A stretch of 41,279 nt of DNA from an uncultured Ruminococcus sp. Its GTDB lineage: Bacteria > Bacillota > Clostridia > Oscillospirales > Acutalibacteraceae. Each line of letters begins with the position of its first letter. Position 1 is the stretch's first letter. The notes under the pieces were generated by a model. It saw nothing but the letters and a program-made list of their open reading frames with translations, was not told the origin of the DNA and ran no database searches. Both the position numbers and the translations under genes were made by a program. Shown piece by piece: positions 1 through 41,279 of the stretch. Location of the stretch: NCBI GenBank assembly GCA_902776975.1, contig CACYSI010000007.1, positions 1 through 41,279 on the forward strand, read 5' to 3'.

Positions 1-5
1 TGTTT

Positions 6-78
6 ATGGTAATGTAAAATTATTTATGTAAAAATCTCTTGTTCTCTAAACTTTTTTGCGCGAACTTTACATTACCAT
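6..78. repeat. Perfect 13-bp inverted repeat, 47-nt loop
   Basis: ATGGTAATGTAAA at 6-18 is repeated as its exact reverse complement at 66-78, separated by AT-rich sequence. It lies just beyond the stop codon of the dockerin gene that ends at 86. The loop is long for a terminator and there is no clear T-run, so it may be the end of a small mobile repeat or an mRNA 3' stem. Its origin is not recognised. Confidence 0.5.
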
Positions 79-85
79 TTACTTT

Positions 86-2185
86 TCATAAATGATCGAT
101 CAGCGGAACCCATCCATCAAGTATCTCCTTGCCTATCGGATAAGGCGTTTTGACGTGAGCCGAATAACGCTGTATAAAGGTCGCGTCAACTATCGTCAAG
201 CCGCCGTCCCCGTCGATATCGCCGCGAGCGAGCACCTCGTTGTCGTATGGGGTCTCAAGTCCGATGACCTTACGCTGTACTACCGTAGCGTCGACCGCGT
301 CGACCTCGCCGCTGCCGTCAGCGTCGCCGAGCAGCACGGCGTCGGGCGTCATGCTAATTTTGATCGTGGACGAATAGTATACCGGCGCGGTATCCCAGTG
401 CATTCCGTGCTCGTCTATCAGCTCGGAGAGCTTGTACCAGTTGATGGTCAGCGTACCCTCAGCAGGCTCGGTCATACCGTTGGTATCTATAACGGCGTAC
501 GCTTCACCGTCGATGATCTCGGGCTCAAAGGCTAAGTGGAAGCCCGCGTCATTCAGATCATCCGATATCCAGCCGGGCATCATCTCGTCGTCATACGGCT
601 CCATGATGAAGCGCAGCTTGACGGTCTCGTCCTTATCCATGTAGAGGGTGTAGCCGTCGTAGTAGCGCGCGGTCGAGCCGTAGGGCTGAGCGTAGAAGTC
701 TACTATATCAAAGTCGGCGTAGTTAGTGCCGTAGTAAGGCTCTTTGCCGTCCAGACGTACAAAGTATTGTCCCGCCTCGGTTGGCATACCGCTAAGCGGT
801 TTGTCCTCAGGGTAGAGCATATCCCAATCGGGGTCGTCGCCATCGAGAGCGGCGTCGTTACGCTCAAAATATGTAAGGGTGTAATTATCGGGGCTCAGCT
901 CGTTGCCGAGCAGGTCTGTAACTACCGGCTCGTGCATCTCGCTCGCGGGTATCACATAGAAATAGTGCCATGAGCGGAAGGAGCGCGAAAGATACTTCTC
1001 ACCGAAGTCGATCATGCCTGAATTGCGGTCGAGGGTATATTTATCTTTTATCATAAACTCAAACTCGGGAGTCTGACCGGTATAGCCGCTGCCGTCTTTG
1101 GCGACAGCGCAGACTGAGTGCATCAGCCAGCCTCTCTCCATAGCCTCGGGGAGTGCGCTCAGACCGAAGGGCTCTTCGACATCTTCGTATATGGGAGCAT
1201 CCTTTTCATCGTCCCAGCCCTTCTCGATAAAGAAACGCAGCTCGTAAGCGTCTTCGGGAACTATCTCATTACCGTCCCTTACAAGAGTGATATTGAGGTC
1301 GTCGACCGTGAGGGTATCTTCCTTGCCGTCGAGATAGTAGTCGCCCCATTCCTCGCCGTTGAATTTCAGTTCGTAACCTTCCGAAAAATCGGCGGAGCTC
1401 GATCCCGTTATATCAAAGTCGACGTATCCGGTGCCGTAGTAGGGATCCTTTCCGTCGATACGGGCGAAGTAGGAGCCGGGAACTGTGGGCATTCCCGCAA
1501 GCGGCTTGTCCTCGGGGTAAACCTTATTATGATAATCCCAACCGGCAGCAGGAGGAATGCCTGTAACACGCTTAAAGAAGGTGATAGTGTAGTGCTCGGG
1601 ATCGACCGGGCTGAGCGTTATATCCCGTACCACGGGCTCTTTTGCAACGCTTGACGGTATCTCAAAATAATTGTGCCACGACCATGTGCACGGTCTCTCG
1701 TATTGATCGCCGAAGGTCGCGTTGCAGCCGATGTAGTTGAAGCTGTATTTGTGAAAGGTCATGAACGACTGAGTATGAGTGTGTCCGCTGTAGCCGCTGT
1801 TTTCTTCGGCTACGGCGTACGCGGCGTAAAAGCCCATACCTTTGCCGCCTAAATCATCATCCGGCAGACCGTAGGGACCGTAGAACGGATCGACCAGCGG
1901 ACAGCTGTTCTCTTCGTCCCAGTCGCCTTCATAACCGATGACAAGCCTGTACGCGTCCTTGGGTACTTCGCTGCCGCTCGGGTCTCTCAGCGTGATGTTC
2001 AGCTCATCGAGCGTGAGGGTATCGGTCGTCTCTTCGAGAGCGTAGACCTTCCACGGCTCGCCGTCATAGAGCAGTTCGTAACCGTCCCAAAAATCTTTAC
2101 CGCCGCTGTCTTCGGCGAACGCCGCGACGGGCAGCAGTCCTATAACAAGTGTCAAAACCAGTAATAATGAGATAAGCTTTTTCAT
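86..2185 (-). CDS. Secreted protein with duplicated module and C-terminal type I dockerin
   Basis: A 699-residue protein. Residues 1-24 form a signal peptide (basic MKK, hydrophobic stretch, AFA cleavage-like end). Two copies of a module of about 220 residues follow, roughly 35-259 and 269-492. Both start with a GYEL..(Y/F)(D/N)GE.W pattern and close with PEDKPL.GMPT, then R.DGK.PYYGT.Y.DFDI. I do not recognise this module; no glycosidase motif is visible. A shorter beta-rich segment (about 493-610) precedes a C-terminal dockerin at about 614-690, with two calcium-loop repeats (DADGSGEVDAVD and DIDGDGGLTIVD). Dockerins bind cohesins, so the protein is probably displayed on a cell-surface cellulosome- or amylosome-like complex; its substrate is unknown. 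An AAAGGAG ribosome binding site supports the ATG at 2185. Confidence 0.88.
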   Translation of the reverse strand: MKKLISLLLVLTLVIGLLPVAAFAEDSGGKDFWDGYELLYDGEPWKVYALEETTDTLTLDELNITLRDPSGSEVPKDAYRLVIGYEGDWDEENSCPLVDPFYGPYGLPDDDLGGKGMGFYAAYAVAEENSGYSGHTHTQSFMTFHKYSFNYIGCNATFGDQYERPCTWSWHNYFEIPSSVAKEPVVRDITLSPVDPEHYTITFFKRVTGIPPAAGWDYHNKVYPEDKPLAGMPTVPGSYFARIDGKDPYYGTGYVDFDITGSSSADFSEGYELKFNGEEWGDYYLDGKEDTLTVDDLNITLVRDGNEIVPEDAYELRFFIEKGWDDEKDAPIYEDVEEPFGLSALPEAMERGWLMHSVCAVAKDGSGYTGQTPEFEFMIKDKYTLDRNSGMIDFGEKYLSRSFRSWHYFYVIPASEMHEPVVTDLLGNELSPDNYTLTYFERNDAALDGDDPDWDMLYPEDKPLSGMPTEAGQYFVRLDGKEPYYGTNYADFDIVDFYAQPYGSTARYYDGYTLYMDKDETVKLRFIMEPYDDEMMPGWISDDLNDAGFHLAFEPEIIDGEAYAVIDTNGMTEPAEGTLTINWYKLSELIDEHGMHWDTAPVYYSSTIKISMTPDAVLLGDADGSGEVDAVDATVVQRKVIGLETPYDNEVLARGDIDGDGGLTIVDATFIQRYSAHVKTPYPIGKEILDGWVPLIDHL

Positions 2186-2258
2186 TTCGTGCTCCTTTCG
2201 AGTCAGATCGTCGTTCTTCTGTATCGCCGAAAAGGTATTGCGCGTTCAGCTTGATTTA

Positions 2259-2287
2259 ATTATAGTGATATTTATCACATTATGCAA
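2259..2287 (-). promoter_or_regulatory. Promoter of the dockerin gene with a Crp/Fnr-like palindrome in the spacer
   Basis: On the minus strand TTGCAT, 17 nt and TATAAT form a near-consensus sigma-A promoter about 75 nt upstream of the ATG at 2185. The spacer contains the perfect palindrome GTGATA-TT-TATCAC (2265-2278). Read on the minus strand it gives TGTGA-N6-TCACT, one mismatch from the classic Crp-family site. The position between -35 and -10 suggests repression. The regulator is not identifiable here. Confidence 0.6.
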
Positions 2288-2351
2288 GCAAAAACACGAT
2301 ACTCTTGGAGGACATAGTGCATAAATATTAATGTCTGTTGTTGTGCGTATT

Positions 2352-2384
2352 GACAAGAAAAACACCCTCCGCCGGGAGGGTGTT
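2352..2384 (-). terminator. Rho-independent terminator of the M16 peptidase gene
   Basis: A perfect 10-bp stem (2361-2370 with 2375-2384, loop GCCG) lies immediately after the stop codon at 2389 and is followed on the minus strand by a T-rich tract (TTTCTTG). Confidence 0.85.
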
Positions 2385-2388
2385 GTGC

Positions 2389-5208
2389 TTACAGCTTGAT
2401 AATATCATCATACAGCGCAGAGTTTTTCTCGATGTTGTCCGCGTTGCCGACGGTGCAGTATGATTTTTCTTTTACAGAATTTTTCAGCTTTTCGCCAACA
2501 TCATTGACGTCGCTCAGCGAGGCTCCGAGCAGCTCGTCGCGCTCTTTTTGCAGAGCTTCGTTATCCTTGCCTACGAGGTAGTATATGTCGCTCAGATACG
2601 CCCTGACTCTCGGCAGCTGAGGATTATCCAGTCCGCGAACCACGCTGATGATGTAGTCCTCCAGCACTCTGTCGCTGAGCTTGAGCTCGCTCAGGAATTC
2701 AGCCGCCTTGTCGTAGGTATCGAGAGTAGCGGCTATCTGAGGATCGCGGTAGCTCCACATATCCAGTCTTTTAGCCGTGTTGGAGGCTGTGCCGCAGCCG
2801 TACGCGCCGTTCTCGACGCGTATCTTTTGCCACAGATACTCGAGGGAGAGTATCTTTTTAGCGAGCAGTAAGGCGCCGCCGCTGAGGTTATCATCGGCGT
2901 TGTAGCTGTAGCCGTTGAAGACGATATCGCAGGGCGCGGCGAGAGCTATATTGCCGCAGAGCAGCTCTGTGTCGGCGTTCTCTAAGCTGTTTGTCAGCTT
3001 ATCCGATACAGGCAGCGGGGTGTCTTTTATCTTGTCGTAGGTCTCCTCCTCGCAGGCGATAGAAGTGACCGCTCTGCCGTTTAGGATGAACTTTTTGTAT
3101 ACCGCTTCTAACCTGCTTTTTAATTCCGTAAAAGAATCAACGGCATCCTTATCGAGCTTTTCTCTGAGCTCTTTGAGCTTTACATAAAAGCTGATTCCGC
3201 TCGTCTTGTCGCTTATCGCCGCCGAGGCGTTGTGATTCGCGGAGGCTCTGGTGAGAGATATCTGGCTCGAGTTGTTTATCAGCCCGAGCTGCATATCGGT
3301 GAACATCTGACCGATGATATCGGTTATCGCTTTTTGATCGTCAAAGACCGTCTCAGTGAGTATCTCGTCGGCAAGACTGACCGCGTCGGCATACTTGTCG
3401 GTGAGCGCCTTAAAGCGCAGACAGATCGCCGATATGGTCTTGTCGCTGTAGCTGCTGACCGACTGAGCCGCCTCCATAGAGCCTGTATACAGTCCAAGCT
3501 TGGTCTGCAAGGTCTGACCGTCTGTCTTTGAGGTTGCTATATTTGTCAGCAGAGCCGATAGGATGCTCAGGCAGAACAGCTCGTCGTCATCCGCGCTTGC
3601 CGTATCAAAGTATACGCTCGAGTATACGATGCCGTCGGTCTTGAGCGGATGATAGAGATAGGGCTTGCCGCTTTGAGCTTTCAGATCGGTGACATAGGGC
3701 GTTTCTTTTTTGTCTATATCGCTGAGGTTGAGGTGGGGGATAGGGTCGGTCTGAGCTTTGGGCGCCTCTGCCGAGTAACCGTCCGGCTCACACTCAGGCT
3801 CGCTGTATTTGTTCTCGCTCGCGGTGGGCTTCATCACTACGATATTGCGGTTTTTGTTATCGAGCAGTACGGTCTGGATGAGATTTTCAAAGTAGCCGTT
3901 TTCGCAGTTTTCTTTGATGCTTTTCAGCGGCTGTTCGTACTCGAGATAACGCCACGGCTCATAGTCATACAGCCATGTGTCGGCTATCTGGATGTTATAG
4001 TACAGCCCCTTTGTCAGACCCGAGGCGCTGCCCTCACGCAGGTTGAACTCCGCTGTGCTGAGCTTAGCAGCCACAGCCTCCTTATCGAGACCCGCGGCAC
4101 ATTCTCTCAGGCATGAGGTTATCTCACGCTCTATCTCTTCGAGCCTGCTCGAGTCGCAGTGACGCAGCTTTATGACAAAGAGCGGGTACGCTATATCCTC
4201 TATCATCTCGCAGTCGATCTCTACCGCTAAGCCATTATCGAGTATACGCTTTTTGAGCGGATCGTAGTTGGTGTCGGCGAGAATATCCGTCAGCACCGAC
4301 AAACCGAGATAGGTCTCGAAGTCGGGCATTTCGCCCACGGGATAGGTTATCGCTATATAGTCCTCTGAGCTCTTATCACTGTCGGAGGTATAGGTGCAGC
4401 AGTAGGGTTTGTTCTGTTTTCTTAGACTTATCTTGGGCTCTTTTACGGCGCTCTGAGGCTCTACATCATGCAGATACTCTTTGTCGAGAAAGCTCAGCTT
4501 TTCTTCTATATCCATCTTGCCGTAGAGATAGAATCTCGCGTTAGAGGGGTGATAGTGCTTTTTGTGATTAGCGATGAAGTCCTCATATGTCAGCTTTACG
4601 ATGTGGTCGGGATGACCTCCCGATACGGTGGTATACTGGCACGGTTCATAACTCTCTGAGAATATCGCCTGATACAGGTTTTCATCCGGATCGCCGAGAG
4701 CGCCCTTCATCTCGTTATACACAACTCCCTGGTAGTAGAGCTTTCCGCTGTCATCGCGCTCGATATGCCAGCCCTCCTGACGGAAGGCGATCTCGTTATC
4801 GTAAATGAGCGGTCTGAACACCGCGTCGGTGTACACCGACATCAGGTTCATCAGATCCTTCTCGTTCATGCTCGATACGGGATACATGGTCTTGTCGGGA
4901 AAGGTCATAGCGTTGAGAAAGGTGTACAGTGAGCTTTTCATCAACTCGACGAAGGGATCGTCTACAGGGTACTTTTGCGATCCGCACAGCACGCTGTGCT
5001 CGAGAATATGGAAGACTCCCGTAGAGTCATGTGAGGGAGTCGCGAAGGTTATCGAGTAGGTCATGTTGCGGTCGTCGTTGTCGATATAGCACAGCATGGC
5101 GCCGCTGTGAGCGTGACGCATGATGTACATATCGCCGCCGAGTTCTTTTATGTGTCGGCTCTGCTCAATGACAAAGCCGTGGATCTTGTCTCCTATATTG
5201 TATTTCAT
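2389..5208 (-). CDS. M16C family zinc metallopeptidase (presequence protease / insulinase-like)
   Basis: With the ATG at 5208 the protein has 939 residues, close to the usual 950-1000 of the M16C (PreP / falcilysin) group. The inverted zinc motif HILEH is at residues 67-71 (HxxEH: two zinc-ligand His and the catalytic Glu), and VYNEMKGAL further on supplies the expected downstream Glu ligand. The protein is a fused two-half peptidase with no signal peptide, so it probably acts in the cytoplasm on peptides and small unfolded polypeptides. The reading frame stays open for 60 codons upstream, but that part overlaps the upstream gene. A GAGGAG ribosome binding site sits just before 5208, so the shorter start is preferred. 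It lies 68 nt downstream of the C_GCAxxG gene and is probably cotranscribed with it. Confidence 0.92.
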   Translation of the reverse strand: MKYNIGDKIHGFVIEQSRHIKELGGDMYIMRHAHSGAMLCYIDNDDRNMTYSITFATPSHDSTGVFHILEHSVLCGSQKYPVDDPFVELMKSSLYTFLNAMTFPDKTMYPVSSMNEKDLMNLMSVYTDAVFRPLIYDNEIAFRQEGWHIERDDSGKLYYQGVVYNEMKGALGDPDENLYQAIFSESYEPCQYTTVSGGHPDHIVKLTYEDFIANHKKHYHPSNARFYLYGKMDIEEKLSFLDKEYLHDVEPQSAVKEPKISLRKQNKPYCCTYTSDSDKSSEDYIAITYPVGEMPDFETYLGLSVLTDILADTNYDPLKKRILDNGLAVEIDCEMIEDIAYPLFVIKLRHCDSSRLEEIEREITSCLRECAAGLDKEAVAAKLSTAEFNLREGSASGLTKGLYYNIQIADTWLYDYEPWRYLEYEQPLKSIKENCENGYFENLIQTVLLDNKNRNIVVMKPTASENKYSEPECEPDGYSAEAPKAQTDPIPHLNLSDIDKKETPYVTDLKAQSGKPYLYHPLKTDGIVYSSVYFDTASADDDELFCLSILSALLTNIATSKTDGQTLQTKLGLYTGSMEAAQSVSSYSDKTISAICLRFKALTDKYADAVSLADEILTETVFDDQKAITDIIGQMFTDMQLGLINNSSQISLTRASANHNASAAISDKTSGISFYVKLKELREKLDKDAVDSFTELKSRLEAVYKKFILNGRAVTSIACEEETYDKIKDTPLPVSDKLTNSLENADTELLCGNIALAAPCDIVFNGYSYNADDNLSGGALLLAKKILSLEYLWQKIRVENGAYGCGTASNTAKRLDMWSYRDPQIAATLDTYDKAAEFLSELKLSDRVLEDYIISVVRGLDNPQLPRVRAYLSDIYYLVGKDNEALQKERDELLGASLSDVNDVGEKLKNSVKEKSYCTVGNADNIEKNSALYDDIIKL

Positions 5209-5231
5209 ATTAGTATTCTCCTCAATGGTTT

Positions 5232-5265
5232 GGCAGGGGGAGGAGCAAGCCCCTCCCCTACAAAT
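5232..5265. repeat. GC-rich palindromic REP-like element
   Basis: A hairpin-forming stretch (GGGGAGG ... CCTCCCC arms around AGCAAGC) followed by TACAAA lies between the M16 peptidase start and the C_GCAxxG gene stop. Read on the minus strand it begins TGTAGGGG. A second hairpin element at 5834-5866 also starts TGTAGGG, which suggests a dispersed intergenic repeat family in this genome. Confidence 0.5.
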
Positions 5266-5276
5266 GGCTGTGATTT

Positions 5277-5648
5277 TTACAGCATTTTTTCGACTTCTTC
5301 TATCGCGTATCTCACGCAGTTCTCGCATGAGCACAGCATATGCCCCGTGAGCACGCCCTTGAGGTCTATGCAGCGTGACGCGCCGCATCTATCTTCAAAC
5401 GCGGTGAATAAGGCGCGGCTGTTACCGTTCATGCCCTTTGTCTGCTTTGATAGTATGCCGAGTACCATCTCAGCGCCTACCAGAGCTCCGCAGGTGCCCA
5501 TCATGCCGCCCATGCCCGAGCCGAAGGTCGAGCCGAGCATCAGCAGAGAATCTTTGTCATAAGGCAGCATGTCTTCAAATGCGAGCAGGACCGCCTGACA
5601 GCAGTTGTTAGAGCGCTTGAGCTGAGCGCCGATATCAGATCTGTTCAT
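5277..5648 (-). CDS. C_GCAxxG_C_C family protein (putative redox-active Cys-rich protein)
   Basis: A small protein of 123 residues from the ATG at 5648. It shows the family pattern in order: NCCQAVLLAF near the N-terminus, then a Gly-rich FGSGMGGMMGTCGALVGA segment (the G-C-A-x-x-G region), then spaced cysteines CGASRC and CSCENC at the C-terminus. This family (PF09719) is thought to be redox-active or metal-binding, but no reaction is established. An ATG three codons upstream (5657) touches the AAGG motif, whereas the ATG at 5648 has normal spacing, so the latter is used. It has its own strong promoter at 5688-5716 and probably leads a two-gene unit with the M16 peptidase. Confidence 0.87.
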   Translation of the reverse strand: MNRSDIGAQLKRSNNCCQAVLLAFEDMLPYDKDSLLMLGSTFGSGMGGMMGTCGALVGAEMVLGILSKQTKGMNGNSRALFTAFEDRCGASRCIDLKGVLTGHMLCSCENCVRYAIEEVEKML

Positions 5649-5687
5649 AATGATCATCCTTTATTTAGTATCTTATCTACGCTTGAT

Positions 5688-5716
5688 ATTATGCTACTTT
5701 TCGGGGTTTATGTCAA
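5688..5716 (-). promoter_or_regulatory. Sigma-A promoter for the C_GCAxxG / M16 peptidase unit
   Basis: Minus-strand TTGACA (5711-5716), 17 nt and CATAAT (5688-5693) match the consensus at 11 of 12 positions, about 40 nt upstream of the start codon. Confidence 0.75.
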
Positions 5717-5774
5717 CCTCGTCATTTATTATTTTCTCAAAAACTTTTAACTTAAAAGCCCCTCGTATGTACAA

Positions 5775-5787
5775 ATATCCGAATTAT
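5775..5787 (+). promoter_or_regulatory. PurBox-like site upstream of purC
   Basis: ATATCCGAATTAT matches the Bacillus PurR PurBox consensus (AWWWCCGAACWWT) at all but one position and lies 11 nt upstream of the purC -35 element. The paired second box, normally inverted about 17 nt away, is not evident, so this is a weak candidate. Confidence 0.25.
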
Positions 5788-5798
5788 CGTCCAACGGC

Positions 5799-5827
5799 TT
5801 GACACCCTGCCCGCTATGGTGTATAAA
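5799..5827 (+). promoter_or_regulatory. Sigma-A promoter of purC
   Basis: TTGACA (5799-5804), a 17-nt spacer and TATAAA (5822-5827). The leader to the ATG at 5925 is about 90 nt. Confidence 0.75.
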
Positions 5828-5833
5828 CCTTAC

Positions 5834-5866
5834 TGTAGGGTAGCGGCGGCTTTGCCGCTGTATTCA
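5834..5866. repeat. Hairpin in the purC leader, REP-like
   Basis: AGCGGC (5842-5847) pairs with GCCGCT (5854-5859) across a GGCTTT loop. It starts TGTAGGG like the element at 5232-5265. It may be a dispersed repeat or a leader structure; no riboswitch fold is recognised. Confidence 0.4.
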
Positions 5867-5924
5867 CAAATGAAAAAGGTCGGATCGCCCGAAAACGGCG
5901 GTCATAAACTTGGGAGGTAAAGCT

Positions 5925-6632
5925 ATGGAAAAGAGAGAACAGCTCTATGAGGGCAAGGCAAAGAAGGTTTTTCTGACAGATGATCCCGAACTGCTTATCG
6001 TATCCTATAAGGATGACGCTACAGCGTTCAACGGTCTTAAGAAGGGTACCATCACCGGTAAGGGGGTCATCAACAACAAGATGAGCAACCTGCTCATGCA
6101 GAAGCTCGACAAAGAGGCAGGTGTGCCTACTCATTTTGTCGAGGAGCTCAGCGATCGTGATACCGTAGTCAAGAAGGTATCTATCGTCCCGCTCGAGGTC
6201 ATCATCCGCAACATTGCCGCCGGCTCATTCTCAAAGAACTACGGTGTAGAAGAGGGCGTTGTATTCGATCAGCCCACTATCGAGTTTTCATATAAGAACG
6301 ACGATCTCGGCGATCCGCTTATCAACGATTATCACGCTCTGGCTCTTAAACTGGCTACTCCCGAGGAGATAGAGACTATCAAGAAGTATGCTTTTGCCGT
6401 GAACGACTATCTCAAGGCATACTGGAAGGCGCGCGGAGTCATCCTCGTTGACTTCAAGCTCGAGTTCGGCAGACTCAGCGACGGTACTATCGTGCTCGCC
6501 GATGAGATCAGCCCCGATACCTGCCGCTTCTGGGACGCTGAGACTAAGGAGAAGCTCGATAAGGACCGCTTCCGCCGCGATCTCGGCGGTGTAGAGGACG
6601 CATACGCGGAGATCATGGGCAGACTGTCTTGA
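5925..6632 (+). CDS. purC: Phosphoribosylaminoimidazole-succinocarboxamide synthase
   Basis: A 235-residue SAICAR synthetase that condenses CAIR with aspartate using ATP in de novo purine synthesis. Family motifs are all present: [10 protein letters not shown] at the N-terminus (nucleotide-binding strand), [15 protein letters not shown] in the middle, DFKLEFGR, and [13 protein letters not shown] near the C-terminus. Length is normal for the bacterial single-domain enzyme. GGGAGG at 5912-5917 fixes the ATG at 5925; an in-frame TTG at 5910 lies upstream of this site and is not used. It stands alone, with its own promoter and terminator, rather than inside a pur operon. Confidence 0.97.
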
Positions 6633-6658
6633 TTTATATATAGGTTTAGTTTTGAACA

Positions 6659-6694
6659 AGCTCGCGATTCGATTGGATCGCGAGCTGTTTTTTG
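6659..6694 (+). terminator. Terminator of purC
   Basis: A 10-bp stem (6659-6668 with 6677-6686), an 8-nt loop, then GTTTTTTG. Confidence 0.88.
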
Positions 6695-6735
6695 TGGATT
6701 TCTTACATATTTAATCTGATTTCGGTCTTGTTTTA

Positions 6736-6769
6736 TTGACTAAATATGTAACGTATGATAAAATATAAT
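6736..6769 (+). promoter_or_regulatory. Probable promoter of the proBAC operon
   Basis: TTGACT at 6736-6741 is followed by overlapping A/T-rich -10 candidates: ATAAAA with a 16-nt spacer, and a perfect TATAAT at 6764-6769 that is 22 nt away. It lies 23-55 nt upstream of the proB ATG. The exact -10 is unclear. Confidence 0.5.
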
Positions 6770-6791
6770 GGAATAGATTTGGAGGGTAAAT

Positions 6792-7556
6792 ATGAGATTA
6801 GTGATAAAGGTTGGCACCTCGACATTAGCGCATAAGACGGGGCTGCTCAACATCAAGCGCGTCGAGCGTATGTGTAAGGTCATATCCGATCTTAAGAACG
6901 CGGGCAACGAGATAGTGCTCGTGTCATCGGGCGCTATCGGTATGGGACTGGGCAAGGTCGGCATCACCAAGCGTCCCGATGATATATCTACTCTGCAGGC
7001 GGGCGCCGCCATAGGACAATGCGAGCTGATGTATGTTTACGACAAGCTCTTCTCGGAGTACAACCATACCGTGGCTCAGATACTGATGACAGGCGCGTTC
7101 GTAGCTATCGACGACTACGGCAAGAACCTTAATAACACATTGTTCAGACTTCTCGAGCTCGGTGTTATCCCGATAGTCAACGAGAACGATACGGTAACCA
7201 CGGATGAGATCGTTATCGGCGATAACGATACTCTCGGAGCTATCATTGCTGAGCGAGTGAAGGCAGATATGCTTATCATCCTCAGTGACATAGACGGTCT
7301 GTACACATCAAATCCGTCGACCGATCCCGACGCTGTGCGTTTGGAGATCATCGAAGAGATCACCGAAGAGATAGAGGCGCTGGCGGGTACCGCGGGCTCG
7401 CATCTCGGCACCGGCGGCATGGTGACTAAGATCAAGGCGGCGCGTATAGCTACAGAAAGCGGCATAGAGGTCATCATTGCCAACGGCAAGGATCCCGAGG
7501 TGTTGTACGATATCCTCAACGGCAACGCGGTATGTACCCGCTTTACGGCAAAATAA
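6792..7556 (+). CDS. proB: Glutamate 5-kinase (short form without PUA domain)
   Basis: A 254-residue amino-acid kinase that phosphorylates glutamate as the first step of proline synthesis. Visible motifs are VIKVGTSTLA (ATP phosphate binding), LVSSGAIGMG, VNENDTV (glutamate site) and ILSDIDGLYTSNP. The protein ends where the kinase domain ends, so the C-terminal PUA domain of the Escherichia coli enzyme (367 residues) is absent, as in many Firmicutes. GGAGG at 6781-6785 supports the ATG at 6792. It is the first gene of the proB-proA-proC-patatin operon, 48 nt before proA. Confidence 0.96.
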   Translation: MRLVIKVGTSTLAHKTGLLNIKRVERMCKVISDLKNAGNEIVLVSSGAIGMGLGKVGITKRPDDISTLQAGAAIGQCELMYVYDKLFSEYNHTVAQILMTGAFVAIDDYGKNLNNTLFRLLELGVIPIVNENDTVTTDEIVIGDNDTLGAIIAERVKADMLIILSDIDGLYTSNPSTDPDAVRLEIIEEITEEIEALAGTAGSHLGTGGMVTKIKAARIATESGIEVIIANGKDPEVLYDILNGNAVCTRFTAK

Positions 7557-7604
7557 TAAACCTACCCCGATTATAGGGAGAATGAAACGATAAAGGAGCA
7601 AACT

Positions 7605-8852
7605 ATGACTACACATGAGCTGTTGGTAAAGGCTAAGGAGGCTAAGTCAAAGCTGAGCGGCATCGGCGTTGATGATATAAACCGCGCGCTGTCGGCTATG
7701 GCAAATTGCCTTGTCGCGAATACCGAAGATATCCTCTCGGCAAATGCTCTCGATATAGAGGCGGCAAAAGGAAACATCAGCGAGGTCATGATAGACCGCC
7801 TGATGCTCAGCCCTGAGCGTATACAGGCTATGGCTGACGGCATCCGTGATGTAGCGGCTCTGCCTTGTCCCGTAGGCAGGGTGCTGCAGAGACATGAGCG
7901 CGCCGACGGTCTTGTGATAGAGAAAACGTCGGTAGCCTTAGGCGTAGTCGCTATCATATATGAGAGCCGTCCCAACGTTACCTCAGACGCCGCGGCGCTC
8001 GCCTTGAAGAGCGGCAACGTATGCGTGCTCAGATGCGGTAAGGAGGCTCACCGCAGCGCCGACGCTATAGTCAAGGCTCTCAGAGAGGGACTCAAGACAG
8101 CGGGACTGCCCGAGGACATGGTGCTGCTTATCGAAGATACCACCAGAGCTTCGGCAAACGAGCTTATGACAGCCGACGGATATGTCGATCTGCTGATCCC
8201 CAGAGGCGGCAAGGGTCTGATCTCCGCTTGTGTTCGTAACGCTACCGTACCCTGTATCCAGACAGGTACGGGCATATGTCATATATATGTAGACAGCTCT
8301 GCCGATCTCGATATGGCGCTCGATATTGTCGAGAACGCCAAGTGCTCCAGACCTTCTGTTTGCAACGCCGAGGAAGTACTGGTCGTAGCTGAGGATATCG
8401 CGGATAGATTTCTGCCTATGCTCAAAGAGAGACTGGTGGATAACAGAGCCGAGAATCCCGTTGAACTGAGACTTGATGAAAAAGCGATGTCGATCATAGA
8501 GGGTACTCCCGCGGGAGCCGATGACTTCGATACAGAGTTCCTCGATTACATCTTAGCTGTCAAGATCGTCGGCGGAGTCGATGAGGCTATAGAGCACATC
8601 AACGCCCATTCTACAGGTCACAGTGAGGCTATAGTGACCTCGGACGAAAAGTCGGCGGAGAAGTTCACCCTCGGCATAGACAGCTCTTCGGTATATGTAA
8701 ACGCATCTACCAGATTCACGGACGGCGGAGAGTTCGGCTTAGGCTGTGAGATGGGTATTTCAACACAAAAACTACACGCCAGAGGTCCTATGGGACTCGG
8801 CGAGCTTAACACATACAAGTATATCATCAAAGGAAAGGGGCATATCAGATGA
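7605..8852 (+). CDS. proA: Glutamate-5-semialdehyde dehydrogenase (gamma-glutamyl phosphate reductase)
   Basis: A 415-residue NADPH-dependent enzyme of the aldehyde dehydrogenase superfamily. It reduces gamma-glutamyl phosphate to glutamate semialdehyde, the second step of proline synthesis. Family landmarks are [31 protein letters not shown], the catalytic cysteine in [13 protein letters not shown], and [21 protein letters not shown] near the C-terminus. Length is typical. AAAGGAG precedes the ATG. Its stop codon overlaps the proC start (ATGA), indicating translational coupling. Confidence 0.97.
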
Positions 8853-9649
8853 ATTACAGATTCGGTTTTATAGGCGTAGGCAATATGGGCGGAGCGCTCG
8901 CGAAGGCGGCTTCAAGAGCAACTAAGCAGATATTGCTGTGTGATCACGACGCGGGCAAGGCGTCGGAGCTGGCTCGGCATCTTAACTGCGAGTTTGCAGA
9001 CAGCCGCTCTGTAGCGGCTGAGTGCGAGTATGTTTTCTTGGGCGTCAAGCCCCAGATGATGGCTGATATGCTCTCTGAGATAAAGCAGACCTTAAAGAAG
9101 CATCCCGATGTCATTTTGGTTTCGATGGCGGCGGGCTTGAGCATAGCGACTATCAGACATATGGCTGACGGCGACTACAAGGTCATCCGTATCATGCCTA
9201 ACATGGCGGCATCGGTAGGTGAGGGCGAGATACTTTATACTACATCCGAGAACGTCACTAAGGTCGATATAGGCAAGTTCCTCAATCTGATGAAGCACGC
9301 AGGTCAGCTTACCGGTACAGACGAGGAGCTCATGGACGCAGGCTGCTCCGTATCGGGCTGCGGTCCCGCGTTCGTATTCAAGTTCATTCGCGGCTTGGCA
9401 CAGGGCGGTATAGACGCGGGTCTTGACCGCGAGACAGCTCTCGCGCTTGCCGTGCAGACGGTCAAAGGTTCCGCTAAGCTGTTTGAAGACAGTCATCAGG
9501 ATATAGATACGCTCATCGACAGTATTTGTTCGCCCGGCGGCAGTACGATAGAGGGAGTCAAGGTCCTCGATGAAAAGTGCATGGAGCAGGCTGTCACCGA
9601 CGCGGTAGCCGCCTCATATAAGCGCAATATCGAGCTCGGCAAGGCTTAG
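8849..9649 (+). CDS. proC: Pyrroline-5-carboxylate reductase
   Basis: A 266-residue Rossmann-fold reductase that completes proline synthesis. The dinucleotide-binding motif is [10 protein letters not shown] at the N-terminus. It is followed by VFLGVKPQ and [15 protein letters not shown], and in the C-terminal dimerisation domain by [21 protein letters not shown] and [13 protein letters not shown]. The ATG overlaps the proA stop by 4 nt and is preceded by AAAGGGG inside the proA end. The presence of all three pro genes in one unit implies a complete glutamate-to-proline route. Confidence 0.97.
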
Positions 9650-9650
9650 T

Positions 9651-10502
9651 ATGGCAGCTAAGATCGGACTCGTAATGGAGGGCGGCGCTATGCGCGGTAT
9701 GTTCACCGCGGGCGTTATAGATGTTTTTATGGAAAACGGCGTCGATTTTGCCGCCGCGGTCGGAGTGTCGGCGGGAGCCGCCTTCGGCTGTAACATCAAG
9801 AGCCGCCAGATAGGTCGAGTCATAAGATATAATAAAAAATACTGCGCGGATAAGCGTTTTTGTTCGGTTGAGTCTTTGATGAAGACAGGCGATCTTTACG
9901 GAGCTGACTTTTGCTATCGAGAGATACCCGAGGAGCTTGATATCTTTGACAAAGAAGAGTTTGAGCGCAATCCGATGGAGTTCTACGTCGTTTGTACGGA
10001 TGTGCTCACCGGTGAGCCGGTGTATCATCGTCTCGATAAGGTGGATGACGAGTGCTACGAGTGGATGCGCGCATCTGCCTCGATGCCTATGGTATCAAGA
10101 CCCGTCAGCGTCGGCGGACGTATCCTGCTCGACGGCGGCATGAGCGACTCCATACCTCTGCTGTTTATGCAGAGACAGGGCTTTGAGCGTAATGTGGTCA
10201 TCCTCACTCAACCACGCTCGTATGTCAAGGAGCCGTCCAACAAGCTCGTGCTCAGGGTCGGTCTCGCCGACTATCCTGCCATGATAAAGGTCATGGAGGA
10301 CAGACATATCATGTATCGCTGTGAGCGCGACTATGTTTTTGAGTGCGAGAAGCGCGGCGATACCTTTGTCATCTGCCCGGATGACTATCTTCCCGTCAAA
10401 CACACGGAGCACGACCCCGAAAAACTGCAGGCAGCATATGATGAGGGCAGGAGAACAGCCCTGAGAGAGCTTGACGCGGTTAAGGAGTTTGTCTCCCTAT
10501 GA
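9651..10502 (+). CDS. Patatin-like phospholipase family protein
   Basis: A 283-residue cytoplasmic-type patatin hydrolase. The oxyanion-hole motif GGAMRG is near residues 10-15, the nucleophile elbow GVSAG follows at about residues 42-46, and the catalytic Asp of the Ser-Asp dyad is in LLDGGMSD. Members of this DUF6363/RssA-like group act on acyl esters; the natural substrate is not known. No signal peptide is seen. It starts one base after the proC stop and is therefore the fourth gene of the proline operon, although it has no known role in proline metabolism. No clear terminator follows before the next gene. Confidence 0.88.
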   Translation: MAAKIGLVMEGGAMRGMFTAGVIDVFMENGVDFAAAVGVSAGAAFGCNIKSRQIGRVIRYNKKYCADKRFCSVESLMKTGDLYGADFCYREIPEELDIFDKEEFERNPMEFYVVCTDVLTGEPVYHRLDKVDDECYEWMRASASMPMVSRPVSVGGRILLDGGMSDSIPLLFMQRQGFERNVVILTQPRSYVKEPSNKLVLRVGLADYPAMIKVMEDRHIMYRCERDYVFECEKRGDTFVICPDDYLPVKHTEHDPEKLQAAYDEGRRTALRELDAVKEFVSL

Positions 10503-10558
10503 TAACTGATCCATAAGCGACAGCCTGTATCGTATAATAATCAATAAGGAGAGTAGTT

Positions 10559-12961
10559 ATGAAAGTGAAGAATCGTCTATTCAAATCCGCTGCTGTGGTG
10601 CTCAGCGTTCTGCTGCTGATATCTTCACTCAGCGCCGCCGTGTCCGCCGCCGGCAGGACCCCGATAGGTTATATCGTTACAGCGCCGCATAACGCTGAGA
10701 GCGAGTATGTAGAGGATGACCCCGAGTACCTTGTTTACAAGGATATAACGGAGAATTACTCAGATGCTGTCACTGCGATCTATGACGGCGTACTGAATGG
10801 GGAGGAGAGGATCGATATTCGCTCCTACGGAGTCCCTGTCAGTTATTGGAACGCTCTTTGGAATGTTATGAAGTACTCTTTTCCGGAGCTGTGCTATGTC
10901 AGCAACTACACTATCTGGCGGAGCAGTACGATCCTGACTGCTGTTGAGCCGCAGTATATCTCCGGAGATATCGAAGAGATGAAACGGCAGTTCAGAGAAA
11001 GCGCGGATGACCGATATCTCTCGCTGATAGATGACAGCATGGATGATTTTACCAAGGCTGTTATCCTTCATGACGCGCTGGTGCTCAACACATATTATCC
11101 CGACGGCCCTAATAACAACAGGGGCAGTAATTATTCCTATATGGTCGAGGATTACGGTGTGTGTCAGTACTACAGCGAGTGCTACGCGTATCTGCTGGCT
11201 CAGTGCGGTATAAAGAGCGAAGTTGTGACGTCTGACAGCATGAATCATGAGTGGCTCAAGATAAACTTGGACGGCAAGTACTACAATATCGACAACACAT
11301 GGGACGATATCACTCCAGACAGAGTCGGCAGAGCAAGACACTCTTACTTCCTCTATTCCGATGAGGTGTTCAAGACTGCTGATGATGTACGCAACAGAGC
11401 GCATACAGGATATCTTTCTATCAACAGAGCAGATTCCACCGACTATGACAGCTATGATAATCTTCGTAATATCATGACTCAGCTTTGTTATATCGACGGC
11501 GTCTTTTATGCGATAAACTCTTCCGGACAGCTCGTTACCTACGACCACACTACAGACTCGATAAACGTGATCAAGGATCTCGGTTACAGATGGTCCGCCG
11601 GAGGCTACTCCTATTGGATAGGTAATTTCTCGAGCCTTGCCGTCTATGACGGAAAGCTCTATTATAACAGCCCGAACGCTGTCTATCAGTATGATCCCGC
11701 TACAGGTGAAACCGAGCTGTTTGCCGAAGGTACTGAGGATTATCTTTACGGACTGCGTATCATCAACGGTCAGCTCTGGGGCGTATATGCCGCCACTCCC
11801 AACGACGGCTATATTACTCCCACCTATATGAGAGATATGCCCGTGCCTGAGCATCAGATCACCGTATCCGACAGCATCGCTCACGGTACCGTATCGGCAG
11901 ATAAGCTTGCCGCCGCGGCGGGCGAGACCGTTACACTGACGGTAAAACCCGATGAAGAGTTTGTTGTCAAACAGGTGACGGTCAATGATGCCGAGATCAT
12001 TCCTACAGACGGTGTGTATCAGTTCGTGATGCCGCCCGAAGACGCATATGTCAGCGCTGAGTTTGACTTTGCGGACGGTATGGGCGCTATCTCCGGCTAT
12101 ACGTTGAGCCTTAAGGGCGACATCGGAGTCAACTTCTATATGGAGCTTGCGGATGACGTCGCGGACAGCGACTCGGCGTATATGCTGTTTACCGTTCCCA
12201 ACGGAGACTCTGCATACGAAAAGAGCGTCAAGGTCAGCGACGCCGAAAAGGTGACTGATGAAAACTCTGTTTACTATGTTTTTGAGTGCGGAGTATTCGC
12301 TAAGGATATGGTCTCCGATATCAAGGCTCGTATTGTTGACGGCGATACCTACGGTACAGAGTACAGCTATTCTGTTGAGAAGTACGCAAAGTATATACTC
12401 GATCATCCGGAGGTCGACGAGTATGCCTCCGCTGCAAATATGGTCAAGGCTATGCTCAACTACGGTTCGTATTCGCAGGTGTTTTTCAATAACAATGTGA
12501 CGAACCTCGCGAACGCGAGCCTTGAAGAGAATGACAAAGTCATAGATGACGTCACCGCGGCTTTGATCAACAAGAGCTCGTTCAGTGAAGATCTGCCTGC
12601 CGATGTTACCTTTGAAGGCGCGTCGCTTTCGCTCCAGTCTGAGACCACTCTTTCGCTGTACTTCAAGAGTGATGCGATACTCGACTTTGATTGCCCGAAC
12701 AGAGTTTTTGAGACAGCGGTGAGCGGACAGTATCAGGTCATCAGGATCAGAAATATCTCAGCTAAGGAGATTGGTGATGACTTTACGGTAAGCGTGAGCG
12801 CTGATGATACTCAGGGCACGGTCTCCTACAGCCCGATGAACTACTGTTACAATGTACTCAGCAAAGAGGCTTACGCGGATAACACTAACCTGCAAAATGT
12901 AGTAAGGTCAATCTACAAATATTGGCAATCGGCAAAGTATTATTTTAACTATAACATTTGA
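10559..12961 (+). CDS. Secreted transglutaminase-like cysteine protein with Ruminococcus-type C-terminal module
   Basis: An 800-residue exported protein with a signal peptide at 1-31 (KSAAVVLSVLLLISS, then SAAVSAAG). A transglutaminase-like domain spans about 160-270. The catalytic triad candidates are Cys202 (YGVCQYYSECYAYLL), His230 (MNHEWLKI) and Asp245 (NIDNTWDD), all in the expected order. Residues 285-430 hold short beta-propeller-like repeats (YDGKLYYN, YDPATGETELF). About 434-503 resembles the bacterial repeat domain seen in cell-wall proteins (GTVSADK, AAAGETVTLTV, YQFVMPPEDAYVSAEF). The last 290 residues carry a module starting GYTLSLKGDIGVNFYMEL whose function I do not know. Such enzymes usually cleave or crosslink peptides outside the cell; the target here is unknown. 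A TATAAT at 10533 and a GGAGAG site precede the ATG. Confidence 0.85.
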   Translation: MKVKNRLFKSAAVVLSVLLLISSLSAAVSAAGRTPIGYIVTAPHNAESEYVEDDPEYLVYKDITENYSDAVTAIYDGVLNGEERIDIRSYGVPVSYWNALWNVMKYSFPELCYVSNYTIWRSSTILTAVEPQYISGDIEEMKRQFRESADDRYLSLIDDSMDDFTKAVILHDALVLNTYYPDGPNNNRGSNYSYMVEDYGVCQYYSECYAYLLAQCGIKSEVVTSDSMNHEWLKINLDGKYYNIDNTWDDITPDRVGRARHSYFLYSDEVFKTADDVRNRAHTGYLSINRADSTDYDSYDNLRNIMTQLCYIDGVFYAINSSGQLVTYDHTTDSINVIKDLGYRWSAGGYSYWIGNFSSLAVYDGKLYYNSPNAVYQYDPATGETELFAEGTEDYLYGLRIINGQLWGVYAATPNDGYITPTYMRDMPVPEHQITVSDSIAHGTVSADKLAAAAGETVTLTVKPDEEFVVKQVTVNDAEIIPTDGVYQFVMPPEDAYVSAEFDFADGMGAISGYTLSLKGDIGVNFYMELADDVADSDSAYMLFTVPNGDSAYEKSVKVSDAEKVTDENSVYYVFECGVFAKDMVSDIKARIVDGDTYGTEYSYSVEKYAKYILDHPEVDEYASAANMVKAMLNYGSYSQVFFNNNVTNLANASLEENDKVIDDVTAALINKSSFSEDLPADVTFEGASLSLQSETTLSLYFKSDAILDFDCPNRVFETAVSGQYQVIRIRNISAKEIGDDFTVSVSADDTQGTVSYSPMNYCYNVLSKEAYADNTNLQNVVRSIYKYWQSAKYYFNYNI

Positions 12962-12983
12962 TTTATTAACTAAAAATCAACGA

Positions 12984-13024
12984 CAATAAAAACGGGGGAC
13001 TGCCGAACAGCAGTCCCCCTTGAT
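12984..13024. terminator. Bidirectional terminator between convergent genes
   Basis: A perfect 10-bp stem (12994-13003 with 13010-13019, loop CGAACA). The minus strand has a good T-run (GTTTTTATT) and the plus strand a weak one (TTGATTTTG-like). It serves the plus gene ending at 12961 and the minus gene ending at 13032. Confidence 0.85.
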
Positions 13025-13031
13025 TTGTATT

Positions 13032-15218
13032 TTACTTATACATTTCGCTTATAATGCTGAGCCCGTCGTTGGTGTAGTAAGTCATGTAGATGTAATCTCC
13101 GACGTAAACGCAGCGGTCTACCGCGTCGAAGTCCGCGACATATTGTTCGGTCTCAACTATTTTGCCGTTATCTACGCGGAAGTTCAGCATTCCGCCGAAG
13201 CAGGCGTTGTTTGATACATATGAATAGTCGCCTGTCTTAGCGTCTTGTATCCATTCGCCGTAATCCGCGTTGTTGAGAGGAAGTATGAAATCCTTTCGGT
13301 CGGGGTTGTAAACCAGAGCCTTGGGATTTGTCATCACGGCGGATTCGTACTTCACATAAGATTTGCCGTCGAGGATCTTAGGTGAGGTTTTGTCACTGAT
13401 ATCATACAGCACCAGCTTAAGTCCCAGCTCGCCTTCGAGCAGCTTTGTCTCGTCGTGGAAGCCGAGTCCCAGCATAGTCTTGTCATCTATCGGTACCAGC
13501 ATGCTTGAGAAACCGCTTATCTTAACGTCCTTGAGCTTTTTGGGCGCTACTGGATTTCTCAGGTCGACGACAAAGAGAGGATCGGTCTGTTCGTAGGTAG
13601 TCACATACGCGACATCATCTAAGTATCTGACTCCCTTGATCAATGAGTTGTTTGCCAATCCGCTCACAGAGCCTTTCATACCGAGTTTTTCATCAAGTAC
13701 AAAGAGGTTGTTTGTATCGTTCCAGTTTTCGCTGCTCGTCGTTACAACACGCAGATCGCCGTCTTTTTCATCAAGAGAATACTGGTCGTTGATATATCCG
13801 TTTATCTCTGTATAAGCCGTGAGAGTGATACCGTCGCTCAGGTCAGCCTTAAGTATGCGGGATTTGATATCGGATCCACCTGTTTTAGCCGCGTTTTCGT
13901 CAAACAAATTGAAGAACGAGGTGATGGCTTGATCAAAATCCCAGACGGTAGAGTAGATATACATATTCTCTTCGTTACAGTAGATATCGTCGACGTCGCC
14001 GAGTATTGCCGTGCTGCCGATCTCGGCGTCAGCGTTGACAGTATCAAACGCGCTTATCACGGTAAAACGGTCAGTGTCGGCTTTATGCAGACTGTATATG
14101 TTGTTGAAGGGGATAGCTTCGGGCTCGGTTCCCTCGCCGCATACAGGGACATAGTCTTGTTCAGCGGTCTGATAGTCTGATACGGTATACAGCGTATCGC
14201 CGATCATTCGCGAACTCTTATATGAGCCGCTCTGGGTCATACAGTCGAGCAGAGTGATATTATTGATGTTGCTTATATCATAAACAAAAGCCTTAGTGCT
14301 GCTGTTGATATTTTCTTCTCTGTCGCCGTAGTAGTATATATCATCACAGATCGCTATCAGCTTATTGCCGTTGATGTATATATCATCTATATTAGCGGTT
14401 TCCTGCAGATACGCGCTCACCATATCTTCAAGCTCCATGCCGGATTCAACAGCTTCTTCAAGAGTAGGTGTGTTCGCCTCTGCCGGTGTGATCTCGGCAG
14501 CTTTTGCGGTATTGCTGCCGTCAGGCTTGAATATGGCTATACTGTTAGGATAATCATTGTTATCTACACAGTAGATATACTTGCTGTCTGTCTTGATGAT
14601 ATCAGCTTCATCCGCGGTGCTTACCTGTGTGTTTTTGTCGGTCTTGGCGGCACCTTCACCCGAAGCGGCAGAGTTGCCCTTAGTGCCGGTAGCATCGTTA
14701 GACATATTCTTACTTTCGCCCAACAGTTTTTCAACTACCTCGCCGGCGTTCTTGAGGAAGTTCGTCAAGCCCAAGGTTTTGTTTTTCTTTCTGATATCCT
14801 TCAGGGTGCGGTTGATCTCACCTTTGCTGCTGAACTGCATCACGGAGAGTCCGCCCGGCAGCTCTACAAAGGTGTGCTTGTTCATGAAGTATGTGACCAA
14901 AGCTACACAAATGATGCCAGCCAGTACGATACCAGCCGCTGTAAACGCGTATATGCGGCGCTTCTTTTGCGCATCCTTTTTATTTTGATCAGCTTCAGCC
15001 TCGTTTACGGCAGGCCGAGCATCGGCGTCATTACCTTCAGCTTCAGCTTTCTCGATTGAAAGCTCTGCGTCGGAGTTTTCCTTAGCAGCGCTTACTTCTT
15101 CGGCATTTGAAGGCTCCGCGTCAATCTTTTCTTCAACTACGCTCTCGTCGGTATCGGCGGGAGCTTTTACTTCGTTGTCAGAAGCATTCATTTTGTTTTT
15201 TTCTGGATCTTTGTTCAT
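13032..15218 (-). CDS. Membrane-anchored protein with extracellular beta-propeller domain (PF09826-like)
   Basis: A protein of about 728 residues. The N-terminal 80 residues are acidic and low-complexity (Glu/Ala/Asp-rich) and end in basic QKKRR. They are followed by a single transmembrane helix at about 85-110 (AAGIVLAGIICVALVTYF), giving a cytoplasmic tail and an outside C-terminal part. After a short basic linker, the segment TADEADIIKTDSKYIYCVDN opens the secreted beta-propeller domain family, which runs to the C-terminus with repeated YDIS / YLDDVAYVTTY blades. The function of the family is unknown. The frame is open to a GTG at 15227, but GGAG has correct spacing only for the ATG at 15218. 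Confidence 0.85.
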   Translation of the reverse strand: MNKDPEKNKMNASDNEVKAPADTDESVVEEKIDAEPSNAEEVSAAKENSDAELSIEKAEAEGNDADARPAVNEAEADQNKKDAQKKRRIYAFTAAGIVLAGIICVALVTYFMNKHTFVELPGGLSVMQFSSKGEINRTLKDIRKKNKTLGLTNFLKNAGEVVEKLLGESKNMSNDATGTKGNSAASGEGAAKTDKNTQVSTADEADIIKTDSKYIYCVDNNDYPNSIAIFKPDGSNTAKAAEITPAEANTPTLEEAVESGMELEDMVSAYLQETANIDDIYINGNKLIAICDDIYYYGDREENINSSTKAFVYDISNINNITLLDCMTQSGSYKSSRMIGDTLYTVSDYQTAEQDYVPVCGEGTEPEAIPFNNIYSLHKADTDRFTVISAFDTVNADAEIGSTAILGDVDDIYCNEENMYIYSTVWDFDQAITSFFNLFDENAAKTGGSDIKSRILKADLSDGITLTAYTEINGYINDQYSLDEKDGDLRVVTTSSENWNDTNNLFVLDEKLGMKGSVSGLANNSLIKGVRYLDDVAYVTTYEQTDPLFVVDLRNPVAPKKLKDVKISGFSSMLVPIDDKTMLGLGFHDETKLLEGELGLKLVLYDISDKTSPKILDGKSYVKYESAVMTNPKALVYNPDRKDFILPLNNADYGEWIQDAKTGDYSYVSNNACFGGMLNFRVDNGKIVETEQYVADFDAVDRCVYVGDYIYMTYYTNDGLSIISEMYK

Positions 15219-15259
15219 AGTCATCACTCCGGAATAATATTTTGCTGAGTTTTCCGTTC

Positions 15260-15265
15260 ATTATA
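15260..15265 (-). promoter_or_regulatory. -10 element of the beta-propeller gene
   Basis: A perfect minus-strand TATAAT preceded by TG-like sequence, about 42 nt upstream of the ATG. No good -35 is seen. The upstream region is occupied by the inverted-repeat element starting near 15290, which may have replaced it. Confidence 0.4.
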
Positions 15266-15289
15266 TACAACACGAGGATTTGTGAAATA

Positions 15290-15449
15290 ATACTAGTATT
15301 CATTAAAACACTTTAACATTTATTGCGGTATATTTCGCATAGCTGTGTTGGACTCCTTGACATACGTCAGTATGCCTGCGTCGTCCGCCTTGCTCTGCGA
15401 AATATCCCGTGAATAAATTAGTTAAAGCTTTTAATGGAATAATAGTATA
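15290..15449. mobile_element. MITE-like element with long imperfect terminal inverted repeats
   Basis: Two arms of about 45 nt are imperfect reverse complements. The left arm (15290-15340) contains CATTAAAA, CTTTAAC, TTTATT and ATATTTCGCA. The right arm (15394-15449) contains TGCGAAATAT, AATAAA, GTTAAAG and TTTTAATG. The 55-nt centre has TTGACATACGTCAGTATGCC and no open frame. Structure, size (about 160 bp) and intergenic position fit a non-autonomous miniature element mobilised in trans, but no transposase is present in the window. It fills most of the 358-bp gap between the beta-propeller gene and the large starch-binding gene. Confidence 0.6.
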
Positions 15450-15515
15450 AGTCCGATGATGCTGTACAGTACACTTGCATTATACCATATTTCGGTAGTT
15501 TTTCAACCATTTACG

Positions 15516-15546
15516 GCAAAAAGGGAGCAGACCGAAGTCTGCTCCC
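15516..15546 (-). terminator. Terminator of the large starch-binding gene
   Basis: A perfect 10-bp stem (15523-15532 with 15537-15546, loop CGAA), followed on the minus strand by TTTTTGCC. Confidence 0.88.
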
Positions 15547-15576
15547 GTGATATATGGTTTGTCAGCTTGTTTTGTA

Positions 15577-18500
15577 TTATTTCCAGCCTATAACCTTGTA
15601 ATGACCGAGGTTGTTCTTGGTGCCGTCCATCCAGTAGCCGGTGTAGGTGAAGTCTGTGATGTCCTCGGTCTGAGCGCCTGAGCCGTTATTGAGTATAACG
15701 CCTGTCGCGCCGGCGGGTACAACGCACTTGAACTGCCTCTCGCCGTAGTCGTTGGTTATTGTCTCTGCCTGAGAAGCGCCGGGCCATTCGCCGTTGAGGG
15801 CGTTGCCGTTTTCGTCCCATGCATATACATATGCCTTGCCCCAGTTGAAGTTGTCTGTAAGCAGGAACGAAACAGTAGTAGACTCTGTAGCGGGAGCCTG
15901 AGTCTCGGGAGCCGAGGTAGGCTGTTGAGGCTCGCCGGCATCGGAGTAATCATAGTAGCCGACCTCATAGTGACCGAGACCGTTCTGGGTGTCCTTGCAG
16001 TAGAGACCGCAACCCTGAGCAGCAGCAGAGGCAACATCTACGTCCTCTGTCTGACCGCCTGAGCCGTTGAAGATGACCATGTCATACTGAGCGGTGTTTA
16101 CGGTAACGCTGTAGATATCCTCTTCATAGGCATTTTTGCCGACATATGTAGCCTCAACACCGGGCCATGCGGTGGACTCGCCGCCGTCAGACCACATATA
16201 GACGTTTACGCTGCTCCAGTTCTTGTTGTTGGAGAAGTAGAGAGTAACATCTTCGCCTGTAACGGTGGTGGGCTTAGTAGTGGGAGCCTGAGTCTCCTGA
16301 GCCTGAGTGGGCTTGGTAGTACCGTCGTACTCATAGTAGGCGATCTCATAATGACCGAGTTCGTTCTGAGTGTCTTTGCAATACATGCCGAGACCGTTGG
16401 AATAGGCTTCAGCTACGCTGATATCTACTGTTTGGCTGTTTGCGCCGTCGTTGAAGATGACAAAATCATACTGAGCTGTGTTGAGGGTCACACTGTAGAT
16501 GCCCTCGCCGTAGTTGTTGGTGCCTACATATGTAGCCGCAACGCCTGGCCACTCGGTGGACTCTCCGCCGTCAGACCACATATATACGTTTACGCTGTCC
16601 CAACCCTTGTTGTTGGAGAAGTAGAGAGTAACATCTTCGCCTGTAACGGTGGTGGGCTTAGTTGTGGGAGCCTGAGTAGCGGGAGCCTGAGTCTCGGGAG
16701 CTGTGGTAGGTTGGGTGGTACCTGTGTACTCGTAGAAGCCGACCTTGTAGTGACCGAGTTCGTTCTGTTCGTCGAGACAGTAGAGACCTGAGCCCTGAGC
16801 CTTAGCTGCAGCTACGTCTACGTCCTCAGTCTGGCCGCCTGAGCCGTTGAAGATGACCTTGTCATACTGAGCTGTGTTGAGGGTCACGCTGTAGATGCCC
16901 TCGCCGTAATCGTTGTTGCCGACATATGTAGCCGCAACGCCGGGCCATGCGGTGGACTCGCCGCCGTTCTCAGACCACATATATACGTTTACACTGCTCC
17001 AGTTCTTGTTGTTGGAGAAGTAGAGAGTAACATCTTCGCCTGTAACGGTGGTGGGCTTAGTTGTGGGAGCCTGAGTAGCGGGAGCCTGAGTATCCTGAGC
17101 CTGTGTAGGCTGGGCAGTGCCGGTGTACTCATAGTAGCCGACCTTGTAGTGACCGAGGTCGTTCTGTTCGTCGAGACAGTAGAGACCTGAGCCCTGAGCC
17201 TTAGCTGCAGCTACGTCTACGTCCTCTGTCTGACCGCCTGAGCCGTTGAAGATAACGCTGTCATACTGAGCAGTGTTGAGGGTCACGCTGTAGATGCCCT
17301 CGCCGTAATCATTGTTGCCGACATATGTAGCGGCAACGCCGGGCCATGCGGTGGACTCTCCGCCGTCAGACCACATATATACGTTTACGCTGTCCCAACC
17401 CTTATTGTTGGAGAAGTAGAGAGTAACATCTTCGCCTGTAACGGTAGTGGGCTTAGTTGTAGGTGCCTGAGTAGCGGGAGCCTGAGTAGCGGGAGCCTGA
17501 GTCTCCTGAGCCTGTGTAGGCTGGGCAGTGCCGGTGTACTCATAGAAGCCGACCTTGTAGTGACCGAGATCGTTCTGCTCATCGAGACAGTAGATGCCGT
17601 TGCCCTGAGCTACGGCTGCAGCTACGTCTACATCCTCTGTCTGACCGCCTGAGCCGTTGAAGATGACCTTGTCATACTGAGCTGTGTTGAGGGTAACGCT
17701 GTAGATGCCCTCGCCGTAGTCGTTGTCTTTTACATAAGTCGCGGCAACGCCGGGCCAAGCGGTGGACTCGCCGTTATCAGACCACATATAAACGTTCACG
17801 CTGCTCCAACCCTTGTTGTTGGAGAAGTACAGGGTCACGTCTTCGCCGTCCGATGTAGAAGGTTTCTGAGTTTCGGGAGCGGTTGTGGGTATCTCGACAT
17901 ACTCATAGTAACCAACGAGATAGTGACCGAGGTCGTTCTGCTCGTCGAGGCAGTAGAGACCGGAGCCCTTAGATACTGCTGTAGCTACGTCTACGTCCTC
18001 TGTCTGACCGCCGGTACCGTTGAAGATGACCTTATCATACTGATCTGTGTTGACGGTCACGCTGTAGATGCTCTCGCCGTAGTCGTTTGTGCCTACATAT
18101 GTGGGAGCAACGCCGGGCCATGCGGTGGACTCGCCGCCGTTCTCAGACCACATATAGACGTTCACGCTGTTCCAACCCTTGTTGTTGGAGAAGTAGAGAG
18201 TTACGTTGTTCTCGGATGTTGTGGGAGTCTGAGTCTCGGGAGCCTGAGTTTCTGTAGGAATGGTTGTAGGAGCCTGAGTCTCGGTGGGCTTAACTGTGGG
18301 AGCTGTTGTGCCCGAAGATGTCGGAGCAGTACCGTTATCCGTGAAGGTAGAGAAGAAGGTGAAGCTGTAGCCGCTCTGAGTTACATACTTGTCTACTATT
18401 CTTGTAAGATAATCGTCGATCTGAGTCAGTGTCTTGATATTTGTCTCGACAGTAGCGTTACCGGGAGCTGTGACTTTGTAGTTTGTAACTGCCAGCTTGC

Positions 18501-21318
18501 AGGTGTCTGCGTTGAAGATGTAGGGTTTAGTCTTGCTGGCGTTTGAACCTGTGAAGTGCAGGATACCTGTTTCGTTGCTGTTGCCGATTACGATAGCCTC
18601 AGACAGGATCGGGAATACCTTGTCGACATCGTCTATGAGACCCTCTGAATCGATAGCATCTGTAAGGGTGAGGATAGAAGATGTGTAGTTCTGGTCACCC
18701 GCAACAGTTGAGATCTTACCGCTGTCTATAGAAGAAGTGTTGAGGATAGTATAAACGGTGAAGGTATCGCCTACGTTGAAGGTCTTTGACTCATACTGAA
18801 CACCGCTGTTGACGAGAGTTACGGTAGCCTTGCCCTCAGGAGCGGTCGTGGGAGCCTGAGTCTCAGTGGGCTTAGTTGTGGGAGCCTGAGTCTCGGTGGG
18901 CTTGATCGTAGGAGCGGTAGTTTCGGCGGATGTAGGAGCAGTGCCGTTATCTGTGAAGGTAGAGAAGAAGGTGAAGCTGTAACCGTCCTGAGTCACATAC
19001 TTATCTACGATCTTAGTGAGATAGTCATCCGTCAGAGCAAGTGTCTTGATGTTAGTCTCGACAGTCGCGTCACCTGCCGCTGTGACCTTGTAGCTTGTTA
19101 CCGCCAGTTTGCTGGTGTTCGAGTTGAATACATAGGGCTTAGTCTTGCTGGCGTTAGAGCCGGAGAAGTGGAGTATTCCGGTCTCCTGCGCGTTTCCGAT
19201 TACGTTAGCTTCGGAGAGGATCGGGAAGACTGTATCGGTATCTTCGATGAGATCTTCTTCGTCAAGCGCGTCGTTAATCGCGAGGACAGAAGAAGTGTAT
19301 TTCTGAGAGCCGGCTACGGTAGAGATCTTACCTGAGTTGATACCGGCTGTGTTGAGGATGGTGTATACAGTGAAGATATCGCCCACGTTGAAGGTCTTGG
19401 ACTCGTACTGAACGCCGTTATTGACGAGAGTAACGGTAGCCTTACCGGAGGGAGCTGTTGTAGCAGCCTGAGTCTCGGTGGGCTTAGCTGTAGGAGTTAC
19501 GGTGTCTTCTACATAGATCACGCCGTGGAACCAATCCTCGCCGCCGTCGGCTGTGGGACGGAAGTATACGTTATAGGTGCTGTCGGCTTTGATCTCGCCG
19601 TTCTCACCGTAGTTGTTGCCGTTGCCGGAGGGGTACCAGTAGTAAGGTCTGGATACGGTCTTACCGTTATCTGTGTATGCGACCTTGAAGTAGTCTGTAG
19701 TCTTGAGCTGTAAGCCCTTGAATACATAGCTGCCCGCTTCGTCCTTTTCGGTGAGCAGATAGTCGGAGTTGATCTTCATATCTGTCATCGAACCAACGAT
19801 ATAGAAGCCCTTGACGGGAGTCGGAGCCTCTGTGGGCTTAACTGTGGGAGCCTGGGTCTCGGTGGGCTTAGCGGTAGGAGCAGACGCGTCTACGACATAG
19901 AGAACACCGTGGAACCAATCGTCACCGCCGTCAGCCTTGGGACGGAAGTATACGTTATATGTGCCGTCGGCTTTGATCTCGCCGTTCAGACCGTAGCTGT
20001 TGCCGCTGCCGGAGGGATACCAGTAGTAAGGTCTCGAGATGGTCTTGCCGTTATCTGAGTAAGCGACCTTGAACTGATCTGTAGTCTTGAGCTGTAAGCC
20101 CTTGAATACATAGCTGCCCGATTCGTCCTGCTCGGTGATCAGATAATCGAGGTTGATCGTATTATCGTTCATAGAACCGACGATGTAGAAGCCTTTAACT
20201 GGCTCGGGAGGTGTTGTGGGAGCCTGAGTCTCGGTGGGCTTTGTGGTGGGAGCCTGAGTCTCGGTGGGCTTAGCGGTAGGAGCCTGAGTCTCAGTAGGCT
20301 TTGTTGTGGGAGCCTGAGTCTCGGTGGGCTTTGTGGTGGGAGCCTGAGTCTCGGTAGGCTTGGTTGTGGGAGCAACACCGTTATCTGTGAAGGTAGAGAA
20401 GTATGTGAAGCTGTAGCCGTCCTGAGTCACATACTTATCAACAATCTTAGTGAGATAGTCATCTATCTGTGCAAGTGTCTTAAGATTTGTCTCTACAGTA
20501 GCCTTACCTGCGGCGGTAACAGTGTACTGTGTGACTAACAGCTTGCTGCTGTCTGTATTGAATACATAGGGCTTCTTCTTGCTGGCGTTAGAGCCTGAGA
20601 AGTAGAGTATGCCTTCGTCCATGCCGTTGCCCAATGCGTTGCCCTGAGAGAGAATGGGGAAGACGGTCTCGGTATCTTCTATCAGATTCTCATCATCGAG
20701 AGCGTCGACTCTTGCGAGGAGCTCTTTGGTATAATACTGTTCACCGGCGGCGGTGGATATCTTACCGCTGTCTATAGAAGAGGTATTGAGGATAGTATAA
20801 ACAGTGAAGGTATCGCCTACGTTGAAGGTCTTGGTCTCATATTCAACGCCGTTGTTTTTGAGGGTGACCGTAGCCGTACCGACGGGCTTGGTAGTAGGAG
20901 CCTGAGTCTCGGTAGGCTTAACGGTAGCCGGCTGAGTAGGCTCGGTGGGAAGCTCATCAAGGGGCTTGCCTATGCCTGCGTCGATAGCTGCTTTGTTATC
21001 AACGCGATAGAGCTGGATCCAAAGTACATCGATAAGGTCGATGACTTCGTCTTTATAACAGTTTGCCACGCGAAACTCTTTTTGAGTATGGGGCATAGAG
21101 TTATACTCAGCTGTGCTGATGTAGCCTTGCCTATCAACGAGCGATAGCTGTAGGTTCAGCGCGTCGAGCAGAGTCACGCTGCCGTCGCCGTCGACGTCTC
21201 CGAGTATCGGAGGGCCGTCATAGCCGGCGGCACCGGTTTGTGTCAAGCCTACCGTGAACATAGCGACTATCATCGCTAAAACAAGCAGTAAGCTGACAGC
21301 TCTTTTGGTTTTTTTCAT
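15577..21318 (-). CDS. Giant secreted starch-binding protein: N-terminal dockerin, cohesin-like modules, seven CBM26-like modules
   Basis: A 1913-residue exported protein with a signal peptide at 1-30. A dockerin-like pair lies at about 39-107: the first repeat, DVDGDGSVTLLD, is canonical, and the second, NCYKDEVIDLID, has lost two calcium ligands. Module A (about 165 residues, GDTFTVYTILNT ... FPILS ... KPYVFN ... YSFTFFSTFTDNG, cohesin-like beta pattern) occurs at about 145-312, 625-793 and 827-997. Module B (GFYIVGSM ... RPYYWYPSG ... DWFHGV) occurs at about 376-477 and 504-605. Seven CBM26-like modules (LYFSNN..W.SVNVYMW ... WPGV ... VIFN..GGQT) occupy 1035-1913; the last is divergent. 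Thr/Pro linkers (PTETQAPTTK) join them. It probably tethers starch to a surface dockerin-cohesin complex, like the amylosome proteins of Ruminococcus bromii. No catalytic domain is visible. GGAGG precedes the ATG. Confidence 0.9.
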   Translation of the reverse strand: MKKTKRAVSLLLVLAMIVAMFTVGLTQTGAAGYDGPPILGDVDGDGSVTLLDALNLQLSLVDRQGYISTAEYNSMPHTQKEFRVANCYKDEVIDLIDVLWIQLYRVDNKAAIDAGIGKPLDELPTEPTQPATVKPTETQAPTTKPVGTATVTLKNNGVEYETKTFNVGDTFTVYTILNTSSIDSGKISTAAGEQYYTKELLARVDALDDENLIEDTETVFPILSQGNALGNGMDEGILYFSGSNASKKKPYVFNTDSSKLLVTQYTVTAAGKATVETNLKTLAQIDDYLTKIVDKYVTQDGYSFTYFSTFTDNGVAPTTKPTETQAPTTKPTETQAPTTKPTETQAPTAKPTETQAPTTKPTETQAPTTPPEPVKGFYIVGSMNDNTINLDYLITEQDESGSYVFKGLQLKTTDQFKVAYSDNGKTISRPYYWYPSGSGNSYGLNGEIKADGTYNVYFRPKADGGDDWFHGVLYVVDASAPTAKPTETQAPTVKPTEAPTPVKGFYIVGSMTDMKINSDYLLTEKDEAGSYVFKGLQLKTTDYFKVAYTDNGKTVSRPYYWYPSGNGNNYGENGEIKADSTYNVYFRPTADGGEDWFHGVIYVEDTVTPTAKPTETQAATTAPSGKATVTLVNNGVQYESKTFNVGDIFTVYTILNTAGINSGKISTVAGSQKYTSSVLAINDALDEEDLIEDTDTVFPILSEANVIGNAQETGILHFSGSNASKTKPYVFNSNTSKLAVTSYKVTAAGDATVETNIKTLALTDDYLTKIVDKYVTQDGYSFTFFSTFTDNGTAPTSAETTAPTIKPTETQAPTTKPTETQAPTTAPEGKATVTLVNSGVQYESKTFNVGDTFTVYTILNTSSIDSGKISTVAGDQNYTSSILTLTDAIDSEGLIDDVDKVFPILSEAIVIGNSNETGILHFTGSNASKTKPYIFNADTCKLAVTNYKVTAPGNATVETNIKTLTQIDDYLTRIVDKYVTQSGYSFTFFSTFTDNGTAPTSSGTTAPTVKPTETQAPTTIPTETQAPETQTPTTSENNVTLYFSNNKGWNSVNVYMWSENGGESTAWPGVAPTYVGTNDYGESIYSVTVNTDQYDKVIFNGTGGQTEDVDVATAVSKGSGLYCLDEQNDLGHYLVGYYEYVEIPTTAPETQKPSTSDGEDVTLYFSNNKGWSSVNVYMWSDNGESTAWPGVAATYVKDNDYGEGIYSVTLNTAQYDKVIFNGSGGQTEDVDVAAAVAQGNGIYCLDEQNDLGHYKVGFYEYTGTAQPTQAQETQAPATQAPATQAPTTKPTTVTGEDVTLYFSNNKGWDSVNVYMWSDGGESTAWPGVAATYVGNNDYGEGIYSVTLNTAQYDSVIFNGSGGQTEDVDVAAAKAQGSGLYCLDEQNDLGHYKVGYYEYTGTAQPTQAQDTQAPATQAPTTKPTTVTGEDVTLYFSNNKNWSSVNVYMWSENGGESTAWPGVAATYVGNNDYGEGIYSVTLNTAQYDKVIFNGSGGQTEDVDVAAAKAQGSGLYCLDEQNELGHYKVGFYEYTGTTQPTTAPETQAPATQAPTTKPTTVTGEDVTLYFSNNKGWDSVNVYMWSDGGESTEWPGVAATYVGTNNYGEGIYSVTLNTAQYDFVIFNDGANSQTVDISVAEAYSNGLGMYCKDTQNELGHYEIAYYEYDGTTKPTQAQETQAPTTKPTTVTGEDVTLYFSNNKNWSSVNVYMWSDGGESTAWPGVEATYVGKNAYEEDIYSVTVNTAQYDMVIFNGSGGQTEDVDVASAAAQGCGLYCKDTQNGLGHYEVGYYDYSDAGEPQQPTSAPETQAPATESTTVSFLLTDNFNWGKAYVYAWDENGNALNGEWPGASQAETITNDYGERQFKCVVPAGATGVILNNGSGAQTEDITDFTYTGYWMDGTKNNLGHYKVIGWK
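15870..18250 (-). repeat. Tandem DNA repeats encoding the CBM26-like modules
   Basis: Seven successive units of roughly 330-400 bp, each comprising a module plus its Thr-rich linker. Units two to four (about 16.7-17.8 kb) are nearly identical at the DNA level, whereas the first, fifth, sixth and seventh diverge. This points to recent internal duplication or gene conversion. Such a tract can be collapsed or expanded in short-read assemblies. Confidence 0.8.
20200..20372 (-). repeat. Low-complexity linker repeat (TETQAP units)
   Basis: Five to six near-identical 33-bp units encode PTETQAPTTK-type linkers between module A1 and module B1. It is a coding microsatellite-like tract, probably length-variable between strains. 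Confidence 0.8.
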
Positions 21319-21346
21319 GTAATCTCCTCCATATCAGGATTTTTAC

Positions 21347-21370
21347 CTCAGTATAAAACTCCATACTGAG
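21347..21370 (-). promoter_or_regulatory. Stem-loop in the 5' leader of the starch-binding gene
   Basis: CTCAGTAT (21347-21354) pairs with ATACTGAG (21363-21370) over an 8-nt loop, between the promoter and the ribosome binding site. It may be an operator or an mRNA-stabilising stem. Confidence 0.5.
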
Positions 21371-21381
21371 CTATTATAAAT

Positions 21382-21410
21382 ATTATATTACAAATGCGTA
21401 ACCGTTTCAA
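21382..21410 (-). promoter_or_regulatory. Sigma-A promoter of the starch-binding gene
   Basis: Minus-strand TTGAAA (21405-21410), a 17-nt spacer and a perfect TATAAT (21382-21387), about 65 nt upstream of the ATG at 21318. It is close to consensus and so probably highly expressed. Confidence 0.78.
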
Positions 21411-21527
21411 CAAAACAGAGACTTTTTGTATCCTTTTCGGCATAGAAAAATCAAGTCTGTTTTTGGTTATATTTCACAATAACCGACTCATAATTCTATG
21501 TAAATGCAACTGATAACCGCGATAAAA

Positions 21528-21557
21528 CAGCAAAAGAGCCTCCCTGTCGGGAGGCTC
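21528..21557 (-). terminator. Terminator of the rpoBC unit
   Basis: A perfect 9-bp stem (21536-21544 with 21549-21557, loop TGTC), then TTTTGCTGTTTT on the minus strand. It lies 15 nt after the rpoC stop. Confidence 0.88.
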
Positions 21558-21571
21558 AAAGTTATGATAGA

Positions 21572-25126
<3,555 letters not shown>

Positions 25127-25142
25127 TTCAGCCCCTCCTTAC

Positions 25143-28100
25143 TTATATTTCATCTGAGCCGTAGTCATCATAGTCGAGCATATCGTCCTGATCCTCGTAG
25201 ATAGATGACTCGTCAAACATATTGCCCTCTTCGTCCTGATCCTCGTCGAGCAGGTAGCCGTCCATGGTGGTCATTACCTGATCCTCGTTGAGGGTCTCAT
25301 CTTCGTCGGTAGCTACGGGTATATCGTCATCCTCGTCGAAGTGCTGCTTGAGGTCTATCTCTTCGCCTGCGTTGTTGAGTACGCGAACGTCGAGCGAGAG
25401 CGACTGCAGCTCTTTGATAAGAACCTTGAAGGACTCGGGGATGCCCGGTGTGGGGATGTTCTGACCCTTTACGATAGACTCATAAGCCTTGACTCTGCCG
25501 ACAACGTCGTCGGACTTGACTGTCAGGATCTCCTGCAGGGTGTAAGCCGCGCCGTAAGCCTCGAGAGCCCATACTTCCATCTCTCCGAAACGCTGTCCGC
25601 CGAACTGAGCCTTACCGCCCAGAGGCTGCTGAGTGACCAGAGAGTAGGGGCCTGTAGAACGAGCGTGGATCTTGTCGTCTACGAGGTGATGCAGCTTTAA
25701 GTAGTACATATATCCGACCGTTACGGGATTATCGAAGAGCTCGCCGGTCCTGCCGTCGCGCAGACGGGTCTTACACTCCATGGAGATACCGTTGCGGCGG
25801 AAGCACTCGCCGAAGTCGATGCCGGTCTGACCGCGCATATCCGGATAATCGTCCTTATCCTTGATCTGCTCAAAGAGCTCAAAGATATCCTGCTCGTGAG
25901 CGCCGTCAAATACAGGCGTCATGATCTTCCAGCCCAGCGCCTTGCAGGCGTAGCCGAGGTGGACCTCAAGCACCTGACCGATGTTCATACGGGAAGGTAC
26001 GCCCAGAGGATTGAGTACGATATCGAGTGGTGTGCCGTCGGGCAGGAAGGGCATATCCTCAACGGGCAGTATGCGGGAGACAACGCCCTTGTTGCCGTGA
26101 CGTCCCGCCATCTTATCGCCTACGGAGATCTTGCGCTTCTGAGCCAGATAGCAGCGTACTACCTTGTTTACGCCGGGCTGCAGCTCATCGCGGCTGTCCT
26201 CGCGGGTGAATACCTTTACGTCTACTACGATACCGCTCTCGCCGTGAGGTACGCGCAGAGAGGTGTCTCTGACCTCGCGCGCTTTCTCGCCGAAGATAGC
26301 TCTCAGCAGGCGCTCCTCGGCTGTAAGCTCGGTCTCGCCCTTGGGTGTTACCTTACCTACGAGGATATCGCCGGCGTGGACCTCGGCGCCTACATGGATG
26401 ATACCGTTTTCGTCCAGATCCTTGAGCATATCCTCGCCGACATTGGGGATGTCGCGGGTGATCTCTTCGGGTCCGAGCTTTGTATCACGGGCGTCGATCT
26501 CGTATTCTTCTATATGGATGGATGTATATACGTCGTCGCGTACCATCTTTTCGTTGATCAGTACAGCGTCCTCGTAGTTGTAGCCTTCCCAGGTCATGAA
26601 GCCGATAAGAGCGTTCTTACCCAGAGAGATCTCGCCGTTCTTTGTGGCGGGACCGTCGGCGAGGACCTCGCCCTTGGAAACGCGCTGTCCGCGGTCTACT
26701 ACGGGGATCTGGTTGATGCAGGTTCCCTGGTTAGAGCGCAGGAACTTGATGACCTCATGTTCCTTGACCTTACCGTTGTCATACTGAACGGTGATATGGT
26801 TAGCGTCAACGCTCATTACGGTACCGTCATCCTCGGCGAGTACGCATACGCCGGAGTCGGTGCCCGCCTTGTACTCCATACCGGTACCTACGATCGGAGA
26901 CTCGGTGACCATGAGCGGTACAGCCTGTCTCTGCATGTTGGAGCCCATCAGAGCGCGGTTCGCGTCATCGTTCTCGAGGAAGGGGATCATCGCCGTAGCG
27001 ACGGATACGACCATTCTCGGAGATACGTCCATGTAATCGAACTTTGAGGCGTTGAGCTCTACGAACTCGTCCTTATGACGTCCGACTACCTTTTTATTGA
27101 TGAAGTGACCTTCGGCGTCGAGCGGCTCGTTAGCCTGAGCTACTCTGAACTCGTCCTCCATGTCGGCTGTCATGTAGACGACCTCTTTGGTGACTACGCC
27201 GGTCTCTTTGTCGATCTTGCGGAAGGGAGCCTCAACAAAGCCGTATTCGTTGACTCTCGCGAAGGTTGCGAGGTAAGAGATCAGACCGATGTTGGGACCT
27301 TCGGGGGTCTCGATAGGACACATACGTCCGTAGTGGGTGTAGTGTACGTCACGAACCTCAAATCCCGCTCTGTCTCGGCTCAGACCGCCGGGACCGAGAG
27401 CCGAAAGACGTCTTTTGTGAGTCAGCTCAGCGAGGGGGTTGGTCTGATCCATGAACTGTGAGAGGGGAGAGGAGCCGAAGAACTCTCTGATAGCCGCTGT
27501 CACGGGTCTGATGTTGATCAGTGAAGCGGGCGACAGAGCCTCGGGATCCTGCGCCTGCAGAGTCATACGCTCGCGGATGACTCTCTCAAGACGGCTGAAG
27601 CCGATCCGGAACTGGTTCTGGAGCAGCTCGCCTACGCAGCGGATACGGCGGTTGCCCAGATGGTCGATGTCGTCTGTGACGCCGATATGCTCGGCGAGAC
27701 AGTTCATATAGTTTACCGAAGCGAAGATATCGTCGGTGGTGATGTGATTGGGTACGAGCTCGCCGGCGCGGCGCTCTATCTCCGCTTTCAGCTGCTCTTC
27801 GCTCTCGCAGGAGTCGAGTATCTCACAAAGTACGTCAAAGGATACTCTCTCTTTGACTCCTAAGGGAGCGCAGTCAAAGTCGACATAAGCGTTGATATCT
27901 ACCATGCCGTTGGACAGAACCTTGATCTCGTGACCGTCCTCGGCGGCGATGTATACGAACTTTACGCCCGCGTTGTCTATCTCTGCCGCCTTCTCGCGTG
28001 ATACCGTGTCGCCGCGCTGAGCCAGCACCTCGCCCGTACGGGGAGCGATGACCGGCTGAGTCAGCACATGACCGGTGATCCTGCCCGCGAGATTCAGCTT

Positions 28101-28937
28101 TTTGTTATACTTATATCTGCCGACACGGCTCATGTCGTACCGTCTCGGGTCAAAGAAGAGGTTGTTGATGTGAGTCTGAGCGCTTTCGATAGTCGGAGGC
28201 TCCGAGGGGCGCAGCTTGCGGTATACCTCGATCAGACCGTCCTCTACGCTCTTGCAGCCGTCTTTCTCAAAGGTGGCTTTGATGCGCTTGTCGTCGCCGA
28301 ACATCTCGATGATATCGCCGTCGGTGCCGAGACCCAAAGCTCTGAGGAAGACTGTGATGGGCAGCTTGCGGTTCTTGTCTATACGAACATAGAAAACGTC
28401 GTTGACGTCGTTCTCGTATTCGAGCCAAGCGCCGCGGTTAGGGATGACGGTTGAGGAGAACAGCTCCTTACCGGTCTTGTCGTGCTCCATCTTGAAGTAA
28501 ACGCCGGGAGAGCGGACGAGCTGTGATACGATGACACGCTCGGCGCCGTTGATGACGAAGGTGCCTGAGTCTGTCATCAGCGGGAACTCACCCATGAAGA
28601 CGTTGCTCTCTTTGATCTCGCCTGTTTCTTTGTTGAGCAGACGGGCGGTAACACGCATCGCGGCGGAGTATGTCGCGTCTCTCTCTTTACACTCGATCAC
28701 CGAGTAGTTGGGATGCTCTACATCGAGAGTGTAGTCGATGAAGTCAAGCACAAGGTTGTTTTGGTAGTCGTTGATACCCGAAACATCCTTGAAAACTTCT
28801 TTCAGACCCTCGTCCAAAAACCATTTGTAGGACTTCTTTTGGATCTCGATAAGGTTCGGCATACTGATGACGTCTTCAATTTTGCCGAAGCTCTTACGCT
28901 CAGCTTTGCCTAATTTTACGTCTTTGACATTAACCAA
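25143..28937 (-). CDS. rpoB: DNA-directed RNA polymerase subunit beta
   Basis: The beta subunit, about 1264 residues from a TTG start at 28937. The rifampicin-binding cluster [33 protein letters not shown] is in the middle (shown here by its ends: [13 protein letters not shown] and [12 protein letters not shown]), followed by GLIINSLA-type sequence and, near the C-terminus, [17 protein letters not shown]. The C-terminal 60 residues are an acidic Asp/Glu-rich tail. The frame is open to an ATG at 28970, but that ATG has no ribosome binding site. AAGGAG is 9 nt before the TTG, and the product then begins [11 protein letters not shown], like other clostridial RpoB. No rplJ/rplL genes precede it; birA is divergent instead. 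Confidence 0.98.
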
Positions 28938-29048
28938 AAGCGCATCACTCCTTCTTTTTGATAAGTTCATCGGAATATATAATAATGAAAAGATCTGCTC
29001 AGCTACACAGTACGAGTAACGGTAACAAGATTGTTTTCATTTTACCTA

Positions 29049-29077
29049 TTGACAAAACGCACGAACTTTGATAATAT
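29049..29077 (+). promoter_or_regulatory. Candidate plus-strand promoter upstream of birA
   Basis: A perfect TTGACA at 29049-29054 is followed by ATAATA (16-nt spacer) or TAATAT (17-nt spacer). Transcription would run about 310 nt through AT-rich DNA to birA at 29388, with no convincing gene in between. It faces the rpoBC promoter at 29141-29169. Confidence 0.4.
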
Positions 29078-29140
29078 ACTTTGTCGAAAAATCCGTACAA
29101 ATCGCAAGGCGTATATATTCCCATAATGATACATTTTAAT

Positions 29141-29169
29141 ATTCTAAATCATTTGGTCAAGCTTGTCAA
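29141..29169 (-). promoter_or_regulatory. Sigma-A promoter of rpoBC
   Basis: Minus-strand TTGACA (29164-29169), a 17-nt spacer and TAGAAT (29141-29146), 11 of 12 consensus bases. It would give rpoB a leader of about 200 nt. The remainder of the 28938-29387 gap is AT-rich and shows no gene. Confidence 0.65.
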
Positions 29170-29387
29170 CATTTTTTTGACGAATTTTCGAAAAAACTTG
29201 CTTATTTTTCTGATTTGCAATTATAAATCAAAATTCTTTGTTCTAAGTATAAGCGAGAAACACCCGACAGCGTTTAATGTTTATAAGCGTATCATCCACG
29301 GGGATTTATATATATTTCACAATAGTTTCGACGCTTTTGCGTATTTTTGGTATCACTTAACGTATTATTGAGAAAGAAGCCGATAAA

Positions 29388-30134
29388 ATGCCGCTTTCAC
29401 AAGAAAAAATCTTAAAAAATCTGAATAATCCTGTTTCTCTGCATATTTACGACAGCATCGACTCCACCAACACCGAGTCACGGCGCAGAGCGGATATCGA
29501 CCGCGGCGTCCATCTGTATGCCGCGGCTCATCAAACTGCGGGCAGAGGCAGGAGAGGTCACAGCTTTTATTCCCCCGTGGATACGGGGCTGTATATGACG
29601 CTCTCACTGCCTTTCAGAGCTTCGTTCGGCGATATACAGTTCATAACCTGCGCGGCGGCGGTAGCGGTATGCGAGGCGGTAGAGACGCTCAGCGGTAAAG
29701 ATCCACAGATAAAATGGGTCAACGATATTTTTATATCAGGTAAAAAGGTCGCCGGCATACTTGCTGAGCTTATCGGTGACAGGGATAATAAACCGACCGC
29801 GATCATCATCGGAATAGGTATAAATCTCAACACGGAGAACTTCCCCTCGGATATAGCCGATATCGCCGGCAGCATCGGAGATATAGCGCCCGAGAGACTG
29901 TGCGCGGATATAGTTGACAGGTTGATAGATTATTATAATGATTTAAGCAATAATTCTTTATTGGAAAAATATAAAAATCGGAGCCTATGTCTCGGCAGAA
30001 AAGTTACCTTTGTGCTTGACGGCAAACAAATGACCGCCACTGCTGTCGATATAGACTGCGGCGGCGGATTGGTAGTTGATATAGAAGGTGAGCGAAAGAC
30101 TCTCAACTCAGGCGAGATATCGGTGAGTATATGA
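29388..30134 (+). CDS. birA: Biotin--[acetyl-CoA-carboxylase] ligase (class I, no DNA-binding domain)
   Basis: A 248-residue biotin protein ligase that activates biotin with ATP and attaches it to the carrier lysine of carboxylases or decarboxylases. Motifs are DSIDSTN near the N-terminus, the biotinoyl-AMP loop GRGRRG at residues 52-57, KWVNDIF at 109-115, GKKVAGILAE, and IGIGINLN. The small C-terminal SH3-like domain ends with LNSGEISVSI. The N-terminal winged helix of repressor-type BirA is missing, so this is a ligase only. The start is preceded by a modest GAGAAAG site. It is divergent from rpoB and convergent with the phosphoribosyltransferase gene. Confidence 0.94.
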   Translation: MPLSQEKILKNLNNPVSLHIYDSIDSTNTESRRRADIDRGVHLYAAAHQTAGRGRRGHSFYSPVDTGLYMTLSLPFRASFGDIQFITCAAAVAVCEAVETLSGKDPQIKWVNDIFISGKKVAGILAELIGDRDNKPTAIIIGIGINLNTENFPSDIADIAGSIGDIAPERLCADIVDRLIDYYNDLSNNSLLEKYKNRSLCLGRKVTFVLDGKQMTATAVDIDCGGGLVVDIEGERKTLNSGEISVSI

Positions 30135-30135
30135 T

Positions 30136-30178
30136 CGAAAAAGGCAGGGAACGCAAGTTTTGCGCATCCCTGCCTTAG
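30136..30178. terminator. Terminator between birA and the phosphoribosyltransferase gene
   Basis: AAGGCAGGGA (30141-30150) pairs with TCCCTGCCTT (30167-30176), with extra pairing possible inside the loop. The minus strand reads TTTTTCG after the stem, a good T-run. The plus-strand run is weak. Confidence 0.8.
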
Positions 30179-30185
30179 TTATTAA

Positions 30186-30821
30186 TCAGAGTTTAGAACA
30201 GCCGTAGCTGTTGACCAGCGCCTCCAGCTTCTCTCCGTTTCGGCACATGGGGCAGCGGTTGGGCTTGAAGCTCTCGTAGCCCTCGAGATCGTGAGGATTG
30301 AAGATAGAGGTTACCGGAATACCGTCGCACTCGGATACCGTCGCGAAAATAGATGATACTCCGACCACATGACCTCCGTAGTATCTTACGGCGTCTACAG
30401 CGGTGAGAGCGCTCTTGCCGGTAGTTACCGACGCGGCTATGATAAGCACATGCTTGTTGATTATCATCGGGCTTGTGTTATCGCGAAAGACCATCTGACC
30501 GTTGCCTATATATTCGGGTGGTAGGATGTATATTGTCTGGTGAGCGTTCATATTCATGAAGTTGGCTTCTGTCAGCTCCTGGGCGACAAAGGCGCCTATG
30601 ACCTCTGTACCGTCGAGGCAGATTATCGTGTCGATCACGGTGTTGGTGCGGTAGAAGGACACTATCTCCTTAGCTACGGCTTTAGCCTCTGACATACGGA
30701 ACTTCTGCGTGGTAACGTCTATATAGTAGTTGGTGTGGCTGTGCATGGTAGCGAAATGTCCCTTTTGTACACGCAGGAACAGCTCGGGGTTTCTGGTTTT
30801 GATCTTGTATTCTGTCAGCAT
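30186..30821 (-). CDS. Orotate phosphoribosyltransferase-like protein with altered PRPP motif and Cys tail
   Basis: A 211-residue type I phosphoribosyltransferase-fold protein. The core has TIICLDGTEVIGAFVAQEL and then HVLIIAASVTTGKSALTAVDA, which is the position of the PRPP loop. Classical enzymes have two acidic residues here (VxxxDDxxTTGxS); this protein has AAS instead, so PRPP binding or the reaction may differ. The C-terminus carries NPHDLEGY and CPMCRNGEKLEALVNSYG, a CxxC pair plus a later Cys that might bind metal. The substrate cannot be stated; an assignment to pyrE is doubtful. GGGAGG supports the ATG at 30821. A possible promoter TTGATT-N17-TAAACT lies about 70 nt upstream. Confidence 0.8.
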   Translation of the reverse strand: MLTEYKIKTRNPELFLRVQKGHFATMHSHTNYYIDVTTQKFRMSEAKAVAKEIVSFYRTNTVIDTIICLDGTEVIGAFVAQELTEANFMNMNAHQTIYILPPEYIGNGQMVFRDNTSPMIINKHVLIIAASVTTGKSALTAVDAVRYYGGHVVGVSSIFATVSECDGIPVTSIFNPHDLEGYESFKPNRCPMCRNGEKLEALVNSYGCSKL

Positions 30822-31053
30822 GGTTTACCTCCCAAATCAATGAATGAACATATTGATTTATTCGTTTGATAATAGTTTACACCAATGTCGGCGATAAATC
30901 AATTGATAATATGATGAGAAATAAACGCTGTATGTTATATATTTTTCACAAAGAACGTAGTATGATATGCTGATTCCGGAAAATATCGGGATAATCTCTG
31001 ACCTGTTTTTTCTCTGTTTGAGCCTATATTACGGTACAGCTTTCGGACAAGTG

Positions 31054-32313
31054 TTATTTGACAGTAAATATATTTGAGTACGAGCTCCAGTTGGCAGACG
31101 CCGAGAACGCCGCTTTCATCTCGGCGCTGCTCATCCATATCTCGCTCAGAGCGGTATCGCTTAAGGCTCTTGTGTTGGCAAGGGCAGGTACAGACGACGG
31201 CTCTGTGTAATCTGTCATATCAAGTATTTTCAAATTCGAGCAGCCGTTGAACGCCGAAGCTCCGATACTTGTAACGCTGTCCGGGAGTGCGATAAAAGTC
31301 AAACCGCTCACGTTTGAAAAAGCCGAACCTCCTATAGTGACTAAACCATCCGGCAGTATCATATCGATCAAAAAAGAAGCGGCAAAAGCTGAGGTTTGTA
31401 TTTCGGTCAAAGACGGAGGCAGACTGACTGATGATAATGAGTACAAAGTGCTCAGCGCGGCTGTTCCTACAGCGCTGATCCCGTTGGGCAGAATAAGACA
31501 TCTTAAGCTGTAGCACGCTTGAAAAGCGCTTCTCGGCAAAGATGTTAATCCTTCGGTTATGACGACATCCCGCAGAGATTTATGCTGTCTGAAGGCGTTT
31601 GTGTTCAGCGCGCAGTAAGCTCCTATCTCGGCTTTGATCAGGTAGCTCGCGTATATAAGCTCATAATCGCCTAAGACGGTAGTCGCCGTCGCGCCCTGTC
31701 CGAGGATATATCCTCCCTCACCGCTGAACAGCAGGGATATCACATAATCGCCCGCGACAGCATATGTATGCCCTTGAGTGATATTGACATAACTGCTGCC
31801 CGATTCACATATGACGTCGGGAGCTGAGCCGTCGCCCCAGTCGACAGTCAAACTGCCGTCGGATATCTGCAAAAACAGTGTGGGAGAAAGATTCACACTG
31901 TTGGGTAAAGACAGATACAGCCTTGTCGGATGGCCTCCGTTGCCGTCCTCGGTAGTATAGATGACTCCTACGTCACACCTGCCGTATTTGCGGTAACACG
32001 ATGATATCTCCTCGATAGTATGATTAAAGCCGCCGAACCGCAGCCCTTTGTGATAAGGCGCTATGTCGGACTGATCAACTTGCGCAAGCTCTGCGGGAGT
32101 ATCTACGCTCAGGAGTCGGGTACCGTCATAGTCATAGATGTTGATAGCTTTTTTCGGAGCTTCTGCGCGGCTCGGTATGCTCAGCACCGTGTCGTACAGA
32201 GCCGCGCTTTTTCTTCTTGCGGCGGCAGGCATGAGCGCGCCTTTTGCTTCGCAGGCCTCATAGGCGTCTGCTATGTTGGTGCTGATCCGTGTGATCTCGC
32301 TCGCTATGCTCAT
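31054..32313 (-). CDS. BspA-type leucine-rich-repeat protein with phage-tail-like N-terminus
   Basis: A protein of about 419 residues from the ATG at 32313. Residues 1-50 (MSIASEITRISTNIADAYEA, then KGALMPAAARRK) match in style the short coiled N-termini found on tail or appendage proteins of Firmicute phages. A middle region holds a PKD-like segment (LTVDWGDGSAPDV ... GHTYAVAGDYVISLLF). From about residue 210 to 390 come LRR_5 (BspA) repeats: LTSLPRSAFQACYSLRCLIL, ISAVGTAAL, LTEIQTSAFA, LVTIGGSAFSNVSGLTFIAL, VTSIGASAFNGCSNLKIL. No signal peptide or anchor is visible. The frame extends 25 codons upstream, but AGAAAGGA fits the ATG at 32313. No phage genes surround it. The 230-bp gap behind it (30822-31053) contains only the promoter area of the phosphoribosyltransferase gene. 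Confidence 0.82.
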   Translation of the reverse strand: MSIASEITRISTNIADAYEACEAKGALMPAAARRKSAALYDTVLSIPSRAEAPKKAINIYDYDGTRLLSVDTPAELAQVDQSDIAPYHKGLRFGGFNHTIEEISSCYRKYGRCDVGVIYTTEDGNGGHPTRLYLSLPNSVNLSPTLFLQISDGSLTVDWGDGSAPDVICESGSSYVNITQGHTYAVAGDYVISLLFSGEGGYILGQGATATTVLGDYELIYASYLIKAEIGAYCALNTNAFRQHKSLRDVVITEGLTSLPRSAFQACYSLRCLILPNGISAVGTAALSTLYSLSSVSLPPSLTEIQTSAFAASFLIDMILPDGLVTIGGSAFSNVSGLTFIALPDSVTSIGASAFNGCSNLKILDMTDYTEPSSVPALANTRALSDTALSEIWMSSAEMKAAFSASANWSSYSNIFTVK

Positions 32314-32366
32314 ATATATCATTCCTTTCTGTTTATTACCTCTCCGATAATGAGCATATGAGCTTG

Positions 32367-32392
32367 ACGGTTGAGTATTATTATGCAACCGT
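32367..32392. promoter_or_regulatory. Inverted repeat in the LRR gene promoter region
   Basis: ACGGTTG (32367-32373) and CAACCGT (32386-32392) are perfect reverse complements around AGTATTATTATG, which on the minus strand includes -10-like ATAATA. It may be an operator for the LRR gene. Confidence 0.45.
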
Positions 32393-32400
32393 AAAACGAT

Positions 32401-32420
32401 AACGAGATCATAATCTCGTT
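32401..32420. promoter_or_regulatory. Palindrome between divergent LRR and GH3 genes
   Basis: AACGAGAT-CATA-ATCTCGTT is a perfect 8-bp inverted repeat with a 4-nt centre, typical in size for a repressor binding site. It stands 8 nt from the inverted repeat at 32367-32392. Confidence 0.45.
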
Positions 32421-32558
32421 CGGCATACAGATCGAATCTTGGAATGATACCTGTTATAATTGTACGAAGTGTGTAAAGATGAGCGCTGACGTAGAAGTTG
32501 TTTTCACGTTTTTATAAATATTGTTGTTTCATTTTGACAGACGGAAAACCGCTTTATG

Positions 32559-32588
32559 TTGACAGACAGATATAAACAATGCTATCAT
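32559..32588 (+). promoter_or_regulatory. Sigma-A promoter of the GH3 gene
   Basis: TTGACA (32559-32564), an 18-nt spacer and TATCAT (32583-32588), 30 nt before the ATG. The -35 and its flank (TTGACAGACaGA) repeat an identical-looking segment at 32534-32545 (TTGACAGACgGA), 25 nt upstream, which could be a second binding site. Confidence 0.65.
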
Positions 32589-32617
32589 GAATAAAAATCT
32601 TACGAAAAGGGGTCATC

Positions 32618-34747
32618 ATGGATATAGAAAAACTGATCAGAGAAATGACAGTCGAAGAAAAGGCGGCGTTGGTCTCAGGAACGGACTTTATGTACACCAA
32701 TCCGATCCCGCGGCTCGGCATCCCGAGTCTGTGTATGTCGGACGGTCCTCACGGACTGCGCAAACAGATCGGCGGAGGAGATAACGGCGTCAGTATGTCG
32801 GAGCCTGCTACAGCCTTTCCGACTGCCGCCGCGACCGCGTCAAGCTGGGATCCCCAAGTCACACGCAGGATGGGTGAGGCGATAGCGCGCGAGTGCCGTC
32901 ATTACGGCGTCCATACTCTGCTCGGTCCGGGTGTAAATATCAAACGCAATCCTTTATGCGGACGCAATTTTGAGTATTTCAGCGAAGACCCTTTGCTTGC
33001 CGGTGTTATGGCGGCGGCTGAGGTTGAGGGCATACAGAGTCAGGGCGTCGGTGTATCGGTTAAGCATTTTGCTTTGAATAACAGCGAAAACTTCCGTTTC
33101 ATGGGCAACTCCGTCGCGTCCGAAAACACTATCCGCAAGATCTATTTGAAACCCTTTGAATATGTAGTAAAAAAAGCCGAGCCTTCAGCCTTGATGTGCG
33201 CGTACAATCAGATCAACGGAGTTTATTGTTCCGAAAACAAGTGGCTTCTCACGGATGTGTTGCGTGACGAATGGGGCTTTGACGGCGTCGTGATGACCGA
33301 CTGGGGAGCCACTCACGACAGGGTAGCGGGGCTTAAAGCCGGACTGGATATCGAAATGCCCGGAGATACCGCGATCTGCCGCAGATGGATACTCGACGGC
33401 ATAGAGGACGGCTCGCTCCCGATTGAGGCTCTTGATAAAGCGTGCCGAAATATCCTTAAATGGGTCGATAAGTATGTTAAGCCAGCGGATACCGCGCCCT
33501 TGGATCAGAAGGCGCATCATGAGCTGGCGGCTGAGCTTGCCGCCGAATGTGCCGTGCTGATGAAAAACAACGGGGCGCTTCCGTTAAATGGTACCGAAAA
33601 GCTGCATATAGCAGGCGATATGTTTGAAAGCATGCGCTATCAGGGCGCGGGAAGCTCCATGATAAATCCTACTATGGTAACTACGACGGCGGATGTTTTC
33701 AGAGAGAGAGGGATATTGAGCTGCTCTCTTGAAGAGTGCGACACCGTTCTCGTGTTCGCCGGTCTGACGGATGAGTATGAGTCAGAGGGCGAAGATCGTG
33801 AAAATATGCGACTGCCGCAGGATCAGCTTGATCTGATCGACAAGCTGTGCGACAGCGGCAAAAGAGTCGTTGTCGTTCTGTTCACAGGTTCGCCGGTAGA
33901 ACTTCCGTTTTTTGATAAGGTTGACGCCATCCTCAATATGTATCTGCCGGGTCAGAACGGAGGTACCGCAGTCACTCAGCTGCTGTTTGGAGAGAAGAAT
34001 CCTTCCGGTAAGCTCGCCGAAACATGGCCAATGCGATATGAGGATGTTCCGGGCGCGCAGACCTTCGGCAAGAAGCTTACAGAGGTTTACGCTGAAGGCA
34101 CTGAGGTAGGGTATCGTTATTATGATAAGCATAATATCCCTGTTCGCTGTCCGTTCGGATTCGGCTTGAGTTATACTGCCTTTGAGCACTCCGGATGGGT
34201 GAAAGACGGCGGCATTTATCGCGAGACCGTCACCAATACCGGAGATCGCTTCAGCGCTGAGGTCGCTCAGTTGTTTATCGACGGCGAGCTCAGGGGCTTT
34301 ACTAAGGTCGGTCTTGAGCCGGGAGAGAGCAAAACGGTCGAGATAACTCCCGAACCGCTTGACGATACGGTTTATCCCGATACCTACATAGTGCCTGAAG
34401 AACCCAAAAAGTATCCGGTCACACTTGAGTCGCGCTTTACCGATCTTCGTCAAACATTTATCGGCCGCAGACTGTTCGACTTCGCAATGTCGGTGCCGAA
34501 AAAAATGGAAAAGCAGGCTCGAAAGCTCCCGGACGGTCCCGAAAAAGACAACAGTATCAAGGGCGCGCAGTTTATGAGAAAAATGCTCGAGAGCAACTCT
34601 CCGCGCTCTTTGACGATGGAGACGGGAATCACCTTTCCGTACAACTTTGCGCAGGCTTTTGTAGAGCTCACCAACGGTCATATCATCAAAGGACTCGGAT
34701 ACTTTCTGAAAAAAACAGAAGTACCTAAGCTGCCCAAGGATCAATAA
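32618..34747 (+). CDS. Glycoside hydrolase family 3 protein (beta-glucosidase-like)
   Basis: A 709-residue cytoplasmic-type GH3 enzyme that removes terminal beta-linked sugars by a retaining mechanism. N-terminal TIM-barrel landmarks are MSDGPHGLR, GPGVNIKRNPLCGRNFEYFSEDP (split: GPGVNIKRNPLCGRN and FEYFSEDP), SVKHFALNN, and the nucleophile Asp228 in GVVMTDWGATHDR. The alpha/beta sandwich domain begins near residue 300 (ECAVLMKNNGALPL) and a fibronectin-like C-terminal domain follows (CPFGFGLSYTAFEHS). The last 100 residues form a helical extension (RRLFDFAMSVPKKM ...) of unknown role. There is no PA14 insert and no signal peptide. AAAAGGGG precedes the ATG. It stands alone with a promoter and a terminator; the sugar specificity cannot be read from the sequence. 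Confidence 0.94.
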   Translation: MDIEKLIREMTVEEKAALVSGTDFMYTNPIPRLGIPSLCMSDGPHGLRKQIGGGDNGVSMSEPATAFPTAAATASSWDPQVTRRMGEAIARECRHYGVHTLLGPGVNIKRNPLCGRNFEYFSEDPLLAGVMAAAEVEGIQSQGVGVSVKHFALNNSENFRFMGNSVASENTIRKIYLKPFEYVVKKAEPSALMCAYNQINGVYCSENKWLLTDVLRDEWGFDGVVMTDWGATHDRVAGLKAGLDIEMPGDTAICRRWILDGIEDGSLPIEALDKACRNILKWVDKYVKPADTAPLDQKAHHELAAELAAECAVLMKNNGALPLNGTEKLHIAGDMFESMRYQGAGSSMINPTMVTTTADVFRERGILSCSLEECDTVLVFAGLTDEYESEGEDRENMRLPQDQLDLIDKLCDSGKRVVVVLFTGSPVELPFFDKVDAILNMYLPGQNGGTAVTQLLFGEKNPSGKLAETWPMRYEDVPGAQTFGKKLTEVYAEGTEVGYRYYDKHNIPVRCPFGFGLSYTAFEHSGWVKDGGIYRETVTNTGDRFSAEVAQLFIDGELRGFTKVGLEPGESKTVEITPEPLDDTVYPDTYIVPEEPKKYPVTLESRFTDLRQTFIGRRLFDFAMSVPKKMEKQARKLPDGPEKDNSIKGAQFMRKMLESNSPRSLTMETGITFPYNFAQAFVELTNGHIIKGLGYFLKKTEVPKLPKDQ

Positions 34748-34781
34748 TGTTATTGGTTGATTAATAATATCGCTGATATAT

Positions 34782-34822
34782 AACACGACTCCGCTGCATA
34801 CCGCGGCGGAGTCGTGTTCTTT
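34782..34822 (+). terminator. Terminator of the GH3 gene
   Basis: A perfect 13-bp stem (34782-34794 with 34806-34818), an 11-nt loop, then CTTTTG. Confidence 0.85.
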
Positions 34823-34897
34823 TGATGTTGTATTTTGCTTATTTGATAATTATTTTCTATTATTTTCTATATTAAAAAGACATCTGCATTTACAGTG

Positions 34898-35836
34898 TTA
34901 TTCAGACAGATCATCCAGCAGCCCGTTGATAAGTGTTTTGAAGCTATCTGATACGGTATCCATATTATCCTCGATCGAATCCTGAGAGAATCCATCTTCT
35001 TCCATTCCTGCCGCCATATTTGAAACAGCGTTGATGACGCAGACCTTCATGCCCATGTGTCTTGCGGCGATGACCTCCGCTCCCGTACTCATACCGACAG
35101 TATCGGCGCCCAGTGAGCGATACATTTTGATCTCGGCTGGTGTCTCAAACTGAGGACCGGACACCTGTACGAATACTCCGCTGTGTACAGGTATTCCCTT
35201 ATTTTTGCCGATATTCAAGACAGTATTTTGCATATCTTTGTCAAACACATCTGTCATCCCGATAAAACGCTCGCCTAAATCTTCATCGTTCTTTCCGACG
35301 AGGGGAGAGGGGACGAACGAGGTGATCTGATCATTCAAGCAGACAAATTCACCGACCTTGAATTCGGGATTCATCGAGCCGACGGCGTTTGTGATGATCG
35401 CCGTTTTTGCTCCGAGCAAATGAAGGACTCTCATCGGCAGTACGACCTCTTGCATAGAGTAACCCTCATAATAGTGCACCCTGCCCTGCATAACAGCCAG
35501 CTTGAGTCCGTTATACTCAGCGAATATCAGATTACCGGCGTGGTTAGGCGCGGTAGAGACCGGCCAGCCGTCGATATCCTTGTAGGCGATCTTTTTCTTA
35601 ACGTCGAGCGTGTCCGCGAAGTCACCTAAGCCTGTGCCGAGTACGAGCACTGCGTCCGGCTTGAAATCTGTGATCGCTTCTATCTGCTTTTTACAGCTTT
35701 GCAGCCTCTCGGCATAGGTTTGCTCGGCGGCGACAGTCGGTTCTTCTTTCTTTTCGGGCGCGGCGGAGCATCCCTCAAGAGAAAGTATCATCGCCATTGT
35801 GATACAGATCGCGAAAACGGATAGTATTTTTTTCAT
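34898..35836 (-). CDS. Purine nucleoside phosphorylase with lipoprotein signal peptide
   Basis: A 312-residue protein. Residues 1-22 are a lipoprotein-type signal (MKK, hydrophobic core, LEG before Cys23), followed by a short charged linker (APEKKEEP). The rest is a full trimeric-type purine nucleoside phosphorylase: LGTGLGDFAD (phosphate loop), MQGRVHYYEGY (catalytic His region), AVGSMNPEFKVGEF, SGPQFETPAEI (base and ribose contact Glu), VGMSTGAEVIAARH and VINAVSNMAAG (purine-contacting Asn). All key residues are kept. It should split purine nucleosides with phosphate into base and ribose 1-phosphate, but outside the membrane, which is unusual for this cytosolic enzyme. The ATG at 35836 has GAGGGG upstream; an ATG four codons earlier does not have a usable site. 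Confidence 0.9.
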   Translation of the reverse strand: MKKILSVFAICITMAMILSLEGCSAAPEKKEEPTVAAEQTYAERLQSCKKQIEAITDFKPDAVLVLGTGLGDFADTLDVKKKIAYKDIDGWPVSTAPNHAGNLIFAEYNGLKLAVMQGRVHYYEGYSMQEVVLPMRVLHLLGAKTAIITNAVGSMNPEFKVGEFVCLNDQITSFVPSPLVGKNDEDLGERFIGMTDVFDKDMQNTVLNIGKNKGIPVHSGVFVQVSGPQFETPAEIKMYRSLGADTVGMSTGAEVIAARHMGMKVCVINAVSNMAAGMEEDGFSQDSIEDNMDTVSDSFKTLINGLLDDLSE

Positions 35837-35853
35837 AAAACCCCTCATTTCCT

Positions 35854-35873
35854 GTACTTTGATTAATCAGTAC
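35854..35873. promoter_or_regulatory. Inverted repeat in the leader of the purine nucleoside phosphorylase gene
   Basis: GTACT (35854-35858) and AGTAC (35869-35873) flank TTGATTAATC, itself containing the palindrome TGATTAATCA. A possible operator just upstream of the ribosome binding site. Confidence 0.35.
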
Positions 35874-35954
35874 GGATTAAGGCAAAAAGCGTGATTCTGA
35901 TGAAAAAACAGCAGTTGATTTGCTTTGGGTGTTACATACATATCGGTTGATGCA

Positions 35955-35983
35955 ATTATATCAGAACTAAGGTAAAAAGGCAA
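35955..35983 (-). promoter_or_regulatory. Promoter of the lipoprotein purine nucleoside phosphorylase gene
   Basis: Minus-strand TTGCCT (35978-35983), a 17-nt spacer and a perfect TATAAT (35955-35960), giving a leader of about 110 nt. Confidence 0.6.
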
Positions 35984-36021
35984 GGTGATCTGTACGATCC
36001 GACTCGATCGTGCACACCCGC

Positions 36022-36042
36022 CTTCGATTCCCGCCATCTCCA
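36022..36042. repeat. Attachment-site-like direct repeat, copy 1 (tmRNA/tRNA 3'-end-like)
   Basis: CTTCGATTCCCGCCATC is followed by TCCA. TTCGATTCCCGCC with CATCTCCA looks like the T-loop, T-stem and acceptor 3' strand of a tmRNA or tRNA. The 5' half of the T-stem is absent (upstream CACACCCGCC does not pair), so it is a 3' fragment only. The same 17 bases recur 162 bp to the right at 36184. Confidence 0.55.
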
Positions 36043-36156
36043 CTTTGCTTGTATAATTTGATCAGGGTAGAGATGGCGTAAGTTTTCTTTGACGGTTACG
36101 GTGATATCGTCTTCGGAGCGACACCTCCTGTCACAAGTCGTGCCTACGCTCTCATT

Positions 36157-36181
36157 AAAAATGATACACTGTATCATTTTT
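36157..36181. repeat. Perfect 11-bp inverted repeat with 3-nt loop
   Basis: AAAAATGATAC (36157-36167) and GTATCATTTTT (36171-36181) are perfect reverse complements around ACT. It ends directly at attachment-like copy 2. It could be a terminator-like hairpin or a recombinase-related site. The interval 35849-36213 otherwise holds the promoter of the upstream gene and no convincing ORF. Confidence 0.6.
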
Positions 36182-36183
36182 GT

Positions 36184-36200
36184 CTTCGATTCCCGCCATC
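36184..36200. repeat. Attachment-site-like direct repeat, copy 2
   Basis: CTTCGATTCCCGCCATC, identical over 17 bases to 36022-36038, then GTCCACT (copy 1 continues TCCACT). The pair brackets a 145-bp segment next to the serine recombinase gene. Confidence 0.55.
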
Positions 36201-36213
36201 GTCCACTGGTCGG

Positions 36214-37728
36214 TCAAATGATAATAGCAGGGAGTACCGTCAAGGTACTCCCTGCTATTATCAATGGTGGAGTTAAGGCGAATAAATCCGAACCTTTTTC
36301 TAAATCATCTTTTTTGAGGACTGTAGCGCCGTACTTGAAGTTAAAGTAAAACTCGATTTTATCATCGTAGAGAATTATTGCGTTAACAAAGCTATCGACC
36401 AGGCGCTTTCTGTACTTTGGATTTTTGGGATCGAGCTCTCTGAAGTGCTTAAGCCATTGGATGACTTGCTCTTTTGTGAGCGTCGGTCGTTTTATCTTTT
36501 CTGTTGCTATTTGGTATTCAAGCTCTTTCTTTTGACCTTCCAGTTCAAGCAAACGATCTTTTGTGGTTTCGGTGACAACACCCATCTCAATAGCCTTCAT
36601 GATGTTGGCAATACTTTTCTCGGTGTCTGAAAGCTGTTTTGTAAGGATCGGTATTTCACTGCCGCCCTGATTCTGAACCGTTATCACGGTTCCTGCGATT
36701 TCATCTATCAGTTCGTCATCCCAGATGATCTTTTGAATCTGATCAATTACAACATCTTCTATGGCGTCTTTCTTGACAGGCTTTTTATCACAGCCTTTTT
36801 TGAGCTTTGCCGATGAGCACTTGTAATACCGATAAGTGATATTCCTACGGCTTGTGCCGCTTTCACCGATCATAAATGACATACACTTTCCGCAATAGAG
36901 TTTTGTGCTCAGGATGTATTCATCATCGGCTTTTGCTTTGAATTTGGCAGGAGCTCTTTTGTTGCCGGCTAATCGGTTGTTCGCTGCTTCAAATTCATCC
37001 TTCGAAATGATTGCAGGGATACCGTTTTCGATCACGATTTCGCGGAATCGGTATTCACCCATGTACCGTCTGTTTGAAATCATCTTTGACACAGATGATA
37101 CCTTATAGGTTGTTCCCCGACGGCTACGAATCCCTTTGCTGTTCAGATGATCGGCTACCTGCTTTAAAGTCATACCGCCATTATATAGCTTGAATACCTC
37201 GCGCACAACAGCAGCCTCTTCTTCTTTTATCTGAAAATGTCGCTCGTCATCAATATAGTATCCGAACGGGATCGCTCCTCCGTTGAACTTGCACTTGTAA
37301 GCATTTTCCGTCATTCCTCGGATGATTTTTTCAGCCAGCTCTGCGGAATAGTATTCCGCCATGCCTTCCAGTAAGGATTCAAGAATGATACCTTCGGGAC
37401 CTTGTGAGATCACTTCGGTAGCGGATATGACGCGGACATTATTGCGTTTCAGGATAGCTTTATAATGTGCCGAGTCATAACGGTTCCTCGCGAATCGGTC
37501 GAGCTTCCATACGATGACAACGTCAAACTGCCCTTTCGCACTGTCGCTGATAATTTTCTGAAAAGCAGGACGGTTATCTGTCTTTGCCGACAGAGCTCTG
37601 TCGATATAGGTCTCAATTATCTGAATATCATTCTTCTCTGCAAAAGCTTTACATTCACGGAGCTGTCCTTCGATACTTTCTTCCCTTTGGTTGTCGGAAG
37701 AGTACCGTGCGTAAATAACGCCTTTCAT
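36214..37728 (-). CDS. Large serine recombinase (site-specific integrase/resolvase)
   Basis: A 504-residue large serine recombinase. The N-terminal resolvase catalytic domain (residues 1-150) has VIYARYSSDNQ with the nucleophile Ser at about 10-11, followed by VWKLDRFARNRYDSAHY. The recombinase domain (about 160-260) has GGAIPFGYYIDDERH and RRYMGEYRF. A zinc ribbon (LYCGKCMSFM ... YYKCSSAKLKKGC) and a coiled-coil segment (about 355-410) precede the C-terminus. Such enzymes integrate and excise islands or phages. The final 17 residues are encoded by one arm and the loop of a perfect 20-bp hairpin, so the 3' end may have been altered by insertion. The start has a weak purine-rich site (AGGTG). 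Its composition is less GC-rich than the genes to the left. Confidence 0.93.
   Translation of the reverse strand: MKGVIYARYSSDNQREESIEGQLRECKAFAEKNDIQIIETYIDRALSAKTDNRPAFQKIISDSAKGQFDVVIVWKLDRFARNRYDSAHYKAILKRNNVRVISATEVISQGPEGIILESLLEGMAEYYSAELAEKIIRGMTENAYKCKFNGGAIPFGYYIDDERHFQIKEEEAAVVREVFKLYNGGMTLKQVADHLNSKGIRSRRGTTYKVSSVSKMISNRRYMGEYRFREIVIENGIPAIISKDEFEAANNRLAGNKRAPAKFKAKADDEYILSTKLYCGKCMSFMIGESGTSRRNITYRYYKCSSAKLKKGCDKKPVKKDAIEDVVIDQIQKIIWDDELIDEIAGTVITVQNQGGSEIPILTKQLSDTEKSIANIMKAIEMGVVTETTKDRLLELEGQKKELEYQIATEKIKRPTLTKEQVIQWLKHFRELDPKNPKYRKRLVDSFVNAIILYDDKIEFYFNFKYGATVLKKDDLEKGSDLFALTPPLIIAGSTLTVLPAIII
36219..36263. repeat. Perfect 20-bp inverted repeat overlapping the recombinase 3' end
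   Basis: The arms at 36219-36238 and 36244-36263 are exact reverse complements around GTCAA. It forms a very stable hairpin that covers the last codons of the recombinase. On the minus strand only a short T-run (ATTTG) follows, so a terminator role is possible but not obvious. Confidence 0.75.
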
Positions 37729-37815
37729 TCGTTTTCACCTCCATTTTTTCGCTGTCTTGATATTAGCTCTAAAAATGAGATTTGTCAAATCTATTCTTGG
37801 GTATGATGGAAATGT

Positions 37816-37857
37816 AAGATTGCAAACCCGTACACCCACTTGCAGCCTTGCAATCTT
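37816..37857. repeat. Inverted repeat upstream of the serine recombinase gene
   Basis: AAGATTGCAA (37816-37825) and TTGCAATCTT (37848-37857) are perfect 10-bp reverse complements around 22 nt containing TACACCCA. It lies 88 nt upstream of the recombinase start, where attachment sites or autoregulatory sites of serine integrases are often found. Confidence 0.5.
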
Positions 37858-37861
37858 GCAA

Positions 37862-38139
37862 CCTTAAAAAGTAAAAATTACCACGCATTAACAAAGATTA
37901 AGCCCAACCGCAGCAAATATGTAGCATGAGTGATGCATTATCGCATGAAATAGTTTTACGGTATCCAAGTGCCATTAAGATCGAGATTATTATGCATAGT
38001 CGAGTAATAGGCGAAAGCAGTTTATTTCATGTTATTATTTTAGTTTCTTCGCTTTTCTTGGTAATAAGGGATATGGATCTGTAGCTAACCAGAGAAGAGT
38101 CATTAGGCAGTGTTTACAAGTTGAAATTATTGTATCTTA
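37862..38139. other. Non-coding stretch with no recognisable feature
   Basis: Between the inverted repeat and the tRNA-like fragment I see no ORF with a ribosome binding site, no complete tRNA and no clear promoter. It belongs to the 766-bp gap 37729-38494. Confidence 0.4.
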
Positions 38140-38141
38140 GT

Positions 38142-38166
38142 GGTTCAAGTCCCATCTCTAGTTCCA
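38142..38166 (+). pseudogene. tRNA 3'-end-like fragment
   Basis: GGTTCAAGTCCCATC followed by TCTAGTTCCA has the order of a tRNA T-loop, T-stem 3' strand, acceptor 3' strand and CCA. Upstream bases (TTAGT) do not complete the T-stem, and no D-arm, anticodon arm or 5' acceptor is found in the preceding 80 nt. It is therefore read as the 3' fragment left by island integration into a tRNA gene. A strong terminator follows, as expected behind a tRNA. Confidence 0.4.
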
Positions 38167-38176
38167 AACATTAACA

Positions 38177-38211
38177 ACACCGTTGATACGTCATCGACGG
38201 TGTCGTTTTTT
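38177..38211 (+). terminator. Strong Rho-independent terminator after the tRNA-like fragment
   Basis: ACACCGTTGAT (38177-38187) pairs with ATCGACGGTGT (38193-38203), with one wobble, 5-nt loop ACGTC, then CGTTTTTTTG. No intact gene precedes it on the plus strand. Confidence 0.75.
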
Positions 38212-38295
38212 GTCTAAAAATGGCTTAATTAAGCCGTTCCTTACACTTTTGCCCCGCTAAAACAGGCCTATATTCCCCCTCAAATGTGCTCAAAA

Positions 38296-38345
38296 CCCAC
38301 CCTTTTTTGCCGTGAAATCGGCGTCCGGGTGGGCTTTCGTTTTAT
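38296..38345 (+). terminator. Second terminator-like structure
   Basis: CCCACCC (38296-38302) pairs with GGGTGGG (38327-38333), enclosing an inner stem GCCG/CGGC, then CTTTCGTTTTAT. It may mark the end of another lost transcription unit. Confidence 0.55.
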
Positions 38346-38494
38346 ATGCGGTCGATAAAAGAGGGTTTTAGGTCGATGCGTGAAAATGCGGTCGCTGGGT
38401 AGAATGTTTTTCTGTTCAGCAAATACTGCTTGTCAGAAAGACCGAATATATTTTTACATAAACAGCAGAAATCGTTACATATATTCAGAAGTAA

Positions 38495-38799
38495 TCATTT
38501 CTTTTTTGCTAACGCATTAAAATCAATATCATATTTTTGCTCCAAATAATTCAGAACACTAATTAGTCCTTTGCCAATATACAATTCATTGGCGCCAAAC
38601 TTATATTTGATATACGGAATGGAAGGATTGCTTTTTATTACTTGCTTTGCTTTGGAATAATCATAGGTCTCTCCTGAAAAAATACTATCCGATTTTTCTG
38701 CAACTAATCCTTTCTTCAAACGACTGGAGTAGAAATTAATCATTCCTTGACAAATGTCTTCCAAAGAGCAAGGGGTATCGTAGGCTTTAATTCAAGCAT
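38495..38799 (-). pseudogene. Small ORF of unknown function, possibly frameshifted
   Basis: The readable part is 89 codons (38495-38764): EDICQGMINFYSSRLKKGLV ... YIKYKFGANELYIGKGLISV ... LNYLEQKYDIDF. I do not recognise it. No start codon with a ribosome binding site exists in this frame. An ATG at 38799 in the next frame begins MLELK, and a single-base shift at about 38786 would join it to KAYDTPCSLEDIC. That suggests a one-base frameshift, or a fragment of a longer gene. The DNA is AT-rich like the yeiH region. Confidence 0.4.
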
Positions 38800-38931
38800 A
38801 ATCCAAATAAATACAGGTTTATATGAATAAAGGATTTTTATACAGATAGTAACTCTCTCTTTTTTCTCTAGCAACTCTCATTTCATTTGATGACCAATTT
38901 CAAAAAAATTATATAATTTTCTCGTTCCTTA

Positions 38932-38979
38932 TTGCTTATTTGACAGATAATATGGTAAAATAAACCTAAATATAGGTTT
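38932..38979 (+). promoter_or_regulatory. Promoter and palindromic operator before a 40-codon ORF
   Basis: TTGCTT (38932-38937), an 18-nt spacer and TAAAAT (38956-38961). Directly after it lies the perfect inverted repeat AAACCTA-AATA-TAGGTTT (38962-38979), positioned as an operator over the transcription start. Confidence 0.45.
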
Positions 38980-39025
38980 TTGTACCTTTTGTATTTAGGA
39001 AATTTGTTCAAAGGAGGAAGAAAGC

Positions 39026-39148
39026 ATGTTTGACAAAAAAGAAACTAATGCTAGTCAATTTGGTAGATGGCTCTCTGCTCATGTATCTCCTGGACAGATT
39101 TCTGATTTCTTCCTTTGCTATTCAGAAATTGAAAAGCATTTTTTGTGA
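39026..39148 (+). pseudogene. 40-residue ORF with strong ribosome binding site, probably a truncated gene start
   Basis: MFDKKETNASQFGRWLSAHV, then SPGQISDFFLCYSEIEKHFL and a stop. AAAGGAGGAAG stands 6 nt before the ATG, and a promoter and operator precede it, so translation is likely. The polypeptide looks like the amino end of a larger protein cut by the deletion that brought in yeiH, whose stop codon is 6 nt away on the other strand. I do not recognise the family. Confidence 0.45.
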
Positions 39149-39153
39149 TGAAC

Positions 39154-40203
39154 TTACCAGATTCCAAGCAGTTGCTGCATGATTAGGCTTACGAGGGTGA
39201 TAACAGTCCAACAGCATGCCCCAAGTAAAATGGGTTTTCCGCCGGACTTAATGAGTTTTACAATATTACTATTTAGCCCAATTGCGGCCATTGCCATTAT
39301 TATGCAGAATTTGCTTAATTCTTTGAGTGGAGTAAAAACATCACCTGAAACACCGAAATTTAATGCAACTGTTGTGATAAGCGAAGCAATAATAAAATAT
39401 ACGATGAAAAAAGGAAAGGATCTTTTAAAACTGAATCCATTATCACTTTTGCTAGCAGATTTAGCTTTGTGTGCCTTTATTATGGCTAGCACCAAAGTGA
39501 TAGGGATGATTGCTAAAGTACGCGTGAGCTTTACAGTGACGGCTTTATCAAGGGTTTGAGAGCCAAGGCCCCACATGCTGTCCCAGGTAGATGCTGTAGC
39601 TGTAACAGAAGAAGTATCATTTACAGCTGTTCCGGCAAAGATACCAAATGCTTCTCCGCTTGTCGTATCAAATCCTATTAATTTACCGAAGATTGGAAAT
39701 AGTAAAGCGGCAAGTACATTAAAGAAAAAGATAACAGAGATTGCCTGAGCGACTTCATCATCATCTGCATCAATTACAGGAGCTGTTGCCGCAATTGCAG
39801 AACCACCGCATATAGATGAGCCAACGCCTATGAGTGTTGAGATATTACCGGGGATTTTCATAACCTTGTGCATAAGCCAGGCAACGATTAGCGAAGTAGA
39901 AATAGTGCATATAATAATTGGCAAGGATTGTTTACCGGTTTCAAGGATAACATTTAAATCTAATCCAAAACCAAGAAGAATAACCGCAAGCTGCAGAATG
40001 TATTTAGAAGTGAATTTTATTCCTGAGGATGCGATACCTTTATTATTCCAGAACATGGTAATGATCATTCCGGCAAGAATGGCAATTACTGCGCCACCGA
40101 TAATTGGAAATTTTTTCCCTAAGAACCAAGATGGGATAGCAATTATAAGACACACAAGGATACCAATAATATTGTTTCGAATAGCATTAACTGTTTTGTT
40201 CAT
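39154..40203 (-). CDS. yeiH: YeiH/YihY-type UPF0324 family membrane protein, putative sulfate/sulfite exporter
   Basis: About 349 residues, hydrophobic, with 9-10 transmembrane segments (for example [51 protein letters not shown]). The family motifs [27 protein letters not shown] (shown as [18 protein letters not shown] and ADDDEVAQ) and [15 protein letters not shown] are intact; they define PF03601. The family is annotated as putative sulfate exporters, but the transported molecule is not proven. GAGG gives normal spacing to the ATG at 40203; the ATG at 40209 is too close. It is divergent from a LysR gene, the same arrangement as yeiH and yeiE in Escherichia coli. The gene is much more AT-rich than the left part of the window, a sign of horizontal acquisition. 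Confidence 0.9.
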
Positions 40204-40237
40204 ATACATTACCTCTATTATTAAATATTTCTGATTG

Positions 40238-40267
40238 ATTATAGCATGAAAATAATATAAAATCTAA
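40238..40267 (-). promoter_or_regulatory. Probable yeiH promoter
   Basis: A minus-strand perfect TATAAT at 40238-40243 with a poor TTAGAT-type -35 about 18 nt away, typical of a LysR-activated promoter. It lies in the 115-bp AT-rich divergent region. Confidence 0.4.
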
Positions 40268-40318
40268 TTATTGATATTTATGAATAGATAAAATTAATTT
40301 ATTGACATGGGGGCGATT

Positions 40319-41176
40319 ATGATAGATGCCAAATTGGTCACATTTTTAAAACTATATGAACTTATGAATTATAGAAAAACCGCAGAAGAACTGAACCTAA
40401 CACAACCGGCCGTTACATCGCAAATTAAGTTATTGGAGCGGGATTATGGGTGTAAATTATTTGTTTACAATAAGAGGGTATTGTCTCGTACGCCTGAGGC
40501 GGAAGTGTTGCGAAGTTATGCAGAAAATTTGCTTTATGAGGAAGATAATTTACGATTAAAATTACATCACAAAAAAGGATGTAATATCAAAATGGGGGCG
40601 ACCAAAACAATTGGAGAATTTGTAATATCAAAACAGGTAGCAAAGTATACGATGGAAAAGGATAATACACTCTCTGTTTTTATTGATAATACAGAAAATT
40701 TGCTGAAACAAATTGATAATGGCACAATTGATTTTGCACTGATTGAAGGTAATTTTGACAGGAATAAATATGGTTATTCGATTTTACGCAATGAACCATT
40801 TGTCGGTATTTGCAGTAAGAATCATCCCTTTGCTGGGAAGCAAATTCCAATAGCTGATATTTTGGATCAACATCTAATTATCAGAGAAGAGGGTTCAGGA
40901 ACAAGACAAATTTTCGAAGATATTATATCAGGTCAAAATCATGTTATTGAAGATTTTACTAAGGTTTCGACAATTAGCAATTTCGGGCTAATGATGGATG
41001 TGCTAAAGGCTGTTAATGGAATCACATTTGCGTATAAAGCTGTACTGAATAAACATGAGGAATTGACTGAATTTGGACTGAAAAATATAAAGCTGGTTCA
41101 TGAGTTTAACTATGTATTTTTGAACAATCAGTTTGCACGTGATAAGATGACGCTATTTGATTCATATAGAAACTAA
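40319..41176 (+). CDS. LysR family transcriptional regulator
   Basis: A regulator of about 285 residues. The N-terminal winged helix-turn-helix covers residues 1-65 (FLKLYELMNYRKTAEELNLT, QPAVTSQIKLLERDYG, KLFVYNKR), and a periplasmic-binding-like effector domain follows (FALIEGNFDRNKYGY, IREEGSGTRQIFEDII). The pair LIIREEGSGTR resembles the effector loop of CysB/CysL/YeiE-type members. It is divergent from yeiH with 115 bp between starts, so it most likely controls yeiH. The first in-frame ATG (40307) has no ribosome binding site; GGGGGCG precedes the ATG at 40319. AT-rich like yeiH. Confidence 0.93.
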   Translation: MIDAKLVTFLKLYELMNYRKTAEELNLTQPAVTSQIKLLERDYGCKLFVYNKRVLSRTPEAEVLRSYAENLLYEEDNLRLKLHHKKGCNIKMGATKTIGEFVISKQVAKYTMEKDNTLSVFIDNTENLLKQIDNGTIDFALIEGNFDRNKYGYSILRNEPFVGICSKNHPFAGKQIPIADILDQHLIIREEGSGTRQIFEDIISGQNHVIEDFTKVSTISNFGLMMDVLKAVNGITFAYKAVLNKHEELTEFGLKNIKLVHEFNYVFLNNQFARDKMTLFDSYRN

Positions 41177-41178
41177 TT

Positions 41179-41279
41179 CTAAAGTTCTGTTTCGAACCAG
41201 TGATTAAATCTATCTTCATTTGAAAAGCCTTGTTCAAGGCTCTCTCGCTCATCTGCATATCTTTCCGGAAAGAGGCAGA
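41179..41279 (-). CDS. C-terminal end of an unknown protein (partial, runs off the window)
   Basis: An open frame enters from the right edge and ends with TAG at 41179-41181. The visible 33 residues end in FSNEDRFNHWFETEL. It is convergent with the LysR gene and leaves 2 bp between the stop codons. The family cannot be told from this piece. Confidence 0.45.
   Translation of the reverse strand, partial: CLFPERYADERESLEQGFSNEDRFNHWFETEL

Follow-up and report, generated by a model that had tools for sequence, protein, structure and literature searches.

A lipoprotein-type purine nucleoside phosphorylase of Ruminococcus predicted to lie outside the cytosol

Results

A trimeric-type phosphorylase with an N-terminal extension

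The window, by which we mean the whole 41,279-nucleotide stretch of Ruminococcus DNA analysed here, carries on its minus strand an open reading frame of 312 residues that begins with the ATG at 35836 and ends in the stop codon at 34898-34900 (Table 1). An in-frame ATG 12 nt upstream would give a protein of 316 residues. The translation scored above the cut-offs of PF01048 (166.2 bits, E 1e-48; cut-off 25.1), NF006054 (308.3 bits; cut-off 218) and TIGR01697 (267.3 bits; cut-off 197.1), missed that of TIGR01700 (263.6 versus 293.35 bits) and remained below those of TIGR01699 and TIGR01698. Its score against MTAP (91.6 bits) was also below the cut-off (274.85), and the profile matches included no MTA/SAH nucleosidase model. 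PF01048 was the only matching domain; the PF02608 (Bmp/PnrA) domain gave no match. Family profiles and the retained catalytic residues described below identify the protein as a purine nucleoside phosphorylase (PNP) of the trimeric type. The best solved relative is 8swu (E 5e-69), with an alignment that starts at query residue 43. As compared to solved PNPs, residues 1-42 are extra and consist of MKK, a hydrophobic stretch, LEG-Cys23 and a charged linker.

Table 1. Coordinates of the phosphorylase gene and its parts within the window.
Feature	Position	Strand	Basis or remark
Lipoprotein-type purine nucleoside phosphorylase (PNP), 312 aa	34898..35836	-	ORF translation, family profiles and solved-structure match
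AGGGG ribosome-binding site, 4 nt ahead of the PNP ATG	35841..35845	-	
Predicted signal peptide, residues 1-22 (MKK, hydrophobic core)	35771..35836	-	equivalent in 20 unbroken genus copies
Putative lipobox LEG-Cys23, residues 20-23	35768..35779	-	Glu at -2 atypical; the two nearest relatives have LAGC
Charged linker, residues 24-42 (19 residues)	35711..35767	-	not covered by the alignment with solved PNPs
PNP catalytic domain, residues 43-308	34913..35710	-	NF006054, 8swu alignment and residue alignment

The gene lies between one for a GH3 enzyme on the opposite strand and, upstream on its own strand, one for a serine recombinase; since neither is a purine gene it appears to be solitary. No riboswitch was found in the window or across 20 lipoprotein-type PNP loci including the window's own, where the sole Rfam match was a group II intron fragment (L086). 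Recent import of the gene from GC-rich Coriobacteria gained no support from base composition, its GC content (0.494) being equal to that of the window (0.492).

The recombinase, a large serine type at 36214-37728 on the minus strand, lies directly upstream of the PNP gene. Members of its BLAST cluster are also encoded near the lipoprotein-type PNP genes of two other genomes (G112 and G143), which may bear on mobility.

The N-terminus resembles a lipoprotein signal

The sequence-only reading had described a lipoprotein signal that ends in LEG-Cys23 and is followed by a charged linker. This N-terminus was confirmed in the ORF translation, with an atypical lipobox, and displays the features expected of a Sec/SPII substrate: a positive n-region (MKK), a hydrophobic core and Cys23. 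Our own lipoprotein test called for a positive n-region, a hydrophobic core and a Cys at positions 15-35. It was passed by 7 of 20,000 shuffles of window residues 2-45 and by 5 of 184 neighbouring ORFs, all five of them lipoprotein-like. Among the 20 unbroken copies from the genus, 19 passed: each opens with basic residues, continues into a hydrophobic core and places a Cys in lipobox-like surroundings. The one exception (L090) carries the equivalent segment but no canonical start. None of 106 PNP loci outside this group passed (77 from genome contigs and 29 from a phylum sample), nor did any of the 27 testable loci among 29 fetched from the same family.

This test is crude, and because it permits Glu at -2 under a rule set when the window sequence was already known, it was repeated with the standard PROSITE PS51257 and G+LPP lipobox patterns. 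PS51257 was passed by 22 of the 26 copies in the clade described below, by one of 130 PNPs outside it and by 10 of the 184 neighbouring ORFs; for G+LPP the counts were 16/26, 0/130 and 7/184. Where PNPs outside the clade do match, it is within longer Coriobacterial frames and at a long distance upstream of the PNP motif. Because of its Glu at -2 (LEGC), the window copy matches neither pattern and may for that reason be poorly processed; two further copies (L207 and L208) also fail the lipobox patterns despite having LGGC. Under the positive-inside rule, the positive n-region would favour a C-outside topology even with an uncut lipobox. The exported state is well backed by sequence comparison for the clade and somewhat less strongly supported for the window copy, which is itself likely to be a lipoprotein.

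Homologues with and without the signal

The genus survey covered 150 genomes, the window's own included. The lipoprotein-type gene (lipo-PNP) was found in 23, in 20 of them as one unbroken frame, while 127 of the 150, and 65 of the 75 more complete ones, gave no match. All 20 unbroken copies have the N-terminal segment. The remaining three copies, in G135 (L191), G017 (L170) and G050 (L171), are broken by mutation or assembly error. No second match was found in any of the 23 carrier genomes. Outside the phylum, the gene was found in 6 of 140 genomes of the Coriobacterial family to which G449 (Olsenella, L003) belongs, five copies at 66-69% identity and that of G584 at 55%.

In the window's own family, 85 of 349 genomes gave a match. 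Among the strong matches listed, only the window's own reaches the signal region, and the same is true among the matches listed for the phylum sample of 299 genomes. One weak match to window residues 1-53 appeared in the family survey (G617, E 8.6e-4). At the 106 loci and the 27 of 29 same-family loci above, the N-termini themselves show that the tag is lacking outside the clade; the remaining family and phylum matches were judged by their alignment starts, which would also be compatible with a signal too divergent to align.

With the N-terminal columns excluded, the 26 unbroken lipo-PNPs (one without a canonical start) form one clade at an SH-aLRT of 99. A second tree, also without the N-terminus, gave 99/85 (bootstrap/SH-aLRT), and a single origin was recovered in 98% of 200 bootstrap trees, a bootstrap that is not fully settled. 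Within the clade, the window copy and those of G112 and G082 cluster with five Coriobacterial copies (100/100), and the copy of G584, from the same Coriobacterial family, adjoins this group (96/88). The immediate sister, just outside the clade, is an untagged PNP (L308) from another genus of the window's family (100/97); at 53% identity over residues 42-307 it is the nearest untagged homologue seen. The best reading overall is that a salvage PNP became exported once and crossed phyla. That the enzyme is anchored outside the cytoplasm, as had been proposed from the window alone, is backed by this comparison, since all 26 clade members have the segment. Close homologues uniformly lacking the N-terminus would have counted against the proposal; the outcome was the opposite, with 26 of 26 tagged.

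A separate PNP in Coriobacteria of the G449 family (L223, L224 and L228) has a longer frame, in which a DUF523-like stretch precedes the phosphorylase; this may be a fusion.

Purine genes beside some lipo-PNP loci

In 8 of the 23 carriers (G012, G017, G044, G079, G106, G113, G130 and G139) lipo-PNP is preceded by purA and purB. It starts 11-12 nt behind purB in seven of the eight, a guaA homologue intervenes in G130, and the G017 copy in this setting is one of the broken ones. Downstream lie an ogt-like gene in seven of the eight loci and a guaA-type gene in six, with gene names throughout these loci assigned from one locus. No purA or purB was found in the fetched DNA of the other 15 carriers, a large part of which consists of short contigs. 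In G624, the gene for the untagged sister follows purA and is flanked by two guaA-type genes. These clusters together suggest a simple history, in which a salvage PNP gained a signal and stayed clustered in one branch. In the Coriobacterium G524, a Bmp-type ABC system is encoded on the same strand a few kilobases from lipo-PNP.

A second putative lipoprotein enzyme and candidate transporters

The genome from which the window comes encodes five PF01048 proteins. One of them, at C40:3121-3909 (L192/L108), is an MTA/SAH nucleosidase (MTAN; NF004079, 248.9 bits, cut-off 169) with a lipoprotein signal of its own and the lipobox LAGC, and another (C25) resembles an untagged MTAN. The lipo-MTAN gene class was present in 13 of the 150 genus genomes, 9 of which also have lipo-PNP (9 of the 23 carriers; Fisher p 5e-6, uncorrected for kinship). 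A lipoprotein N-terminus was seen in ten of the 13 (in G079 without the usual start) and in G147; the copies of G114 and G105 are incomplete. An automatic test flagged only 10 of 59 MTAN loci because its motif clipped three N-termini. Three Coriobacterial MTAN loci have a lipoprotein N-terminus, but lipo-PNP is present in the genome of just one of them (G449). G449 is the only one of the six Coriobacterial carriers with a lipobox on both enzymes, and in G520, G522 and G524 the MTAN of this class lacks a signal.

An MTAN-like protein in G585, of the G449 family (L289), has a twin-arginine-like N-terminus (SRRQMLKLG...SLAGC) and was perhaps exported independently. Near the lipo-MTAN of the window's genome lies a QueT-like membrane protein (L192:5785-6348), whose score of 30.8 bits falls short of the Pfam cut-off (33.7), and by eye a QueT look-alike (L173:14263-14847) lies near the lipo-PNP of G082.

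Base permeases of PF00860 were present in 21 of 23 carriers versus 85 of 127 other genomes (p 0.023) and the Bmp family in 22 of 23 versus 83 of 127 (p 0.0025), with genome size, completeness and relatedness uncontrolled in both comparisons and with many Bmp matches partial, in frames of 650-700 aa. This co-occurrence is weak. The only PF00860 protein of the window's genome scored best as a uracil permease, under the cut-off of that model. A role for lipo-PNP in feeding bases to transporters, as suggested in the sequence-only reading, is a plausible hypothesis.

Catalytic residues are retained and some contact positions are changed

Residue positions below follow the numbering of human PNP. 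The alignment held 20 lipo-PNP rows representing 19 distinct genus genes (L004 and L092 are the same); L096 was left out and L002 and L003 entered as fragments only, all three being examined separately. In the window copy, Phe200 is intact, as are His64, Arg84, His86, Tyr88, Asn115, Ala116, Glu201, Met219, Ser220 and Asn243, which are unchanged in all 20 genus rows. The six Coriobacterial copies retain the motifs that contain His86, Glu201 and Asn243. Median dN/dS over the mature part was 0.075, 0.106, 0.206 and 0.085 in four subgroups (3, 10, 21 and 45 pairs), rough values given that many dS exceed 1 and that 5 saturated pairs of the 45 were excluded. By these ratios lipo-PNP is under purifying selection, which together with the retained catalytic residues supports an active enzyme.

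The initial description of all catalytic and substrate-contact motifs as intact stood for the catalytic residues and not for three other positions. The equivalent of Ser33 is Thr in the window copy, as it is in 7 of 106 other PNPs. That of Ala117 is Val in 20 of 20 genus rows, the window's included, versus 2 of 106 other PNPs, and is Thr, Thr, Ala, Ser and Val in five Coriobacterial copies. The equivalent of His257, which in human PNP is the 5'-hydroxyl contact, is Gln in the window copy and in two others (L082 and L083), and four Coriobacterial rows have Asp or Glu there; 17 of the 20 genus rows retain the His, as do 94 of 106 other PNPs. Coriobacterial copies diverge further at 87, 117, 218 and 221, and the G584 copy has Ser for Ala116. 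Given the replacements of His257, and of Ala116 in G584, the substrate range may differ, and a change in it is possible.

These replacements raise the question of whether the substrate might be a modified nucleoside (5'-modified, arabino-, queuosine-like or a nucleoside antibiotic) that is scavenged or detoxified. The substitution of His257 in the window and Coriobacterial subgroups, the co-occurring lipoprotein MTAN and the QueT-like proteins, one of them below its cut-off, would fit such a substrate. We nevertheless regard it as unlikely, as His257 is kept in most genus rows and the purA-purB-guaA context points to ordinary purines. Less probable again is an exported PNP-fold protein with no useful catalytic activity that senses nucleosides or binds them for hand-over to a transporter. 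The altered contact positions 117 and 257 in the window copy, the additional Coriobacterial changes (at 116 too in G584) and the frequency of Bmp-family proteins in carriers are what one might expect of a binder. Retention of His64, Arg84, His86, Glu201, Ser220 and Asn243 in every genus row, the Coriobacterial motifs, purifying selection on the mature protein and the lack of a Bmp-family match in the window PNP all argue for catalysis. Very improbable, finally, is a chance hydrophobic extension on a cytosolic enzyme: the Glu at -2 of the window copy does break the standard lipobox, but this explanation was rejected by the shuffles, by the 106 other loci of which none passed and by the lipobox patterns across the clade, and the stronger argument, from orthologues, is that the segment and its Cys persist across 26 sequences whose identity falls to ~50% and whose linker is variable.

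Discussion

In bacteria, PNP is usually regarded as acting in the cytosol, on nucleosides that have first been taken up. The reading that we prefer, and consider reasonably probable as a whole, is that lipo-PNP is an active trimeric PNP acting outside the cell. It would be exported by the Sec route and anchored through a lipidated Cys23 at the outer face of the cytoplasmic membrane, where it would cleave 6-oxopurine nucleosides (inosine, guanosine and perhaps xanthosine) with external phosphate to yield a base and ribose-1-phosphate. The base would be imported and would enter the IMP, GMP and AMP pools through interconversion by purA, purB and guaA products, the first two of which are linked to the gene in 8 of 23 carriers. 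The ancestor would have been a salvage PNP of the cytosol, encoded in a cluster of purine-nucleotide genes, that gained its signal once, and the gene would later have been transferred between Bacillota and Coriobacteriia, in either direction. The weak point of the proposed mechanism is that an external phosphorylase leaves ribose-1-phosphate outside.

That the tag is common to relatives in the genus and to distant Coriobacteria suggests extracellular breakdown of nucleosides before uptake of the pieces. More tentatively, and with somewhat less than even confidence, the anchored PNP, the anchored MTAN and Bmp-type ABC and base transporters might together form a surface system that dismantles nucleosides from food, host or dying microbes into bases. 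Such a system would have arisen by the addition of signal peptides to textbook cytosolic enzymes, and gene transfer would account for its presence in both Bacillota and Coriobacteriia.

Inosine, adenosine and similar nucleosides in the gut and rumen serve as signals and nutrients. If the preferred mechanism is correct, neighbours would gain access to bases and ribose-1-phosphate, and no uptake would be needed for nucleoside levels to change. A further question is why a phosphorylase would be used, rather than a hydrolase, where ribose-1-phosphate is not obviously recoverable.

The whole catalytic domain and the catalytic residues of lipo-PNP are those of trimeric (class I) PNP (PF01048/NF006054, 8swu), to which the window protein adds a lipoprotein-type signal and linker and the changes A117V and H257Q. 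Treponema PnrA and the Bmp proteins (PF02608) are lipoproteins that bind purine nucleosides outside the membrane. They resemble lipo-PNP in handling these compounds externally but belong to another family and only bind, and the window PNP has no PF02608 match. Bgp and MtnN of Borrelia burgdorferi are exported MTA/SAH nucleosidases thought to supply a transportable base (PMC7557402). They share with lipo-PNP the cleavage of nucleosides by an exported enzyme but differ in being nucleosidases and not phosphorylases, in coming from a spirochete and, for Bgp, in also binding glycosaminoglycans. The lipo-MTAN of the window's genome is their closer parallel. PNP has been placed outside the cytosol before, in a plant extracellular PNP (PMC6555093) and a DeoD-type PNP among heparin-binding proteins of Staphylococcus aureus (PMC5480030); these are apoplastic or DeoD-type, and neither is described there as a lipoprotein PNP. 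No paper describing a lipoprotein PNP was found in the open-access literature. Both the enzyme family and the lipoprotein route are old, and it is their combination that was not found in print there.

One further locus in the window's genome may be relevant to purine uptake. At L248:3772-7072 (G000 C12), Bmp-type ABC genes lie beside an amidohydrolase that resembles guanine deaminase, making this a candidate purine uptake locus.
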